The notes under the pieces are model-generated. The model saw nothing but the letters and a program-made list of their open reading frames with translations. It made no database searches and was not told the DNA's origin. The position numbers and the translations under genes were made by a program. Positions 1 to 64,000 of a stretch of 64,000 bases of DNA are shown piece after piece; position 1 is the first letter of the stretch, and each line of letters begins with the position of its first letter. Origin of the DNA: Acidicapsa acidisoli (GTDB lineage: Bacteria > Acidobacteriota > Terriglobia > Terriglobales > Acidobacteriaceae); the NCBI RefSeq assembly GCF_025685625.1, contig NZ_JAGSYI010000001.1, positions 1,550,001-1,614,000 of the forward strand, written 5' to 3'.

Positions 1-1790
1 CGCTCGCGTACCTGCTCCCTGCGCTGCGCACCGGCCGCCGGGTCATCATCTCGACCGGTACTAAAGCACTGCAGGATCAGCTCTATTTCCGCGATATTCC
101 CTTTTTGGAGTCGCTGCTTGGCCCGTTGCGCGTCTGCTACATGAAGGGCCGGGCCAACTACCTCTGCCGACACAAGTTAGTGACGCTGACGATGCATCCG
201 ATCCTCTCCGGCCTCGAAGAGATCGACCAGTTCCACAAAATTTCGGAATGGGAAAAACAGACCGAAACCGGCGACCGGGCTGAACTTTCCGAGTTACCGG
301 AGTCTAGTCCGTTATGGTCGCGGCTTGACGCCCGTAGCGAAGCCTGCCTGGGCTCAACCTGCCCGGACTACCAGCGCTGCTTTGTTACCGAGATGCGGCG
401 CAAGGCGCAGGAATCGGACATCGTCATCGTGAATCATCACCTATTCTTTGCCGACTTGGCCGTGCGCCAGCTTGCAAGCGGCGCTCCCGATGCCGGAGTG
501 CTGCCCGAGGCTGGGGCGGTGATCTTCGATGAGGCGCACGAACTGGAGGACATTGCCAGCAACTATTTTGGGCTGTCTGTGAGCAACATTCGCTTCGAAG
601 ACCTCGTGCGCGATACCGAGGCAATGATCAAGAAGAGCGACAACTACGCCAGTCCGGCAAATACGGCGATCCTGCTCTCGGGCCAGCAGCTTCGCGACCG
701 CGCGCGGATGTTCTTCTCGCAGTTGCCGATGGCTGGCGACGGTCGCCAACCATTCGACAATCGCGAAGAGTTTCTCGAAACCCGTGGCGACCTCTACCTC
801 AGTGTCAAGAACAACCTCGTCCGCCTTGAGGCCGACCTGGACCAGCTACGCGGCGTCGACGAGGCTCCTGCGCTGCGCAAGCGGGTCACAAACCTACGTA
901 CCGAACTGGAATTTCTTCTCGAATCGACCTCGGGCAATATGGTCTATTGGCTGGAGCGAAGAGTCAGCGGTGGCCTGCAAAAGCAATCGCGGACCATCTT
1001 CCTCCAGGCCACGCCTATCGACGTCTCCGGGCTGCTGGATGCAGAGCTGTTTCAACGCTTTCCGACGGTTGTTCTGACTTCGGCGACGCTCACGGTGCAG
1101 GGCAGCTTTGAGCACATTCGCGGAAGGCTAGGCCTTGCGGATGCGCGGGAACTGGTGGTGCCCAGCCATTTTCGCTATCAGGACCAGGCCTTGCTCTACC
1201 TGCCGCCCGAGATGCCCGACCCTCGCGCGCCCGATTTCCAGACTGCTGCGGTCCGGTGCATTCAGCGGGTGCTTGAAATCACGAAAGGCCGCGCTTTTTG
1301 CCTCTTCACCAGCTACAGCCAGATGCGCGATCTTTACGAGCGGCTGCTGCCGGTCCTGGATTACCCGATCCTGCTGCATGGAACCGCGCCGCGTAACACG
1401 CTGCTGGAACAGTTCCGCGAGACGCCGAACGCGGTTCTGTTCGGTACGGCCAGCTTCTGGCAGGGCGTCGATGTACAGGGCGAGGCGCTGAGCTGCGTCA
1501 TCATCGACCGGCTGCCCTTCGCCGTGCCAAATGACCCCGTCGTGGCGGCGCGGATGCGATTCATCGAAGAGAACGGCGGCAAGCCATTCTTCGATTACCA
1601 GGTCCCGTCGGCGGTAATCGCCCTCAAGCAGGGCTTCGGCCGCCTGATCCGGTCTCTGGAGGATCGCGGAGTGCTGGTGCTGCTCGATCCGCGCATCCGG
1701 CAAAAGCGCTATGGTCAGGCATTTCTGGAGAGCCTGCCGCCTTACCGGGTAACCAGCACAATCACCGATGTGGCGCTGTTCTTCGAGTAG
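1..1790 (+). CDS. dinG: ATP-dependent DNA helicase, DinG/YoaA (XPD-like) family, 5' truncated by window edge
   Basis: The reading frame is open from base 3 and runs off the left edge, so the Walker A region is missing. What remains matches superfamily 2 Fe-S helicases that unwind DNA 5' to 3' during repair or R-loop removal. Motif Ia (STGTKALQDQL) lies at about 51-83. Four cysteines that would hold a 4Fe-4S cluster follow: one in YLCRH near 165 and three in CLGSTCPDYQRC near 343-380. A DEAH Walker B box sits at 528-539, VVLTSATLT near 1065, FWQGVD near 1455, and motif VI QGFGRLIR near 1629. The domain order fits DinG/YoaA. The upstream start cannot be seen. Assignment to the family is firm; choosing DinG over YoaA is not possible from this fragment. 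Confidence 0.9.
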   Translation, partial: LAYLLPALRTGRRVIISTGTKALQDQLYFRDIPFLESLLGPLRVCYMKGRANYLCRHKLVTLTMHPILSGLEEIDQFHKISEWEKQTETGDRAELSELPESSPLWSRLDARSEACLGSTCPDYQRCFVTEMRRKAQESDIVIVNHHLFFADLAVRQLASGAPDAGVLPEAGAVIFDEAHELEDIASNYFGLSVSNIRFEDLVRDTEAMIKKSDNYASPANTAILLSGQQLRDRARMFFSQLPMAGDGRQPFDNREEFLETRGDLYLSVKNNLVRLEADLDQLRGVDEAPALRKRVTNLRTELEFLLESTSGNMVYWLERRVSGGLQKQSRTIFLQATPIDVSGLLDAELFQRFPTVVLTSATLTVQGSFEHIRGRLGLADARELVVPSHFRYQDQALLYLPPEMPDPRAPDFQTAAVRCIQRVLEITKGRAFCLFTSYSQMRDLYERLLPVLDYPILLHGTAPRNTLLEQFRETPNAVLFGTASFWQGVDVQGEALSCVIIDRLPFAVPNDPVVAARMRFIEENGGKPFFDYQVPSAVIALKQGFGRLIRSLEDRGVLVLLDPRIRQKRYGQAFLESLPPYRVTSTITDVALFFE

Positions 1791-1813
1791 CAGGAGCTTA
1801 AAGTGCGACCACC

Positions 1814-2093
1814 TCATGACCAGTTTTGCGCACCATGGAAGATTCGGAGCACGTGAATTCGCTCTTCCTCAACGGAGTACACAATCAAGTATGGCAACGG
1901 CGACAGAATCAATTCGCGAGTTCCCAGAATCTTTCCGGGGGCGACCCTTCTCGGGCTGATGTTTGAGGGACTTGGCAGATTTGTATATACGTTGGATCGT
2001 CTCAAAGGCGAAGTCGGGATGATTTAGTTCTAAATATCTTCCGATTTCTTCGAGATCATTGGCAGCTGCGATCGACCATCGCAGCCTCTTCAA
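1814..2093 (-). pseudogene. ParE/RelE-type toxin with a one-base frameshift
   Basis: Two overlapping minus-strand frames together make one ParE-like toxin. The first starts at TTG 2093 and encodes MKRLRWSIAAANDLEEIGRY and onward to EKGRP. The second carries the normal family C-terminus GTRELILSPLPYLIVYSVEE and ends HGAQNWS at 1814. The switch falls in a run of five G on the plus strand (1937-1941). Removing one G restores a 92-residue protein reading GRPGKILGTREL across the joint, which is the expected ParE motif. The start codon overlaps the antitoxin stop (TTGA), as usual for co-translated toxin-antitoxin pairs. The toxin is therefore either inactivated, expressed through slippage, or miscalled at a homopolymer. 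Confidence 0.8.
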
Positions 2094-2314
2094 GCGTGTA
2101 ACATCCTCGCAACTCGCTCATCCATCTCATCTTCGTCGAGGAATTCTCCACGTGCGACCTGATCGATGCCGATTCGCACCTGTTCTTCGAACCACTTCTC
2201 ATGAGCCAGCATGCGATCCACGGCGTCGCGAACGAGATCGTCGGCGCTGCGCCTTGTTTGGGAGGAAAGCACGGCCAATGAGTTCTGCTGTTGTTCAGTG
2301 AGATGAATCTCCAT
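2090..2314 (-). CDS. Antitoxin of a ParD-like type II toxin-antitoxin pair
   Basis: This 74-residue acidic protein begins MEIHLTEQQQNSLAVLSSQT at ATG 2314. The frame is open further upstream, but this start gives the usual antitoxin N-terminus. An N-terminal strand followed by two helices (SADDLVRDAVDRML) fits a ribbon-helix-helix-like DNA-binding and dimerisation module. The Glu/Asp-rich C-terminus (EFLDEDEMDERVARML) is the part that would wrap the toxin. Its stop overlaps the TTG start of the frameshifted ParE-like toxin, so the two genes are translationally coupled. In the family the antitoxin also represses its own promoter; no clear operator was identified here. The antitoxin frame is intact although the toxin frame is broken. 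Confidence 0.7.
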   Translation of the reverse strand: MEIHLTEQQQNSLAVLSSQTRRSADDLVRDAVDRMLAHEKWFEEQVRIGIDQVARGEFLDEDEMDERVARMLHA

Positions 2315-2390
2315 ATACAAACGAGCGTAGGCGAGGTGAGCCAAGACGTCAACCGACGCTTTAGAATGAAGCCTGATTAGCCCATCCTCT

Positions 2391-2675
2391 ATGTCCCGAA
2401 ACTTCTACGCTCTCGCCGCCACTCTCGGAGTTCTCGCTCTGGTCTCCTGCGGCATGACCTTTGTGCCGTCAACCTTCCAGCCCGGGCTGCCGGCGAATGG
2501 CTCGCTTTGGAAGACGCTTTCCATGTTTCTGCTGCTTCTGGGGCTGGTCTCGATGTTGATCGGCTCGATGTCGCATCTCTTTGAACAGGTCGACCGCCGC
2601 TCTGAGGAGCGCCGTCGCGCAGACCGGCAACGGCGGAAGAAGAATCCCGGAGAGTCGCACGGGCCTCTAAAATGA
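2391..2675 (+). CDS. Small two-helix membrane protein of unknown function
   Basis: This 94-residue protein has two hydrophobic segments, about residues 5-25 (ALAATLGVLALVSCGMTFV) and 42-62 (TLSMFLLLLGLVSMLIGSM). A very basic, charged cytoplasmic-type tail follows (DRRSEERRRADRQRRKKN). No enzyme motif is visible. The gene precedes queD by 39 bases in the same orientation and may be co-transcribed with it, but nothing ties it to queuosine synthesis. It is separated from the antitoxin gene on the other strand by a short intergenic stretch. The function is not recognised. Confidence 0.6.
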   Translation: MSRNFYALAATLGVLALVSCGMTFVPSTFQPGLPANGSLWKTLSMFLLLLGLVSMLIGSMSHLFEQVDRRSEERRRADRQRRKKNPGESHGPLK

Positions 2676-2714
2676 ATACTGGGTCCATTCTTCCGACAGA
2701 AAGTATCGAAAAGC

Positions 2715-3092
2715 ATGTATGAAGTGACAGTCGACGCGGGTTTCTCCTCCGGACACTACCTGCGCAACTACTTTGGCAAGTGCGAAAATCCGCACGGGCA
2801 TAACTACAAGGTGCGCGTGACCCTCGCCGGGCGCGAACTGGATGAAACCGGTCTTCTGCTGGACTTCAAGTTGCTCAAAAACATTTTGCGCCCGGTCATC
2901 GATCGCATCGACCATCAGATGCTCAATGACCTTGAGCCCTTTATCGAGCTGAACCCCTCCGCCGAAAATCTGGCGCGCTACTTCTATGACCAGACCAACC
3001 AGGAGCTCGCCGAGATGACCGGCGGCCGCGTGCGCGTCAAAGACTGCACCATATGGGAAACCGACACGACGACGGCTACTTACTACGAGTAG
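2715..3092 (+). CDS. queD: 6-carboxy-5,6,7,8-tetrahydropterin synthase (QueD)
   Basis: QueD converts dihydroneopterin triphosphate to 6-carboxytetrahydropterin, an early step on the route to 7-deazaguanines such as queuosine in tRNA. The 125-residue length is normal. Zinc ligands are visible as the His of SSGHYLRN and the two His of HGHNY. The catalytic Cys precedes them in KCENPHGHNY, which favours QueD over mammalian-type pyruvoyl-tetrahydropterin synthase. The downstream D-H pair (RIDHQML) and the C-terminal Glu of WETDTTTATYYE complete the active site. No other queuosine gene is nearby. The gene converges with the multiheme cytochrome gene that ends only four bases away. Confidence 0.92.
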   Translation: MYEVTVDAGFSSGHYLRNYFGKCENPHGHNYKVRVTLAGRELDETGLLLDFKLLKNILRPVIDRIDHQMLNDLEPFIELNPSAENLARYFYDQTNQELAEMTGGRVRVKDCTIWETDTTTATYYE

Positions 3093-3096
3093 GCTG

Positions 3097-4914
3097 CTAC
3101 TGCCTGGCAATCGCCAGCATCTTGCGCATGAAGTCATCCTCGGGGAAATTCTGAAGGTATTTTTCCATCGCGGATTCAGCCTCAGGGTATTGTTTTGCGT
3201 TGATGAGACGAAGTACGAGGGTCTTTAGCATCGGCGCATTGAAAGGCTCCAGCGCGACGGCCTTCTGCACCATCGTCACTGCCTCATCGGCTTGCCCCTT
3301 CTGGTCAGCCACAGAAGATAGATCCATATAAACTGCAGCCTGCGCCGGATCGAGTTTCAGAGACGCCTGCAAGTGCTCCGCCGCATCGTCCAGTTGGCCG
3401 CCAGCCAGCGCCTGATGCCCGAGCGCGGCCTGCACAATCGCGTTCTGCGGCTTCGTCGCTTCCAACTCGTGAAGAATTTTCAGAAACGAAGCTTCATACA
3501 CAGGCGACACGTCTTTCAACTGGCTGTAGGCCTGCAGCAACGTGATCGCTGGCGGCTCTGCATCGCCCGGCGCCGCATCCAGATAGATCAGATCGGGCAG
3601 CGCCGCCGTGGTCATCTGAAACGCGGCGTCCGGGAATGCCTCGTCTGGCCGCGCGACGATGCGATGGTTGGTGAGGCTGGTGTGCGAAATCGCTCCGCCC
3701 GCGCGCTTCGGCATGTGGCATCCGATGCAGTTGTCAGCAGGTGCGGTTGCGGATGCAGTTTGAGCCCTCGCCTGCGCCGGAGCCTTGCAACTCTGCGCAG
3801 AGTGGCAGCTCATGCACTTGCCGTTGAAGTACGCCGGAGCCTCTGCGCTGGTGGGCTCGACATGCGGATCGTGGCAACTGATACAGCGCATCTGCTTTTC
3901 GCTGGGCATTCTCGCGCTTGCCCGGTAGCACTTGCTCAGGATCATGGAGTAGTAGTGCTCGACGTGATCCTCGCGCGGCGGATTCTCGCGCGTCGGCGGC
4001 ACCATCAGAATGGCCATCACTCGATCCAATGGCTGACCCGGCCGAAAATCCAGATAAGTCTTGCCGGGTTGGAAGATGCGAATGTCGCCTGTCTGATGGC
4101 AAGACATACAGATGTCGTTGGCCATCGTTGGCGCAATAGCGCCGGGGTTCACGATCGTGGGATCTTTACTCCTGGGGTAGGAGTCGCCCATGCCCATCGC
4201 TTCAACGTGCGCCGATCCCGGCCCATGGCAGTTCTCGCAGCCCACCGAGAGCTGCGTGAACGCGGGCTTCTCATACTTCCCTATGGTTTCGGGTACGGGC
4301 TGCGGACGGCCGCTGTGACAGAAGATGCAGCCCGGCGCGATGGTGCGGTTGAAGCCCAGGTCGCCCCGCTCATACCCAGGTGATAACGCCCAGGTTCCCG
4401 TCTCTCGATAGAAGGAGAGCGGTGCTTCAAACAAGTAGTCGTCATGCTGGATCAGTGCCCCGCGACCGTTCGCCCCAGTCCCTACTATCCATTTGATTTC
4501 ATGCGTGTCGCGAAAGACTTCATGGCCGACGGCATCGACCTGAAACTCGCTCTGGTAGAGTTTTTCGTTTTCGGAATAAACATCGAAATGGCGATCGAGT
4601 TTCTGGTCATACACGGACGCAGAAACAGGAACAGTCTTGAGAAACTCCGAAGTAACAGGAGTCAGCGACCGGCCCATGCTGGTGTGGGAATAGTGGCTAT
4701 AGATTTCTGCATGGCAGCGCGAACACGCCTCCGACCCAACATAGCTGGCGCGCACAGTCGCAGGGTCCGCGCGAGGCGGGTGTATGCCTTCGGCAGATGC
4801 GCGCGCAGCATAGAACAGTCCTGGCATTGCTGCCAGGATGACTATGGTGGCTCCAAGCCCACAGCGGGCTACTGGTTCATTGGGCGAGCGCCCATGAAGC
4901 CATCGAATTGTCAT
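3097..4914 (-). CDS. Seven-haem c-type cytochrome with C-terminal TPR repeats (paralogue 1)
   Basis: This 605-residue exported protein starts with a hydrophobic signal region (about residues 20-40, GATIVILAAMPGLFYAARA). It carries seven CXXCH haem-binding motifs: CSRCH, CIFCH, CENCH, CMSCH, CISCH, CMSCH and CIGCH. Extra histidines (for example in DPHVE and TNHRIV) could serve as distal ligands. The last 150 residues form about three tetratricopeptide repeats (ALGHQALAGGQLDDAAEHLQ and following), which in other proteins mediate protein contacts. It probably acts in the periplasm or on the cell surface in electron transfer; substrate and partners are unknown. It is a tandem paralogue of the next gene downstream in coordinates, and the two share the motif order and an almost identical C-terminus (FPEDDFMRKMLAIA). 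Confidence 0.85.
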   Translation of the reverse strand: MTIRWLHGRSPNEPVARCGLGATIVILAAMPGLFYAARASAEGIHPPRADPATVRASYVGSEACSRCHAEIYSHYSHTSMGRSLTPVTSEFLKTVPVSASVYDQKLDRHFDVYSENEKLYQSEFQVDAVGHEVFRDTHEIKWIVGTGANGRGALIQHDDYLFEAPLSFYRETGTWALSPGYERGDLGFNRTIAPGCIFCHSGRPQPVPETIGKYEKPAFTQLSVGCENCHGPGSAHVEAMGMGDSYPRSKDPTIVNPGAIAPTMANDICMSCHQTGDIRIFQPGKTYLDFRPGQPLDRVMAILMVPPTRENPPREDHVEHYYSMILSKCYRASARMPSEKQMRCISCHDPHVEPTSAEAPAYFNGKCMSCHSAQSCKAPAQARAQTASATAPADNCIGCHMPKRAGGAISHTSLTNHRIVARPDEAFPDAAFQMTTAALPDLIYLDAAPGDAEPPAITLLQAYSQLKDVSPVYEASFLKILHELEATKPQNAIVQAALGHQALAGGQLDDAAEHLQASLKLDPAQAAVYMDLSSVADQKGQADEAVTMVQKAVALEPFNAPMLKTLVLRLINAKQYPEAESAMEKYLQNFPEDDFMRKMLAIARQ

Positions 4915-5089
4915 GCCACAAAGACGAGCGCGATTTGAAGTAAGTTTACCGATTTACCAAGGTGTTTTGTAACGATTTGTCACCGATATTACATTGCTAT
5001 CAATAGCACGATCATTCCTTTACGCCGGTTTGTGAAGGTGGTTCTAGATAAATCGCGAGTTTCTAATTTCGCAACAAACGAAGTAATTC

Positions 5090-6913
5090 TTACTGTTTCG
5101 CAATGGCCAGCATCTTGCGCATGAAATCGTCTTCCGGAAAGTTCCGCAGGTAAGTTTCCATTGCAGCCTGGGCTTCTTCGTAATGCTTGCCATTGATCAG
5201 GCGAAAGACCAGAGTCTTTTGCAGCGCGGCGACAAACGGGTCGAGCGTGACTGCCCTTTTGGCGGATGCGATTGCTTCCTCCACCATGCCGCTCTGGTCC
5301 TGCGCCTCCGAGAGATCGACGTAGACATTGGTCTGCAGCGGATCGAGACGCAGCGCGTGTTGCAAGTGGTCGATCGCCTGCGACCAGTCGTGGGCTTCTA
5401 GTTCGCGGTGCCCAAGCGCAGCCTGGACAATGGCATTCTCCGGATTGCTCGTTTCCAGTTCCGCAAGCGTCTTGAGCCACGAAGCGGTAAAGGACGCGGC
5501 GAACTGTGGCTTGCTTGTTCTGAGTTCCCCAAAGGCTTGCAGCAACACAAGCGCTGGCGGAGTCGCTGCCTTCGCTCCGCGCTCGCCCGCCGGATTCATG
5601 TGAATCAGGTTCGGCAAAGCCGTGGTCGTCTGTGCAAAGGCTTCGTCGGGAAACGGTTCTTCCGGGCGAACAACGATGCGGTGGTTGGTGGCGCTAGTGT
5701 GGGAGATGGCCTGGATATCACGCCGAGGCATATGGCAGCCGATACAGTTGTCCGCGGGGGACGTTGCCTGCCGAGTAGCGGCTGTTGCGGTGCAGCTTGC
5801 CGCTGTATGGCATGTGAGGCATTTTGCGTTGAAAAACGCTGGCGCTTCCGCATGTGTCGGCTCAACATGCGGATCGTGGCAGGTGATGCAGCGCAACTGT
5901 TTCGACGCCGGCAGGCTTCGCGTCGCGCGGAAGCACTTGCTCAGGCTCATCGAGTAGTAGTGTTCGACGTGGTCGTCCTGCGGCGGATTTTCGCGCGTCG
6001 GCGGGATCTGAAAGATCGAGAGGGTGTGATCCAGCGGCTCGCCAGGCCGGAAGTCCTGGTAGGTCTTGCCCGGCTGCAACACGCGCGCATCGCCGATCTG
6101 GTGGCAGGACATGCAGATATCGTCCGCAAGCTGGCCCTTGAGGCGCGCGGGATTCACAATCGTGGGATCTGAATCCGAACCCGGGCCTTTGCCGTAATCC
6201 TCGCCCTGGCCCATCGCCTGCACATGCGCGGCGCCGGGGCCATGACAGTTTTCACAGCCTACGGAAGTTTGTGTAAAGGGCGTGCTGTCGTATTTGCCGG
6301 GATAGCTCGCAACCGGCTGCGGACGTCCGCTATGGCAGTAAATGCAGCCAGGCTGGATAATGCGATTGAATCCGTAATCGCCGTTCTGGTAGCCCGGCGA
6401 AAGATTCCATTCCGCCGCTTTGGAGTAATACGAGAGCGGCGCCTGAAAGAGATAATCTCCGCGCCGCAGCAGCGCTCCGAATCCGTTTTCGCCGGTGCCG
6501 ATGATCCAGCCCAGCTCATGGGTGCTGCGGAATACTTCCTTGCCGTCTGCTCCAGATTGGTACTCGCTCTGGTAGAGCTTGCCGTTCTCGGTGCGAACTT
6601 CAAAATGGTGATCGAACTTCGCGTCGTAATATGCAGCCGGTATGGGTAGAGTCTTGAGGAAATCCGGCGTAACCGCTTTCAGCGAATGCCCCATGCTTGC
6701 GTGCGCAAAATGGTTGGCTATTTCCAGATGGCAGCGCGAGCAGGCCGCGCTGCCCACATATCCGCCATTGGCCGGCGCGCTACTCGCGGCACCGGCGCGT
6801 TTCTGCGTCTTCTGAGAAGCAGCCTGCGCCTCGGGGTTGCCCAATAAGGCCAGCATCCCAGTCAGAAAAAAGACCGTGAACCAGACGCTGCTGGATTTTG
6901 GAAGACGGAGCAT
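5090..6913 (-). CDS. Seven-haem c-type cytochrome with C-terminal TPR repeats (paralogue 2)
   Basis: This 607-residue protein is a close paralogue of the gene ending at 3097 and lies upstream of it on the same strand, with 175 bases between them. A signal segment (about residues 10-31, VWFTVFFLTGMLALLGNPEA) is followed by seven haem motifs: CSRCH, CIYCH, CENCH, CMSCH, CITCH, CLTCH and CIGCH. TPR-like repeats then follow (ALGHRELEAHDWSQAIDHLQ and onward). The conserved blocks between motifs (for example TRENPP.DDHVEHYYSM) match paralogue 1 closely, so the pair arose by duplication. The likely role is periplasmic or surface electron transfer. No terminal reductase or porin is adjacent that would define the pathway. 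Confidence 0.85.
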   Translation of the reverse strand: MLRLPKSSSVWFTVFFLTGMLALLGNPEAQAASQKTQKRAGAASSAPANGGYVGSAACSRCHLEIANHFAHASMGHSLKAVTPDFLKTLPIPAAYYDAKFDHHFEVRTENGKLYQSEYQSGADGKEVFRSTHELGWIIGTGENGFGALLRRGDYLFQAPLSYYSKAAEWNLSPGYQNGDYGFNRIIQPGCIYCHSGRPQPVASYPGKYDSTPFTQTSVGCENCHGPGAAHVQAMGQGEDYGKGPGSDSDPTIVNPARLKGQLADDICMSCHQIGDARVLQPGKTYQDFRPGEPLDHTLSIFQIPPTRENPPQDDHVEHYYSMSLSKCFRATRSLPASKQLRCITCHDPHVEPTHAEAPAFFNAKCLTCHTAASCTATAATRQATSPADNCIGCHMPRRDIQAISHTSATNHRIVVRPEEPFPDEAFAQTTTALPNLIHMNPAGERGAKAATPPALVLLQAFGELRTSKPQFAASFTASWLKTLAELETSNPENAIVQAALGHRELEAHDWSQAIDHLQHALRLDPLQTNVYVDLSEAQDQSGMVEEAIASAKRAVTLDPFVAALQKTLVFRLINGKHYEEAQAAMETYLRNFPEDDFMRKMLAIAKQ

Positions 6914-6984
6914 CGCTAAAACAATCGCAGGTTTGCGGAGGGGCTGTCCAGAATCACCTCCGCACCCAACTCCGCCTTAGCCGG

Positions 6985-7740
6985 TTACTTCATGCCGTCG
7001 AGAATCGAGCCGACGATGCCGCCTACCACGCCGCCCTGCACCGATTCCTGGCGTGCCGTGGGCATGTAGTGCTGCAACTGGTGCGCTAGCCGCGAAATCG
7101 GCAGCGTCTGCAGCCAGACCCGGCCCGGACCGGTGAGTGCCGCGAGAAAGATGCCGTCTCCGCCGAAGATCATGTTCTTCAGGCCGCGAACGATGGTGAT
7201 CTGGAAGGAAACCGAGCCTTGGAACGCGCCGACGTGCCCCGGATGAACGCGCAGCGTCTCGCCCGGCGCGAGATCCTTGACCACCACTTCGCCGGAGAGC
7301 TCAAGCCACGCCGTTCCGATGCCGCCGACCTTCTGCAGCAGGAAGCCATCTCCGCCAAAGATACCCGCTCCGAGCGACTGCTGAAATCCGACGCTCAACT
7401 GGATCTGCTCCGTCGCGCACAAAAAGCCATGGCGATGGATGTAGTACTCGTAGCCCGGCTGCACCTCTACCGGCAAAATGTGCCCCGGTACACGCGTTGC
7501 AAAGGCAACCTCGCCCACGCCGCCCCATGCGCGGTATTCCGTCATGAACAGGCTACCGCCGCCAGCCACGCGCTTGAGCGCGCCAAAGAATCCGCCGCCG
7601 CCCATCATCTGCGTATGCGTCGTCATCTGGATAGCGCTGGACATCCAGGAAAGTTCGCCAGCCTCGGAGATGATGGCGTCATTCGGCTGCAACAGGAACT
7701 CAAGAACGGGCATCGTTGTGCCCACAATGCGGCTTTGCAT
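6985..7740 (-). CDS. AIM24 family protein (TIGR00266-like)
   Basis: The protein is 251 residues if translation starts at ATG 7740, which has a GAGGAG ribosome-binding site just upstream; the frame stays open further but without such support. Glycine-rich beta repeats (MMGGGGFFGALKRVAGGGSL, LGAGIFGGDGFLLQKVGGIG, MIFGGDGIFLAALTGPGRVW) are typical of the AIM24 double-stranded beta-helix fold. The function of bacterial AIM24 proteins is unknown; the yeast homologue is mitochondrial. It is transcribed divergently from the Lys/Glu-repeat / ATP-grasp cassette that begins at 7989. The shared 248-base intergenic region makes co-regulation possible, but that is inference. Confidence 0.82.
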   Translation of the reverse strand: MQSRIVGTTMPVLEFLLQPNDAIISEAGELSWMSSAIQMTTHTQMMGGGGFFGALKRVAGGGSLFMTEYRAWGGVGEVAFATRVPGHILPVEVQPGYEYYIHRHGFLCATEQIQLSVGFQQSLGAGIFGGDGFLLQKVGGIGTAWLELSGEVVVKDLAPGETLRVHPGHVGAFQGSVSFQITIVRGLKNMIFGGDGIFLAALTGPGRVWLQTLPISRLAHQLQHYMPTARQESVQGGVVGGIVGSILDGMK

Positions 7741-7988
7741 GGCGATTCTCCTCGCGCGGCGTAAGTTAGCGCCTTTCGAGGGGAAGTATACAACGCGGGC
7801 CATCTTCGCGTGGCCGGTTTCCAGCCGGTTGCGGCTTCCACTCCTCACCGCAAATGTTTTGATTCCCTTCCCGAATGAAACGTTGGCGCTTCTCCGCTCA
7901 CTACCCTCACACACGTTGCAAGCGGATTTCCCGGCCCAGCCGGCGATGCCGTCCTAGTTGCGAACCCCATCGACAAGGAGAAATCAAA

Positions 7989-8609
7989 GTGCCTACCAAA
8001 CAGTTCATTGAAAAGCAGATCGCTTTGGAGAAGGATCTGAAGCGCGAGTACAAGGAAACCAAAGAAACCAAGGACATCAAAGATAAGGACAAAGACAAGG
8101 ATAAGGACAAGGAAAAGGAAAAAGAGCACAAGGAAAAAGAGATTTTCAAGGAGATTCACAAAGAAGAGCTTCTTGAGTTTCCGCAGACTCATTATCCGGG
8201 CGTGGGCCCTGGGCCCGAGGCGACCCAGCCCGCTGTGGAAGCCAACAAGATCGTCGAAACCAAACAAGTCGCCGAGAAGTTCAGCGTCAAGGAGTTCAAG
8301 GTCGAGAAGTACGAGATCAAGGAGTACAAGCACGAAATCAAGGAATTTAAGCACGAGATTAAGGAAATCGAAAAGATTCCCATCGAAGGGAAGGTGTTGA
8401 CGGATGGACCCTACAACCCCGGCCAGGGTGGCGATCCTTACGCCCAGCGTCTTGCGGCTCTCGAAGCTACCGTGGCGCAGCTCGTCCATTTCATTCCCGC
8501 CGAGTTGCGGCCTGATCTCAGCCAGGGCGCGCTCAAGCAGGAGCCGGAGGCGACAGAGGCCACGGCCTCCAAGGCAACCGCGCCGAAAGAGAAAGACGCC
8601 AAGAAGTAA
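7989..8609 (+). CDS. Lys/Glu/Asp-repeat protein, candidate substrate of the adjacent ATP-grasp ligase
   Basis: Translation most likely begins at GTG 7989, eight bases after AAGGAG, giving 206 residues (MPTKQFIEKQIALEK). Residues 29-51 are an almost pure Lys/Asp/Glu run built from six-base DNA repeats. Residues 107-127 contain three exact-spacing heptads, KYEIKEY, KHEIKEF and KHEIKEI. A Pro/Gly spacer and an amphipathic helix (RLAALEATVAQLVHFIP, 154-170) precede a charged tail. No known domain is recognised. It is the first gene of a run with a pre-ATP-grasp-like protein and an MvdD-like ATP-grasp. Such ligases act on acidic peptides and can join Lys to Glu or Asp, so a substrate role is a reasonable but unproven inference. 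It could equally be a structural coiled-coil protein. Confidence 0.7.
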   Translation: MPTKQFIEKQIALEKDLKREYKETKETKDIKDKDKDKDKDKEKEKEHKEKEIFKEIHKEELLEFPQTHYPGVGPGPEATQPAVEANKIVETKQVAEKFSVKEFKVEKYEIKEYKHEIKEFKHEIKEIEKIPIEGKVLTDGPYNPGQGGDPYAQRLAALEATVAQLVHFIPAELRPDLSQGALKQEPEATEATASKATAPKEKDAKK

Positions 8610-8678
8610 AACCATCAACCCGTAATGGGATGGATCGGGCAGGCATCAAACCTGCCCATTCTTCCGGAGATCTTCGCC

Positions 8679-9422
8679 ATGTGGCTTGTACTGTGTTCCT
8701 CCGCAGATGCCTCGGCATTGTGGGCCTATCAGAGTCTCAAACAAATGGGGATAGCTCCGCTGGAACTGGTGACAGCGGAGAGCCTGGCTTGCGCCAGCCG
8801 ATGGGAGCATCGGCTTAACAGTACCTCGACCCAGATCAAAATCACGCTTGCGAATGGCCTTGTCATTGATGGCTCGCGAGTCCGCGGCGTCCTCAACCGC
8901 CTCCACGCGCCCTCGGAATACGCGACACAACACGCCGTTGCAGCGGACCGGGACTACGCTCAGGCGGAACTCCTTGCCTTCTATCTGAGCTGTCTGCACG
9001 CACTGCCAGGAGTGGTCGTCAACCGGCCTACGCCGATCGGCCTCTGCGGACCATGGTTCCATCCTTCGGAGTGGGCATTCCGCGCCTGCCGCGCTGGCCT
9101 GCGCACTCCCGTCTATCGCCAAAGCGCCCGCGACGATCACAGGCAGCGCTCCCATCCTGCTTCCGCTGAGAACGCGGTTATGCAAAGCGTCGTTGCCCTG
9201 CGTGGAGAGGTCTTTGGCGGTGAAGTTCCCGGCAGTGTCTCCAAAGGCTGCGGTAAGCTCGCGGCCGAAGCAGAAACCGAGATGCTGGGCATCGATTTGA
9301 GCCTGGATTCCAACGGGCAGTGGCAATTTGCGAGCGCAGCGCCGTCGCCGGATCTCAGGCTTGGCGGGCCGCGACTGGTGCAACGACTCGCGCAGATTCT
9401 TCTTCAAGGAGCACGTTCATGA
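8679..9422 (+). CDS. Pre-ATP-grasp-like partner protein of unknown function
   Basis: The start chosen is ATG 8679 (MWLVLCSSADASALWAYQSL), which follows a CCGGAGA site; the frame is open upstream but without support. The 247-residue product begins with a Rossmann-like strand-helix pattern. It contains the block GSRVRGVLNRLHAPSEYA and the stretch LHALPGVVVNRPTPIGLCGP, reminiscent of the domain that precedes ATP-grasp folds. It lacks the ATP-binding residues of the downstream enzyme. Its stop overlaps the start of the ATP-grasp gene in an ATGA quartet at 9419-9422, so the two are translationally coupled and probably act together. No firm family name can be given. Confidence 0.7.
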   Translation: MWLVLCSSADASALWAYQSLKQMGIAPLELVTAESLACASRWEHRLNSTSTQIKITLANGLVIDGSRVRGVLNRLHAPSEYATQHAVAADRDYAQAELLAFYLSCLHALPGVVVNRPTPIGLCGPWFHPSEWAFRACRAGLRTPVYRQSARDDHRQRSHPASAENAVMQSVVALRGEVFGGEVPGSVSKGCGKLAAEAETEMLGIDLSLDSNGQWQFASAAPSPDLRLGGPRLVQRLAQILLQGARS

Positions 9423-10396
9423 TTCTTATTTGTGGCATCCCTTCCGAAACACCGCTGCGCATGGTTATCAATCGCCTCGAAGAAGCGGATGCGGAGTTTG
9501 TTCTCTTCAATCAGCGGGACTTCGCCGATTGCGACATATGGTTTGAGATTGAAGATTGCGAAGTTCGCGGAGAGCTCCGCATCGGCAAGCGCACTTACAA
9601 TCTGCAGGAGTTCACCGGCGTCTACCCAAGGCTCATGGATGATCGCCTGCTGCCTGAGTTATCGAACGAACCGGAACACTCGCCTCTGCGAACTTACTGC
9701 CGCGCCTTCCACGACACACTCGTTCGCTGGATGGAGATTTCCTCCGCGCGAGTCATCAATCGCTGCGCGCCCATGGCCAGTAATTCCTCGAAGCCTTACC
9801 AGGCGCAGCTCATCCGCGAGCAGGGATTTCTTGTTCCCGAGACGCTGATCACCAACGATCCGGACCTTGTCCGCGCCTTTCGCGCCCGGCACGGACGCGT
9901 GATCTACAAATCAATCAGCGCCATTCGATCCATCGTGCAGGAACTGACCGACGGCGACGAAGAGAGACTCGAATTCATTCGCTGGTGCCCGACGCAGTTT
10001 CAGGCCTTCGTCGAAGGCATCAATCTGCGCGTGCATACCATCGGCGGAGAAGTCTTTCCCACGGCAGTGGATAGCGAAGCCACGGACTACCGCTATGCAG
10101 CCCGGCAGGCCGGCGAAGCTGCCGAGTTGCGCGAAGTAGTTCTTTCCGACGAACTCGTCGAAAAGTGCCTGCGTCTCTCCGCATCGCTCGGCCTCGAGTT
10201 CGCGGGCATCGATCTGAAGATCACCCCGGACAACGAGGTCTATTGCTTCGAAGTCAACCCCAGTCCGGCGTTTAGTTATTACGAGGCGAATGCCGGGCAG
10301 CCTATCTCGGCTGCCGTCGCGCGTTGCCTGGCAAGCGGCACGGCAACGCGCGAGGGGGCTACACGGGAAAGCTCGATGGCAGTCATGGCTGGGTAA
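9419..10396 (+). CDS. ATP-grasp peptide ligase, MvdD/RimK-like (graspetide-type)
   Basis: This 325-residue enzyme starts at ATG 9419 with AAGGA upstream. Its start overlaps the stop of the preceding gene. Features typical of microviridin-type ligases are visible in order. They are an N-terminal pre-ATP-grasp half (1-110), RVINRCAPMASNSSKPYQAQ (111-130) with Lys125, VPETLITNDP (139-148), and the nucleotide-binding Lys164 in VIYKSIS. CPTQFQAFVEG...LRVHTIGGEV (190-212), GIDLKITPD (263-271) and the metal-binding FEVNPSP (277-283) complete the fold. ISAAVARCL closes it, as in MvdD. The family uses ATP to activate a carboxylate and form an ester or amide bond on a peptide. The substrate may be the Lys/Glu-repeat protein encoded at 7989. 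No transporter or protease is in the cluster. Confidence 0.85.
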   Translation: MILICGIPSETPLRMVINRLEEADAEFVLFNQRDFADCDIWFEIEDCEVRGELRIGKRTYNLQEFTGVYPRLMDDRLLPELSNEPEHSPLRTYCRAFHDTLVRWMEISSARVINRCAPMASNSSKPYQAQLIREQGFLVPETLITNDPDLVRAFRARHGRVIYKSISAIRSIVQELTDGDEERLEFIRWCPTQFQAFVEGINLRVHTIGGEVFPTAVDSEATDYRYAARQAGEAAELREVVLSDELVEKCLRLSASLGLEFAGIDLKITPDNEVYCFEVNPSPAFSYYEANAGQPISAAVARCLASGTATREGATRESSMAVMAG

Positions 10397-10572
10397 TTCC
10401 GGCTGGTTAGTCCAATGTGCAACGGTGCGCGTTAATAAGTTGCCGCAAATCGGGATTCCTTGCATCCTATCCAGAAGATTAGTGAGATTGGTGGCGGCCC
10501 TGCGCCGATGACGCGGTTTCTGCGCAAGCACGGAAACTGTTGCGAGCGACAGCCTGAATAGGAGTCAAAGAG

Positions 10573-11049
10573 ATGCCAGAAGACGCACAGCTAAGACAGC
10601 ACCTACTAAGCCTGCTCAACGACGGCAACGCGCACGTGACCTTCGAGACGGCCATCGAGGGCCTGCCACCGGAAAAGCGTGGAATTCGGCCCGACGGAGC
10701 GGATCACTCTCCCTGGGAGCTGCTCGAACACCTGCGCATCGCCCAGTGGGATATCCTCGATTTCTCGCGCAACTCGAACTACAAGGCGCATAAATGGCCC
10801 GATGACTACTGGCCTGCAACCCCCGCGCCTCCAAGCGATGCCGCCTGGGACGAGAGCGTGAAAGCCTTTCGCAAAGACCTCAAGACGTTCTGCGAGTTGG
10901 TCGAAGACAAATCCACCGATCTGTTTGCCAAAATCCCCCACGGCGACGGTCAAACTATCCTGCGAGAGGCGCTGTTGGTCGCTGACCACAATGCTTATCA
11001 CGTCGGTCAACTGGTGCTGGTGCGCCGGCTGCTTGGCGCTTGGGGATAG
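10573..11049 (+). CDS. DinB-like (DinB_2 superfamily) four-helix protein
   Basis: This 158-residue protein has the DinB-type helical-bundle pattern. The metal-binding histidines sit in HSPWELLEHLRIAQWDIL (about residues 48-65) and in the C-terminal LVADHNAYHVGQLVLVRR (about 136-153). In the wider superfamily such proteins are metal-dependent thiol S-transferases or damage-inducible proteins; the substrate here is unknown. A weak ribosome-binding site (AATAGGAG) precedes the ATG. The 176 bases between the ATP-grasp gene and this one contain no other feature I can support. Confidence 0.8.
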   Translation: MPEDAQLRQHLLSLLNDGNAHVTFETAIEGLPPEKRGIRPDGADHSPWELLEHLRIAQWDILDFSRNSNYKAHKWPDDYWPATPAPPSDAAWDESVKAFRKDLKTFCELVEDKSTDLFAKIPHGDGQTILREALLVADHNAYHVGQLVLVRRLLGAWG

Positions 11050-11152
11050 GCGGGGTTAAGTTCCCGATTGCCGTCGAGTCTTTAATCCCCACAGGCAAAA
11101 TTTCTCTTGCAAAAAGCGAATAAAAGGCGAATATTGGTCGCGAGGTGATCCA

Positions 11153-11890
11153 ATGACGCGCAGGCGCACAAACAAGCGAATCAAGAGAAACGGCACAAGT
11201 GGTATTTCCACCCAAATTGAACTGTTTCATTTCAATCCTCCTATCTCTTTCGAGGCACGGGATGGCCGAGGCAGGACGCTAAAAAGCGCAGAGGAAATTG
11301 CAGTACACAATCGTGCTGCTGCGTTGCTGCGATTTGTTGTTAAGAAACATCGGGCAAGCCGCCTCCACTACGATTTCAGGCTTGAGTGGAATGGTGTGTT
11401 GATGAGTTGGGCGGTGCCGGAAGGGCCTAGTTGTTGCCCCAGTGTTCGCTGTGAGGCCATAGAAGTTGCAGACCATAAGATAAAAAACATCGCGTTTGAA
11501 GGCGTGTTCCCGGACGGTATGCCTGGCGCGGGCCCTACGATGCCGTGGGACTTAGGGTGGTGGGAGCCTTTACCGGGATATCTGGACGTCGACGATTGCT
11601 TTCGCAACGGGTGCCTCAAATTTACGTTGCGCGGCGAGAAATTAAAGGGCAACTGGATGCTCCTCCGGCGGCCCGGCAGTTGCAAAGGTGGTCGAAGGCA
11701 GGTTTGGGATCTCGTGAAGTTGCCCGATTCATTTGCGAGAAGTATGGACGCACCAGCCATCGTGGACGAACAGCCGAACAGCATTCTTTCCGGAAAGAGC
11801 CTGGAAGAAGTGGAACGTGAAGGAAAAGCAGGCAGGACAGGCAGGAAAAGACGCAGATCGGAAACAACGCTATTCAAAATGGATGAGTGA
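11153..11890 (+). CDS. Stand-alone LigD-type 3'-phosphoesterase domain protein
   Basis: The core (about residues 60-185) matches the phosphoesterase domain that LigD uses to trim 3' ends during non-homologous end joining. Visible blocks are FVVKKHRASRLHYDFRLEW, a GVLMSWAVPEGPS block, EVADHKIKNIAFEGVFPDG and LKFTLRGEKLKGNWMLLRR. The catalytic-type His of LHYDFRLE and the His of ADHK are kept. Unlike LigD, no ligase or polymerase domain is attached and no Ku gene is adjacent. Two stretches differ from the usual consensus: GPSCCPSV, and GAGPTMPWD in place of a GGTVMVWDRG-like block. The 245-residue length adds a basic N-terminus and a charged tail. Base use seems more AT-rich than in neighbouring genes. 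End trimming in repair is likely but unproven. Confidence 0.8.
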   Translation: MTRRRTNKRIKRNGTSGISTQIELFHFNPPISFEARDGRGRTLKSAEEIAVHNRAAALLRFVVKKHRASRLHYDFRLEWNGVLMSWAVPEGPSCCPSVRCEAIEVADHKIKNIAFEGVFPDGMPGAGPTMPWDLGWWEPLPGYLDVDDCFRNGCLKFTLRGEKLKGNWMLLRRPGSCKGGRRQVWDLVKLPDSFARSMDAPAIVDEQPNSILSGKSLEEVEREGKAGRTGRKRRRSETTLFKMDE

Positions 11891-11947
11891 AACGCTGGCT
11901 CAGCTGAACACAGAGTCGCTCACCGGCAATCCACTCTGTCAGCGATT

Positions 11948-12280
11948 TCAGAAATGAATGTCCCGGTAGAAGATGCAGTGCGTCTCCAGATACCAGGCGA
12001 GCAGAAAAAGCACCGCCATGATTCCAGTCGTCCAGAAGAAGAGTTTGACCGGGAATGTGCTCGTGAGGTAGGGGCTGGCTGCGGCCGGATGGTGCTTTCC
12101 TTCGCTGAAGGTCAATCCGCTCAACAACGAGATTCCGGCGGAGAGCAGCAGCACTCCAAGCGAATCGTAAAGCCGCTGCTGAAAGCTCGTCTCCGACCCT
12201 AGAAATGCGGTGTGAAAGACAGCAAGCAGAGAGATCATGCTGGCAAGTAAAGTAACCGGCCTGGCCAGCTCCAGCAACAT
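11948..12280 (-). CDS. Small integral membrane protein of unknown function
   Basis: This 110-residue protein has three hydrophobic segments, about residues 8-28 (PVTLLASMISLLAVFHTAFL), 38-58 (YDSLGVLLLSAGISLLSGLT) and 78-98 (LFFWTTGIMAVLFLLAWYL). A short loop containing GKHHPAAASP lies between the second and third. No motif suggests an activity. It is oriented against both neighbours, so it is probably a single-gene unit. The function is not recognised. Confidence 0.55.
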   Translation of the reverse strand: MLLELARPVTLLASMISLLAVFHTAFLGSETSFQQRLYDSLGVLLLSAGISLLSGLTFSEGKHHPAAASPYLTSTFPVKLFFWTTGIMAVLFLLAWYLETHCIFYRDIHF

Positions 12281-12418
12281 GCCGCGAACCTCACGCTGGC
12301 ATCATTTTAGCGCGGACCCGGTATTTCCTGCGATAGACGAAGACTTCCGATATTTGCTGGTGCTATGATCTGCTCCAAATTTTGACGCCGAGCAAGTCGG
12401 AGCAAGGAGATGCAAACC

Positions 12419-13489
12419 ATGTCCCAAACCATGACCATCGACACCGAGAAACTGCACGCGCTTCTGGGCAAAGCCGTAGTGGACTTTGGCGCAACTTTTC
12501 ACGCAGCGCTGGTGCGCGTCGGAGACAAGCTGGGCCTGTACAAGGCAATGGACGCAGGCGGCCCTCAAACTCCCGCAGAACTGGCCAAGCGTACCGGGAC
12601 GTCGGAACGTTACGTGCGCGAGTGGCTCTGCAATCAGGCTGCGGGTGGGTATGTCACTTATGACGACCAGACCGCTAAGTTCTATCTTAGCGAGGAACAA
12701 GCCTTTGCGATGGTCGACGAGAATAGCCCCGCGTTCCTTCCGGGCATGTTCCAGGCCGCGCTGGCTGCGATCAAAGCCGAGGAACTGATCACGGAGCGCT
12801 TCAAAACCGGAGAAGGTTTAGGCTGGCACCAGCATCACCAGGATTTGTTCGTAGGCACCGAGCGATTCTTCCGCCCCGGCTATGCGGCAAACCTCGTAAG
12901 TTCGTGGATCCCCGCCCTCAACGGAGTGAAGGAAAAACTTGAGCAGGGAGCAACAGTTGCAGATGTTGGCTGCGGCCTTGGCGCCTCCACCGTGTTGATG
13001 GCAATGCACTATCCAAAGTCCAGGTTCTTCGGATTCGATTATCACGACAAGTCCATCGAGACGGCTCGGCAGCGCGCCGAAGACGCTGGCGTAAGTGGTC
13101 GAATTGAATTCAAAGTTGCAAAGGCGAAGGACTATCCCGGAGAGGGCTACGATTTTGTCACGTTTTTCGATTGCCTCCACGATATGGGCGATCCGGTTGG
13201 CGCGGCTGCCCATGTGCGCGAAACTCTTTCAGCGGATGGAACATGGATGATTGTTGAGCCATTCGCCGGGGACAGGATTGAGGACAATCTGAACCCCGTC
13301 GGCCGGGCCTTCTATGGTGCGTCGACGCTTATCTGCACTCCTGCGTCGCTCTCTCAGGAAGTAGGTCTGGCTCTTGGCGCGCAGGCAGGAGAACAGCGGC
13401 TGCGGGAAGTGGTCTCGGCTGGCGGGTTCCGCCATTTCCGCAGGGCCACACAAACGCCGTTCAATCTGATTTTTGAAGCGAAGGCGTAG
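12419..13489 (+). CDS. SAM-dependent methyltransferase with N-terminal winged helix
   Basis: ATG 12419 is preferred over ATG 12410 because the AAGGAG at 12404-12409 directly abuts the latter but sits at normal distance from the former. The 356-residue product has an N-terminal dimerisation/winged-helix region (AELAKRTGTSERYVREWL, about 53-70), as in Rv2258c-like enzymes. A class I Rossmann core follows, with motif I VADVGCGLGASTVLMA (about 180-195), the acidic end of strand 2 (FFGFDYHDKSIETA), and FVTFFDCLHDMGDP. It would transfer a methyl group from S-adenosylmethionine to a small molecule that cannot be predicted. No biosynthetic cluster surrounds it. Confidence 0.85.
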   Translation: MSQTMTIDTEKLHALLGKAVVDFGATFHAALVRVGDKLGLYKAMDAGGPQTPAELAKRTGTSERYVREWLCNQAAGGYVTYDDQTAKFYLSEEQAFAMVDENSPAFLPGMFQAALAAIKAEELITERFKTGEGLGWHQHHQDLFVGTERFFRPGYAANLVSSWIPALNGVKEKLEQGATVADVGCGLGASTVLMAMHYPKSRFFGFDYHDKSIETARQRAEDAGVSGRIEFKVAKAKDYPGEGYDFVTFFDCLHDMGDPVGAAAHVRETLSADGTWMIVEPFAGDRIEDNLNPVGRAFYGASTLICTPASLSQEVGLALGAQAGEQRLREVVSAGGFRHFRRATQTPFNLIFEAKA

Positions 13490-13539
13490 AGCAGGCAATC
13501 GACTTCCAGGGGAGAACTGTCTTGGTTCTGGAGCCGTTT

Positions 13540-13995
13540 TTAGCGCTCCCAGGACTCTCGTTTCCAGAGGGGATAGCCAGATAACTTTGCGGCTCCGGCG
13601 AGGAAGACGAGGCCAAAGACCAGTACTCCCGGCGCGATGGTCCAGCGGCCTTCAATGCAATCCATTCCGGCATCGAAGAACTGAACCAGAGCTACAAACG
13701 CCATCAGATTGCCGAGCGCGCGTTTCGCACCCAGGCCCAGCAGAGCGAGCAGCAGAATCGCGAGCGCGAAGTTGCGCGACGCAAGATAGCCCGCGTAGAT
13801 ATGAACCGCTCCATTGATCGCGTCCTGCGGAGAAACCAACATCGCCGGATTCACCAGCGCAATCACCGCGCCAGCGCCTGTGAGGAGTGCGCCCAGGCAA
13901 ACGGCGATTCGAATCCACCATGGAATCGTGGAGACTCCATTCGTCGCGACTGTGGCGATGGCTCTTCCTTCCGGATGCTCATTTTGTGTCGGCAT
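13540..13995 (-). CDS. Four-helix integral membrane protein (possibly DUF4267-like)
   Basis: The start at ATG 13995 follows a GGAGGAAACAGC ribosome-binding site, giving 151 residues (MPTQNEHPEGRAIATV). About four transmembrane segments are visible: IAVCLGALLTGAGAVIALVN, FALAILLLALLGLG, NLMAFVALVQFFDAGMDCI and PGVLVFGLVFLAGAAKL. The arrangement, with a Tyr-x-Ala-Ser-Arg (YLASRN) between helices 1 and 2, resembles small DUF4267-type membrane proteins, but this is a weak impression. There is no evidence for a substrate. The gene is divergent from mnmG, with 160 bases between the two starts. Confidence 0.55.
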   Translation of the reverse strand: MPTQNEHPEGRAIATVATNGVSTIPWWIRIAVCLGALLTGAGAVIALVNPAMLVSPQDAINGAVHIYAGYLASRNFALAILLLALLGLGAKRALGNLMAFVALVQFFDAGMDCIEGRWTIAPGVLVFGLVFLAGAAKLSGYPLWKRESWER

Positions 13996-14155
13996 CGTGC
14001 TGTTTCCTCCGTTTCGCAAGCGATTGTGAGGCCAATCAATTGTGAGCTTTGTCCGCATGCAATACGCGATTAAACGTCGCTAAGTTCCACTCCAATGGCA
14101 TATAACACGATTGCCTGCGGCACAGAAATTCGGAAGTCCGTAAAATAAGGAGACG

Positions 14156-16186
14156 ATGAGCTTCACCGAACAATTCGATGTGGCCGTAGTCGGCGCGGGC
14201 CACGCGGGCTGCGAAGCGGCCATGGCCGCGGCGCGCATGGGCCTGAAGACGGCGATCATCACCATGAACCTCGACCTGATCGCGCAGATGTCCTGTAATC
14301 CCGCAATCGGCGGCATCGCCAAGGGCCATCTGGTGCGCGAAGTGGACGCCCTCGGTGGCGTCATGGGCGAAGTCGCAGATGCGGTCGGCATCCAGTTTCG
14401 CCTGCTTAACACCTCGCGCGGCCCTGCCGTCTGGAGCCCGCGCGCCCAGTGCGACAAGCAGCTCTACCGCGTAAAGATGCGCGAAGTGCTGGAGAATCAG
14501 TCGAATCTGCACATCAAGCAGGCTGAAGCTGTCGATCTGGTGATCGAAGAAATCGGCGATCCCGCCCCTGCCGCAAACGACGCGGCAAGGGTGGGGCACC
14601 CAGATTTGTTGCCTCGACGCCGGGTGCTCGGCCTGAAGCTGCGCGATGGCCGCCAACTCCTTGCCGGAGCCACCATCATCACCACCGGCACTTTCCTCAA
14701 TGGCCTCATCCACTGCGGCGAAGAGCGCTACCCCGCCGGCCGCAGCGGTGAGCCCGCGTCAGTCCTGCTCGGCGAAGCCCTGCGCCGTCTCGGCCTGCGC
14801 ACCACCCGCCTCAAGACCGGCACGCCGCCGCGCCTCGACGGACGCACCATCCGCTGGGAGGCGTTTGAAGAGCAGCCCGGCGACGCCGACCCGACGCCCT
14901 TCAGCTTCCGGACGACGAAAATTGTCCAGCCGCAGATAAGCTGTCACATCGCTTACACCACGCCCGAAACACTCCAGATCATCCGCGACAATGTGGGCCG
15001 TTCAGCCATGTATTCCGGTCAGATCGAGGGTATCGGCCCGCGCTATTGTCCGTCCATCGAAGACAAGATCGTCAAGTTTCCCGAGAAGACGCAGCACCAG
15101 TTCTTCCTCGAACCCGAGGGCCTCAACACCCACGAAGTCTACGTCAACGGCATGTCCACTTCGCTTCCTATGGAGGTGCAGTTCCGGATTGTCCGCAGCA
15201 TCCCCGGCCTAGAAAACGCCGAGATGCTCCGCCCCGGCTACGCCATCGAATACGACTCCGTCGACGCCACCGAACTCGACCGCGCGCTGAAGATTAAGTC
15301 CATGGAGGGCCTGTACTTAGCCGGCCAGATCAACGGCACGAGTGGATATGAGGAAGCCGCCTGCCAGGGCATCATGGCTGGCATCAATGCCGCGCTCAAG
15401 CTCAAGGGCGAGCCACCATTTACCCTCGACCGCACGGAGGGGTATACCGGCATCCTCATCGACGACCTCATCTCCAAGGGCACCAACGAGCCCTATCGGA
15501 TGTTCACCTCACGCGCCGAGTTCCGCCTGCATCTGCGCATCGACAACGCCGACCGCCGCCTGACTCCCTATGGCCGCAAGCTCGGCCTGATCGGCGACGA
15601 AGCCTGGACGGAATACGAACAGAAGCAGGCGCGCATGGTTGCGCTGGCGCAGCTTCTCGCGACAAAGAAAGTCGATTCAGACGGACTGGCAATTGCCGCC
15701 GAAGGACTGGACCTGAGTGCAGTAACCGGCCAGACGTGGGCGCAACTCCTCAAGCGGCCCGAAATCCAGATTGAACAGCTGCTAAAGGCGCTCGCATCCG
15801 AACTCCATCGGGACCCGCTCCTGGTCGGCCTGATCGAAGTCGATGGTGAGCGCCTCGCCTCCGTTCCGCGCAACGAAGCCCGCGCCGTCGAAACCGAAAT
15901 CAAGTTCGCCGGATACCTGGAGCAGCAAAAGAAAGCCATCCTGAAGCTCAAGGAAGCCGAAAACGTCCGCATCCCGGAGTGGCTCAACTACACCACCATC
16001 AGCGGCCTCTCCCGCGAAATGCAGGAGAAGCTGGGCCGCGTCCGCCCGCAGACCATCGGTCAGGCCAGCCGCATCCCGGGCGTGACGCCTGCCGCGCTGG
16101 GGCTGGTGCACGTGTCAATTCGAATCCAAGGCAAACAACAGAGCGATGCGCCCGGCGAGCGACAAGAGAAACAAGGCGTGGCATAA
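14156..16186 (+). CDS. mnmG: tRNA uridine-5-carboxymethylaminomethyl modification enzyme MnmG (GidA)
   Basis: MnmG, with MnmE, installs the carboxymethylaminomethyl group at wobble U34 of certain tRNAs using FAD. The start has a good AAGGAG site (AATAAGGAGACG). The FAD-binding motif [12 protein letters not shown] is at residues 10-21. It is followed by the family signatures [21 protein letters not shown] (45-65) and [14 protein letters not shown], and by [16 protein letters not shown] towards the middle. At 676 residues it is somewhat longer than usual. About 24 residues (roughly 133-156, reading [20 protein letters not shown]) are inserted between EEI and RVLGLKL, where homologues have a short turn. 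mnmE is not adjacent. Confidence 0.95.
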
Positions 16187-16214
16187 GGTCCAGCTTCCCT
16201 TTGTTCCGCGCTGA

Positions 16215-17465
16215 CTACTGGGCTACACGCCACGGAGAAGTCGTGGTCCAGCTTTTCAACTCATTCTTCGCCCAACCAGTCGATTTGTCCGTGTGGCACG
16301 ACGTGCATGGATTCGGAATCCCGGACTGTTCCGTCTGCGCAGGAGTAATAAAACGGAACGTGTGCGCGCTCACGAAGTTATCCTTGATCGTCTGCTCGAT
16401 CTTAGGCATATGGCAGGCGACGCATTGGCTGCCCGCGCTGCCTGCGGCGTGATGCGTGTGTTCGCTCACTGTGCCCTTCAGGCCAGCCGGGTTGTCCTGT
16501 GTGTGGCACGAGAGACAGAGTTCGTTTCCGGGTAGCTTCAGACTCGCCGTGTTCTTGCTGCTATGCACATCGTGGCAGTCGAAGCAGCGCAGTTCACGGT
16601 GATACATGTTGCTCTGCACAAAATCATTGCCCTGCATCCGATTCTTATGTGCAGTAAGATCGGCAAACTGGAAGAAGTTTGTAGTTCCCGGTTTAACCTC
16701 CTCCAGCTTCCATACATCGGCCAGACGCTGTCCGGGCAGATAGCCTACCGGCCAATCGTAGTATTTTCCCGCAATTGGATTCGCCAGCGGCTGCCCCTGG
16801 CTATGGCACTGGATGCAGGTATCGTTGCCGCGCACAGAATCCAATGCGCGGGGATTGACGATATTCGCCTTGGTCGGATGAGCAACGTGCAGACTTCCGG
16901 GTCCGTGGCACTTTTCGCAGCCCACATTCCATTCTGTTACCTGCTTCGTTTCAATGTTGTAGTTCACCGAGTGGCAGCCGTCGCACGTCGGTCCCGTCGG
17001 ACGATCAAAGTTGCTGGGACCGTAGTGCGGAACCCACCAGTCTGTGCCCTCTTCCACATGGTAGGGAAGCCACTTAGCCTTCTTCACATCCCACTGAGCC
17101 GGCAACGGAAAATAATCCTCGCCGCGTTTTGTGAAATAGCGCTGCTTCCAGCGGCTGCCGTAGACAAACGCAACCTCATCGAGGCCAAATGACCGGACCG
17201 GATCGGGATGGGCGAAGTCGCCGAGCACCGCTTCGGGATGCTGATGCGGGTCGCGTACCACATTCGCCATGCGCGTTCCCTTCCACCCCGCATAAGCCTT
17301 GGCGTGGCAGCCCGCACATTTTTCCGAGCCCACGAACTGGGCCTTAGCCTCAACTTCTTTGTCGTCCCGGGCGGGTCTTTGCAGGGCCAGCGCTGAACAG
17401 TAAAGCCCCAGCGCGACAAACACAAATCCCGCAGTCTTGAACGCTTCCCTCATGCGCAATTGCAT
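16215..17465 (-). CDS. Eight-haem c-type cytochrome (cytochrome c554-like)
   Basis: ATG 17465 is preceded by GGAG and gives a 416-residue exported protein with an N-terminal hydrophobic signal (FKTAGFVFVALGLYCSALAL). Eight CXXCH motifs are visible: CAGCH, CDGCH, CEKCH, CIQCH, CFDCH, CLSCH, CVACH and CTSCH. The first motif context KCAGCHAKAYAGWKGTRM and the later FDCHDVHSS are typical of the c554/multihaem reductase-like family. It lacks the TPR tail of the two seven-haem paralogues. A periplasmic electron carrier or reductase is likely, but the substrate is unknown. The secreted NTF2-like gene lies just upstream on the same strand, with about 85 bases between them. Confidence 0.85.
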   Translation of the reverse strand: MQLRMREAFKTAGFVFVALGLYCSALALQRPARDDKEVEAKAQFVGSEKCAGCHAKAYAGWKGTRMANVVRDPHQHPEAVLGDFAHPDPVRSFGLDEVAFVYGSRWKQRYFTKRGEDYFPLPAQWDVKKAKWLPYHVEEGTDWWVPHYGPSNFDRPTGPTCDGCHSVNYNIETKQVTEWNVGCEKCHGPGSLHVAHPTKANIVNPRALDSVRGNDTCIQCHSQGQPLANPIAGKYYDWPVGYLPGQRLADVWKLEEVKPGTTNFFQFADLTAHKNRMQGNDFVQSNMYHRELRCFDCHDVHSSKNTASLKLPGNELCLSCHTQDNPAGLKGTVSEHTHHAAGSAGSQCVACHMPKIEQTIKDNFVSAHTFRFITPAQTEQSGIPNPCTSCHTDKSTGWAKNELKSWTTTSPWRVAQ

Positions 17466-17550
17466 ATCCACTCCGCCGGCAATCTCGGCAGCCAAGGCGA
17501 TCAAGACACCTCGTCTGCCGATTCTGGCATTAGGTCTAAGTTGCAAGGAG

Positions 17551-18141
17551 CTACTGGTTGGAACTGTTGCTCTTGTCGCTTTTCGAGAACAGCGGAATGT
17601 GGAACGGCAGCTCTGCGTCGGACTTCGTTTTCGCCTTGGATGCCTTCTTTCCCGGCGCTTCTTCGCGCAGTAGCGTGCGCTGAGCGTTCAGGCAGACCCA
17701 GTTTCCGTGCTGGCGCTGGAAGACGTGTGTGAAGACGCCCTTTTCCTCGACCATGTTGCCGTTGAGCTTGTGGGTATAGGTATACGTTCCGTTGGCCACG
17801 GCCACATCGCCCAACATGCGCACCGTGATTACCCGCGCATCGGTTGTCGCCGTCTTGTCTTCCTGGTTGATCAGGGAGACCACCTGCTGGTTGCGGGTAG
17901 TGATGTCGCCATTCGCGGAAACGTTGACAAACAAAGGCGATAGCACCAGCTCCAGGCCATACTGATCGCGCTGGTTCAACGCATTGTCCCAGGAGTCCTC
18001 AATCTTCTGCAGCTCTCGAATCTCAGGCGACTCCGCCGAGGTGGCCGAAGTAGCTGACCCAGCGGCAGCCGGAGTCTGGGAAAATGCAGCGCTGGAAGAC
18101 AGCGAAAGGACAGCAAAAGCGGCAAAAATGGCGGATTTCAT
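17551..18141 (-). CDS. Secreted NTF2-like (DUF4440/SnoaL-type) protein
   Basis: This 196-residue protein has a clear signal peptide (MKSAIFAAFAVLSLSSSAAF, cleavage near SQT). An NTF2-like fold follows: EIRELQKIEDSWDNALNQRD, LVLSPLFVNVSANGDI and the strand block VFTHVFQRQHGNWVCLNAQR are characteristic of DUF4440 proteins. A Lys/Ser-rich tail follows. Members are diverse and mostly of unknown function, and no catalytic residues are clear here. It is oriented with and upstream of the eight-haem cytochrome, so the two may be co-transcribed. Confidence 0.75.
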   Translation of the reverse strand: MKSAIFAAFAVLSLSSSAAFSQTPAAAGSATSATSAESPEIRELQKIEDSWDNALNQRDQYGLELVLSPLFVNVSANGDITTRNQQVVSLINQEDKTATTDARVITVRMLGDVAVANGTYTYTHKLNGNMVEEKGVFTHVFQRQHGNWVCLNAQRTLLREEAPGKKASKAKTKSDAELPFHIPLFSKSDKSNSSNQ

Positions 18142-18256
18142 AAACGATTACCCCTATAGACCATGATAGAACGCCGCAGGTGAGCCAACTTTTCGTACCC
18201 GGTTATGCACCCTCATCCACACTTTCCACACGCCGCCCATTCCGTACACTCTAGAA

Positions 18257-19663
18257 ATGGCCGCACCATCCAGCTTCGCCCCCGGTTTCGCATCAGATTC
18301 CGGCCTTCCATCCAATGTCTCCGCCGAAAAAATGATCCTCGGCGCCATCCTGCTCGAGAACTCCGCCATCTCCGAGGCGGAAGAACGGCTCACCCCCGAA
18401 GATTTCTCCCTGGACTCGCACCAGCGCATCTACCTGCGCATGACCGAGCTCGGCGGCGAAGGTCACGCCATCGACCTCGTTACCCTGGCTAACCAACTGG
18501 CCAAGTACAAGGAAATCGAGTCCGTCGGCGGCGTCGCCTATCTCTCCTCGCTCACCGAAGGGCTACCGCGCCGCCCGGTCATCGAAGAGTACATCCGCAT
18601 CGTCAAGGACAAGAGCCTCCTGCGCCAGCTCATGCTCATCTGCTCGGCCGCTATCGCCCGCGCCGCAGACCAGAGCGAGACTGCGCTCGACGTTCTCAAC
18701 GCAGCCGAATCGCAGCTCATGGTGGTCGGCGAAAAGAGCATCACCAAGGGTCTCGCGAGCCTCGAAGAGATCGTCGCCGGGTCTTTCGGCAGCATCGACA
18801 ACCTCTACAGCCAGGCCCGCGAAGTCACTGGTCTCGCTACTCACTTCACCGAGTTCGACAAGATGACCTCGGGTCTGCAAAAAGGCGAGCTCATCATCAT
18901 CGCCGCCCGCCCGTCGATGGGCAAAACTGCGTGGGCCATCAACATCGCGCAAAACGCCGCCGTGCAGGGCGGAGCCGTCGTCGCCGTCTTCTCGCTCGAA
19001 ATGTCCAAGGAAGCGCTGCTTCGCCGTATGCTGGCCTCGCAGGCATGGGTCGACCAGCGCAAGCTGCAAACCGGCTTCCTCGGCCGCGAAGATCAGGCCA
19101 AGCTCAGCCACGCGCTCGAACAACTGGTTGAGTCCAAGGTCTTCATCGACGACACGCCGGGCATCTCGCTCGCCGAAATGCGCGCCAAAACCCGCCGCCT
19201 CAAGCAGGCCAACGGCGGCAAGATCGACCTGATCGTAGTCGACTACCTCCAGCTCATGTCGGCCAGCCTGCCCAGCCAGGGCGGCAAGAAATTCGAAAAC
19301 CGCACGCAGGAAGTCTCCGCCATCTCGCGCGGTCTCAAAGCCCTTGCCAAAGAGATGGATGTCCCTGTCATCGCGCTCTCCCAGCTATCGCGTAACAGCG
19401 AGCGCCGCGGCGACGACAAGAAGCCGCTGCTGAGCGATCTTCGCGAGTCAGGATCAATCGAGCAGGACGCTGACGTAGTTACATTCATCCACCGCGAGAG
19501 TTACTACAACCGCGACAAAGAAGAAAACCCCGAAGATAAAAACAAAGCCGAAATCATCATCGCCAAACAAAGAAATGGCCCGACGGGCACGGTTGACTTA
19601 GCGTTCCTGAGTCAATACACGCGGTTTGAGAATCTGGATACTGTGCACGGAGATGGCGGCTAG
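18257..19663 (+). CDS. dnaB: Replicative DNA helicase DnaB
   Basis: DnaB is the hexameric helicase that unwinds the replication fork. The 468-residue product has the N-terminal helical domain (SAEKMILGAILLENSAISEA, about 25-44) and the C-terminal RecA-like domain. Walker A (ARPSMGKTAWAINIA) lies near residues 216-230, Walker B-type VDYLQLM near 330-336, and SQLSRNSE.R near 374-383. DnaB motifs SDLRESGSIEQDADVV and FIHRESYYN are intact, so there is no intein. It stands alone; rplI and rpsR, frequent neighbours in other phyla, are absent. ATG is taken as the start although no strong ribosome-binding site is visible. Confidence 0.95.
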   Translation: MAAPSSFAPGFASDSGLPSNVSAEKMILGAILLENSAISEAEERLTPEDFSLDSHQRIYLRMTELGGEGHAIDLVTLANQLAKYKEIESVGGVAYLSSLTEGLPRRPVIEEYIRIVKDKSLLRQLMLICSAAIARAADQSETALDVLNAAESQLMVVGEKSITKGLASLEEIVAGSFGSIDNLYSQAREVTGLATHFTEFDKMTSGLQKGELIIIAARPSMGKTAWAINIAQNAAVQGGAVVAVFSLEMSKEALLRRMLASQAWVDQRKLQTGFLGREDQAKLSHALEQLVESKVFIDDTPGISLAEMRAKTRRLKQANGGKIDLIVVDYLQLMSASLPSQGGKKFENRTQEVSAISRGLKALAKEMDVPVIALSQLSRNSERRGDDKKPLLSDLRESGSIEQDADVVTFIHRESYYNRDKEENPEDKNKAEIIIAKQRNGPTGTVDLAFLSQYTRFENLDTVHGDGG

Positions 19664-19780
19664 TGCGCAGTCCCGTTCTTAATGATCCACTGGTCAGATA
19701 GCGAGTGGCCAGAATCTTAGTTAGTTGTAAGGCAGAAGCCGCTCAATCAAGATATCTTACTTCGTCTTCGGAGTATTTGC

Positions 19781-20710
19781 ATGGGGATAAAGGAAAAGTT
19801 CTCTCTACGTCAACGAAAGCTCAAAGGCCAAGTTTCAGATGTTTTCATCTATGACCACTTGCCGAGAGCCCTGCGGTCGCAGATTTGCCATATTTTGGCA
19901 AGGTGTTTAGGGGCCGAGCAGCGCGACTATGTCGGAAAGAACCGCGCCTATCGGGAGCTTCGACAAAAGATGGCCGAGGAGCTGGGCGTCTTCAATATTG
20001 GCAATCCCCTTCGCGGAGATGACGCCGCCATCATGGAGTTTTTCAGAGATGATGCAACTGACGAAGAGGCACTAGATTTAATAGAGACTGCATTTAACTA
20101 CGCTTTAGAGAGGAACGGGGATTGGCAGTGGCGACAGGCATTCTGTGTAACGGTGTCAATGGACGAAGCTATTAACGATCTAAATAGACGCTTTTTGGAG
20201 CATCAGGTCGGCTACACGTTTCTGGGCGGCGAAACTCCTCAACTCATTAAACGAGACAATGACCATTTGCATCAGGAAGCCATTCTACCGGCGCTACGTT
20301 TGCTACATGAGGAGGGATTTGAGGGCGCCAACGATGAATATAGGAAGGCTCACGAGCATTATCGCCAAGGCAATCAGAAAGAATGTTTAAGCGAGTGCCT
20401 AAAGGCATTCGAAAGTACGCTGAAGACCATCTGTAATCGCAGAAAGTGGGAATGTAAGCCTACAGATACTGCAAAGCCCCTGATTGACATCTGTGTGGAC
20501 AACGGGCTCTTTCCTTCTTTTATGGAGAGCCACCTCGGAGCGATCAAAGGAGCACTTGCGACCGCTATTCCGACAATTCGAAACAAGATGGGGGGCCATG
20601 GGCAGGGCGAACTGGCCGTAAGCGTGCCGCAGTTTTATGCCGAGTATCTCCTACATGAGACTGCCGCTACGATTGTGTTCTTGGTCGACGCCTATAAAGC
20701 AATGGGATAG
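19781..20710 (+). CDS. AbiJ / STM4504-CBY_0614-like HEPN protein, candidate abortive-infection factor
   Basis: The 309-residue product opens with SLRQRKLKGQVSDVFIYDHL and LPRALRSQICHIL. This resembles the N-terminal domain of the STM4504/CBY_0614 (AbiJ_NTD4-like) family. Its C-terminal third is helical and holds IRNKMGGHGQGE, where Arg267 and His273 form the R-x5-H pattern of HEPN ribonucleases. Related AbiJ proteins abort phage infection; that role is inferred here from family and from the MNT-HEPN pair that follows. Base composition looks lower in GC than the flanking dnaB gene, compatible with transfer. A 7-bp inverted repeat (CCCAGGT / ACCTGGG, 20748-20773) follows the stop, without a T run. 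Confidence 0.65.
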   Translation: MGIKEKFSLRQRKLKGQVSDVFIYDHLPRALRSQICHILARCLGAEQRDYVGKNRAYRELRQKMAEELGVFNIGNPLRGDDAAIMEFFRDDATDEEALDLIETAFNYALERNGDWQWRQAFCVTVSMDEAINDLNRRFLEHQVGYTFLGGETPQLIKRDNDHLHQEAILPALRLLHEEGFEGANDEYRKAHEHYRQGNQKECLSECLKAFESTLKTICNRRKWECKPTDTAKPLIDICVDNGLFPSFMESHLGAIKGALATAIPTIRNKMGGHGQGELAVSVPQFYAEYLLHETAATIVFLVDAYKAMG

Positions 20711-20822
20711 ATAGAATTCAAATTTCTAAAAATCTTTGGAGCCTGCCCCCAGGTATCGCTTTTGAGACCTGGGCACTCATTCATGTGCAGCAGGAACCCC
20801 AAATTGGCCATTCTCTACAATT

Positions 20823-20860
20823 GTTCTCAAAAAGAGTACAATTGTTCTCGAAATGAGAAC
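20823..20860. promoter_or_regulatory. Duplicated operator for the MNT-HEPN pair
   Basis: Two copies of a GTTCTC-N5-GAGAAC dyad lie 21 bases apart, that is, two helical turns. The upstream copy (20823-20839) has one mismatch (GAGTAC in the right arm); the downstream copy (20844-20860) is perfect. The direct repeat extends to TACAATTGTTCTC at 20816-20828 and 20837-20849. The downstream dyad contains the ATG of the winged-helix nucleotidyltransferase at 20853. Binding there would block transcription or a leaderless start, so autorepression by that protein is the natural inference. Confidence 0.6.
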
Positions 20861-21455
20861 GGAATCAAGCCCACTCGGCGAGTTGCTATTTGGACAGACC
20901 AGAGGACGCATACTGCGGCTCCTCTTCGGCCATCCTGATCAGCTATTCTTTGTCCGCCAGATCGCCAGAGAGACCAGCATAAGCGTCGGCTCCGTCCAGC
21001 GCGAGTTGGAGGCTCTGTCACAGGTTGGCCTGATCGTGCGTTCAACGTCTGGCCATCAGGTCTACCATCAGGCCAATCGCAACCATCCGGTCTTTGCCGA
21101 AATCCACGCATTGGTTGCAAAGACCGTAGGTGTCTTCCAACTGCTGAGTTCCGCTCTCGCGCCGCTCGCACAGCGAATCTCGCAGGCATTTGTGTATGGC
21201 TCGGTCGCCAGCCGCAGCGAGAACGCTGAGAGCGACGTCGACCTGATGATTGTCGGGGACGTAACTCTCGATGAAACCCTTGCGCAATTAGCTTCGGTCG
21301 AACCGCTGATAGGACGTACTATCAATCCAACCATATATTCGTCAAAAGAGTTCGAATCCAAGCTTCAAAGCGGCAACCACTTCCTCAGATCAGTTATGCG
21401 CAGCGAAAAAGTGTTCCTGATCGGAGCAGAAGATGACTCTCGCAAAGTGGGCTGA
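20853..21455 (+). CDS. Winged-helix / MNT-type nucleotidyltransferase (antitoxin of an MNT-HEPN pair)
   Basis: The 200-residue protein fuses a DNA-binding winged helix (about 12-72: TRGRILRLLFG, VRQIARETSISVGSVQREL) to a minimal nucleotidyltransferase domain. The latter's GS motif is at residues 116-117 in FVYGSVASRSENAESDVDLM, with the catalytic acid pair Asp128 and Asp130. In known MNT-HEPN systems the nucleotidyltransferase silences the HEPN toxin, in some cases by adding AMP to it. The fused DNA-binding domain suggests it also represses the operon. There is no Shine-Dalgarno sequence before ATG 20853, which sits inside a palindrome. The gene overlaps the HEPN gene by 23 bases. Confidence 0.8.
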   Translation: MRTESSPLGELLFGQTRGRILRLLFGHPDQLFFVRQIARETSISVGSVQRELEALSQVGLIVRSTSGHQVYHQANRNHPVFAEIHALVAKTVGVFQLLSSALAPLAQRISQAFVYGSVASRSENAESDVDLMIVGDVTLDETLAQLASVEPLIGRTINPTIYSSKEFESKLQSGNHFLRSVMRSEKVFLIGAEDDSRKVG

Positions 21456-21885
21456 ATATGGCTGGCTCAAAGCCGAACCAACCAGCCCGGAAGAAATCCG
21501 CGATCTACTCGGAATCGTGAGCCGTGACCTTGGCGACGCCAGCGTCGAAGCAATTTCAGACGACCGTCGATTCGAAGCCGCCTTCAGTGCCGCTCGTACC
21601 TGTTCCAACGCAGCGTTGCGAGCTTGCGGCTACCGTACCGCAGTCCAGCAAGGCCACCATCAGAAGACCATCGAGTCTCTGGAGCTGACGATTCAAGCCG
21701 ACTCCAGGCTCATCCACAAATTAAGAGTTCTGTCGAAAAAGAGAAACGCAACCAGCTACGATGCAGCCGGCAACGTTTCGCACAATGAATTGGACCAGGC
21801 AATTCAGGTCGCCCACGAACTCCAGCAGATGGTAACAACCTGGCTACGCCAGAACCACCCAGAGTTGATCAATGGGCCAAAGTAG
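21433..21885 (+). CDS. HEPN-domain protein (partner toxin of the MNT protein)
   Basis: This 150-residue all-helical protein starts inside the end of the nucleotidyltransferase gene, so it is translationally coupled to it. The helices and the sequence LSKKRNATSYDAAGNV (about 100-115) match the HEPN position of the catalytic R-x4-6-H motif. Here the pattern is Arg104-Asn105 followed by Tyr109 and Asp110, with no His. Such R-N-x3-Y variants occur in HEPN proteins that pair with nucleotidyltransferases, and the Tyr is the residue modified in one characterised family. Whether this protein is an active ribonuclease is uncertain. It ends 24 bases before a convergent gene. Confidence 0.75.
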   Translation: MTLAKWAEYGWLKAEPTSPEEIRDLLGIVSRDLGDASVEAISDDRRFEAAFSAARTCSNAALRACGYRTAVQQGHHQKTIESLELTIQADSRLIHKLRVLSKKRNATSYDAAGNVSHNELDQAIQVAHELQQMVTTWLRQNHPELINGPK

Positions 21886-21908
21886 GCCGATTCGTGAGCA
21901 GCACCAAG

Positions 21909-22454
21909 TTAGCGGCTGACAAGGAAAACCACGACGTGAGCGCCCATCAGAAGGGCCGGCACCAGCAGTCCGACAGCCACCGGCGCTCGATTGCGTCGCC
22001 ACAACAGGATCGCGGCTACCACCACAATCACCTCGGTCGGTACGATCACCGAAAAAATGTGGCTCCACATGGTGCGCGGAATGCCGACTGCCAGAAGCGC
22101 ATCGGCGATCACGTTGCGCAGAAGAAAAGCGACGACTCCCAACGCCAGAGCCATTCCGATTCCTGACAAAACTCCCAACGTCTTTTTTCCTGTCGAGTTC
22201 ATTTTGTTTTCCTCCTGAATTGGTCGGATTCCCAAGAGATTTGCGATTTGCCTCCGAAGCCACTCACCCCATCCGCGCAGGCACTCCCGGAAGATCGCAG
22301 TTGTGCATCCCAAGGCCCAGAACAGCGCGGGCCACTCGCCTTCGATGAAGTCCAGCTCGCGCAGCATCGCCTCAACCCAGGCGCGTTTTTCCTCCGGCGC
22401 GTACCGCAGCATGGCCTGCAGCAGCTTTGCGGCGAGGGTGCGTGCTGCGCCCAC
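21909..22454 (-). CDS. Membrane protein encoded with a PadR regulator
   Basis: This 181-residue protein is the second gene of a two-gene unit. Its GTG start shares one base with the TAG stop of padR (TAGTG). The N-terminal half is soluble and helical (LLQAMLRYAPEEKRAWVEAM, then RELDFIEGEWPALFWALG). The C-terminal half has about three transmembrane segments (VLSGIGMALALGVVAFLLRN, IFSVIVPTEVIVVVAAILLW, LVPALLMGAHVVVFLV). Paired PadR/membrane-protein units are common in Acidobacteriota, but their function is unknown. By analogy the PadR protein probably controls its expression. Confidence 0.6.
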   Translation of the reverse strand: MGAARTLAAKLLQAMLRYAPEEKRAWVEAMLRELDFIEGEWPALFWALGCTTAIFRECLRGWGEWLRRQIANLLGIRPIQEENKMNSTGKKTLGVLSGIGMALALGVVAFLLRNVIADALLAVGIPRTMWSHIFSVIVPTEVIVVVAAILLWRRNRAPVAVGLLVPALLMGAHVVVFLVSR

Positions 22455-22762
22455 TAGCCTCGCGCCTCATTCAAAACTGGCACGCCGACAGAGCCCGCCA
22501 TGCGCGACTCGCGCCGCTCGCGGGCGAACTGCATCCCTTCCGGAGTAAACCGGTACATATGCCGTGGCGGCTTACCCATCTCACTTGCCTCCCACGCTGT
22601 CTCCAACAGCTTGCGGTCGGCGAGCCGCATCAGGATCGGATAGAGGGTGCCCGACTTCAGCCCGGTCGAACGGCTGAGGTCGTAGCCGTACTTCCATTCG
22701 GCTGGATGATCGAGAAACGCTTCGAGGATCAGCAGGGTTTGCGGGGAGAGCTTCAGTTTCAT
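22454..22762 (-). CDS. PadR family transcriptional regulator
   Basis: The 102-residue product begins MKLKLSPQTLLILEAFLDHP at ATG 22762. It has the PadR winged helix: EWKYGYDLSRSTGLKSGTLY, PILMRLADRKLLETAWE, and the wing KPPRHMYRFTPEGMQFARE. PadR proteins bind dyads and repress their own operons, releasing on a small ligand. A perfect 28-bp palindrome ends two bases before this ATG. The same palindrome removes any Shine-Dalgarno site, so translation may be leaderless. The frame is open further upstream (to 22798) through the palindrome, but that start is unlikely. Confidence 0.85.
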   Translation of the reverse strand: MKLKLSPQTLLILEAFLDHPAEWKYGYDLSRSTGLKSGTLYPILMRLADRKLLETAWEASEMGKPPRHMYRFTPEGMQFARERRESRMAGSVGVPVLNEARG

Positions 22763-22764
22763 GC

Positions 22765-22792
22765 GACAAACTCTACATATGTAGAGTTTGTC
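22765..22792. promoter_or_regulatory. Perfect 28-bp palindromic PadR operator
   Basis: Each half-site reads GACAAACTCTACAT and is followed directly by its exact reverse complement. The centre, TCTACATATGTAGA, resembles published PadR boxes of the ATGT/ACAT type. It lies two bases upstream of the padR ATG on the minus strand. It is therefore well placed to overlap the promoter or transcription start, and autorepression is the likely role. Confidence 0.7.
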
Positions 22793-22920
22793 TGTCAACT
22801 GCTATTTCTGGATTTTCGGTTGACGCTGAACCGAGCCGGAGTTGGCCGCGCATACCTCATTTTTGAGAGTCGCAGCGCGAGGCAACTGGAGTATGGTTGT
22901 TGCTGTCAGCGAGCATGGTT

Positions 22921-23910
22921 ATGAATGCGATCGTATTCACGCAATACGGGCCACCGGATCTGCTGCGCTTCCGGCAGATACGCACCCCCGTCCCTGCGGA
23001 CAATGAGGTTCTGATAAAGATTTGCACGGCTTCTGCCAATCCTCTGGACTGGCGCATTATGAGGGCCGATCCATTCTTCGTGCGCCTTTTTATGGGTCTG
23101 TTCAAGCCTAAGAGCCAATTTCTCGGTTCGGATTTCGCGGGGCGCGTAGAAGCGGTCGGCAAAGATGTAAGGCAGTTCCGGCCCGGCGACGAGGTCTTCG
23201 GAGCCAAGGGCTTTCAGGGCGGTGCATTTGCCGAATATGTCTGCGCTCCGGAAGACCAACTTGCCATGAAGTCAGCCAGTGTTTCTTTTGAAGACGCGGC
23301 TTCAATGCCGGTGGCCGCCATCACCGCCCTGCAGGGGCTTCGGGATAAGGGGCAGATCAGAAAAGGACAAAAGGTTCTGGTGGATGGAGCTTCTGGAGGC
23401 GTTGGGACGTTTGCCGTCCAGATCGCCAAATCATTTGGGGCTGAAGTCACAGCGGTATGCAGCACAGCGAAGATGGATACCGCATTGTCGATTGGCGCGG
23501 ACTACGTGATCGACTACACGCAAGAAGACTTTACGCGGAACGGAAAACGTTACGATCTGATACTTGCGGCGAACGCGTTTCATTCGATTTTCGACTACAG
23601 GCGCGCGTTGAGTGCGGATGGGATCTGTGTCAAGGCCGGAGGCAAGCCGAGTTTTCAGGGTGTGTTCCTGGATATGTTTGTGGCGCCTGTCCTCAACCTG
23701 CTGGGGAGCAAGAAAACGTGCGGTGTCTTCGCAAAGATGAACCAGAGCGATCTGAGGATTCTGACCGAGATGCTCGAAACGGGAACGGTCGTTCCCATTA
23801 TCGATCGACGTTACCCTCTATGCGACACGGCCGAGGCTCTTCGGTATCTGGAAGAAGGCCATGCGCGCGGAAAGGTTCTTATTACTGTGGATGACTGCAT
23901 CGGTATTTAG
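22921..23910 (+). CDS. Zinc-free MDR-family NAD(P)H:quinone oxidoreductase-like protein
   Basis: The 329-residue protein is a medium-chain dehydrogenase/reductase: MNAIVFTQYGPPDLLRFRQI, GSDFAGRVEAVGKDVRQFRP (GroES-like half), then the nucleotide-binding VLVDGASGGVGTFAVQIAKS. The cysteines that bind structural zinc in classical alcohol dehydrogenases are absent, which favours the quinone-reductase-like subgroup that uses NADPH. ATG 22921 aligns with the family N-terminus; two further in-frame starts lie within 24 bases upstream. The gene is divergent from the PadR unit and may respond to it. The physiological substrate is unknown. Confidence 0.85.
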   Translation: MNAIVFTQYGPPDLLRFRQIRTPVPADNEVLIKICTASANPLDWRIMRADPFFVRLFMGLFKPKSQFLGSDFAGRVEAVGKDVRQFRPGDEVFGAKGFQGGAFAEYVCAPEDQLAMKSASVSFEDAASMPVAAITALQGLRDKGQIRKGQKVLVDGASGGVGTFAVQIAKSFGAEVTAVCSTAKMDTALSIGADYVIDYTQEDFTRNGKRYDLILAANAFHSIFDYRRALSADGICVKAGGKPSFQGVFLDMFVAPVLNLLGSKKTCGVFAKMNQSDLRILTEMLETGTVVPIIDRRYPLCDTAEALRYLEEGHARGKVLITVDDCIGI

Positions 23911-23940
23911 CTGTTCCGCTTGTTGAATACGCAGTTTCTC

Positions 23941-26157
23941 TCAAGGCTTGAGATAGCGCGCAAAGAAATCCGTTTCGGCGTCGTAGGCTTTCAGCCAGTC
24001 CCGATGCAGGAGGAAGTCGTGAATTTCATCGGGGAAGATGAGTTCCTCGATGTGCACGTTTTGCTTGCGCAGCATCCCGGCCAGCTTGGGTGTCTGCGAA
24101 AACTGCACGTTGCGGTCATCGTCGCCGTGAATCAGGAGCACCGGCGAGCGCCATGTCGAGACAGAAGCGACTGGCGAGGACTCATAAGCGACACGTGCGC
24201 GATTGGGGTCGGCGTTGGGATCGAAGGCCGTGTTCCAGTTGCCTAGTTCGATGTTCCAGTCGTGAACGCCGTGGAAATCCACTCCGGCTGCGAAGAGATC
24301 AGAAGCGCGGGCGAGTGCCAGCGCCGTCAGATAGCCTCCATAGCTGCCGCCCCAGGAGCCGATGCGCGCGGGATCGACATCGGAGCGGCTGCGCAGGTAT
24401 AGACCCGCGCCGAGGACGTCGTTGAACTCGCTCGCGCCCGCGGCTCCGTAGTTGAGCGCCTCGCGAAAGTTGAGCCCATAGCCGATGCCGCTGCGGTAGT
24501 TCACTGAAAGCACTACGTAGCCTTTGCTGGCCAGATATTGATTCATTCCGTAGGAGTTGTTGTAGTACTGCATGTAATGCCAGCCGAGCAGCATCTGCCG
24601 CCGCGAGCCGCCGTGGAAGAAGACCAGTGCGGGATGCTTGCCTTCGCTACCTGCAGGCGGGAGGAAGAGCTGTCCGTGAATCATCATGCCGTCGGCGGAA
24701 GACAGGATTACCTGCTGCGGGACGACGAGTTGGCTGGCGGGAAAGTCTTTCGGGATCGCTTGAGGGTCGAGATCGGCGAGTGTGCCGGATTCCGTAACGG
24801 AAGCTACGCGGAGCGGCAGGCGAGCGTCGGAGCGAAGGAGGAAAACTGTCTTGTCATCGCTGGCGACTACAGGCTCCACTTCAATGCCATCGCCGCTGGT
24901 GATCGCGATTGGTTTGGCGATGCCCGAGTCTGGATTCGAGTCGGAAAGAGAGAGTTTCCAGATATGTCTGCGGTCGATGTCGTCCTGGTTCGAAGAGTAA
25001 ACCAGAGTCTTGCGGTCCTCGCTGAGAGCCACGTGCTCGACCTCAAACTCGCTGGGAGTGGCCAGCGCAGGTATGCCGCCGGAGACAGGGAGAGCGTAGA
25101 GGTGCAGCCAGCCGTCAAGCTCGCTGGGAAAGACGATGCGGTTGCCTGCGGTCCAGAAAAGCTGATCGGAAGAGGCGAGCGGACGAAAGACGCTGCCCTG
25201 TCCGGCGGCTGCCTTCCAGAGTTCGCGGCTGCGGCCAGTCTTGGGGTCGGCGATCCGGATCGACCAGGGCAGCGCGGCCGTGCGGCTGGGGGCGAATTCG
25301 TAGTCGTCGTTCCCGGTCGCGGTGCGGATGTAGGCGATCTGGTCGCTCTCGGGCGACCATGCGGGAGCGATGTCGTCGTCCGTGCTTGGGTCAAGATAGA
25401 TCAGCGATTTGGCTCGCAGATCGTAGACGCCGATGAAGCTGTGGTCGTCGCGTTTGCTCACGAAGGCAAGGAGCGATCCGTCGGGCGAAAGCCTGAGCGA
25501 GCCGATGTTGCCGCGCGTGTGCAGCAACTGCCCTGGCTTTGGCTGTTCGGCTGTGGCTGGCGCTGCTTTGGATTTGCCCGGTTTCGTGTCCGATGCGAGC
25601 TGGACGCTCCAGAGCTGACCGCTGGAGAGATAGATCAGGGCGTCGCCTGCGTGAGTAAAAACAGGAGAACGCCCGGCGGCGATCTTGACTGGCTCGGTTG
25701 CAGCGCCGGATTTCAGGGAAATGAGCCAGATGTTCTGGTCGATCCCCTCGGGCAACAGCGCGGGGTTTGCGCCGGGCTTTGCGGGCGCTTCAAAGTCGCC
25801 GCCGCGAACGTAGGCGATCTGCTGCGCGTCGGGCGACCATGCCACTTCGCCCAGGTCGACGCCGTCGTCGGCGGAGTAATGCGTAAGCTGGCGCGCGCTG
25901 AACTTGCCTTGAAGCTGCTCCGCGATCCACAGATTGCGTCGGCCTTCCGTATTGGAGAGCCAGCTGATCCGTCCGAGAGCGGGCGCAGAACGCAATTCCG
26001 TAGGGAAGGGTGCGCTGAGAACCTGCGGCAAAGTAAAGCCGCCGGTGGCGGGACTCTGTGCGCAAGCCAAAGATCCGGGAACGAGACAGAGGTTGAGGGC
26101 AACCATCAAAACGCGGCGGGACACAATTCGAAGCAAGTCCGATTCTCCCTGGTTCAT
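23941..26157 (-). CDS. S9-family (dipeptidyl peptidase/prolyl oligopeptidase type) secreted serine peptidase
   Basis: With ATG 26157 the product is 738 residues and starts with a signal sequence ([20 protein letters not shown]). The middle is a WD40-like beta-propeller with repeated blocks such as [29 protein letters not shown] and [13 protein letters not shown]. The C-terminal alpha/beta-hydrolase has the nucleophile in [14 protein letters not shown], an Asp in [11 protein letters not shown] and the His in [13 protein letters not shown], so the triad is complete. S9 enzymes cut short peptides, often after Pro or Ala. It probably acts in the periplasm in peptide scavenging. The frame continues 129 codons upstream, but that part lacks family resemblance. 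Confidence 0.88.
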
Positions 26158-26308
26158 ATCAGCATTCGTTCGGCGTGCGTATCTAAATTCGTATTTAGGG
26201 ATGCTTTCATTCGCCCTGCGAATTGTCCAGAGACTTTTGGTTCCGGCGTGGCATTGGACGCATCGAATGCTGGTGAGTTCGGAGCGTTGCCCATCGGGAG
26301 GAGTTTCA

Positions 26309-26884
26309 ATGGATCGAAGACGATTTAATACATTGCTGGCGATGGCGGGTGCCGGGATGGGAACTCGTGCATTTGCGGCAGAAAGCGCTCCGGAAGTCCT
26401 GCGCCTTTCGCGTAATGGCTGGATGCCAAACAACGAAGTGCTGCCCGTGCTGCTGTACCGTGGCGCTTTCGCGCCGAGCAGCGATATGGCCTCCGCGATG
26501 GAGGCTGCTTTCGAGCGGAACGGCTGGCCTCCGCAATGGCGCAACGGCGTCTACGACTTTCACCACTACCACTCGACGGCGCACGAAGTACTGGGGTTTG
26601 CGCGTGGCTGGGGCCGATTGGTGCTTGGCGGCGAAGGCGGCCATGAACTGGTCGTCAAGACCGGCGATGTTGCCCTGTTGCCAGCCGGCACAGGACACTG
26701 TCGGCTTGAGGCGAGTCCTGATTTTCTTGTGATTGGCGCTTATCCGACGGGCGAAACCTGGGATGTCTGCCGCAGTGCTCCGGATGAGGCGGCCCTGGAA
26801 CGGATGCGCAAGGTCGTCTTTCCGCAGTCGGATCCGGTCAGCGGAGTTGGCGGTCCGCTGATGAAGCATTGGCGCGTCGCGTAG
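26309..26884 (+). CDS. YjlB-type cupin with a Tat-like signal
   Basis: ATG 26309 follows GGGAGGAG at a good distance, giving 191 residues. The N-terminus [20 protein letters not shown] has a twin-Arg core and a hydrophobic stretch, suggesting Tat export. The cupin barrel matches the YjlB family: [40 protein letters not shown] and [18 protein letters not shown]. Metal ligands are probably His residues of HHYHSTAHE and GTGH. The enzymatic activity of YjlB is unknown. The PfkB-family kinase follows 72 bases later on the same strand, so a shared sugar-related role is possible but not shown. Confidence 0.75.
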
Positions 26885-26956
26885 ATGAGATCTGATCAGA
26901 TAGGGGTTCGATTGGAAACGAGTCTGGTAGCGAATGTGCCCATTTATAGTGAAGAG

Positions 26957-27976
26957 ATGACCGAATCGTCTCCGATTGGCCTGGTGGATCTGGTTGGCGT
27001 TGGACTGAACGCCACCGACACGCTGATTCCCCTGGCAAGCTATCCCGAACGTGGCTCCAAGATGGAATATCGCTCGGAAACGATCCTACCGGGCGGCCAG
27101 GTCGCCTCCACGGTCGTGGCATGCCAGCACTGGGGCCTGCGCACACGGTATGTCGGCAAGCTCGGCGATGATGCTGCTGCGGCCTTGCACCACGCGGCTT
27201 TTGACCGCGAGGGAGTCGAAACGCGGATTGTGACTGTGCCCGGAGGCGTCAGCCCGCAGTCGTTGATTCTGGTGGAGGGTTCGGGCGAGCGGACGGTGCT
27301 CAATCGGCGCGATGACCGGCTTGTTCTGCAACCGGAGGAACTGACGCGTGATTGGATTGTGCGGGCCCGTGCGCTTCACGTGGATGGCCACGACACCGCC
27401 GCTGCGATACTCGCCGCTGGCTGGGCTCGCGAGGCCGGCATACCTGTCGTTGCCGACCTCGACGAGCTCTATCCCGGCGTTGAAGTCCTGCTCGAAAAAA
27501 TCGACTATCTCATCGTCAGCCGTGATTTTCCCTGCCGGTTGATGGATGAGGCCGATCTTGAGACCGCGCTGCGCGGCATGCGGGAGCGCCATGGCTCCAT
27601 TCTTGCCGCCGCGACGCTGGGGCAGGATGGCGTGCTGGCCTGGGATGGAGAGCGCTTCCACCACACGCCCGCGTATTGTGTGCCTGTGGTCGACACCACC
27701 GGCGCTGGAGACATCTTCCATGCCGGGTTTATCTACGGGCTCTTGCAAGGCTGGTCTCTTGATCGCCAGCTCGATTTTGCGTGCGCGGCCGCCGCGCTGA
27801 ACTGCACTGCGGCCGGTGCGAGGGGTGGAATCGCGACGACAGGCGAGATCGAAACTCTCATGGCAACTGGTATCCGGCACGATTCGGCATTCCACGGCGC
27901 ATATCCTGTGAGCATTTCCAAAAAGCTCGCGGATTCTGTGCTCGATCCGGCGCCGTATGCGGCTGCGCGCCGCTAA
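26957..27976 (+). CDS. PfkB-family carbohydrate/nucleoside kinase
   Basis: The start at ATG 26957 is preceded by GAAGAG; the frame is open upstream without better support. The 339-residue ribokinase-fold protein has the N-terminal sugar-binding half (VDLVGVGLNATDTLI; ETILPGGQVASTVVACQHWG). It also has PfkB signature 2, VVDTTGAGDIFHAGFIYGLL, with the catalytic Asp and anion hole. These enzymes phosphorylate sugars or nucleosides with ATP. Substrate cannot be assigned. It follows a YjlB-type cupin gene. Confidence 0.85.
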   Translation: MTESSPIGLVDLVGVGLNATDTLIPLASYPERGSKMEYRSETILPGGQVASTVVACQHWGLRTRYVGKLGDDAAAALHHAAFDREGVETRIVTVPGGVSPQSLILVEGSGERTVLNRRDDRLVLQPEELTRDWIVRARALHVDGHDTAAAILAAGWAREAGIPVVADLDELYPGVEVLLEKIDYLIVSRDFPCRLMDEADLETALRGMRERHGSILAAATLGQDGVLAWDGERFHHTPAYCVPVVDTTGAGDIFHAGFIYGLLQGWSLDRQLDFACAAAALNCTAAGARGGIATTGEIETLMATGIRHDSAFHGAYPVSISKKLADSVLDPAPYAAARR

Positions 27977-27992
27977 AAACTGCGACGAGGTT

Positions 27993-28802
27993 CTATCGTT
28001 GCAACAGCATTTGCAGGGCTTCCCGGGCATTTTGCAGGCATCCGCGCGCTTCATCTTCTGACAGCAGTCCCTGATGGACAGCCTTCTTTCCTACGTCGTT
28101 GACCTGATTGGCCAGGCGTGGGAAATCCGGGGCAATGCCGGTCGCAAGCAGGTTGTTGTTGATTTCATGCAGTAGATTGCCGAGCGTCGGCGTGTTCCGG
28201 TAGCGGGAACGAATCAGCCTGCGCAGTTCATCGGGAAGCTTCTGCTTGATCGCTTCCTCCAAGACCGATCGGCACATGACGGCGCAGGCGGTAAAGAGGG
28301 CAAAGAAATAACAGCGTGTCGCTTCATCCAGATACCGGTCGGCTTCCTCCGATGAGGCTGAGGCGACGACGCATTCGCGCAAGTGCGTGGCGCGTGCCAC
28401 GGCCGGCTCGACCAGGTCGAGGAATTCCGCAGCTACGGCGGCGCGCAGCAGGTCATTCTGCCGGGAATCGAGGGCGCGCTGGATCGACTTCCATGCTGGA
28501 GTAAATCGGCTGTCCGCCTGCTGCAGCCGGGTGAGAGAGGTGAGTCGTTGGCGCGCATGCTGGATGAAACCATGCTGCATCTCGTGCGCAAGATTCTCCC
28601 ACTGCTCGATGAATCCGACGGGATCGCGCTGATAGCGGTCCCAGAGCTCGTCATAGACTACGGGTGGGAGAACCTGCCCGAGGTTGGCGAAGCGGCCCGT
28701 GCGCGCCAGATCCGCGATGGCTGCGGAGAACTCCCGTCCCGGGGCGTTCTCGTCGGCCATCTTCAGGAGCAGCTCTCTCAGACGATCAATCTCAATCGCC
28801 AT
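27993..28802 (-). CDS. Helical protein with a DUF4145/HEPN-like C-terminal domain
   Basis: This 269-residue soluble protein has an N-terminal helical region (RLRELLLKMADENAPGREF) of no known family. The C-terminal part, YFFALFTACAVMCRSVLEEA through VNDVGKKAVHQGLLSEDEAR, resembles DUF4145 domains, which belong to the HEPN superfamily. The catalytic Arg is replaced (VGKKAVH), so ribonuclease activity is doubtful. Nothing in the neighbourhood clarifies its role. It is convergent with the PfkB kinase gene. Confidence 0.55.
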   Translation of the reverse strand: MAIEIDRLRELLLKMADENAPGREFSAAIADLARTGRFANLGQVLPPVVYDELWDRYQRDPVGFIEQWENLAHEMQHGFIQHARQRLTSLTRLQQADSRFTPAWKSIQRALDSRQNDLLRAAVAAEFLDLVEPAVARATHLRECVVASASSEEADRYLDEATRCYFFALFTACAVMCRSVLEEAIKQKLPDELRRLIRSRYRNTPTLGNLLHEINNNLLATGIAPDFPRLANQVNDVGKKAVHQGLLSEDEARGCLQNAREALQMLLQR

Positions 28803-29133
28803 GGCCGGATCGCTCGCCGATGAGATTCCCCTCTGCGCTCCAACGCGTGCTGAAGCAGAAACAGGAAAGATGTGGCCTCGACAAATTTGGCGAAGAGGAC
28901 TTTTTCTTGGCGAAAAAGTCCGTCGAGATCCGTGCCTCCGGATACAGCAATCCTGTTTCTGCTTTGATTGTCTCGCGAACGCTCGGTCCGAAGCTCATGC
29001 CTCAGTGTAGGGGCGATTTCGGGCCCCAACTACTCGAAATTCGTACGCAAGAAAGATCGTTTTCCCCACTGGGGAATGCTCTGAGAAGGGACCGGAAACG
29101 GGACAGGCGCGCCAGAGCGTCTGTGACCGGCGC
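28803..29133. other. Intergenic stretch of 331 bases without a supportable gene
   Basis: No reading frame here has family resemblance or a credible ribosome-binding site. The region is upstream of the DUF4145-like gene and downstream of ridA, both on the minus strand. It contains a perfect 10-bp stem-loop (28897-28921) and a small TTCCCC-ACT-GGGGAA dyad (29062-29076). Promoter elements for 28802 are presumably here but cannot be assigned by eye. Confidence 0.5.
28897..28921. other. Perfect 10-bp stem-loop in an intergenic region
   Basis: GGACTTTTTC, loop TTGGC, then GAAAAAGTCC. It lies 95 bases upstream of the minus-strand gene starting at 28802. It could be an operator, a leader hairpin or the remains of a terminator; no T run follows. 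Confidence 0.4.
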
Positions 29134-29553
29134 TCAATCGGCGGTGACGATGGCTACGAGATCGATTTCGACGAGCACGTCCTTGGGCAGGCGGGAGACT
29201 TCAACTGTGGTGCGGGCTGGCGGCTGGGAGCCTGCGGCGGCGAGATGGTCGGCGTAGATGGCGTTCATGGCCGCGAAGTCGTCGAAGTTCTTGAGGAAGA
29301 CGGTGGCTTTGACGACTTGCGAGAAGCTGCTGCCGCCGGCCTCGAGAATTGCCTTGAGATTGGCGAAGACCTGGGTTGTCTGCTCGGCGATGCCTCCGGT
29401 GACAACCTGCTGTGTCTCGGGGTCGAGCGCGATCTGGCCGGAAGTGAAGAGCAGGTTTCCCGCGCGCACGCCCTGGGAATAGGGGCCGATGGCTCGCGGG
29501 GCTTCGTTGGTTGCGACGATGCTTCGGGTCGTGCTTTCAGGCGCTTGGCTCAT
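29134..29553 (-). CDS. ridA: RidA family reactive-intermediate deaminase
   Basis: RidA hydrolyses reactive enamine/imine intermediates made by PLP enzymes. The 139-residue product starts at ATG 29553 (MSQAPESTTRSIVATNEAPR). It carries APRAIGPYSQGVRAGNLLFT, SGQIALDPETQQV, ANLKAILEAGG and the C-terminal signature ARTTVEVSRLPKDVLVEIDL. The substrate-binding Arg and the terminal Glu of VEID are conserved. The frame is open upstream but without family similarity. It stands downstream of the sigma/anti-sigma pair on the same strand. Confidence 0.92.
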   Translation of the reverse strand: MSQAPESTTRSIVATNEAPRAIGPYSQGVRAGNLLFTSGQIALDPETQQVVTGGIAEQTTQVFANLKAILEAGGSSFSQVVKATVFLKNFDDFAAMNAIYADHLAAAGSQPPARTTVEVSRLPKDVLVEIDLVAIVTAD

Positions 29554-29608
29554 GAACACATTGTATCGGCTGGTGTCCGTGACGGCGATACGTGGGCTGG
29601 TTGTGCGC

Positions 29609-30004
29609 CTATCGCGCAGAGCGCATCCCGGTGAGCCGGCGGCAAAGCCATACGCAGCCCCAGGAGCCGGCGATTGCCAGCAAGGCAGGCACTGCCTGGG
29701 TGCGCAGAAGCGTTGCATTCACAGCATTCGACGGGAGCCAAGCTGGGAGGTCTATCGCGATTGACGAGGGCAGGCTGGTGGTTCGAAGGGCTGTATACAG
29801 GAACCAGAGTCCCGCTACGCAAGCGATGAACAGCAGCGCGAGTCCAGGCAACGCGAACTTCCACGGGAATGGGAGGGGCGCAGGGGCGGCGGACTCCTGT
29901 TGGATCGCGTCCAGGACGGATTGCGCGAAGCCAGAGGATGGCAAAAGAGTGTCCTGCGTAAGCAGGATTTTGTCCAGATTATCTTGCTGATTCATCGAAT
30001 TCAT
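29609..30004 (-). CDS. Small membrane protein, candidate anti-sigma factor
   Basis: The start overlaps the stop of the ECF sigma gene in an ATGA quartet (30001-30004), indicating translational coupling. The 131-residue product has a cytoplasmic N-terminus of about 48 residues (DNLDKILLTQDTLLPSSGFA), then transmembrane segments near residues 49-71 (FALPGLALLFIACVAGLWFL) and 100-118. This layout and position fit an anti-sigma factor. However, the zinc-binding H-x3-C-x2-C motif of the common ZAS anti-sigma domain is absent, so this is inference from position. Confidence 0.6.
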   Translation of the reverse strand: MNSMNQQDNLDKILLTQDTLLPSSGFAQSVLDAIQQESAAPAPLPFPWKFALPGLALLFIACVAGLWFLYTALRTTSLPSSIAIDLPAWLPSNAVNATLLRTQAVPALLAIAGSWGCVWLCRRLTGMRSAR

Positions 30005-30702
30005 CGCTTTCCTCCGTTCTCCGGTCGGGCGCCTGATCCTGCCGTCTGCTCTCGCAGTTGCGGGAAGCGCTGCCGGAGCATCTCTCTCGCCCTCGAAAGC
30101 CTTGCCTTCATCGTACCTTCGGGAAGTCCCATGGTCGCCGAAGCCGCCGTCAGGTCCATTTCATGAAAGTAGTACAAGATCAAAGGCTCCCGGTACTTGA
30201 CCGGCAGTGCAAAGACGGCGCGTCGCACCGCTTCATCCCTGGCTGCGCCGTCCAACTCGGCGTCCTGGACGAATGCGTGAAAGGGTTGGGAACGCTCCGG
30301 GAGTTGATCGTAGGAGAGGCTGACTGGCGGGATACGTTTCAGTTCGGTGCGGTAAACATTGGCTGCGACGGAGAAGAGCCAGGTCGAAAAGCTACCCTCG
30401 CGCCGCCATTTGCCAAGCCCGCGCCAGATGCGAAGGAATGCCTCTTGAGCCATCTCTTCCGCGCGCACCCAATCATGACAGTAACGCCACGCCATGTTGA
30501 TCAGCGGTCCCTGCCAGCGTTCTACGATTGCCGCAAAGGCTTTGACATCCCCAGCCAGTACGCGTTCCACGGCTGCGACATCCATTGCGACATTCTCGGA
30601 GGAGTGCGAGGATGCGGAGCCTTCGATCAAGGAGTGGAGCGACCGCCGGGCGACTCCGGAGTCGGGCCGGTGAGGATCTGCGGCGATGGGATTCAGATTC
30701 AC
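30001..30702 (-). CDS. ECF-type RNA polymerase sigma-70 factor
   Basis: This 233-residue regulator has sigma region 2 (AFAAIVERWQGPLINMAWRY, then DWVRAEEMAQEAFLRIWRGL, and FSTWLFSVAANVYRTELKR). Region 4 follows (AVFALPVKYREPLILYYFHE, TAASATMGLPEGTMKARLSR). It lacks regions 1 and 3, as in extracytoplasmic-function sigmas. The start is uncertain: GTG 30702 is used here, but ATG 30585 (MDVAAVERVL) would begin exactly at the conserved domain. The gene is coupled to a small membrane protein, probably its antagonist. The regulon is unknown. Confidence 0.85.
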   Translation of the reverse strand: MNLNPIAADPHRPDSGVARRSLHSLIEGSASSHSSENVAMDVAAVERVLAGDVKAFAAIVERWQGPLINMAWRYCHDWVRAEEMAQEAFLRIWRGLGKWRREGSFSTWLFSVAANVYRTELKRIPPVSLSYDQLPERSQPFHAFVQDAELDGAARDEAVRRAVFALPVKYREPLILYYFHEMDLTAASATMGLPEGTMKARLSRAREMLRQRFPQLREQTAGSGARPENGGKR

Positions 30703-30898
30703 TCCCGATGGCTCCTTCCCCCAGGATGACGCACAACATTACTGTGGGTGGGACCAAGCGTACTCGAGGTTGGTTGCATTATCTTGGCTGACTACGCTAC
30801 AAGCAGGATCGACCGCCTCAGCCCAAGAAAATGCAACCGCAATTGCCGGCCCTCTGTCGTACAGGTCGCAATGGGAGACACCCAGCCAGGAGGAAGCC

Positions 30899-31363
30899 AT
30901 GGTATCAAGCGGTCTGAGTATGTTGTTGACGGAAGACTATCGCGCGGTTGCGGGGGGAGCGCTGTTTCTCTTCCTGAGCGTATTGATGATTTCGGTATTT
31001 ACGTTCGTTTCGATTGCTGTGTGGACGGAGGCGCGACGCAAGGAGCGAGAGGCGTATTACAAGGCCGAGTCATTGCGGCGAATTGCGGAGATCCCGGGCG
31101 AGGGGGGCAAATATGTAATCGAGATGATGCGGGAAGAGGAGCGTATCCGGCAGGAGCGAGAGCGCAGTCAGCGGGGCAAGAGCCGCGAGGGGTTTATTGT
31201 CGGAGGGATGGTCAATATCGGTATTGGAGTGGGATTGGGCATCTTTTTGTACAGTCTTGGCGGCCACGACTCGCCGTATCTTGTCGGAGCGATTATGGTT
31301 TTTATCGGACTGCCGCTGCTCATTTATGGCCTGTTCATGCTACCCAAGCCTTCTGACCGGTAA
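30899..31363 (+). CDS. Membrane protein, DUF6249-like
   Basis: ATG 30899 lies five bases after AGGAGG, so this start is strong; the product is 154 residues. A first transmembrane segment (LFLFLSVLMISVFTFVSIAV) is followed by a charged coiled-coil-like stretch (EARRKEREAYYKAES; REEERIRQERERSQRGKSR). Two further membrane segments follow (GGMVNIGIGVGLGIFLYSLG; VGAIMVFIGLPLLIYGLF). The architecture matches DUF6249 proteins, whose role is unknown. It is divergent from the ECF sigma gene and could be under its control. Confidence 0.6.
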   Translation: MVSSGLSMLLTEDYRAVAGGALFLFLSVLMISVFTFVSIAVWTEARRKEREAYYKAESLRRIAEIPGEGGKYVIEMMREEERIRQERERSQRGKSREGFIVGGMVNIGIGVGLGIFLYSLGGHDSPYLVGAIMVFIGLPLLIYGLFMLPKPSDR

Positions 31364-31391
31364 AGCCGCTGGAACGGCTTCATCCTGGCGT

Positions 31392-31440
31392 AAAGCCCCG
31401 TACAGCCGGGTCTGGAATGACCGGTGATACGGGGCTTTTC
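31392..31440. terminator. Bidirectional rho-independent terminator
   Basis: An 11-bp perfect stem, AAAGCCCCGTA (31392-31402) pairing with TACGGGGCTTT (31428-31438), encloses a loop that contains a second CCGG/CCGG pairing. A TTTTC follows on the plus strand and TTTACG on the minus strand. It lies between two convergent genes and can serve both. Confidence 0.7.
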
Positions 31441-31465
31441 TGTGAAAGGAATTGAAGAGAATCCG

Positions 31466-33439
31466 CTATTCCGGTTTCTTTTCCTCTTCTTTCTTCTCGT
31501 CTTTCTTCGCTGGTTCCGGCTTCTTCTTGGCGTTGTTAGCCGTTGGAGCAGGTTTAGCCCCTGTTGTAGGAGCAGGCTTTGTTTCCGGAGCGGCTGGCAC
31601 TGGTTTGGCTGCCGGCGCAGGTTTGGTTGTTGGCGCCGGTGTCGGCTTCGCGAGCGGAGCCGTTGCCTTTTCAGGCGCAGCCGGAGCCGGTGCCTTTGCC
31701 GACGGCGTTTCCTTTAGAGGCGCAGCGGCTGCCGGCGCTGGCGGTCTGACCGTGGGCGGAGCCGGAGCCTTTGCGGTAGGAGCTGCCGGTTCGGGTTTGA
31801 TTGCTGGCGTAGGTGCCGGTTTGACGGGCGGAGCCGTTCCCCTTTCAGGCGCAGCTGCCGGTGCGGGGGACTTGGCTGCCGGTGGCGCTGGTTTGGCTGC
31901 AACCGGCGCGGCGGGCGCAACCGGTTTGCCGCCTACAGTTGGCGTTCCGATTGCAGCGTGCCCAGGGATCGGCTTCGGAGCCGGTGGCACGGCTTTCACA
32001 GGAACGGCCACTGGCTTGGCATTGGGAGCGGCAACCGCCTGCTGCCCCTTGTTATTGATCAGCACGGGACGCTGCTGCGGCGCGGCGGCTGGCTTGGCTA
32101 TCGGGTGCAGAATAACGGGCCGCGCGGGGGGCTGGGCAGCCGGTGCAGCCGGCTGGATATGAGCCAGTTGTTGCGGTTCGATCTTGACAGCGGCTACTGC
32201 TCTTGTCGATTTGCCCGCGGCAAAATCCTCCTGCCGCATGGCGGTTACGCCAACTGTGCGGTTGACGTAAGTAATGTTCGTCACATTGGTTACGTTCACG
32301 ACGTTGACGTAGGTGGTCTGCACGTGAACGACCCGCGACTCATGGATGTTGGTGATGTTGATCCGATCGACGTATTGGGGGCTGCACGGATACCAGGGCT
32401 TGTAGGGCTCTCCCGGGCCGAGCGGGAACCAGACGGATACTCCGCCGCCGCCGAATGAGACGCCTCCAGCAAAGACTACCTGCGCGGGAGACCAAACGGG
32501 ATGCCCTTCGCGCGGGCCGGGAATCCAACCCCAGCGTCCGCCGACCACAACCCAGCGGCCATAGTGGAATGGCGCGGCGCCCCAGGGTTCATCGGCAACC
32601 CACGACCAGCCGAAGAACGGAATGTGGACCCAGTGCCCGTAATGATATGGAGCCCAGCCGGCCTCGACACGCGGGAACCAGATGGGACCGTAGTCGGATT
32701 CCGGCTGCCAATCTCCGGCAGCATCGAGTTCGTCATAGCCTGGCATCTCCGGGCTTACGTAGCGGGCCGAGATGGAATTGAAGCGGTGCGTTTCGAGGGC
32801 GCTGCTCCAGTGCTCAAAACCGTCCGGTTCCGCTGGTTGCAATGGTTGTGCGTAGACGGGGTTGGTGCCGGTGAGCTGGATCGATTGCCCTGGCGGCAAA
32901 GTCATATAGAAGCCGCCACCGCCATTGAGCGTGAGCACGCTCTCGTTGGGATAGTTGGTGATGATGGTGGTCTGCTGATCGGGATAGACGTCCACGCGAA
33001 ACCCGGCCCTGGTTGCTACCGTGATTGCGCCGTTCGGGGTCTGGACGGAGAATCCGTGACCGGGCTCAAACCCATCACTGAAGATGTTGAAGGAGCCCTG
33101 CCCCACGCCGAGATTCACGGATATGTAGTCGAGATTGACCAGGGTCAAGTCGGAGTTGGCGCCGAAATAGGCGCGTATCTGGGCTGCCTGTAGCTCGCCC
33201 ATACCGCTCTGGTCGGTGAAGATGCGGTCACCCGCAGAGGCTGGCATGTTGGAATAGGCTTGTCCCCAATCATCGACACCATAGGGTTGGATTGAGACAT
33301 TTCCTCCAAGATGAGCGAGACGGGCTGATCCCATCGGGGGATCGTTTTGTGCACGCGACGGAGTAGCAACGAGCGCCATTCCGGCAAGCGCGCCGGCTAG
33401 GAGCAGAGTCTGAGCAAGGGAAAAGTGGTTCACGTACAT
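31466..33439 (-). CDS. Exported FecR/DUF6600-type protein with a Pro/Ala-rich tail
   Basis: The start at ATG 33439 follows AAGGAACGAC and gives a signal peptide (MYVNHFSLAQTLLLAGALAG, cleavage near SRA-QND); total 657 residues. A FecR-like beta domain (about 35-190) is visible in ARLAHLGGNVSIQPYG, VQTPNGAITVATRAGFRVDV and GGGGFYMTLPPGQSIQL. It is followed by the DUF6600 Trp/Tyr/Pro-rich block (APYHYGHWVHIPFFGWSWVA; GGRWGWIPGPREGHPVW). From about residue 420 on, the protein is almost entirely Pro, Ala and Lys, ending in KKDEKKEEEKKPE. The tail looks disordered and may span the peptidoglycan. The molecular role of the family is unknown. Confidence 0.8.
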   Translation of the reverse strand: MYVNHFSLAQTLLLAGALAGMALVATPSRAQNDPPMGSARLAHLGGNVSIQPYGVDDWGQAYSNMPASAGDRIFTDQSGMGELQAAQIRAYFGANSDLTLVNLDYISVNLGVGQGSFNIFSDGFEPGHGFSVQTPNGAITVATRAGFRVDVYPDQQTTIITNYPNESVLTLNGGGGFYMTLPPGQSIQLTGTNPVYAQPLQPAEPDGFEHWSSALETHRFNSISARYVSPEMPGYDELDAAGDWQPESDYGPIWFPRVEAGWAPYHYGHWVHIPFFGWSWVADEPWGAAPFHYGRWVVVGGRWGWIPGPREGHPVWSPAQVVFAGGVSFGGGGVSVWFPLGPGEPYKPWYPCSPQYVDRINITNIHESRVVHVQTTYVNVVNVTNVTNITYVNRTVGVTAMRQEDFAAGKSTRAVAAVKIEPQQLAHIQPAAPAAQPPARPVILHPIAKPAAAPQQRPVLINNKGQQAVAAPNAKPVAVPVKAVPPAPKPIPGHAAIGTPTVGGKPVAPAAPVAAKPAPPAAKSPAPAAAPERGTAPPVKPAPTPAIKPEPAAPTAKAPAPPTVRPPAPAAAAPLKETPSAKAPAPAAPEKATAPLAKPTPAPTTKPAPAAKPVPAAPETKPAPTTGAKPAPTANNAKKKPEPAKKDEKKEEEKKPE

Positions 33440-33608
33440 ATGTCGTTCCTTCAGATTGGCATTCGTGCTGCCTGTTCTGTTGTTGCGAATCGATACCTGG
33501 ATACTACTGCTCCCTAACCCGGAAACATGCAAAAAGATGTGCGCACAGGGTACATTTGGTGGAACGGACAGTCCGCATTTGGCGTAAGTCCCTGATGAGG
33601 TGGAAAGT

Positions 33609-34241
33609 ATGGAACCCCGGAATTTCAGAAAATTTTTCGGCCTCGCGGCCATTGGAGCAGCGCTGGCGGCGTCGGTTGGCCTTGCCGGATGCCGCGTAAA
33701 TGTAGATAAAGATGCAAATGGCAAGGAGAAGAAGGTCCAGGTGGATACTCCGTTTGGCGGGGTACACGTGAATACCGATCAGACCTCTGCTGCCGATCTC
33801 GGGCTGCCTCTTTATCCTGGAGCAGAGCCGGTTACCGACGACGACAAGCACAAATCCGCGGACGTCCATCTGGGTTTCGGCGAGTGGCAATTGCGAGTGA
33901 AGGCAGTCTCATACAGCACGCCGGACAGCCAGGAAAAAGTCGCCGCCTTTTATAAGAAAGCACTGACGCGCTTCGGAGATGTGATTACCTGCCACGGAAA
34001 CAGTCCGATCGGAACCCCCACTGTGACCCACGAAGGGTTGACCTGTTCGGACAATGGCAAGAATAGTAAGGTCAAATTCGACGATAACGACTTCCGGCAG
34101 GACTTCCAGTTGAAGGCCGGCTCAAAGCGTCATCAGCATATTGTGGGATTCGAGGACGCCAAGGCGGGCAAGACCCGGTTCGCCCTGGTGGCGTTGGATT
34201 TGCCTGCCAATCTGGATAATGACGACGATAAACAGCAGTAG
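33609..34241 (+). CDS. Predicted lipoprotein of unknown function
   Basis: A GAGG site precedes ATG 33609 by eight bases; the product has 210 residues. The signal ends in a lipobox (AASVGLAGC, Cys near residue 28), so it is probably anchored in the outer or inner membrane. The mature part has no known motif. The segment DLGLPLYPGAEPVTDDDKHK and a C-terminal Asp-rich tail (LPANLDNDDDKQQ) stand out. It is divergent from the FecR/DUF6600 gene, which suggests a shared regulatory region. Its function is not recognised. Confidence 0.65.
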   Translation: MEPRNFRKFFGLAAIGAALAASVGLAGCRVNVDKDANGKEKKVQVDTPFGGVHVNTDQTSAADLGLPLYPGAEPVTDDDKHKSADVHLGFGEWQLRVKAVSYSTPDSQEKVAAFYKKALTRFGDVITCHGNSPIGTPTVTHEGLTCSDNGKNSKVKFDDNDFRQDFQLKAGSKRHQHIVGFEDAKAGKTRFALVALDLPANLDNDDDKQQ

Positions 34242-34329
34242 CCGGAAGTTGGGCCAAATCGCCCACGGATTGCGGTGTTTTGGCCTGAGGGTATAGCTTC
34301 AGGGATGGGACTGGTCGATAGAAACGGAT

Positions 34330-35052
34330 TTGGAAGCCACCTGCCAACGATGCCACGAAACGCTCCGCGAGACGGACAGATACTGTCCTGTGTGCGGATT
34401 ACCCCAGCTGACATATGTCGACGGCGAATCGCCGACGGTCCTGCAGGGTGATGATTCTGCCCAGAATCGAGGTGTGGCGACGAGTGGCCGCGCCGGTATG
34501 GCGGATGGTATCGCCTGGCGTCCTGCCCTCAAAGCTGCCCTCATGTTGGCTGTTCCCGCCGCCGTGCTTTGTTCCGGGCTGATACCGGTCGGGCAATCCC
34601 TTGGGGTGCTCTGGATAGCAGCAGCGGCTGCGTGGGCGGTCAGCCTCTACTCCAAACGAACCAGTTCAGGTTGGCTTCCCACGGGGACCGGCGTTCGAAT
34701 TGGTCTCGTTACGGGACTCCTCGCCAGTTGGTTAACGCTGAGTGTCAATGGCGTCTCGCTCTGGTTGGCTCGATTCGTCCTGCACCAGGGCGGCCAGATG
34801 GATTCGCTATGGCAGAACGAAGTCGAGACCAGCCTGCAGGCGAGCCAGCAGATGGTGGCCCAGATGGGCATGACCAGTGCCCAGGCAGCTGAGTCCACGC
34901 AGTTTTCACGCGCACTGATGCTTTCCGCGGAGGGACGCGCGGGAATCGCGCTGTCGACATTTCTGGCCGGGGCGGTATTTCTGGTTCTTTTTGCCATGAT
35001 CGGCGGAGCGCTGGGGGCGCGATGGCTGGCCCAGCCTCGGCGGCCATCGTGA
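34330..35052 (+). CDS. Membrane protein with an N-terminal zinc ribbon
   Basis: The 240-residue protein begins with two Cys pairs, CQRCHETLRETDRYCPVCG, forming a zinc-ribbon knuckle. A linker follows, then about four hydrophobic segments (ALKAALMLAVPAAVLCSGLI; VLWIAAAAAWAVSLY; IGLVTGLLASWLTLSVNGVS; ALSTFLAGAVFLVLFAMIGG). The start appears to be TTG 34330; no ATG upstream fits. Such zinc-ribbon membrane proteins are common in Acidobacteriota and have no assigned function. It precedes pyrR by 100 bases on the same strand. Confidence 0.6.
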   Translation: MEATCQRCHETLRETDRYCPVCGLPQLTYVDGESPTVLQGDDSAQNRGVATSGRAGMADGIAWRPALKAALMLAVPAAVLCSGLIPVGQSLGVLWIAAAAAWAVSLYSKRTSSGWLPTGTGVRIGLVTGLLASWLTLSVNGVSLWLARFVLHQGGQMDSLWQNEVETSLQASQQMVAQMGMTSAQAAESTQFSRALMLSAEGRAGIALSTFLAGAVFLVLFAMIGGALGARWLAQPRRPS

Positions 35053-35152
35053 CGGCCTGGGTGACAGGCCCGCTCGCCGAATGAGTGGCCGCACCGCGCC
35101 TGAACGCGAGGCCATACAATAGATCGAAGCCCGCATCGGAACGAGAGAGTTT

Positions 35153-35728
35153 ATGAGCGAAACACCGGAAACAAAGCAACCAGTACTGCGCGAAAAAGGC
35201 CGTTTGATGTCCGCGTCAGAGATCGAGAGGACGCTGGTACGCCTGGCCCATCAGATTGTCGAAAAAACCAATGCCAGCGAAGGCCTGGCTCTTGTCGGAA
35301 TCAAGCGCCGCGGCGTACCGCTGGCAGAGCGGCTTGCAACTCTGATTGGCGGCATCGTAAAGCATCCGGTGCAGACCGGCGTACTCGATATTCAGTTCTA
35401 CCGCGACGATCTGAGCACGCACGGTGTGCGCCCTGTGGTCCGCGAAGGCGAATTGGGTCTGGATGTGAACGACCGCGATGTGATTCTGTGCGACGACGTG
35501 CTGTACACGGGCCGCACGATCCGCGCCGCACTGGACGCGCTCTTCGCCCATGGCCGTCCCCGCCGGGTGCAACTGGCTGTGCTCATCGACCGGGGACACC
35601 GCGAACTACCCATTGAAGCCACGTACATCGGCAAGCACGTACCTACCAGCAGCCGCGAGATTATCGAGGTGAAATTTCGCGAAGTCGATCACGACGAACA
35701 GGTGCTGCTTGTGGAGAAAGTCGACTAA
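35153..35728 (+). CDS. pyrR: Bifunctional pyr operon regulator / uracil phosphoribosyltransferase PyrR
   Basis: PyrR binds pyr mRNA in response to UMP and can also make UMP from uracil and PRPP. The 191-residue protein has the PRPP-binding loop VILCDDVLYTGRTIRAALDA, the N-terminal MSASEIERTLVRLAHQIVEK, and the PyrR-specific RDDLSTHG and VLIDRGHRELPIEATYIGK. It is the first gene of pyrR-pyrB-pyrC. I could not identify the RNA attenuator or anti-antiterminator in the 100-base leader. Confidence 0.95.
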   Translation: MSETPETKQPVLREKGRLMSASEIERTLVRLAHQIVEKTNASEGLALVGIKRRGVPLAERLATLIGGIVKHPVQTGVLDIQFYRDDLSTHGVRPVVREGELGLDVNDRDVILCDDVLYTGRTIRAALDALFAHGRPRRVQLAVLIDRGHRELPIEATYIGKHVPTSSREIIEVKFREVDHDEQVLLVEKVD

Positions 35729-35769
35729 AACGTAATCCTGCCCTGCATCTCAACTGTTTGCTGGATCTT

Positions 35770-36807
35770 ATGTCACTGAAGGCCGTTTCTGCCCGCCCTA
35801 TCATCGTTCCGCCGGAACTACCGGCAAATATTTCAGCCTCTTCCGCCGGGGTAACCGGGTCGGTGCTCTCCGCGAGCGACCTTACTCTTGAAGCGGTGAG
35901 CGAAATCCTTGCTCAGGCCACGCTGTTGGAGCGCGAGGACCCGATCCAACGCGCGCAGCGGCTGGCCAAGCGCCGCATCGCGCTGCTCTTTTACGAATCG
36001 TCGACGCGCACGCGCACCAGTTTTGAGCTTGCCGCGAAGGGGCTGGGCGCGGATACGACCCTAGTTTCAAGCCTCTCGTCGAGCATCGAAAAAGGCGAGA
36101 CGCTGAAGGATACTGGGCTCACGCTGCGCGCGCTGGGAGCCGAGGCCATTATTCTGCGTCATCCTTCGTCGGGTTCTCCGTGGCTGCTGGAGCGCGAAAC
36201 CCAACTGCCGGTGTTGAACGCCGGGGACGGGATGCATGAGCATCCGTCGCAGGCATTGCTCGATCTGCGCACGATTCTGGCGCATCTGCGGCCTGGCATC
36301 GAAGCGGTGACGGCGGAGACGCTGGCTGGCGTTACGGTCGCCATCACTGGCGATATTCTGCACAGCCGCGTGGCGCGCAGCAACATGACTCTGCTGCCTA
36401 AGCTGGGCGCGCGGGTAATTCTTTGCGGCCCAAGGGAATTGCTGCCTGAGATTGCTGCGCAAACCGGACCAGGCGTCGAAATCGAGCGCGATTTCACTCG
36501 GGCGCTTCAACAATCGCAGGTGGTGATGATGCTTCGCATTCAAGCCGAACGGCTGGCCGGGTTGCAATTGGATCTTGAAGAATACAAGGCCGGTTATCAG
36601 CTTACCGAGGAGCGGCTTGCCAAGCACGCGCCGAAGGCGTTGGTGATGCATCCTGGGCCAATCATTCGCGGGCTGGAGCTGACCGGTGAAGTCGCGGACG
36701 GGCCGCAATCGTTGATTCTCGAGCAGGTGCGTCATGGTGTCGCAATCCGAATGGCGCTTGTACAGCGAGCTTTAACGGCGCAAGTGCGAAAAGGGGCAGG
36801 CGCATGA
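35770..36807 (+). CDS. pyrB: Aspartate carbamoyltransferase catalytic subunit
   Basis: PyrB makes carbamoyl aspartate from carbamoyl phosphate and aspartate. Active-site blocks are present in order: LFYESSTRTRTSFELAAKGL with the carbamoyl-phosphate loop, SSIEKGETLKDT, IILRHPSSGSPW, HEHPSQALLDLRTI, VVMMLRIQAER and VMHPGPIIRGLE. The product has 345 residues from ATG 35770, with a roughly 35-residue N-terminal extension before the family core. It sits 41 bases after pyrR and its stop overlaps the pyrC start in ATGA. No pyrI regulatory subunit is present. Confidence 0.96.
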   Translation: MSLKAVSARPIIVPPELPANISASSAGVTGSVLSASDLTLEAVSEILAQATLLEREDPIQRAQRLAKRRIALLFYESSTRTRTSFELAAKGLGADTTLVSSLSSSIEKGETLKDTGLTLRALGAEAIILRHPSSGSPWLLERETQLPVLNAGDGMHEHPSQALLDLRTILAHLRPGIEAVTAETLAGVTVAITGDILHSRVARSNMTLLPKLGARVILCGPRELLPEIAAQTGPGVEIERDFTRALQQSQVVMMLRIQAERLAGLQLDLEEYKAGYQLTEERLAKHAPKALVMHPGPIIRGLELTGEVADGPQSLILEQVRHGVAIRMALVQRALTAQVRKGAGA

Positions 36808-38147
36808 GCACAGTTTTGATTCGCGGCGGCCATCTCATCGATCCTGCGGCTGGCGTTGACGCGCCACGCGACATTGTTCTCAAGGATGGCCGTGTCGCGG
36901 AGGTGGCGGAGCCGGGCAAGACAAGTCTTGGCAAAGCGAAGGCCAGTTCTGATCTTCAAATCATTGATGCGAAAGGGCTAACTATAGCGCCTGGGCTGGT
37001 AGACATCCATGTCCATCTGCGCGAACCGGGTCAGGGCCACAAAGAGACTATCGCTACCGGCACGACCGCCGCGGCGGCGGGCGGATTTACCTCCGTTGCT
37101 GCGATGCCGAACACGGTGCCGACCAACGATTCGCCGGAGATTACCCGCTGGATGCAGGCTCCGGAGCGCGGCGCTTCCGTTCGCGTCTTTCCTATCGGCG
37201 CTGCCACTCGCGCGTTGAAGGGCGAAGTGCTCAACGACTATGCGGCATTGAAGGCGGCTGGAGTTGTCGCTGTGACTGACGATGGCCATCCGATCCTCAA
37301 AGACAGCATCATGCGCGAGGTGCTGATCAACGCGACGCGCAGCGGGCTCAGCGTGATTCAACATGCGGAGGACACGCGCCTGACCGGTGGTTGCAGCATG
37401 AACGCCGGGCCAATGGCTTTTCGGCTGGGACTGCGCGGTATGCCGCCTGAGGCCGAATATGGCCTGGTGGAGCGAGATATTCGGCTCGTGACCGAGCTTT
37501 CCATGAATGGAAAGGGCGACAAAAATGGCCATCGGCCGCATCTGCATGTGGCGCACACATCCACGGCTCAGGCGGTTGCGGCGGTAAGGCAGGCGCGACG
37601 CAATGGACTGCGCGTCACCTGCGAGGTTGCGCCACATCACTTCCTGCTTACGGAAGAGCATGTGGGTGCGTACGACACCAATGCCAAGATGAATCCGCCG
37701 CTCCGTTCGGCTGCCGATCGCGACGCGATGATTCAAGGCATTCTCGACGGCGTTGTGGATGCTATCGCCACGGACCACGCGCCGCACGCCGCGCATGAGA
37801 AAGAAGTGGAGTTCGAGCGCGCGCCGAATGGCATTACCGGCCTCGAATCCGCGCTGGGCTTGAGCCTGCGCTGGCTGCATCATGAGTGGAAGCTGCCGAT
37901 CGGTCGCGTATTGAGCTTGTTGAGCGCTCAGCCGGCTGCGCTGCTGGGCTTGAAGGGCCGCGGCACGCTCACTGTGGGCAGCTTTGCTGACGTGATGGTC
38001 TTCGATCCGAAGCAGGAGTGGACCTTCCATGCGAAGGACTCGCGCTCGAAGTCGAAGAACACGCCCTTCGATGGCTGGACGATGCAGGGCAGGGTCCATT
38101 GGACGATCAGTGAAGGCCGCGTCGTCTACAAGGCCGAGGCTTTGTAA
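36804..38147 (+). CDS. pyrC: Dihydroorotase (multifunctional-complex type)
   Basis: PyrC closes carbamoyl aspartate to dihydroorotate. The 447-residue protein has the metal-binding VDIHVHLREPGQGHKETIAT, the MPNTVPTND segment, and the downstream His of VIQHAED and LHVAHTST. The catalytic Asp lies in AIATDHAPHAAHEKE. Two small His/Gly-rich stretches and an SKSKNTPFDGW block near the C-terminus are typical of class I bacterial PyrC that partners PyrB. Its start overlaps the pyrB stop, so the two are translationally coupled. Confidence 0.96.
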   Translation: MSTVLIRGGHLIDPAAGVDAPRDIVLKDGRVAEVAEPGKTSLGKAKASSDLQIIDAKGLTIAPGLVDIHVHLREPGQGHKETIATGTTAAAAGGFTSVAAMPNTVPTNDSPEITRWMQAPERGASVRVFPIGAATRALKGEVLNDYAALKAAGVVAVTDDGHPILKDSIMREVLINATRSGLSVIQHAEDTRLTGGCSMNAGPMAFRLGLRGMPPEAEYGLVERDIRLVTELSMNGKGDKNGHRPHLHVAHTSTAQAVAAVRQARRNGLRVTCEVAPHHFLLTEEHVGAYDTNAKMNPPLRSAADRDAMIQGILDGVVDAIATDHAPHAAHEKEVEFERAPNGITGLESALGLSLRWLHHEWKLPIGRVLSLLSAQPAALLGLKGRGTLTVGSFADVMVFDPKQEWTFHAKDSRSKSKNTPFDGWTMQGRVHWTISEGRVVYKAEAL

Positions 38148-38179
38148 GCGAAGTGGGTCTGCGCCGTGGAGGAATTCCT

Positions 38180-39088
38180 ATGATCAAGTGGCCGATTGTG
38201 TCGATTCTCTTTACTGCTTGCGCGGTGCTATTCGCACAAACCCCTAACCATGCAACTGGGATCGTGCACACCGAAGAGGTCGATATTGGCTATGAGACCT
38301 TTGGTGTTCCGGGTCCGGCGATTCCAGTGATTGCCGTGAACGGCGGCCCTGGGCTGTCGCACGCTTACATGGTTCAAAACGATGTGTGGCAACGCGTTGC
38401 CAAGCATCGCCTGGTTGTCTTGTACGATCAGCGCGGCACAGGCGTCTCCAAACGCATGAAGCCCGGCGCTCCGCAGACGATGGACGCGCAGGTTGCGGAT
38501 CTGGATGCCGTTCGCGGAAAGCTTGGGCTGGATAAAGTCGCTCTGGTGGGTGACTCCTACGGCGGGATGCTCTCCATGGCCTATGCGGTCGCTCATCCCG
38601 AGCATGTTGCGAAACTGGTTCTGTCGGATTCCCCGCCGCCGTCCTGGAAGACTATGGTGCATCTTCTCCCAGAGGTATTTCCCGACATAGAAGAACAGGA
38701 TGCGGCTGAGGAGAAAAAGCTTGGCGAGTCCACGGACGCGGCAGCTAGGGCAAGTCTGCGGAACCATTTTCGGATGATTTTTTACTCGCCGGAGAAGTGC
38801 GACGCTTATATGGCGAATGTCGACGATCTGGGATTTGAGCCAAAGGTGGCGGAGGCAGTGCAGCAATCAACCGCTGACCTGGATCTAACCGCGAAGCTGG
38901 CGGACTTCCGCTTCCCGACACTCGTCATCACTGGTCGCTTCGATATGAATGTGGCCCCACTCACAGCATGGCGGCTGGCTCACGCAATTCCCGGAGCGAA
39001 AATCGTCTTCTTCGAGAAGAGCGGGCACCTTCCGGCGTACGAGGAGCCGGAACGATATGTGGAAGTCCTTGAGAAATTCCTCGACTGA
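38180..39088 (+). CDS. Exported proline-iminopeptidase-type alpha/beta hydrolase
   Basis: ATG 38180 follows TGGAGGAA; the 302-residue product starts with a signal peptide (MIKWPIVSILFTACAVLFAQ). The hydrolase core shows the oxyanion-hole motif NGGPGLSHAYM, DQRGTGVSKRM, the nucleophile elbow VGDSYGGMLSMAY, an Asp in TGRFDMNVAPL and the His in KSGHLPAYEEPE. This matches the S33 proline iminopeptidase / tricorn-interacting-factor type, which removes N-terminal residues from small peptides. It probably acts outside the cytoplasm. It lies 32 bases after pyrC, but functional linkage is unlikely. Confidence 0.85.
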   Translation: MIKWPIVSILFTACAVLFAQTPNHATGIVHTEEVDIGYETFGVPGPAIPVIAVNGGPGLSHAYMVQNDVWQRVAKHRLVVLYDQRGTGVSKRMKPGAPQTMDAQVADLDAVRGKLGLDKVALVGDSYGGMLSMAYAVAHPEHVAKLVLSDSPPPSWKTMVHLLPEVFPDIEEQDAAEEKKLGESTDAAARASLRNHFRMIFYSPEKCDAYMANVDDLGFEPKVAEAVQQSTADLDLTAKLADFRFPTLVITGRFDMNVAPLTAWRLAHAIPGAKIVFFEKSGHLPAYEEPERYVEVLEKFLD

Positions 39089-39103
39089 GGCTATTCCTTC
39101 CGC

Positions 39104-39919
39104 TCAGCCCTTGCGCCGGTAGAGAATCTGGAACTCGTAGCTGTCATTTGCGGGGAACAACGTGGCGACATGGCGCAGTCGCTCCGCAAGCGCAGGCGCG
39201 GCCAGCAGCGGGTATTCACGCTCTCGCAGATCGTGATAGTCGAAGTCCAGCGAGAGCGACAGCATATAAATCGCGAGTGAGTCAGAGAATGCCGACTCCT
39301 CGTAATTTTTGCGGGCGCGTTCGTCGAGGGGCATCGCGGTTCCCTGGGCATTGGTGACTGGATCGAGAGCGCGGCGGCGGGTTTCCCAGGCATCCTGGCT
39401 GGTTTCGCCGCGCACCCCGGCCTGGGCCTGGGACCAGGTCAGCGATGCAAAGCTCTCCGGAACGCCGACGGCGTCGACGAAGTTGTGCGCCACGTTGATG
39501 AAGAACTCAAAGGCCAGTCCGAAGCGATCCTCGACGAGTCTTGTCGACAGAAAGACTGCGTCAGTGGAGCCTAACGTAACATTGCGGTGGCATACGGCGC
39601 GGTCGCCAAGATCGACTGTATAAGCCGGAGCGGCCACAGGCTGATCGCCTTCCACGATGACGAGCGGAACGAAATAGTAGCAGCGCTTTACTAGGGCGGG
39701 AGCCAGGGTGCGCGGCACTGCTCCGACGAGCCGTTCCAACTCCGGTTGCGAGACGCGCGTCTCGCCCCATGCCGCGAATCGGACGCCATTGGGAGCTTCT
39801 GCGATCGAACTGGCGGCGGCAACCTTGTCTGCCGGCCACGGTCCGGACGATGCTGGCGGCAGAACCTGGCCGGGAGGGATTTCAGAAGGAACAAAGTCGC
39901 TTTGTACAGGAGCAGTCAC
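39104..39919 (-). CDS. Conserved-looking protein of unknown function
   Basis: This 271-residue protein shows no signal peptide, membrane segment or known motif. It has a Pro-rich N-terminus (EIPPGQVLPPASSGPWP) and mixed alpha/beta content afterwards (KRCYYFVPLVIVEGDQPVAA; FGLAFEFFINVAHNFVDAVG). Codon use is like that of neighbouring genes and the frame is clean, so it is probably real. It is divergent from a small membrane protein gene. I do not recognise the family. Confidence 0.6.
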   Translation of the reverse strand: MTAPVQSDFVPSEIPPGQVLPPASSGPWPADKVAAASSIAEAPNGVRFAAWGETRVSQPELERLVGAVPRTLAPALVKRCYYFVPLVIVEGDQPVAAPAYTVDLGDRAVCHRNVTLGSTDAVFLSTRLVEDRFGLAFEFFINVAHNFVDAVGVPESFASLTWSQAQAGVRGETSQDAWETRRRALDPVTNAQGTAMPLDERARKNYEESAFSDSLAIYMLSLSLDFDYHDLREREYPLLAAPALAERLRHVATLFPANDSYEFQILYRRKG

Positions 39920-39986
39920 AACTCCTTATACTAAAGCGGAAGAGTGGTTCCTGCACTGCGAAGGGCCGGTTTTACAGAGGAGAATC

Positions 39987-40304
39987 ATGGCTAGAGGCGT
40001 GAATATTGCCAATGCGGGACTCGATTCCGGGCGGCTATCCGGTTCATTTCTAGGCTTTCCGCTTGAGGGATTCGGCTTTTTCACGAGCCTGTTGCTGGCG
40101 CTCAGTTCCGGCTTTTTCACGTTTTTTCTGGTGACGGCGCTGTCGATTTTTGGGCTGCTGATCTGGAATCAGGTCCTACATCACAGCGTGAATTACGCGA
40201 ACGCCTATCTGTTCTTTGGCTTTCCGGCAGCTGTCGCGGTCTGGACGATTGCCTTCGCGGTCTTCGGAACTCTGTGGATTCGCGCCAGGATTCATGCCCA
40301 GTAA
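39987..40304 (+). CDS. Small two- or three-helix membrane protein
   Basis: ATG 39987 follows AGAGGAGA. The 105-residue product has hydrophobic segments at about 31-60 (FFTSLLLALSSGFFTFFLVT continuing to ALSIFGLLIW) and 73-98 (AYLFFGFPAAVAVWTIAFAV). No motif gives a function. It is the gene immediately before dacB, with 34 bases between them. Confidence 0.55.
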   Translation: MARGVNIANAGLDSGRLSGSFLGFPLEGFGFFTSLLLALSSGFFTFFLVTALSIFGLLIWNQVLHHSVNYANAYLFFGFPAAVAVWTIAFAVFGTLWIRARIHAQ

Positions 40305-40338
40305 TCCTTCCCCGCGCGGCATGTAATACACTCTGCCC

Positions 40339-42105
40339 ATGATATTTAAAGATGTGGCTTCCCTTCGTTTCCTCCGCGTTATCTGTCCGCTGCAATCTCT
40401 GGCGTTGTTGATGCTCATTGGAGCGTCTTCGAGTGCTGTGCCAGCCTCCGCGCAGAGTCCTGTTCACGCGGCCGCCCTGCACAAGCAGGCCGGACCGAAA
40501 GTCACCGTCTCAAAACAAGACGCGAAGCTGGCTGCTGCGATCGACGCCCTGTTGGCTGATCCGGCGCTCGGGCACGCACATTTCGGTATCAGCGTGACCA
40601 GCCTGGATGGACGGAAGCTATTTGGCCTGAACGATGGAGAGCTCTTTGTGCCTGCTTCGAACGCGAAATTGCCGACGACGGCTGCCGCATTTGCGTTGCT
40701 TCCCGTCGACCGGCTGACCTGGACCACCAACCTGGTTACCGCCGGTAGTGTCGATGCGAGCGGCCATTTGCATGGGGATCTCACATTGCTGGGGGCTGGC
40801 GACCCAACGATGAGTGGCCGGAGCTATCCATATCACCGCAGGATCGACAGCGGAAACCAGAGCACCCCCGCGCCGGCGCCGAAACCTCTCGCAGCTCTTG
40901 AGGAGATGGCTGATCAGATCGTGCGCTCCGGAATCCGGGCGATCGATGGGGATATCGTCGGCGATGACACATTCTTTGTGAGCGATCCTTATGGAAGCGG
41001 CTGGAGTTGGGACGACTTGCAATGGAGCTACGGCGCACCGGCCTCGGCGCTGAGCGTGAACGACAACGTGGTGACGCTGCATCTGTTGCCTGATCCGGCG
41101 AGCAGTGGGGCAAATACCTCTACTTCGGGCAGGACCCTTGCTTCGTGGCAGCCGGAAACGCCGTTCTACACGCTTCAGGGGGCGATGCTGCTGGCCGCTG
41201 CTGGAGTGAAAGCGGTGCCGGGCGTGGGGCCTGGTTTAGAGAGGCCGCTTGGTTCGCGGGTCATTCGCGTCTGGGGAACGGCGCCTGCCGAGGGTTATCA
41301 TGCCGTGCTGGCCATCGACGATCCAGCCGAATATGCGGCGCGTTCTCTCTTGGCCATGCTCACGGCACGCGGAGTTGCGGTTAGCGGAACGGCGCGCGCA
41401 CGGCATCGTTACTCAACCTCGACCGACGGATTCAGCGGCGGCCCGGGTGCTGCCGGCGCAATGATTCCGCTGAGCCTCGAAACGGTTGAGGCGCCACTTG
41501 AAGGCCGGCGGGTGCTGGCCTCCCATGTTTCCGTGCCAGCGGTCGAAGACCTCACGTTGACAAACAAAGTGAGCCAGAATCTTCACGCTGAACTGACGTT
41601 GCGTCTGCTCGGGCGGCTGTTCGCGGGACAGGGACCGGATCAATCCGCAGCGATGGAAGGCAATGCGCCGGAAGCGCAGGGCAGCGTCTCCGAAGGAACT
41701 CGCGTGGTACGGCGGTTCCTGTTAAGCGCGGGAGTGGCGCCGGAGGATTTCTTTTTCTACGATGGCTCGGGCATGAGCGCGAACGACCTGATCGCGCCCC
41801 GTGCTTATACAACGCTGTTGACTTACGCGGCCCGCCAGCCGTGGGGCGACGCATGGAAGGCGACTTTTCCAGTGGCTGGAGTGGACGGGACGCTGGGCGG
41901 GCGGTTCAAGTCGTCTCCGCTGGAGGGCAAGCTTTTTGCCAAGACGGGCACTCTGAATGAAGTGAACGCGCTTTCCGGTTACCTGACGGCGGCGAGCGGC
42001 AAGACGCTGGCGTTTTCTATCCTTGTCAACGGACACCTGCCCGGCAGTGACGCCGAGATTCATGCCATGGACCGGATTTGCGAGGCGATTGCGGTTGCGG
42101 AATAA
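40339..42105 (+). CDS. dacB: D-alanyl-D-alanine carboxypeptidase/endopeptidase (PBP4-type)
   Basis: This class C penicillin-binding protein removes the terminal D-Ala or cuts cross-links in peptidoglycan in the periplasm. The 588-residue product has a signal region (about 17-40) and all three active-site motifs: SxxK as S107-N-A-K110 in [11 protein letters not shown], SxN in GSGMSANDL, and KTG in [11 protein letters not shown]. The long insertion between SxxK and SxN ([15 protein letters not shown] and onward) is typical of DacB/PBP4. A polar stretch ([19 protein letters not shown]) looks like a variable loop. A small cytochrome gene follows. Confidence 0.92.
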
Positions 42106-42158
42106 GCGCTATTGCCCCGGTTCAATGTCTCGAACCTCTCGCGGTATCATCGCTACAG

Positions 42159-42530
42159 ATGCTTTCCCGTTTTTTCCGTTCTGAAGTTAAGGGGTTCGTA
42201 GTGGTCAATCTTCTTGCGTGCGCGGGAATCCTGACCGGCTGCAAGCCGTTGCCACCGTCGAAGCCTGAGGCGCAGTTCACGCCGGAAGAGGCACGCGGAG
42301 CGCAGGTATTTCACGCGTACTGCGCGCGATGCCACTATCCCACGACTACGAGAGGATTGAAGGGACCGGGATTGCAGGCGCTTACCAAGGTCAAGGCCAT
42401 GCCTTCAGGCGCCCCACCCACGGATGAGCGCATCACTCAGACTATCCGCCATGGACACGGCATGATGCAGGCCGTGCCGGTTGGCGATGAGGATCTGCAA
42501 TATCTGCTGGCGTACCTGCACACACTATGA
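42159..42530 (+). CDS. Small monohaem cytochrome c lipoprotein
   Basis: The 123-residue protein has a lipobox-type signal (FVVVNLLACAGILTGC). One haem site, YCARCH, follows near residue 54, with the distal Met probably in RHGHGMMQAVP. The spacing fits a class I cytochrome c of about 80 residues anchored at the membrane. It would shuttle electrons in the periplasm; the donor and acceptor are unknown. A membrane-protein gene starts 13 bases after its stop. Confidence 0.85.
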   Translation: MLSRFFRSEVKGFVVVNLLACAGILTGCKPLPPSKPEAQFTPEEARGAQVFHAYCARCHYPTTTRGLKGPGLQALTKVKAMPSGAPPTDERITQTIRHGHGMMQAVPVGDEDLQYLLAYLHTL

Positions 42531-42543
42531 GCCTATATACGCT

Positions 42544-42927
42544 ATGAGCATCGAACCAAAGGAAGTGCTGCAAGACGAGCCCGGGACTGACGGCGCGAGA
42601 AAGAGTACGCTGCCGCTACCCGGGATGGTGGCCATTGGGCTGTATATGCTGGTGCTCGCGGCAGCGGTCACCTTTGGAGTGGTGAGCGGGCATATCCCGC
42701 GACTTCTGCTGATTCTGGTGCCGCTCTTTGTGGCTGCCAGCTTCGGATTGCTGCGCTTGTTTCGCTGGGCCTGGGCGCTAACGCTTTCGGCGGTGTTTCT
42801 GTTGATGACCTACAACCTGTGGATCTTTTTCGAGCAAAAACAAGCCCCCGGTGCAATTCAAGGCATTCTGAATCTGGTTTTTTTCTTCTACCTGGTGCGA
42901 CCCGACGTGCGCTCCCGACTGCATTAG
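42544..42927 (+). CDS. Small integral membrane protein following the cytochrome
   Basis: The 127-residue product has a polar N-terminus and about three or four hydrophobic segments: GMVAIGLYMLVLAAAVTFGV, PRLLLILVPLFVAASFGLLR, WALTLSAVFLLMTYNLWIFF, and IQGILNLVFFFYLV. No motif suggests a function. It is probably co-transcribed with the cytochrome c gene. Confidence 0.6.
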   Translation: MSIEPKEVLQDEPGTDGARKSTLPLPGMVAIGLYMLVLAAAVTFGVVSGHIPRLLLILVPLFVAASFGLLRLFRWAWALTLSAVFLLMTYNLWIFFEQKQAPGAIQGILNLVFFFYLVRPDVRSRLH

Positions 42928-42932
42928 CGTTC

Positions 42933-45635
42933 TCAATACATCAGGTTCAGCAAGGCGGGTGTCGGGAAGACCGACGATGTACGGTGAATGTTTCCGGCGG
43001 TTCCGATGCTGGACAGTGTGAATCCCCACAGCCACTCTCCTTCATCGCGCAGGGAACCTAATTCAAAACGGCGATAACCGGCCTGCAGGCCACAGCAATT
43101 CCAGTTGTAGATTGCCTCGACTCCGCCGTATTGCAGTGTGCCCTGGGTGAAATCATAGCTGGCGTTCATGGCGACGCTCAGGCCTACATCGGATGGCTTA
43201 CCGAAGTAAACAAAAGGCTTCACCAACTGGCTCTGAAGGACGGTTGCGCTGCTGCCGCTTTCATCGACGGCATTCAGCAGCGCATGGCCGACTCCTATGG
43301 TGGTGCGACCCCAGCTGTAACCGGCAAAAAGATTGTTGGCGCCGAAGCGTCCGGCCTTCGGATCGTAATCCAGATCCCACTCGACGCGCAGATGGTCGAT
43401 GGCCTCAAATCGCAGCCGTGAAATGACTGGCGAAATGTTGCGTGGAGAGGTGAGAAACGCAATTCCGGTCAGATCCAGCGTGGAGTCGAAGACATTGCGG
43501 CGGTTAGGGATCAGCGCGCCACCGAAGTTTGGATCGATGAAGAACTTCTGCGCAATCTGCCAGCTCGCCCACTCACGCGCAGGCGGGCGACACGTACCAG
43601 TCTGGTCTGTCGAATTCGTTGTCGTGGACTCCTGGCCGGAAACATCCCCACCCATGGGGTCGAGATTTGGCACGTTCTGATTCGGTACATCCTGAGAATT
43701 TTGTTCCTGTGCGCCTGCTTCGGAGTTCCCCCGGGAATCGCACGGCTTGGCCTGGGTGTTCTTTACATAAAAGCGCTGCGTGAAGGAGTAGCCGGCTTCG
43801 TTGGTGTCGGTGGCGATGTCCACCATGTCAAATTGCAACGTTTGCTGCGCCTGGTTGATGCCGGTTACGTAGTGGTAGAAGATCTCTGGCTCAATGACGT
43901 GGCGGAGTTCGCGATGGAGCCCAGGCAGCTCAAAGTCGCGCTCGACCGCCGGAGGCCGAATGTCCAGGGAGGCTTCGACATCTGATCGGTTCAAGGCATT
44001 GTGCTGTACATACGGAACTCCGCCGAAGTGTGTGCCTGTCAGGTCTGGGATCTGGCTGCCGGAGTACTCGGTGGTGCGCACGGCAAACTGGGGCAGGAAG
44101 TTCCAATCGCCTAGATGAATGGGCCATTCTATGTGCGGGTAAAGATCGAACCGGCCGACATTGCGCGCATGGAATCCGGGTTCGGCGCGGTCCAGATCGA
44201 CAACCGAGGTGTCCAGTCCCCAATAAACAGGGGACAAAGCCCTGGAGGAGCTGGGCAGCAGGGGACGGTCAACCACGTCATATCGTAGAGTGGGAAGGTG
44301 CAATATGCGCACCTCTGGGACGCTCACCACCGGGCCCGTTGTCGTTGTGCCCGCATAGCTCTCGAAGCGATCCAGTGAGAGCGACGGTACAAAGCCGTTG
44401 TGCCAGTGCGTCAGGGCGGCGTTGCTAACCACTTCGGAACTGGTGGCCTGTGCCAGATTCTCATCAAATGCCAGGCGATAGATGTAGCTTGAGAGGTACT
44501 CGACGGCGCCGGCAACACGGGTCTGCGGGCTGAAATACTTGTGGCCATAAGCGATGATGTCCGCGCCACCCTGGTTGACCAGCGTTGGCGTGGTTGCGCC
44601 GGTTAGGGTCTCCTCGATGCCGCGATCCAGCAGGGCATTCCAGCGCACCGTCAACGCATCCAGGCCCGGCCCGCGGTAGCGGAAGTCGCCTGTGGGAGCA
44701 TAGCCGCGCTTGCTCCAGTATTGCGCGCCGGCCGTAATATCCATGCTGCGGTTGATAGCCCAGTAGAATTCTTCTCCAATCACCAGACCCTTCACGCTGG
44801 AGTTCTCGCCCTCTGGCAGTAGAAATCCGCTCTCTCGTCCGGTTTCGTCGAGGTTTCGCTGAACAAACGGCAGGTAGACCAGTGGAATATGCCAGAACTC
44901 GAAGAAGCTGTTGCGCGTGGTCGCCTTTCCGTTCACAACCTCAATCGAGCGCGTAATCAGTTGCCAATCGGGTTTTGGCAGCCGGCAGGAGGTCATGGAG
45001 CCATCCACAATCCGGTAGGCTTCTTCGCCCGTCTGCAACAAGACCCGGCCCGTAAAGATAAAGGGATCCGGTGTGCTGTAGATCAGGGTCTTGCCAATGT
45101 GGCGCACGCCGAAGGAGCCGGTTACGTCGTAAAAGGTCGCGGTGTTCTCCTGCAAATGCATTTCCCCGTGCGATGCGGTCATGACAGCGTCATTGGGGCC
45201 GCCTTCCAGTTGCAAATGTCCTTCCGCTTCCACGGTCGATGTGGAGTGGTGATAGACAATCCTGTCGGCGTGGAGGACGTAATTCTTGTAATAGAGCACG
45301 ACTTCGCCAGTCACTGTCGAGACGTCTCCGACATGTTCCTGATAGCCATTTGGCCCGGTTGTCCAATGGACGGGAACGCCCGTTGTGGGCAGAGGCTCTG
45401 GCCTGGCAATCGGCAATATCTGCTGGCTGGGGTCGTCCGGAACATCGGGGGAAGCGGATGCGGCAGCGGCCGGAATTGCAGGCTGCTGCACCTGCTCCTG
45501 AACCGCTGCATTGCCAGCGCCGGTTCCGGGTAACGCATTAGTTAACAGCTGCGCATGCATCTGCTCATGACAGAGCAGAAACAGCGTGATAAACCAAAAG
45601 TAGCGAGAATACATCACCGGATCAATGCCCAGCAT
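42933..45635 (-). CDS. lptD: LPS-assembly outer-membrane protein LptD
   Basis: LptD, with LptE, places lipopolysaccharide in the outer leaflet of the outer membrane. The 900-residue product has a signal segment (SRYFWFITLFLLCHEQMHAQ). An OstA/LptA-like beta-jellyroll follows (TGEVVLYYKNYVLHADRIVY, STSTVEAEGHLQLEGGPNDA), and then a beta-barrel. RNSFFEFWHIPLVYLPFVQR and a C-terminal Cys pair (NWNCCGLQAGYRR) are family features, the pair lying where LptD disulfides form. A Gln/Asn/Ser-rich loop (about residues 645-705, with one Cys at each end) is inserted in the barrel. The start may instead be ATG 45614. Confidence 0.88.
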   Translation of the reverse strand: MLGIDPVMYSRYFWFITLFLLCHEQMHAQLLTNALPGTGAGNAAVQEQVQQPAIPAAAASASPDVPDDPSQQILPIARPEPLPTTGVPVHWTTGPNGYQEHVGDVSTVTGEVVLYYKNYVLHADRIVYHHSTSTVEAEGHLQLEGGPNDAVMTASHGEMHLQENTATFYDVTGSFGVRHIGKTLIYSTPDPFIFTGRVLLQTGEEAYRIVDGSMTSCRLPKPDWQLITRSIEVVNGKATTRNSFFEFWHIPLVYLPFVQRNLDETGRESGFLLPEGENSSVKGLVIGEEFYWAINRSMDITAGAQYWSKRGYAPTGDFRYRGPGLDALTVRWNALLDRGIEETLTGATTPTLVNQGGADIIAYGHKYFSPQTRVAGAVEYLSSYIYRLAFDENLAQATSSEVVSNAALTHWHNGFVPSLSLDRFESYAGTTTTGPVVSVPEVRILHLPTLRYDVVDRPLLPSSSRALSPVYWGLDTSVVDLDRAEPGFHARNVGRFDLYPHIEWPIHLGDWNFLPQFAVRTTEYSGSQIPDLTGTHFGGVPYVQHNALNRSDVEASLDIRPPAVERDFELPGLHRELRHVIEPEIFYHYVTGINQAQQTLQFDMVDIATDTNEAGYSFTQRFYVKNTQAKPCDSRGNSEAGAQEQNSQDVPNQNVPNLDPMGGDVSGQESTTTNSTDQTGTCRPPAREWASWQIAQKFFIDPNFGGALIPNRRNVFDSTLDLTGIAFLTSPRNISPVISRLRFEAIDHLRVEWDLDYDPKAGRFGANNLFAGYSWGRTTIGVGHALLNAVDESGSSATVLQSQLVKPFVYFGKPSDVGLSVAMNASYDFTQGTLQYGGVEAIYNWNCCGLQAGYRRFELGSLRDEGEWLWGFTLSSIGTAGNIHRTSSVFPTPALLNLMY

Positions 45636-45872
45636 AACAAAGCTGTGTAGTGCACTCAGGTAAGACGGGATTCTCGCAGCTCTGGCTGCAAAGAAAAGCC
45701 GATCTCTCTCCGCGCGGGCTGCATCCCCGTGCGAAAGGTGCTATTTGGCGCAATCTTCTTTCTCTGCGACTTCTTCTCTTCGGTGCCAGGGATGTCCGGA
45801 CGCCCAGATTGATCGAAGCGGCCTCCGGCCAGCAACCGCAGTCATCGCGCTGCGACAGAAGGGAACCAGCTT

Positions 45873-47546
45873 TTGAGCAAATCGGCCAGCTTACCCGCAC
45901 AGCCATTTGACGCATTCGATCCACCATCGAATGAATCCGCCGCCACGCCTACCTGGAAGCAGGAGGTCAACCAGCGTCTGGCGGCACATCGGAATCGTCG
46001 CGGAGGGCCACAGGATTCCGCAGATGGCCACGCGGCAGAAAGTCCGCGTGCGACCAGCGCCCGCGCCGCTGAAGCTGCGGCCCGTGTCGCCGCTCGCTAT
46101 GCCAAGGCTCCAAGCTATAGCGAACTGCTGGCTGGCGAGGCGAGAGCCGTGGTCCGCGCGGCAGGCGCTGCCGCTGAAGCCGCGCGCAATGCCCAGGCCG
46201 CAGCTCAGGCCGTGCTGGCTGGTCTTGAATCCGGTCCAATCGCCTCCGGCTTCTGGGAGCCGCATCAGCATGAGACTCGGCGGGAATCGAATGCCTCCAT
46301 TCCCGCTGCTCTGCCAGAGACGGTCGCTGCGCCGCGATGGCAGGACGAACCACCTGTGTCTGCCACGGAGCGCGCCCGAGAGAATAAGGAAAACAACGAA
46401 AACTCCCTCACTCCTTGGGCGGGAGCTCAGCCGAGGTGGGAAGAGACATCGCCGATGGCCTCTTCAGCACCGCAGCAGGGCCAGGATGTCTGGTCGGAGA
46501 TGCGCCTCCATTCTGGGCATGAGATTGAGTACGGGCAAGGGGCCAAAAGACACGTAAGGCAAGGTCATGCGCAGAACGTGGAAGAGCTAGAACTCTTTTC
46601 AGAAGAGTCATTGGATTTTGACGACTCGTATGATTCGCGAGATCCTCTGCGCAGCGCCACCGTCGAACCGGTGCAGCATCTTCCCGCGAACCTGATCGAA
46701 TTTCCCCGGGAACTGGTCGCCACGCGTAAAGTGCGCCCCCGGTTGGCCGAGGGGCCGTTTTATAACGCATCGCACGAGAACTCGCAGCTCAGCATCTTTG
46801 AGGTCGATCCAGACCTTCTGGCTTCGCCAGCCGACTCGGCTCACGCTGTCGCGCCACCGGAATGGGCTTCAATCGAGCTGGATCATCCGGAGCAGCATAC
46901 CGGGCAGCAGCACTCCACTGGCGGTGAGGACCAGCAGGTTTACGTTGAGCATCGCTATCCCGCAGAGATGCATGGCGGCAACGTCGAGGCAAGGCAACTG
47001 TCGGCAACTGCCGTCGAAGAGCTGCCCGTGTCGCCTGTGCCGGAACCGTTTGTCAACTCAGTGAGGAACGCGCCCCCGAAGCGAAGTTCGCAGGCGCAGG
47101 TTTCGGCATCTGCTCCCGAGAACGCTCCTGCCGAACTGCTGGTGGCGACGCTCAGCGATCGCCTGTTGGCAGCGGTTGTCGACGGGGCGCTTGTGACGCT
47201 GGCTTTGGCAGCAGCGGCTGTTGTGGTGATCGCTTCCACATCGCATCCGCCCACCGGACGCCTCGCGTTGATCGCGAGCGGCTGTGGATTGCTGCTCTTT
47301 GGATTGCTGTACCAATTCCTGTTCCTGAGCTACGCCGAAGAGGGCACGTTGGGCATGCGTTACGCGCGCATCGCACTTTGCACCTTCGACGACGACAATC
47401 CTACCGTTGACCAAATGCGCCAAAGGATTCCGGCGCTGCTTCTGTCCGCTTTGCCTGCCGGGCTGGGTCTGCTCTGGGCGATCTTTGACAAGGACCATCT
47501 GGGCTGGCATGACCGCATGACCCGCACCTACCAGCGCAAGTACTAG
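45873..47546 (+). CDS. RDD-family membrane protein with a long disordered N-terminus
   Basis: The last 150 residues form an RDD domain: TLSDRLLAAVVDGALVTLAL with the Arg-Asp pair, two or three membrane segments, and EGTLGMRYARIALCTFDDDN. It ends AIFDKDHLGWHDRMTRTYQR. RDD proteins are implicated in transport or ion homeostasis, mostly without proof. The first roughly 405 residues are polar and low in complexity, with Ala-rich helices (ARAAEAAARVAARYAKAP) and no recognisable domain. Such a long extension is unusual for the family. Translation probably begins at TTG 45873 after AAGGGA. The gene is divergent from lptD. Confidence 0.8.
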   Translation: MSKSASLPAQPFDAFDPPSNESAATPTWKQEVNQRLAAHRNRRGGPQDSADGHAAESPRATSARAAEAAARVAARYAKAPSYSELLAGEARAVVRAAGAAAEAARNAQAAAQAVLAGLESGPIASGFWEPHQHETRRESNASIPAALPETVAAPRWQDEPPVSATERARENKENNENSLTPWAGAQPRWEETSPMASSAPQQGQDVWSEMRLHSGHEIEYGQGAKRHVRQGHAQNVEELELFSEESLDFDDSYDSRDPLRSATVEPVQHLPANLIEFPRELVATRKVRPRLAEGPFYNASHENSQLSIFEVDPDLLASPADSAHAVAPPEWASIELDHPEQHTGQQHSTGGEDQQVYVEHRYPAEMHGGNVEARQLSATAVEELPVSPVPEPFVNSVRNAPPKRSSQAQVSASAPENAPAELLVATLSDRLLAAVVDGALVTLALAAAAVVVIASTSHPPTGRLALIASGCGLLLFGLLYQFLFLSYAEEGTLGMRYARIALCTFDDDNPTVDQMRQRIPALLLSALPAGLGLLWAIFDKDHLGWHDRMTRTYQRKY

Positions 47547-47558
47547 AGCGATCTACAA

Positions 47559-47608
47559 ACTACGAGGCCGATGGAACGATTCGTTCCATCGGCCTCGTAG
47601 TCTTTTAT
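47559..47608. terminator. Perfect 21-bp-arm terminator between convergent genes
   Basis: The arm 47559-47579 (starting ACTACGAGGCC) is the exact reverse complement of 47581-47601, with one T at the centre, followed by CTTTTATG on the plus strand. It lies directly after the RDD gene and before the convergent ROK-kinase gene, so it may terminate both. Confidence 0.75.
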
Positions 47609-47628
47609 GTGGCTCTCGCCGACTTCCC

Positions 47629-48540
47629 TTACCAGCTCTGCGAACGCAGCGCGGCCACTCCTGCGCCGAGGATGGCCGTGTCGTCATCTTCCTTGAGAAC
47701 TTCCAGGGAATAGCTTTGCAGCGGGCTCATTTTGACCATGGCTTCGAGGTATCCGCGCAGAACCGGCAGATCGAGGAAGCCCACATTCAGCCCGGTAATA
47801 TAAAACTTTCCAGGACCGCCCAGATGTATCGCCGTTGCAGTGCCGGCTGCAAGGGCGCGATGCCAGAGATCGACGAAATCGCGGCAGCGTGAGTCACCCT
47901 GCTTGGCGTTGTCGAAAACCTCCTCCGGCTCCAGATCGAGGAAGCGCAGCCGCATAGCGCGATTGCCCATAATTCCTTCCAGATGGCCCAGTCCGCCGCA
48001 ACCGCAGTATCGCTCCTTGGGGTCCAGCGTGACCGTCGTATGACCACCCTCCCACACGCCGTCCACCTGGGGCCAGCGTCCGTAGCCGATGCCGTTGCCC
48101 AGCGTCCACACCCGAATCAGACGGTCGAGATGGCCGCCCGAGGCCGCAAGGCCGGCAGCAACGGCGTCCGCGTCGTTGAGCACATAGACAGGCGTCTTGA
48201 TGCCCTGCGATGAAAGCACTTCTCCCAGCGCGTCGGCCAGGCGAATGCCTTTGATCTGCTGAAGGTTCGGCGAGTCTTCCACGACGCCGTTGCGTACGAT
48301 GCCCGGTACGGCGACGCCAATCGCGGCAACCGGTTCGCTGCTCTCGGCGATCAGGGGTGCAATCTGGCTGGCCAGCAGTTCATACACTTCGCCAGCCGGC
48401 AATCCGATCAACGCTTCCGATTCCGAGGGATCGACGGGAAAGCGCAGCCGTCCTCCCTCCAGTTTTTGGTGCCCGAGTGGACCGGTAAGGCGGCCGGCCA
48501 CAATGTGCTCGGTCATTACTACGCCAATTGAGGTGGTCAT
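47629..48540 (-). CDS. ROK-family sugar kinase
   Basis: The 303-residue product from ATG 48540 (after GGAGA) belongs to the ROK family. It has the catalytic region VYVLNDADAVAAGLAASGG, the glycine-rich WTLGNGIGYGRW, and the zinc-binding signature YCGCGGLGHLEGIMG with its Cys cluster. ROK proteins are mostly glucokinases or related hexose kinases; without an N-terminal HTH this is an enzyme rather than a repressor. The exact sugar is not determined. The N-terminal phosphate-binding segment is less canonical than usual. Confidence 0.8.
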   Translation of the reverse strand: MTTSIGVVMTEHIVAGRLTGPLGHQKLEGGRLRFPVDPSESEALIGLPAGEVYELLASQIAPLIAESSEPVAAIGVAVPGIVRNGVVEDSPNLQQIKGIRLADALGEVLSSQGIKTPVYVLNDADAVAAGLAASGGHLDRLIRVWTLGNGIGYGRWPQVDGVWEGGHTTVTLDPKERYCGCGGLGHLEGIMGNRAMRLRFLDLEPEEVFDNAKQGDSRCRDFVDLWHRALAAGTATAIHLGGPGKFYITGLNVGFLDLPVLRGYLEAMVKMSPLQSYSLEVLKEDDDTAILGAGVAALRSQSW

Positions 48541-48673
48541 CTGAGTCTCCAATTTCAATGCAGACGATAGTACCGCTTTAGCCGGGTTCTGCGGCAAGCG
48601 GCGGCTGGAGTGGAGCGCATTGCCAGCCTGAACGCCTGCCTTTATAAGTTTTCTCGACCGTTCCTTTTGCTTG

Positions 48674-50074
48674 TCACTGATAGCGATGAAGCCGTCCCAC
48701 GCCATTGAATGCCGCAATCTTGTAACACTCGGCAAGCGTCGGGTAATTGAAGACTGTTTCGATGAAGTAATCGACTGTGCCGCCCAGGGTCATGACGGCC
48801 TGGCCGATGTGGATCAATTCGCTGGCGTTTTCCCCGATGATATGGACACCCAGCACCTTGCGCGTATCGCGATGGAAGATCAATTTCAAGCGGCCAGTGG
48901 TGTCGCCGCGAATTTGCCCGCGGGCAACTTCCCGGTAATAGGCCATTCCTACTTCGTATGGCACATCCTCGTCGGTAAGCTGCTCTTCCGTCTTGCCGAT
49001 GAAGCTGATCTCGGGAATGGTGTAGATGCCGTAGGGATAGAAGCCGGGGTTAGAGACGGTGATCATGTCGTTAAAGGCACGCGCGACGGCGATTCTGCCT
49101 TGTTCCATGGACACGGAGGCGAGCGATGGAAAGCCGATGACGTCGCCAACCGCGTAGATGGAAGGCGTCGAAGTCTGAAAATTCTCGTCTACCGAGATGC
49201 GACCTCGAGAGTCTGCTTTCAGACCAGCGTTTTCCAACTGGAGGTCTTCGACGTTGCCCTGGCGGCCGACCGCGTAGAGCAGAGCGTCGCCGGAGATACG
49301 TTTGTTGCTCTGCATGTTGGCAACAACGGTTCCGTCTTCCAGCTCTTCGACGCTGGCCAGTTCCTCGCCCAGACGCATCGTGACACGGCTGTCGCGCAGA
49401 TGGTAGCTGAGGGTCTCCACGATCTCCTGGTCCGCGAATTCAAGCAGCTTATTGCGCTTTTCGATTACCGTGACGCGAACGCCCAGAACCGCGAACATAC
49501 AGGCGTATTCCACGCCAATGACGCCGCCGCCAACGACGATCAAGGTGCGCGGCAGCTTGGGCATGTCCAGAATCTGATCGCTGTTGATGATTGTGCGGCC
49601 GTTGATCGGCACCTGATCCGAAGTGGCTGGTCTGGTGCCAACGGCGATGATCACCCGGGCCGCTTCGAGAGTTGTACTTGTCTCCGGACCCTCCACGCGC
49701 AGCGTCTCGGGAGTGACGAAGTGCGCCACTCCGTGGATGACATCGATTCCGTTGCGGGAAAGCTGGGCTTCGGTGACATCGACTTCGGTTTTGACCACGC
49801 CTTGTACGCGGAAGGCTAGATCGGCCATGGTGATTTTTTCTTTGACGCGGTAGTTCATCCCGTAGACAGTGCGGTAGTTGTAGCCGGAAAGATGCAGCAC
49901 GGCTTCGCGCATGGTCTTGGATGGAATTGTGCCGGTGTTAATGCAAACGCCGCCGACGACCGAACGAGATTCGACGATCGCAACTTTCTTCTTCAGCTTG
50001 GAGGCAGCGACTGCGGCGCGCTGCCCGGATGGTCCGGAGCCGACAACAATCAGGTCATACTTGACGGCGCTCAT
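48674..50074 (-). CDS. sthA: Soluble (Si-specific) NAD(P)+ transhydrogenase
   Basis: SthA moves reducing equivalents between NADPH and NADH in the cytoplasm. The 466-residue flavoprotein starts at ATG 50074, seven bases after GGGGGAT. It has the FAD motif LIVVGSGPSGQRAAV, the active-site region GVCINTGTIPSKTMRE and the NAD motif LIVVGGGVIGVEYAC. The second redox Cys of ordinary disulfide reductases is replaced by Thr (C-I-N-T-G-T), the hallmark of SthA. The C-terminal dimerisation domain is complete (GENASELIHIGQAVMTLGG). Confidence 0.93.
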   Translation of the reverse strand: MSAVKYDLIVVGSGPSGQRAAVAASKLKKKVAIVESRSVVGGVCINTGTIPSKTMREAVLHLSGYNYRTVYGMNYRVKEKITMADLAFRVQGVVKTEVDVTEAQLSRNGIDVIHGVAHFVTPETLRVEGPETSTTLEAARVIIAVGTRPATSDQVPINGRTIINSDQILDMPKLPRTLIVVGGGVIGVEYACMFAVLGVRVTVIEKRNKLLEFADQEIVETLSYHLRDSRVTMRLGEELASVEELEDGTVVANMQSNKRISGDALLYAVGRQGNVEDLQLENAGLKADSRGRISVDENFQTSTPSIYAVGDVIGFPSLASVSMEQGRIAVARAFNDMITVSNPGFYPYGIYTIPEISFIGKTEEQLTDEDVPYEVGMAYYREVARGQIRGDTTGRLKLIFHRDTRKVLGVHIIGENASELIHIGQAVMTLGGTVDYFIETVFNYPTLAECYKIAAFNGVGRLHRYQ

Positions 50075-50190
50075 GCGTTGATCCCCCAGGGAAGGAAGAG
50101 ACAGGTATTCAAGAGACTCTCCACAACCGGAGGCTAACACAGTGCGCTGCCTCGGGCGATGTAACGGAGGTGAGGATTTTCGCGAAATGC

Positions 50191-50224
50191 AAGACTGGGA
50201 GCGACTTTTTCCGCTCCCAGTCTT
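50191..50224. terminator. Perfect 13-bp hairpin downstream of the chemoreceptor gene
   Basis: AAGACTGGGAGCG (50191-50203) pairs exactly with CGCTCCCAGTCTT (50212-50224) around an 8-base loop. It lies 42 bases past the stop of the minus-strand MCP gene and upstream of sthA. A weak T-rich stretch (CTTGCATTT) follows in the minus direction, so terminator activity is plausible but not certain. Confidence 0.5.
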
Positions 50225-50265
50225 CGGTTCCAAATACCGCTTGAATCCGGTTCGTAAGGGTTCAA

Positions 50266-51972
50266 TTACGCAGTCCGCCAGGACCGGGAAACCGGCTCTG
50301 ACGCCTTGCCGCGAAGGTTTCCGCCGGGCTGCGTTTCCTCCTGGAGATGGAACTGCCGGATGACGCCGTCCAGATCGTTCGCAAGCCCCGAAAGTTGCTT
50401 GCAGCCATCCGCGGTCTCCTCCGCGGTCCGCGAATTTTCCATTGCCAGTTGCGAGATATGCGCGGCGGATTCGGAGATTTCGCCGGCCGCGGAGGTTTGC
50501 TCCGTGGCGGCTGTCGCAATCAGGCGAATCATGTGCTCCACTTCGCGCGCCGATTCGATGGTCGCTGCCAGGCTCTGCCGCGCTCGGCTGGTTTCGCCTA
50601 TTCCGCTGTCGACGGCGCGGTGGCTTTCTTCCATCAGGTCGAGCGTGGCGCGCGTCTCGTCCTGAATGCCGCGAATGGTGCCGGCAATCTCCTCGGTAGC
50701 GCTTCTGGTGCGTTCGGCAAGGCGGCGAACCTCGCCGGCAACTACCGCGAATCCGCGTCCATGGTCACCCGCGCGGGCGGCTTCGATTGCTGCATTCAGA
50801 GCCAGCAGGTTGGTCTGCTCGCTGATGTCCTGAATCACGGTGACGACCTTCCCGATCTCCTCGGAGCGCGCGGCCAGACCGGTCATTTTGCCCGCCACGG
50901 AGCTCGTCGCCGAAGAGATTCGCTCCATGGTCAGCGCGGCCGTTTGCATCACGGCGCCGCCTTCGCTTGCGGTTTCAGCAGATTTCCGGCTGATGTTCGA
51001 GGCCGTCTCGGCATTCCGGCTGATCTCTCCGATGGTCGCGGTCATCTCCTGCGCGGCGGCGGCGATCTGGTTGGTCTTGCCCGATTGAGCCTGCGCATTG
51101 GCGTTGGCCTGCACCGATCGCACGCTCATCTCTGTTGCGGAGGCCGTTAGGTTTTCGGCTCCCTGGGCAACAGTTCCCAACACCAGACGCATCGCGGCAA
51201 CGCAGGTATTCAGCGCAGTGCACATGCGGCCGATTTCATCGGTTCCAATCGCTTCTACGCTCACTGTTAAGTCTTTGGCTGCCACCTGCTCCAGAGCCGT
51301 GGTTGCCGCGCGCAAAGAAGGTGCAATGAGGTGGGTGAGCATGACCCCGGTCAAAGCGCAGAGGACGACAGTGACTATCACCAGGCTGACGATCAGCATC
51401 AGAGATTGGCGGCTCCGGCTGATGGCTTGATTCCCTTCCTGAACACCGACGTTGAAGGCCAGATCGTTGGCGCTGTCGGCGGCTTGCTGGGCCAGGTCGA
51501 CGGCTTTGGTCGCCGATGGGTCCATGAAGATCTTCATGGCGACATCTACCTTGCCTTCTGCGGCGGCTTCGCGCCCCTGCGCGCTCAGCCTTTGATACTC
51601 GGCAAAGTTTTGCTGGAAGCTTTCAGAGAGGGCCTGCTCGCCGGGATGGCTGATCAGCGGGGTGTATGTACGTACGCCGGCGGCAAAACTCTCCGCCGCC
51701 TTTTCGCGCTTGGCTTTGTATGTCGTGGTGCATTCGTCGGTGGCGCAAAGCAGCAGAGCCAGATCTGCTCGCCGGGTCTGGGTGATCGCCATGCGGATTT
51801 CGCCCAACGCCTGCCTTGCCGGCATCGCGTTCTCCGCCATGTCGCTCAGAGTCGAGTTGATTTTGACGAATCCATAGATGGCGAGCGCTCCCTGCAAGGC
51901 ACAGAGCAGGCAGACGATTCCGAAGGCGAACACAAACTTGCGTGCGATTGGGAGGTTGCGAAAAATTGACAT
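50266..51972 (-). CDS. Methyl-accepting chemotaxis protein
   Basis: This 568-residue receptor has a first membrane helix (about 11-33, [20 protein letters not shown]) and a periplasmic four-helix-bundle-like sensor ([20 protein letters not shown]). A second membrane helix follows (about 191-213, [20 protein letters not shown]), then a HAMP domain. The long signalling hairpin has the conserved tip [20 protein letters not shown] and [20 protein letters not shown]. It would pass ligand information to CheA/CheW. The ligand is unknown and no che genes are close. An exposed Cys pair in the sensor ([13 protein letters not shown]) is unusual. Confidence 0.92.
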
Positions 51973-52168
51973 TGGAAGTGCTCCGTTTTCTGTGGATTAG
52001 GGCCGGACACCTTCGGATCTTGCGGTTCCGCGCGCAATCCGTGGCCGGGAATCTCCGGACATCACCGTCATCGGCAGTTAGGTGGGGGACTTGAGGCAGA
52101 GAGGATCGGCTCGCCTGCGTAGCCGATTGCGTATTGACGCGGAGATTCCCGCGTCTTAGGCTCGAAAT

Positions 52169-52717
52169 ATGCAATTTCTACTCAGCGACCTCGAACGCGA
52201 GCCGATCCAGTTCTCCGTGGCGCTGCCGGCAGCCGCCATTGACTTCGGCGGAGAAGCCGAGCAGGTCGGCAATCTGGCAGCGGAAGGGCGCGCCGAGGTG
52301 CTTCATGAACATCGCGGACCCAAGGAGATCGTCTCCGATATTCGCCTGAAGGGCAGCTTCCAGGGTGACTTCCAGGTGCCGTGCGCCCGTTGCGTCGAAC
52401 CGGTCCAGCACCACCTCACGGGTGACTTTGATCTGCTGTTTCGTCCGCCCGGAGTGGATGCAATCGGTTCTGAACACGCAATTTCCACGCCGGAGACGGA
52501 AATCGGGTATTATGAAAACGGTGGCCTTGCGCTTGAAGACGTGCTCCGGGAACAGGTGCTCCTGTCCCTGCCGGCCCGGACGCTTTGCCAGCCAGATTGT
52601 AAGGGACTTTGTCCGCGCTGTGGCCAAAACCGCAACGAGACAGCCTGCTCCTGTGATTCGGGTCCAAGCGACCCACGCTGGGAAGCGCTGGCCGGCTTAA
52701 GCCGGATGAAGAACTAA
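52169..52717 (+). CDS. YceD-like (DUF177) protein
   Basis: The 182-residue protein has the DUF177 core: GSFQGDFQVPCARCVEPVQH, LEDVLREQVLLSLPARTLCQ and PDCKGLCPRCGQNRNE. The paired cysteines probably bind zinc. YceD proteins are linked to 23S rRNA maturation in plants and bacteria. The gene is immediately followed by rpmF and plsX, a widely conserved cluster in bacteria, which supports the assignment. Confidence 0.9.
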   Translation: MQFLLSDLEREPIQFSVALPAAAIDFGGEAEQVGNLAAEGRAEVLHEHRGPKEIVSDIRLKGSFQGDFQVPCARCVEPVQHHLTGDFDLLFRPPGVDAIGSEHAISTPETEIGYYENGGLALEDVLREQVLLSLPARTLCQPDCKGLCPRCGQNRNETACSCDSGPSDPRWEALAGLSRMKN

Positions 52718-52863
52718 AGACGGGATACACGAAATTCCGGAAAGACCTTGAAACGGTTCTTTCGACGCCCGGCGGGATCAACCCTAAATGCCCGCGCCAG
52801 TGTTGCTTGCGCGATGAGCGTAGGGAAAAACCACCCGGGCCGGAACAAGAGAGGAACAGTACC

Positions 52864-53052
52864 ATGCCTAATCCGAAACGGCGTCACTCGAAGCGCCGCA
52901 CTGCACTTCGCCGCTCGCACGACTTCCTGACCGCGGGCTCGCTTTCGATCTGCCCCAACTGCCAGGAAAAGAAGCTGCCTCACCGCGCTTGCCCCAAATG
53001 CGGCGAGTACAAGGGCCGCGCGGTTATCGAAACCAAGGAAGCCGTCAGCTAA
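52864..53052 (+). CDS. rpmF: 50S ribosomal protein L32
   Basis: The 62-residue protein begins [20 protein letters not shown]. It has the zinc-ribbon cysteines [18 protein letters not shown]. The AGAGGAA before ATG 52864 fixes the start. L32 sits in the large ribosomal subunit. It lies between yceD and plsX, as in many bacteria. Confidence 0.97.
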
Positions 53053-53066
53053 TCTTTAACTCTCCT

Positions 53067-54149
53067 ATGCTTCCAGCGCCCAAGCTTCCGGTTCCAACGC
53101 TGATCGACATCGCGCTGGACGCTTTTGGTTCGGACAAGGCTCCTGAGCCGGAGATTCGTGGAGCTATTGAGGCCTGCAGGGCTCTCCCCGTGCGTGTGCA
53201 CATGGTCGGGCCTGAGCCGGAGCTGCGGGATCTGCTCGACGAGTATCTCGAGGACGAAGATCTTCCCATCGTCATCCACCATGCCTCGGAACGCATCGGC
53301 ATGGAGGAGAAAGCTGCGCACGCTGTCCGCTCCAAAAAGGACAGCTCCATGCGCGTCGGCCTTAAGCTGGTGAAGGAAAAGAAGGTCGCAGGCTTCGTTA
53401 CCGCCGGAAACACCGGCGCGGCGATGGCAACGGCCAAGATGGTGCTCGGCGCGCTGCCGGGCGTGGACCGTCCGGCTCTGACTGCGCGTATGCCTACCGT
53501 GACCGGTTCGCCCTGTGTGCTGCTCGACGTTGGTGCCAATGTGGACTGCAAGGCATACAATCTGGAGCAGTTCGCGGTGATGGGCGAGATGTTTGCCCGC
53601 TTTGTGCTCAAGATTGCCCGGCCGCGGGTCGGCCTGTTGTCGATTGGCGAAGAAGAAACCAAGGGCAACGATCTGACTCGCGAGGCTTTTCCGTTACTCA
53701 AAGCTCTGCCCATTCATTTCATTGGGAACGTCGAGGGGCGGGATATTTTCAACGGTAGCGCGGACGTGATCGTCTGCGACGGCTTTGTCGGGAATGTTGC
53801 GCTGAAGACTGGCGAGGGAATCGGCCGCCTCTTCCGCGACCTGCTGCGTGAATCTCTGACGCGCACGGTAACGGCGCAGGTTGGAGCCATGCTCTCCCGC
53901 AAGGCATTCAACGACTTCCGCCGCCGCCTGGACTACAACGAGTATGGCGGCGCTCCGCTGCTTGGTGTGCGCGGCGTCTGCATCATCGGCCACGGCTCCT
54001 CGAACGAAATCGCGATCTTTAACGGCATCCGCGTCGCCATGGAATTCGCCAAGGCGGGTATCAACACCCGGATTGAACACGAACTATCCAACCGGCCGCA
54101 ACATCCTCCCAGTTCCAACGCGAAGCCGGACGATTCGATCATCCAGTAG
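53067..54149 (+). CDS. plsX: Phosphate acyltransferase PlsX
   Basis: PlsX transfers fatty acyl groups from acyl-ACP to phosphate, making acyl-phosphate for PlsY in phospholipid synthesis. The 360-residue product has the characteristic [74 protein letters not shown] and [20 protein letters not shown] blocks. It starts 14 bases after rpmF. The usual next genes, fabH and fabD, are missing. Confidence 0.96.
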
Positions 54150-54158
54150 TATCGCCTC

Positions 54159-54413
54159 ATGCCCGTCCCGCACCGCTCACACGAACAATCTCGCGAGTTC
54201 AACGGCCACGGTTTCGACAGCCTAACTCTGGAGCAATTGGTGTGCCCGGTTTGTTTTGGCGCGTTGCGGCTCGATTTGCGGGATTCACGGATTCATTGTG
54301 TCGATTGCAAGCGGGGTTATCCGCTCATTGACGGAATCCCAGTGTTGATTCCTGAACGCGCTGTCTGTCGTGAAATGCCTGATTCGGACCGAGACAACTA
54401 CTGTCGCGCGTAA
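54159..54413 (+). CDS. Trm112-family zinc-ribbon protein
   Basis: This 84-residue protein has the Trm112/YcaR motif LEQLVCPVCFGALRLDLRDS, then HCVDCKRGYPLIDGIPVLIP. The four cysteines bind zinc and the I-D-G-I-P-V-L pattern is diagnostic. Trm112 proteins activate methyltransferases in eukaryotes and archaea; bacterial forms often lie in lipid or LPS gene clusters. It follows plsX by nine bases and its end overlaps a convergent 54-codon ORF by 16 bases. Confidence 0.88.
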   Translation: MPVPHRSHEQSREFNGHGFDSLTLEQLVCPVCFGALRLDLRDSRIHCVDCKRGYPLIDGIPVLIPERAVCREMPDSDRDNYCRA

Positions 54414-54562
54414 AACGGCCAGATGACCATCGCGGCAAAGCCCATCGCCGCCAGCAGACCCAGCGCCAAAAGTGCATAAAGCGGGATCAGATTTGGGCTC
54501 TTCGGCTCTGTTTTCCGTTCTGATTCCGGCGAACTCTGCAGGTCGTCCGCTAGTTTACTCAT
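54398..54562 (-). CDS. 54-residue single-pass membrane protein coupled to the ABC permease
   Basis: This small frame begins MSKLADDLQSSPESERKTEP at ATG 54562 and overlaps the end of the ABC-permease gene by eight bases (TATGAGTAA). This position is typical of translational coupling. After a charged N-terminus it has one clear transmembrane helix (LIPLYALLALGLLAAMGFAA) and ends in WPFYARQ. It is too short for many gene finders. Function unknown; it may assist the permease. Confidence 0.6.
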   Translation of the reverse strand: MSKLADDLQSSPESERKTEPKSPNLIPLYALLALGLLAAMGFAAMVIWPFYARQ

Positions 54563-55922
54563 ATTTGAGCGACTCCACCGGATCCATCTGTGCTGCGCGT
54601 GTCGCGGGGACGGTGCCGAAGATTACACCAACCAGCAGCGAAACGCCGAGCGCGACGACGATCGACCACGGCGAAATCGGAATCGCGTAACTGGTAAACA
54701 GCCGCACGGAAAGCGGAAGGGCAAGGCCGAGTATCGTGCCAACAGCGCCTCCTGCCAGCGAAATCATCACGGCTTCGGTCAGGAATTGCAGTCGAATCTC
54801 GCGCGAGGTGGCTCCGAGAGCCTTGCGAATTCCGATTTCGCGAATACGCGCGCGTACGTTGGCCAGCATGATGTTCATGATGCCTACGCCGCCGACAGCC
54901 AGTGTAACCATAGCTACGGCAATCAGCACCGCGGTCAACCCTTCGGATATTTCAGCGGCTGTGGTCAACAATTCCTTCAAATCGGTCGTTTTGTATACCG
55001 AGTTGGGTTTGTGCCGCGCCTTGACGATGTTACGTATGGCGATTGCCGCGTCCGGCACGTCGTCCATGCTGTGCAGGGAAAAGTAAATCTGCTTCACATT
55101 GTCTGTGCCGGTGAAGTATCGCGCGACCGAATACGGGATCAGAATGGTGTTGTCGGTGAGTTCGGACTGCCCGAAATCGTCCACACTCTCTCTGAAAGTT
55201 CCGATGATCGTGAACGGGATCCCGCTGATCTCAAAGCTCTGGCCAACCGCCGCGTCTGCGCTGCCATATCTCTCAATCGCAAATGGGATCGTCACGACGG
55301 CACACTTGATATGCGCGTTTTCGTCTTGATCGTCCATGAATCGGCCGTCCGTCACAATCAAATTCCGCACCTGTTGATACTGCGGAACGACGCCGAGGAC
55401 GAGCGTGTCTTTGACAACTCCTCCGCCAAAGCTGATCCTGTCGTGCATTTCGAGCACGGGCGAGGAGAAGAGAACGCTGGGCACCTGCGAATCGACGGCT
55501 CGTTCATCGTCGCGAGTCAGATAGTCGTTGTACATCGCGCTTTCCGTGCCGGTTGCCCCGCCGCCTGCGTACTCCAACTCAACCATGTTGGTGCCAATCT
55601 TCTCGATCAGCCCCAGCGCGTAGTCGCGTCCCGTCAACCCGATGGTGACCACCAGAATCACGGAAGCGGAACCGATCACCATTCCCAGTGCAGTCAGCGC
55701 AAAACGTCCTTTGCTGGCGCGAAAGCTATCGATTGCCAGGCTCATGGTTTCGCTGAAGGCGATGGTGCGCCGCGCACTGAGGAGGGTGCGTTTGAAGGAG
55801 TCGTACCGGGCCTGGTCCTGTTTGGTTTGGTCCTGTCGGTCCCGCTCCTGCCGCGAAACCGGCTCGGGCCTCGCAACCACCTTCTTCTGTGCTTCTTCCC
55901 GGGATTGTTCGACAGGATTCAT
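54555..55922 (-). CDS. MacB/FtsX-type ABC transporter permease
   Basis: The 455-residue protein has a basic, charged N-terminal extension of about 65 residues. A first membrane helix follows (FALTALGMVIGSASVILVVT), then a large extracytoplasmic MacB-like domain (about 115-325). The FtsX core contains three C-terminal helices and the family loop VRARIREIGIRKALGATSRE. It ends with the usual VPATRAAQMDPVESLKYE. MacB-type systems drive export or signalling across the envelope using a separate ATPase, which is not adjacent here. The start is ATG 55922 after AAGAGA. Confidence 0.88.
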   Translation of the reverse strand: MNPVEQSREEAQKKVVARPEPVSRQERDRQDQTKQDQARYDSFKRTLLSARRTIAFSETMSLAIDSFRASKGRFALTALGMVIGSASVILVVTIGLTGRDYALGLIEKIGTNMVELEYAGGGATGTESAMYNDYLTRDDERAVDSQVPSVLFSSPVLEMHDRISFGGGVVKDTLVLGVVPQYQQVRNLIVTDGRFMDDQDENAHIKCAVVTIPFAIERYGSADAAVGQSFEISGIPFTIIGTFRESVDDFGQSELTDNTILIPYSVARYFTGTDNVKQIYFSLHSMDDVPDAAIAIRNIVKARHKPNSVYKTTDLKELLTTAAEISEGLTAVLIAVAMVTLAVGGVGIMNIMLANVRARIREIGIRKALGATSREIRLQFLTEAVMISLAGGAVGTILGLALPLSVRLFTSYAIPISPWSIVVALGVSLLVGVIFGTVPATRAAQMDPVESLKYE

Positions 55923-56112
55923 AGGATTCTCTTCTTGGATGCGGCCGGAACCGAATTGCTTCCCAAACCTTTTCGCAAAGCCGCTCTTCCTCAACTAGCT
56001 TACTCGCCATGCCCACCAAGCTCGGGGACGGGTGTGGGAGTTTGAGCCGATACGCTCGTTCGAATCCCGCAAAGCAGGGGCATTCTTAACTCTACAGGCA
56101 CAAAATGAAGAA

Positions 56113-56139
56113 CGCCGGAGGAGTGGAACTCCCCCGGCG
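56113..56139 (-). terminator. Rho-independent terminator of the TonB receptor gene
   Basis: A 12-bp stem with one mismatch (CGCCGGAGGAGT / ACTCCCCCGGCG, loop GGA) lies 32 bases past the receptor stop. On the minus strand it is followed by TTCTTCATTTTG, a T-rich tail. Confidence 0.65.
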
Positions 56140-56170
56140 TCCGGCTTTGATCCGAATGAATCAAGTCCTC

Positions 56171-59100
56171 TCAGAAGTCGTATCGGAGCCCGAACTGCAT
56201 GCGGCGGAAGTTGCTCTGTGCCGGAAGAGTCGTACCGTAAGCGCCAAGCGTGCCGCCGGTGAGGCCCTCGGTAAGGCTGCTTGTGTCAAAGCGGTTGGTG
56301 TTGGTCACGTTGTACACTTCGCCGTCGAACTTCAACCTGCCTATGTCTCCCATCTTCCAGACCTTGCTCAGGGTGTTGTCGATGTCAAAGTAGCCGTCGC
56401 CACGAAAGTTATTGCGGGAACCTGGTTCACCGGGATAGGGCAGGCGAACGGGACCAAGCGAAGTTTCAACTCCGGCGTTAATTGCCGAGGGATTGTCAAA
56501 GACCTGCTCCTGTCCGTTGATGGAGTGCTTACGGGTCTTGACGTATCCGGTCTGTTCGCCGTAGCCCTCCAGATTCCAGTCGGTAGTCCAGCCAGGCTCA
56601 AAGAGGGAGAACGGTAGTCCGCTCGTCCAGCGCGTAATTCCGCCTATCGTCCATCCTCCAAGAACGCTGTCAATCAAGGCTGTGCTGCTGCCGAGGAATC
56701 TCTTGCCTCGGCCGACTGGCAGGTCATAAACCAGATCACCAGTCACGAGATGGCGCGTATCAAAGTCCGAGACACCCTTGTTCAATTTCGGACTCCAGGT
56801 ATTTTGGATCGCCGAGCCGCTCAGGGTGTCAATTTGGGCGAATTCTGAGGCGCGTTCCGTTCCGGAGTTCATGTCGATCGACTTGGACAGGGTATAGCTG
56901 ACATCGACGCTTACGCCGTGGCTGGTGGGGTGCCGTAAGGTCGCCTGCAGGGCGTTGTAGGAGCTGGTGCCGATAGTGTCCCATGCGTAGAGAGAGGAAA
57001 ACTGGCCCTGCCAGAACTTGCTCCCGCCGTTTTGGCAGTAACCCCCGTAGTTGCAATAAAAATCGATGTCTGCGAGCGCGGTCGTTTCCCCTGCCACGTA
57101 GCGATTGGGCGCCCATTCATGGTTATAAGTCGCCTCGGTCGCCGATTCACCCATGAAATCGAGGTTCTTCATCTGCGGGAAAACGTCCTCGAAATACTGA
57201 ATTGTCGGTACCGAGACCGGCGTCATGCCATTTCCGGAGCTTCCAGTGCCATAGGCTCCCTGGTGTTGGTCCACGAGCTTCGAGAGCTGGGCGGCGGCAG
57301 CAAAGTACGTTCCGCCACCTTGCGGGTCGTTGAAGTTCACCGGTTCGGCCAAGTCGATCTGCTGCAGAAGATGCCGTCCAAGTCGCCCAACATAGGCCTC
57401 TTCAAAGATGAAACCTCCGGGCAACTCTCGCTGAAATGAGAGGTTGAATGCCTCGGAGTAAGGAGTTTTCAAACGGTTATCCACGCCAACGGTGTCCAGA
57501 AACGAACGGGTCGGCGGCGTATATGGAAATGTCGCCGATTGGACCGGGGCCGGCAGACTGATGGCGGGCAGTGCGCTCGCGCTGGTAAAGCGCGGTGAAG
57601 TCTCAAAGCCGAGAACATCCCCCTGGTTCTGGAGATCGGTGCTCAGGCCAAAAGAGCCATTCTGGCTGAAGTTACTGGTCAGAGCCTCGCCGTAATGGTC
57701 AAAGTAAATACCCGCTCCGACGCGAAGCGAGGTTTTGGTATTGGGCGACCAGACTGCAGCGAGCCGGGGCGCGAAGTTATTCTTTGCCTTTGGCCAGTAT
57801 CCAGGCGCGTTATTGGCCTTGCCGGCAGGAGAGAATTGCAGAGCTGGCTCGTAAACGACTCCCTGCGCTGCGGCGTCGCCGCGTTGTTTGAACCAGGCAT
57901 CGGTGTTGATCGTAGGGGCGACCTGCTGACCGTTGGTTTCGTAGGGAGTTTGGAGAATTGTATGACGCAAGCCAAAGATTAAGTTGAGATTAGACCGGAC
58001 GCGCCAACTGTCCTGTACATACCACTCATACTCGTTGGCCTTGAAATGACGGCTGATGGGCGCTCCGTCGACCATTAACGTAGCTGCGGTTGGCGAAGAT
58101 ACCTTGTAGTTGTACGCATTGGTGAGCTGCGGGACGGTTCCCACGAGCGTCGCATAGGCAATCACATACGAGTTCTCAAAACTTGAACTCACGGCGGGAA
58201 GACCGGTGCCAAGCGAGGAGGGGTCGGCGGGAGAGCCACCAAGCCAATACGGATTGGTGCTGGCGTTGTTGAACGAAAGAGCATCTGAATTGTTGATGCT
58301 TTGCACCAGGCGCCAGTTGGCGCCGAGAGTGATGGTGTGGTTGCCCTTGGTCAGGGTAAAGGTGTCCGTGATGTTGTGGACCGGCACATCATTCACGGTC
58401 ATGAATGTCTGTGCAGTTGGCTGCACGATGAATCGGAAACTGATGTAGTCGCCTGTTACCAGTCCCGACTGACCGTACCCCTGGCGCACATAGCCGTAAC
58501 GGACATCATTGACGATGTTGCTGGTCGGCGTCCAGGTATGCCCAAAGGCAAGACCCTTGGTGTTGAATTCCTTCAGATAGGAAGGAGGCTGGCCCGGCAG
58601 ATTGGCGTCTCCGGCGTAGGTATCTTTCTGGTAGTTGCCACGTGCAAAAACCTGCTGTTTGTTGGTCAGATTGGCATCTAACTTGATGATGCTCGTGTTC
58701 TGCGTCGTCGGCACCTTGACCGGGAAGAATAGCGAACCGTTGTTGAGTCCGTCGCCCGATGCCGATCCGGTTGCAACGGGTACTTTTGCGTAATACGACA
58801 GTACATTGGGATCGGGACCCGGACCCCAGGGGCATACCGGCGCGCCATTGAACGTGTTGGAAGCGCATGGGGCGTCCAGGGCTTGAAGCTCTGGAGTTGT
58901 AATAGTGTCGGTGTTGCCGTTGCCGTCCTGATATTGAATCGTCCCGGCCTGAAAGGCGGCCGTAGGGACAGTTTGCGTGGCGATGTCGTCAATAGCTTGG
59001 CGCAGCCCTTCGAAGTTCGCGAAGAAGAAAATCTTGTCCTTCTTGATAGGGCCACCAGCGCTTGCTCCAAATACGTTCCTGAGATACTTCGCCGGAATAT

Positions 59101-59959
59101 TGGGCTGACCAGCCGAGAGTTGTGAGTTCTTCAGAAACCAGTTGTTGCTGACGGTGTTGGTCGGACGGTAATACTCGTACGCCGATCCGTGATATTTATT
59201 GGTGCCCTTCTTGGTGATCAGTGAGATCTGGGCTCCGGAGGAGCGTCCGGCGTCCGCCGTTCCATTGGACGTGGTCACGCGGAACTCTTCTGTCGAGTCA
59301 AGCGTCGAGCGCAGAACGCCGGTAAAAGCGTATCCGTTAACCTGATCGTTGTCATCCAGCCCGTCGAGGGTAATGTTTCCCTGATCGGAACGGCTGCCGG
59401 AAACGGCTCCCTGTCGGCTGTCGGTGTTCTCCTGGTTTCCGGTGGCACTGTTGCCGCCGCCTTCGCCGAGATATAGCACGCCGGGTTGGAGGGCGAGCAG
59501 CGAGACCGGATCGCGGCCATCCATGGGCAGGGATTGAATCATCTGATTGTCCACCGAGTTGCCCATGGAGGCGTCGGTGGTGTTCAGCGTCTGTGCACTG
59601 GCGGTTACATCCACCGTGACCGAATTCGTCTGAATGGAGAGCTTGAAGTCGATGGTCGCCGGCTGGTTCACAAGCAATTCGGCGGTTTTGGACTCGCTTC
59701 CCAGCCCCTGGGCCGTAACCGTAATCAGATATCGTGCTGGCGGGATCTGCGGAAACTGGTAGGTGCCTTCATTGTTGGTGGTTGCGGTTAGCGTCTTATC
59801 TACGCTCTGATCTGTAATAGAAACCATTGCGTTCGGAACGAGGGCGCCGCTGGGATCCTTGATCGTACCGCGAAGCGAAGTGGTTGCGGATTGGCCGAAA
59901 GCGAGGCTACAGGAAAGGACGATGCACAAGAGCATCGCTCCCAGATGGGATCGTTTCAC
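56171..59959 (-). CDS. Oar-like TonB-dependent receptor with carboxypeptidase-regulatory domain
   Basis: GTG 59959 is chosen because GGAGGAATAGAC precedes it; the product has 1262 residues. A signal peptide (SHLGAMLLCIVLSCSLAFGQ) leads into an N-terminal CarboxypepD_reg Ig-like domain (about 25-110, SLRGTIKDPSGALVPNAMVS; GTYQFPQIPPARYLITVTAQ). A plug-like region follows (DNQMIQSLPMDGRDPVSLLA; GNITLDGLDDNDQVNGYAFT), then a long beta-barrel ending in the aromatic RRMQFGLRYDF. This architecture is expanded in Acidobacteriota and is thought to import large substrates such as glycans or peptides. The substrate is unknown; no SusD partner is adjacent. Confidence 0.9.
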   Translation of the reverse strand: MKRSHLGAMLLCIVLSCSLAFGQSATTSLRGTIKDPSGALVPNAMVSITDQSVDKTLTATTNNEGTYQFPQIPPARYLITVTAQGLGSESKTAELLVNQPATIDFKLSIQTNSVTVDVTASAQTLNTTDASMGNSVDNQMIQSLPMDGRDPVSLLALQPGVLYLGEGGGNSATGNQENTDSRQGAVSGSRSDQGNITLDGLDDNDQVNGYAFTGVLRSTLDSTEEFRVTTSNGTADAGRSSGAQISLITKKGTNKYHGSAYEYYRPTNTVSNNWFLKNSQLSAGQPNIPAKYLRNVFGASAGGPIKKDKIFFFANFEGLRQAIDDIATQTVPTAAFQAGTIQYQDGNGNTDTITTPELQALDAPCASNTFNGAPVCPWGPGPDPNVLSYYAKVPVATGSASGDGLNNGSLFFPVKVPTTQNTSIIKLDANLTNKQQVFARGNYQKDTYAGDANLPGQPPSYLKEFNTKGLAFGHTWTPTSNIVNDVRYGYVRQGYGQSGLVTGDYISFRFIVQPTAQTFMTVNDVPVHNITDTFTLTKGNHTITLGANWRLVQSINNSDALSFNNASTNPYWLGGSPADPSSLGTGLPAVSSSFENSYVIAYATLVGTVPQLTNAYNYKVSSPTAATLMVDGAPISRHFKANEYEWYVQDSWRVRSNLNLIFGLRHTILQTPYETNGQQVAPTINTDAWFKQRGDAAAQGVVYEPALQFSPAGKANNAPGYWPKAKNNFAPRLAAVWSPNTKTSLRVGAGIYFDHYGEALTSNFSQNGSFGLSTDLQNQGDVLGFETSPRFTSASALPAISLPAPVQSATFPYTPPTRSFLDTVGVDNRLKTPYSEAFNLSFQRELPGGFIFEEAYVGRLGRHLLQQIDLAEPVNFNDPQGGGTYFAAAAQLSKLVDQHQGAYGTGSSGNGMTPVSVPTIQYFEDVFPQMKNLDFMGESATEATYNHEWAPNRYVAGETTALADIDFYCNYGGYCQNGGSKFWQGQFSSLYAWDTIGTSSYNALQATLRHPTSHGVSVDVSYTLSKSIDMNSGTERASEFAQIDTLSGSAIQNTWSPKLNKGVSDFDTRHLVTGDLVYDLPVGRGKRFLGSSTALIDSVLGGWTIGGITRWTSGLPFSLFEPGWTTDWNLEGYGEQTGYVKTRKHSINGQEQVFDNPSAINAGVETSLGPVRLPYPGEPGSRNNFRGDGYFDIDNTLSKVWKMGDIGRLKFDGEVYNVTNTNRFDTSSLTEGLTGGTLGAYGTTLPAQSNFRRMQFGLRYDF

Positions 59960-60207
59960 GTCTATTCCTCCGAAATCGTTCAGGTGCAAAAGGGTGAGTT
60001 TTATTGGGGATTATTACAATTCCCCGGGATGGTCTTGCCGGCTGGGTCCAGATAGAGGTGGTTGTCGGACCTTCCCACTCTTATAAGTGCCTATATCTTG
60101 CACGATAATTCTTTAAGATTCAACAGGAATTATTCCCTCCGTTTCGTTGTGAATCCTGATAAAGGAACCATGGTGCACATAAGCACAATCGCTAATTCCA
60201 TGGCGGT

Positions 60208-61194
60208 CTACTGCTGTTGCTGTTGCATCTGCTGGGCGTCAAGCATCGGGATCGCCCGCTCCGGGGGCTGCTGAGCGCGCTCCACGAGAACGGACCAGTC
60301 GTCCGGGATCGGGAGCTTCCGGTCGAGCGGCGGCGGATCCATGCTAGCTTCTACATGCACTGCGACATACAATTCGCTGTCGGTTTTTCCACGAAATATC
60401 CCATGCGTCGGAGGCACATCGGCATAATCGCGCCCAACGGCCGTGCGAATGTGCCGGTTGTATGCGATCAGGTCGTTGGTGGGGTCGAGGCCGACCCAGT
60501 TCAGATGTGGCAGCAGTACCTCGACCCAGGCGTGCGAGACATCCGGCGTGGAGCGGTCATGATCTTCCCTGCTGCGATACAGATATCCGCTCACATAACG
60601 CGCAGGTATGCCGATATGGCGTAGCAGCGCAATCATGGTGTGCGCGAAATCCTGACAGACGCCCTGATGGCTTGCGATTGCCTCGTCAATTGGCGAGTCC
60701 ACGCGCGTCGAACGCGGCACGTACTCAAAATACTCATAAATGCTACGGTTCAACTCGTGCACGACCATGAGTGGATCGTCCCGGCGAACCACGTTCAGCT
60801 TTCTGGCCATTTCCAGCAGTGCGGGAGTTGGCTGTGCAAATGTGCTGGGCAGGAGCATCTCGCCGTAGTCGCCGTCGGCCACCATAGCGTCCAGAGCATC
60901 CCATGCATCAGGGGATAAAAAAGCGGGTACATCCACCTGGGCCTGCTGTTCCACCAGGGACTCGGCCACGATCACCAACTGGTCGTGCTCGCCGGGAATA
61001 TCGAAGTGCTGCACATTGTTTCCGTATTGATCGCGATAGCTGAAGACACGGCACCGAGGGCTTACAGAAAGAGAAAAAGACAGGCAATGCTGATTGTGAT
61101 CCGAGCGCGGATGCATCCGGGTTTCCATGATGCTTTCGCTTACCGGGTCCTTGTAGCGAAAGCGGGTAAGATGACGGATCGAATAGAAATTCAT
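60208..61194 (-). CDS. Transglutaminase-like cysteine-protease-fold protein
   Basis: The 328-residue protein has the N-terminal beta domain of bacterial transglutaminase-like proteins (MNFYSIRHLTRFRYKDPVSE). The catalytic triad is Cys in SHQGVCQDFAHTMIALLRHI, His in TPDVSHAWVEVLLP and Asp in WVGLDPTNDLIAYNRHIR. It ends in a Gln run. It forms an operon with the alpha-E and circularly permuted ATP-grasp genes, a trio recurring in many bacteria. The trio is thought to act on a peptide or protein, but the reaction is not settled. Confidence 0.88.
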   Translation of the reverse strand: MNFYSIRHLTRFRYKDPVSESIMETRMHPRSDHNQHCLSFSLSVSPRCRVFSYRDQYGNNVQHFDIPGEHDQLVIVAESLVEQQAQVDVPAFLSPDAWDALDAMVADGDYGEMLLPSTFAQPTPALLEMARKLNVVRRDDPLMVVHELNRSIYEYFEYVPRSTRVDSPIDEAIASHQGVCQDFAHTMIALLRHIGIPARYVSGYLYRSREDHDRSTPDVSHAWVEVLLPHLNWVGLDPTNDLIAYNRHIRTAVGRDYADVPPTHGIFRGKTDSELYVAVHVEASMDPPPLDRKLPIPDDWSVLVERAQQPPERAIPMLDAQQMQQQQQ

Positions 61195-61272
61195 GCTCGC
61201 TCCCGATGCGGATAGGCCTTTGGAAAAGTGTCAAAGAGTTACGGCGAGTTACAGCGCGTGGCTGGGAAACTC

Positions 61273-62235
61273 CTAAACTGCCAGCGCTGACTGGATGGAA
61301 TATTGCACGTAATACCGATAGATCAACTCATGAATCTGCTTGCATTGCTCACGGATGGAGTGCAGAAACGCGCCCGGATTGCCTTCAAGGATCTCATTGA
61401 TCGTTGTGTAGCGAAGCATGGAGTGCAGCTTGCCCGCGGTCGCGAGCAACTCATCCGGTGGACGCCGTCCTCCCGCGCGCTGGATGGCGTCGAGCGATTG
61501 CCGGACCCCGTCAATCGAATAGCGCAGTGCGTGCGGGAAGTCCCGATTGAGCAGCAGGAATTCGAGAATGCGATCCGGAGAAAGATCCGCTGTATAGACC
61601 TGGCAGTAGGCTTCAAACGAGGTGCAGCAGCGCAGCAAGCCCACTTGCTCCAGGTATTGATAACCGGAATGCTCTTGTTCGGCCAGATTCAGCAGGCTCT
61701 CCTGATACACCTCCAGCAGCGTGGCCGTGGCATAGGCCCGCTCCAGATAGCGCCCAAGGCGAATGAACTGCCAGCCCTCGCCGTGAATCATCGTTGTATC
61801 GCTCACGCCTTTGAAGAGGTGAATGCCATCGATGATCGATGCGAGGAAGTCGTTCATATTGGCCCGGAATTGCGCCTGCGCATGGGGGGAATGCATCTGG
61901 TGGTAGAGCCGGTTTAGTCGCTGCCATTGTTCGGTGCTGATCTCCTCTCGCACTTGGCGCGCATTTTCGCGGGCTGCATTGATGCAGGTGGTAACGGAAG
62001 CGGCATTGGTCGGGTCGAAGATCAGGGCGCGGGTCATCCCGTCCGCATCGCCGGTCCACTCCACTCCTGGCGGGTTGCCTAGCGAGGTCAGCAGGCGCTG
62101 CCAGCGAGTGTCCGCACTGGTCTCTGAGGAATCTAGCAGCAGACTCATGGTCACGTCGAGCTGGCGCACAGTGTTTTCCGAGCGCTCCAGGTAGCGGCTC
62201 ATCCAGTAGAGGCTGTCGGCGACGCGTGAAAGCAT
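61273..62235 (-). CDS. Alpha-E domain (DUF403) protein
   Basis: The 320-residue all-helical product starts MLSRVADSLYWMSRYLERSE, the family signature, and continues with ENTVRQLDVTMSLLLDSSET. Further landmarks are FQ-type Trp/Arg blocks such as GEGWQFIRLGRYLERAYATA and LLLNRDFPHALRYSIDGVRQ. The alpha-E domain always appears with a circularly permuted ATP-grasp and usually a transglutaminase, as here. Its biochemical role is unknown. Confidence 0.9.
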   Translation of the reverse strand: MLSRVADSLYWMSRYLERSENTVRQLDVTMSLLLDSSETSADTRWQRLLTSLGNPPGVEWTGDADGMTRALIFDPTNAASVTTCINAARENARQVREEISTEQWQRLNRLYHQMHSPHAQAQFRANMNDFLASIIDGIHLFKGVSDTTMIHGEGWQFIRLGRYLERAYATATLLEVYQESLLNLAEQEHSGYQYLEQVGLLRCCTSFEAYCQVYTADLSPDRILEFLLLNRDFPHALRYSIDGVRQSLDAIQRAGGRRPPDELLATAGKLHSMLRYTTINEILEGNPGAFLHSIREQCKQIHELIYRYYVQYSIQSALAV

Positions 62236-62257
62236 TTGGACTCCTGAAAATGAGCTG

Positions 62258-62345
62258 CTAGCTGCCAGCTCCTAGCCGCTAGCTTCCTCTCTGTTCGATC
62301 AAACCGCTTCCTAGCTGAAAGCTGGAGGCTAGGAGCTAGAGGCTG
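62258..62345. repeat. CTAG-rich inverted repeat in the alpha-E operon intergenic region
   Basis: The 114-base gap between the ATP-grasp and alpha-E genes holds perfect 11-bp arms, AGCTCCTAGCC (62267-62277) and GGCTAGGAGCT (62327-62337). It also holds further GCTAGCT blocks, giving six CTAG tetranucleotides in about 80 bases. It could fold into a long hairpin in the operon mRNA or be a dispersed genomic repeat. Confidence 0.6.
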
Positions 62346-62349
62346 AAAG

Positions 62350-63837
62350 TTACTCCAGCACCCACGTGTCTTTGCTTCCGCCTCCCTGTGAGGAGTTCAC
62401 TACCAGCGAACCTTTTTCCAGAGCGACGCGGGTCAGGCCCCCGGGGACGATGTTTACCTTGTCGCCGAAGAGGATGTAGGGCCGCAGGTCGACGTGCCGG
62501 GGCTCAATTTGGCTGCCGAAAAGGCATGGCGCGCGCGAAAAATCCAAGGTGGGCTGGGCAATGTAGTTTCTCGGATTCGCCTCGATCGCCCGGGCAAAAT
62601 CCGCTCGCTGAGCGGTCGTCGACTGTGGTCCGATCAGCATTCCGTAGCCGCCGCTCTCGCCTACTGCTTTCACTACGAGTTTGTCTAGGTTCGCCAGCAC
62701 GTGCTGACGAGACTTTTCCTCGGTCAGCAGGTAGGTCTTCACGTTGGGCAGGATCGGGTCTTCGCCGAGGTAGTACTTGATGATATCCGGCACATACGCA
62801 TACATGGCTTTGTCGTCGGCGAGGCCGGTGCCAAAGGCATTCGTGACCGTGACATTGCCGGCGCGATAGGCATTGAAGAGGCCGGCGCAGCCCAGTCCCG
62901 AGTCGGCGCGGAAGATCAGCGGATCGCTGAAGTCATCATCGACGCGGCGGTAGATCACGTCCACCCGCTTTAGACCGTCTGTGGTGCGCATGTAGACGAT
63001 GTTGTCGTGCGTCACCAGATCGCGTCCCTCGACGAGTTCGATCCCCATTTGGCGGGCAAGATAGGTGTGCTCGAAGTAGGCCGAGTTGTACACGCCCGGA
63101 GTCAGCAGCACGATATTCGGCTCCGGCCTGCCTTCGGGAGCGAGCGACCGCAGGGTATTCAGCAGCAGTTGCGGATAGTGCTCGATCGGCCGCACACCGT
63201 AGCTGTGGAATAGCTGTGGAAAGGTCCGCTTCATGACCCTGCGATTGGTCAGCATGTAGCTGACGCCGGAGGGGACGCGAAGATTGTCTTCCAGCACGAC
63301 AAACTCGCCGGTCCGCAGCCGGAGCAGGTCCGTGCCGACGACGGCAATATACACATTGCGCGGCACTTCCAATCCGCACATCTGACGCCGGTAATGCTTG
63401 CAGCTATAAACGATGTCGCGTGGAACGACGCGGTCGTTCAGGATCTTGCCTTCGCCGTAAACGTCGCGCAGAAAGTGATTGAGAGCGGTGATGCGCTGGG
63501 TCAGTCCTCGTTCGATCCGATCCCACTCCTGGGCGGAGATCATCCGGGGCACCAGGTCGTAGGGGAAGATTCGTTCCGTTCCCTCATCGCGGCCATACAC
63601 GGTGAAGGTAATGCCCTGGGTCAGGAACGACAGGTCGGCGGATTGTTTGCGCCGCAGCAGTTCCTCCTGCGGCAGGCAAGCCAGTGTCTCGACCAGCGCC
63701 TTGTATTGCGGTCGGATGCTCCCATCCGGCGTGCGCATCTCGTCATAGGCTCCGTCCAGCAGGTAATCGCGGAATAGCCTCTCTACTTCGATAGGCTTGC
63801 CGGCGCCGGAGGCACTGACGGGTACGTTGGCACTCAT
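62350..63837 (-). CDS. Circularly permuted type 2 ATP-grasp protein
   Basis: The start is taken at ATG 63837 ([20 protein letters not shown]), giving 495 residues. The frame runs 25 codons further. Diagnostic stretches include [60 protein letters not shown] and the C-terminal [18 protein letters not shown]. The permuted order of the ATP-grasp halves is typical of the DUF404/DUF407 group. As the first gene of the alpha-E/transglutaminase operon it may form an amide bond on an unidentified peptide. No promoter could be assigned in the 160 bases to the window end. Confidence 0.9.
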
Positions 63838-64000
63838 CTGAGAGATGGCGGAATCCTTAAAAGAAAGATGTCGATCATGAAAATTTGTTGGGAATCGTGT
63901 TGCAGTTCCCAATAGAGTACACCGGAAGGAGGAAACGGCAACCCAGGAAAATGTTCCGGTGCGGGAGAAGCCGCGACCGTTACACCACGAACAAGCGGCA

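Follow-up and report, generated by a model that had tools for sequence, protein, structure and literature searches.

A conserved three-gene cassette of Acidicapsa acidisoli as a candidate tag-guided, graspetide-type system for protein-tail modification

Branches 8 and 7 of the ATP-grasp ligases described by Makarova et al. (2022) combine a truncated, inactive ATP-grasp protein with a full-length one, in loci that also encode peptidases of unrelated families (PMC8939145). As set out in that study's account of branch 8, no precursor was found and the peptidases were proposed to supply peptides from other proteins (PMC8939145). Partner proteins are reported for other graspetides as well: the corallotide and rosaritide synthetases require or are activated by one, and corallotide derives from a large repeat precursor whose KxxxD repeats carry Lys-Asp lactams; the same paper states DFR to be a required motif of graspetide synthetases (PMC13097080). 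For fuscimiditide, an engineered C-terminal leader is described as still guiding the synthetase (PMC13003496).

The window analysed here, a stretch of 64,000 nucleotides from the soil bacterium Acidicapsa acidisoli, contains a real three-gene run for a repeat protein, a partner and a ligase, which belongs to one conserved system. Its genes are as follows (window coordinates).

7975..7980, plus strand: ribosome-binding site AAGGAG of gene 1, 8 nt 5′ of the GTG, read directly in the sequence
7989..8609, plus strand: gene 1 (GTG start), Lys/Glu/Asp-rich tagged protein of 206 aa, proposed substrate; relatives adjoin the ligase in other genomes
8679..9422, plus strand: gene 2, partner of 247 aa with a graspetide-synthetase fold lacking the ATP-grasp core (hhalign, AF2, structure comparison)
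9419..10396, plus strand: gene 3, graspetide-type ATP-grasp ligase of 325 aa (family scores, PDB relatives), overlapping gene 2 by ATGA

The gene order and overlap given in the initial annotation hold, with the ATGA at 9419-9422 common to genes 2 and 3. In 19 of 19 loci checked, the ligase start and a partner-type frame share four bases, which suggests coupled synthesis. No transporter or maturation protease was seen adjoining the genes in the window; the earlier remark on this point applies to the window and fails for the family in the case of the protease, because the tail module is fused behind peptidases in other genomes. PADLOC returned no match for any of the three proteins, and a reading as a defence system was rejected on that ground.

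The gene 3 product is by its sequence a graspetide-type ATP-grasp. Its six best PDB relatives are PsnB, MdnB, MdnC, AMdnB, CdnC and PruB (E-values from 4.8e-40 for PsnB to 4.9e-28), with RimK far behind these macrocyclases (2.2e-8). In broad tests for graspetide synthetases it is an ATP-grasp closest to known macrocyclases, and the ATP/metal residues and DFR motif are present, as are all the previously quoted blocks CPTQFQ, LRVHTIGGEV, FEVNPSP and pISAAVA. Its curated family scores lie below cut-off throughout, the best being for GRASP_SAV_5884 (TIGR04187, 131.9 of 350 bits) and the others for MvdD (TIGR04184, 93.4 of 475 bits), MvdC (TIGR04185, 89.9 of 425 bits) and RimK (TIGR00768, 42.1 of 143.4 bits). 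Given the MvdD score and the better one for TIGR04187, the term "MvdD-like" used at first is apt for the superfamily only and not for the family. The putative active-site residues below carry roles described for the ATP-grasp superfamily (PMC4431377) combined with our own placement, except for DYR, which rests on alignment to PsnB.

9791..9793, plus strand: Lys125, ATP-grasp linker lysine (K in 17 of 18 ligases, R in L028)
9908..9910, plus strand: Lys164, second ATP lysine (K in 17 of 18, R in L028)
10085..10093, plus strand: DYR (residues 223-225), aligned with DFR of PsnB (invariant in 18 of 18)
10211..10213, plus strand: Asp265, metal-site aspartate (D in 17 of 18, E in L028)
10250..10258, plus strand: ExN metal-site motif, Glu278-Val-Asn280 (E in 17 of 18, N in 18 of 18)

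The partner, as compared by profile and predicted fold, is related to the ligase but truncated, and it lacks the ATP core. It aligns with the ligase in hhalign (E 1.2e-11), and its AF2 model (pLDDT 90) matches MdnC (5ig9) with a VIA Z of 19.4 and an rmsd of 3.1 over 238 aligned residues. As the ATP-grasp core is missing, the protein is presumably catalytically dead. The initial description of it as a coupled partner agrees with the frame overlap; the kinship to the ligase had escaped notice. A partner search matched three of 212 Acidobacteriota genomes at E ≤ 0.01, two of them (G000, G490) being ligase genomes. The third (G418, 5e-11) encodes a pair of full-length ATP-grasps together with what looks by eye like an ABC transporter of the C39 type; tag and Lys/Glu tail are absent within 11 kb, and the locus was read as an ordinary microviridin-like locus rather than a member of the cassette. 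The ligase genome G592 was not among the matches, and the draw of 212 genomes may not contain it.

The gene 1 protein has no match in Pfam or NCBIfam, and its structure model is of low confidence (pLDDT 60). The gene has 38 Lys and 34 Glu codons. Its Lys/Glu repeats are real and kept in related proteins; the heptads proposed for them fit, by eye, a single block of the window protein, and when 27 related proteins are pooled, the spacing signal that stands out most is a K-[D/E]-x tendency with a period of three residues. The following features were placed in it.

8022..8171, plus strand: first Lys/Glu/Asp block (about residues 12-61), proposed modified core from composition and spacing; helix predicted at 4-63 with modest confidence
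8232..8372, plus strand: second Lys/Glu block (residues 82-128), proposed modified core, with a similar block in relatives; helix predicted at 82-128 with low confidence
8436..8480, plus strand: short predicted helix 5′ of the tag (residues 150-164, RLAALEATVAQL region), from tail alignment and structure prediction
8490..8513, plus strand: tag FIPAELRP (F-I-x4-R-P), proposed recognition sequence; F, I, R and P invariant in 27 of 27 aligned C-terminal tails (alignment A3, whose rows were picked by F[IVL]x(2-6)RP, so that the invariance of F, R and P is partly built in and that of the exact I and the four-residue spacing is not)

This C-terminal tag is the best conserved feature of gene 1 and was missed by the initial annotation. 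FIPAELRP is the sole match to F-I-x4-R-P in the window among open frames of at least 100 aa. The anticipated co-occurrence of repeat protein, partner and ligase is also seen elsewhere: far from being missing beside most ligase/partner pairs, a tagged protein adjoins the pair in 30 of 32 loci, 29 by pattern scan plus L022, whose tag lies on an open frame of 75 aa that the end of the contig truncates. The scan gave one match per positive locus, next to the pair, and zero elsewhere in 437,302 residues from open frames in all six frames, for which composition predicts about 1.8; it is independent of the choice of rows in A3, yet the pattern itself was learned from these loci. The two untagged loci are L021, where the contig begins at the partner, and L028, where the ligase has four substituted ATP/metal-site residues. 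The tag, rather than the Lys/Glu repeat, thus emerges from these comparisons as the common feature of the gene 1 family. It is C-terminal in 27 of the 30 tagged proteins and N-terminal in three, two of which are PqqD-domain proteins that could be helpers rather than substrates.

Of the 30 tagged proteins, 20 contain a 40-aa stretch in which K+E+D reach 50% or more. The other ten comprise the cut fragment L022, five proteins at 40-47% and four no richer than the enzymes (L060, L067, L039, L064), so that in some proteins the modified part may be other than the tail. In the most charged 40-aa segments of all 30 proteins, chosen on K+R+E+D, Lys:Arg is 313:62, compared with 16:199 in the same kind of segment from 36 ligases and partners and 114:851 over whole ligases and partners; exceptions are L024 and L026, where Arg equals Lys, and L060, L067 and L039, where it exceeds Lys. 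This count replaces an earlier one of 270:13 in 20 proteins, which favours Lys because its segments were chosen on K+E+D. Ser and Thr together make up 4.3% of the charged segments in tagged proteins versus 9.0% in ligases and partners. Lys is followed by Asp or Glu at +1, +4 and +7 at 1.95-, 1.39- and 1.43-fold the level of shuffles, which preserve composition and not the charge-based choice of segments. As K to D/E at +5 (1.19) and D/E to K at +1, +2 and +5 (1.18, 1.31, 1.62) are enriched too, no single linkage is picked out. The spacing test took in 27 of a set of 28 proteins, L039 having been excluded by the charge filter and L060 and L067 not belonging to the set, and the three-residue period could partly stem from repeat expansion.

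The tail stands alone in the window and follows a subtilase, M43 peptidase, copper-oxidase-like or DUF6519 domain at other loci. Peptidase domains are of type S8 in L024, L026, L027 and L040 and M43 in L061, and an S32 match in L018 is below cut-off. PDB sequence searches with L065 and with the N-terminal part of L018 gave weak matches only; by eye, L018 looks trypsin-like, L020 EXORDIUM-like and L065 tyrosinase-like, which are impressions and not evidence. No convincing signal peptide emerged when the N-terminal 45 residues of 28 tagged proteins were scanned by simple hydropathy, the stop-to-stop frames placing some of the scanned N-termini upstream of the true start (L024, L025, L026, L027, L039, L061, L063).

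Relatives of the cassette occur in several phyla. Of 29 ligase genomes, 25 give a single match to the tail profile, and it adjoins the ligase. Among 297 Acidobacteriota genomes, matches to this profile at E 8.7e-11 or better are confined to the three ligase genomes, whose tails A3 already includes, so that only the absence from the others is informative; absences in the large genome searches are themselves not absolute, as only the best candidates per genome were scored (e.g., best 21 of 47). The pairs L019/L057, L023/L025, L027/L040 and L020/L021 are close relatives and not independent. Alignments A1 and A2 omit L021, and the tree omits L021, L040 and L062. A tblastn search of a plasmid collection with the partner gave zero matches; the ligase matched 59 plasmid records, none above 31% identity among the 40 matches listed, and 10 phage records at about 23-31%. 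A plasmid or phage vehicle was rejected on these results. Two IMG/VR loci (L039, L040) look like bacterial relatives, the L040 tail being nearly the same as that of Tessaracoccus L027.

The ligase shares fold, sequence family, ATP-site residues and DFR-like motif with TIGR04187-type synthetases, PsnB and MdnB/MdnC. It differs from them in scoring below cut-off for TIGR04184, TIGR04185 and TIGR04187, in having a truncated relative beside it and in its proposed substrate, a long tail or tagged protein instead of a short leader-core peptide. Gene 1 departs from the precursor pattern (short, N-terminal leader, C-terminal core offering Thr/Ser/Lys donors and Asp/Glu acceptors) in its 206 aa, its low Ser/Thr and a tag mostly at the C-terminus. 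Compared by described features only, the cassette resembles branch 8 (and 7) in pairing truncated and full ATP-grasps, the inactivity of the former being presumed from its missing core, and in the unrelated peptidases at relatives' loci, though not in the window; it supplies a candidate precursor (PMC8939145). In contrast to the branch 8 proposal, the peptidase here itself bears tag and tail (PMC8939145). The partners described for corallotide and rosaritide are an oxygenase and a PpiC-like protein rather than a truncated ligase, and CorB, CorC and CorD bind the N-terminal part of CorA (PMC13097080), whereas the tag here is mostly C-terminal. A recognition sequence after the core recalls the fuscimiditide C-terminal leader (PMC13003496), which was engineered, while the present arrangement is natural in 27 of 30 proteins.

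There is a strong case that the repeat or tagged protein is the substrate of the enzyme pair. Our main reading, held at a probability of about 0.6, is tag-guided, graspetide-type modification of the protein tail. We infer that the ligase and its ATP-core-less relative would work as a pair reading the F-I-x4-R-P tag, which here lies near the C-terminus as a kind of "follower" rather than an N-terminal leader. With ATP, the ligase would activate Asp/Glu carboxylates in the adjoining Lys/Asp/Glu tail, and Lys amines would attack these to give many side-chain isopeptide bonds. The product would be a stapled, stiff and protease-resistant tail, standalone in the window organism; in other organisms, where peptidases and oxidases carry it, it may act as an anchor or spacer.

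RimK adds amino acids to ribosomal protein S6, and the ligase might similarly add amino acids such as Glu to tail Lys/Glu side chains or to the C-terminus with no cross-links. The Pfam RimK-type ATP-grasp domain does match it above cut-off (26.1 vs 21 bits) and the tail offers many acceptor side chains; this is nevertheless improbable, as the ligase sequence is much nearer the macrocyclases than RimK, the DFR-like motif is invariant in the ligases, and the non-random donor/acceptor alternation in the tail is not needed for glutamylation alone. The ligase could instead cross-link tails between molecules, giving polymerised tagged proteins or attachment to an envelope partner. Characterised graspetide synthetases act mostly within one chain, and an unsystematic look at the loci noticed no common further gene, so we consider this option similarly doubtful despite the length and multivalency of the tails and the fusion of some to enzymes for which anchoring could be useful. 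An engineered graspetide synthetase system is reported to cross-link assembled protein chains (PMC12291112).

Finally, the tail could be an unmodified charged solubility or spacer tail, with the ligase modifying the tag region or a substrate encoded elsewhere. The tag is indeed more widespread (30 of 32 loci) than the rich tail (20 of 30 tagged proteins), but mere charge would not require Lys over Arg, and the charged segments have about five Lys for each Arg while the enzymes of these genomes use Arg over Lys about 7 to 1; we regard this as quite unlikely.

The cassette offers an answer, open to direct testing, to the published question of which precursors belong to the peptidase-associated ATP-grasp branches (PMC8939145). 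It provides a short portable tag, a candidate natural C-terminal graspetide recognition sequence and a truncated-ligase partner, and if the tail is stapled the tag might be moved to other proteins to give them stiff, protease-resistant tails. More tentatively, and at slightly less than even odds, stapling may be general: the pair would read a portable tag at either end of unrelated proteins and turn disordered tails into isopeptide-laced rods, and in the "precursor-less" ATP-grasp branches the peptidases would serve as its substrates and not as processing enzymes. If so, this would be a protein-modification system acting on folded enzymes rather than a peptide natural-product pathway.

The initial annotation had placed three genes here, the last two overlapping by ATGA, and the sequence coordinates confirm both the placement and the four bases common to the end of gene 2 and the start of gene 3:

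7989-8609, GTG start, 206 amino acids: gene 1, Lys/Glu-repeat protein carrying the tag F-I-x4-R-P (as FIPAELRP)
8679-9422, 247 amino acids: gene 2, partner protein
9419-10396, 325 amino acids: gene 3, graspetide-type ATP-grasp ligase

Neither gene 1 nor gene 2 is matched by Pfam or PADLOC. NCBIfam also gives nothing for gene 1, and for gene 2 a single insignificant match (E 0.067) to the N-terminal part of TIGR04187. Gene 3 matches the RimK-type ATP-grasp family of Pfam (26.1 bits, cut-off 21), and its top NCBIfam score is with TIGR04187 (131.9 bits, cut-off 350), followed by MvdD (93.4, cut-off 475) and MvdC (89.9, cut-off 425). The cassette is neighboured by the following:

5090-6913 (-): multihaem cytochrome with TPRs
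6985-7743 (-): AIM24/TIGR00266 protein
10573-11049 (+): DinB-like protein
11153-11890 (+): stand-alone LigD 3′-phosphoesterase domain

A DinB-like gene (2481-2957, by eye) also adjoins the ligase in the related locus L003, in opposite orientation.

A ligase scan of genome contigs gave 18 loci from Acidobacteriota, Pseudomonadota, Myxococcota, Chloroflexota and Actinomycetota, and the IMG/VR collection added two. Profile searches of genome sets at E ≤ 1e-55 matched, centre included, 5/195 genomes in the phylum of Myxococcus L019, 3/297 in Acidobacteriota, 3/345 in the class of Tessaracoccus L026 and 4/301 in the phylum of Chloroflexi L020, while 150 genomes from the order of Caulobacter L023 held none beyond two already known. 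Eleven new loci were taken with their flanks, making 32 with the window. Within the window's order, six of 150 genomes match the ligase at E ≤ 1e-10, the close matches being only the window's own genome and one other (71% identity) and the remaining four having 24-30% identity. The system is rare and scattered.

The four-base overlap (ATGA or GTGA) of a partner-type frame with the ligase start is present in all 19 of the window and contig loci. In profile comparison partner and ligase align end to end (E 1.2e-11 over 228 columns), the partner having no counterpart to most of the ligase middle, and the AlphaFold2 model of the partner (pLDDT 90) resembles the macrocyclase MdnC (Z 19.4, 238 residues, rmsd 3.1), with MdnB, CdnC, PruB and PsnB at Z 17 to 19 and RimK lower, at 14 to 16. 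The partner is therefore, on alignment and modelling, a relative of graspetide synthetases that has lost the ATP-grasp core. For the ligase itself the top PDB relative is PsnB (4.8e-40), whose DFR aligns with its DYR triad. With 18 of the 19 pairs aligned (L021 excluded), K125, K164, D265 and E278 (window numbering) are kept in 17 ligases, while all 18 share N280 and the DYR triad. Tessaracoccus sp. OS52 has a second enzyme pair (L028) near L026 on the same contig; its ligase carries the conservative substitutions K125R, K164R, D265E and E278D, and the pair resembles a copy that is decaying or has been put to another use. There are also two microviridin-like full-length ATP-grasps with a C39-type ABC transporter (by eye) in an acidobacterium (L082; G418 contig C159, 60500-71500).

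The tag is carried by the product of the gene immediately upstream of the partner; in the 17 loci for which it was measured, the gap between the two is -4 to 110 bases. An alignment of 27 C-terminal tails has only F, I, R and P invariant, the rows having been selected with the looser pattern F..RP. A scan of six-frame open frames of at least 100 amino acids from all 32 loci, the whole window included (437,302 residues), found the tag 29 times, once per locus in 29 loci and always adjoining the enzyme pair, against about 1.8 expected by chance from composition. A further tag lies on a 75-amino-acid frame cut by the contig end in L022, bringing the total to 30 of 32. The open frames of L028 have no tag, nor does L021, where the contig begins at the partner and base 48 holds the earliest start codon that could be used. 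In 27 loci the tag lies towards the C-terminus, 11 to 56 residues from the end except in L062 (91) and L064 (123). In the distant loci L060, L066 and L067 it is N-terminal and the gene lies downstream of the ligase; tag position and gene order thus change together in this sample. The frame upstream of the ligase is longer in these three, and the four-base overlap was not seen in L066 and L067. The tagged protein of L066 is a Lys/Glu-repeat protein, and those of L060 and L067 are PqqD-domain proteins. Also seen by eye downstream in L060 are a 2OG-oxygenase-like gene and one for an ABC transporter ATPase.

Searched with a profile of the tails, 25 of 29 ligase genomes have exactly one match, always beside the ligase; the four misses are the genome with the cut contig L021 (G160) and the three whose tag is N-terminal. 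Among 297 Acidobacteriota genomes, assumed from the equal count and identical leading handles to be those of the ligase search, tails with E ≤ 8.7e-11 occur only in the three ligase genomes (G000, G490 and G592); eight others, at E 4.9e-4 or weaker, are taken as noise.

In the window and in nine relatives the tail occurs by itself. Elsewhere it follows one of these proteins or domains:

Cargo preceding the tail
Subtilase: L024, L026, L027, L040
M43 peptidase: L061
DUF6519 with or without Big_2: L023, L025, L039
Galactose-oxidase-like protein: L064
Kelch protein: L062
NBR1-type Ig domain: L065
Domains with no match over cut-off: L018, L019, L020, L057, L063

DUF6519 is, per its Pfam entry, a family of unknown function; L023 and L025 also have DUF4815 and Big_2 matches. 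The L064 protein scores 55.7 bits with the Pfam GO-like E set (cut-off 25) and 206.5 with the GlxA model, below its cut-off of 800. The 29-ligase tree requires, on well-supported branches, at least two changes for the stand-alone tails and at least two for the DUF6519 fusions, pointing to reshuffling of the tail between cargoes.

A 40-residue stretch with at least 50% K+E+D (57 to 97%) is found in 20 of the 30 tagged proteins; in 36 ligases and partners this never exceeds 33%. In charged windows, selected on K+R+E+D to avoid favouring Lys, the Lys:Arg count is 313:62 in the tagged proteins versus 16:199 in the enzymes, and Ser+Thr 4.3% versus 9.0%. Exceptions are five tagged proteins in which Lys equals Arg (L024 and L026) or is the rarer of the two (L060, L067 and L039). 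Compared with shuffles of 27 proteins, Asp/Glu follows Lys 1.95-fold at +1, 1.39 at +4, 1.19 at +5 and 1.43 at +7, and falls below at +2, +3 and +6; Lys follows Asp/Glu 1.18-fold at +1, 1.31 at +2 and 1.62 at +5. The chief spacing signal is the triplet K-[D/E]-x. Because Lys is so strongly preferred, the tails argue for Lys side-chain chemistry. A low-confidence model (pLDDT 60) shows the gene 1 protein as long helices.

The nearest precedent for such chemistry is corallotide (PMC13097080), whose lactams join Lys and Asp within repeated KxxxD and whose synthetase is activated by another protein acting as its partner. The same paper describes long repeat precursors and large precursors with copper amine oxidase in groups 34, 35 and 41, within which some of our loci may fall. 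In another graspetide system an engineered C-terminal leader keeps activity (PMC13003496). In a full-text literature search, mentions of ATP-grasps as truncated, inactive, pseudo or degenerate came from one paper only, Makarova et al. (2022; PMC8939145), where ATP-grasp branches 7 and 8 accompany peptidases of unrelated families, a truncated inactive ATP-grasp is typical of branch 8, precursor prediction failed for both, and the peptidases are proposed to cut other proteins. Contrary to that proposal, our sequences point to the peptidase itself as the substrate bearing the tag, in loci that resemble these branches by description. Among the papers listed by further searches on graspetides and ATP-grasps, none describes the arrangement, as judged by titles and the starts of abstracts, with most subscription literature outside the scope.

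From sequence and analogy, the most likely order of events is that the ligase/pseudoligase pair would bind the tag, the ligase would phosphorylate Asp/Glu carboxylates, and neighbouring Lys amines would then close isopeptide bonds along the tail. A role for the modified tail as an anchor, spacer or protective rod would fit the fusions.
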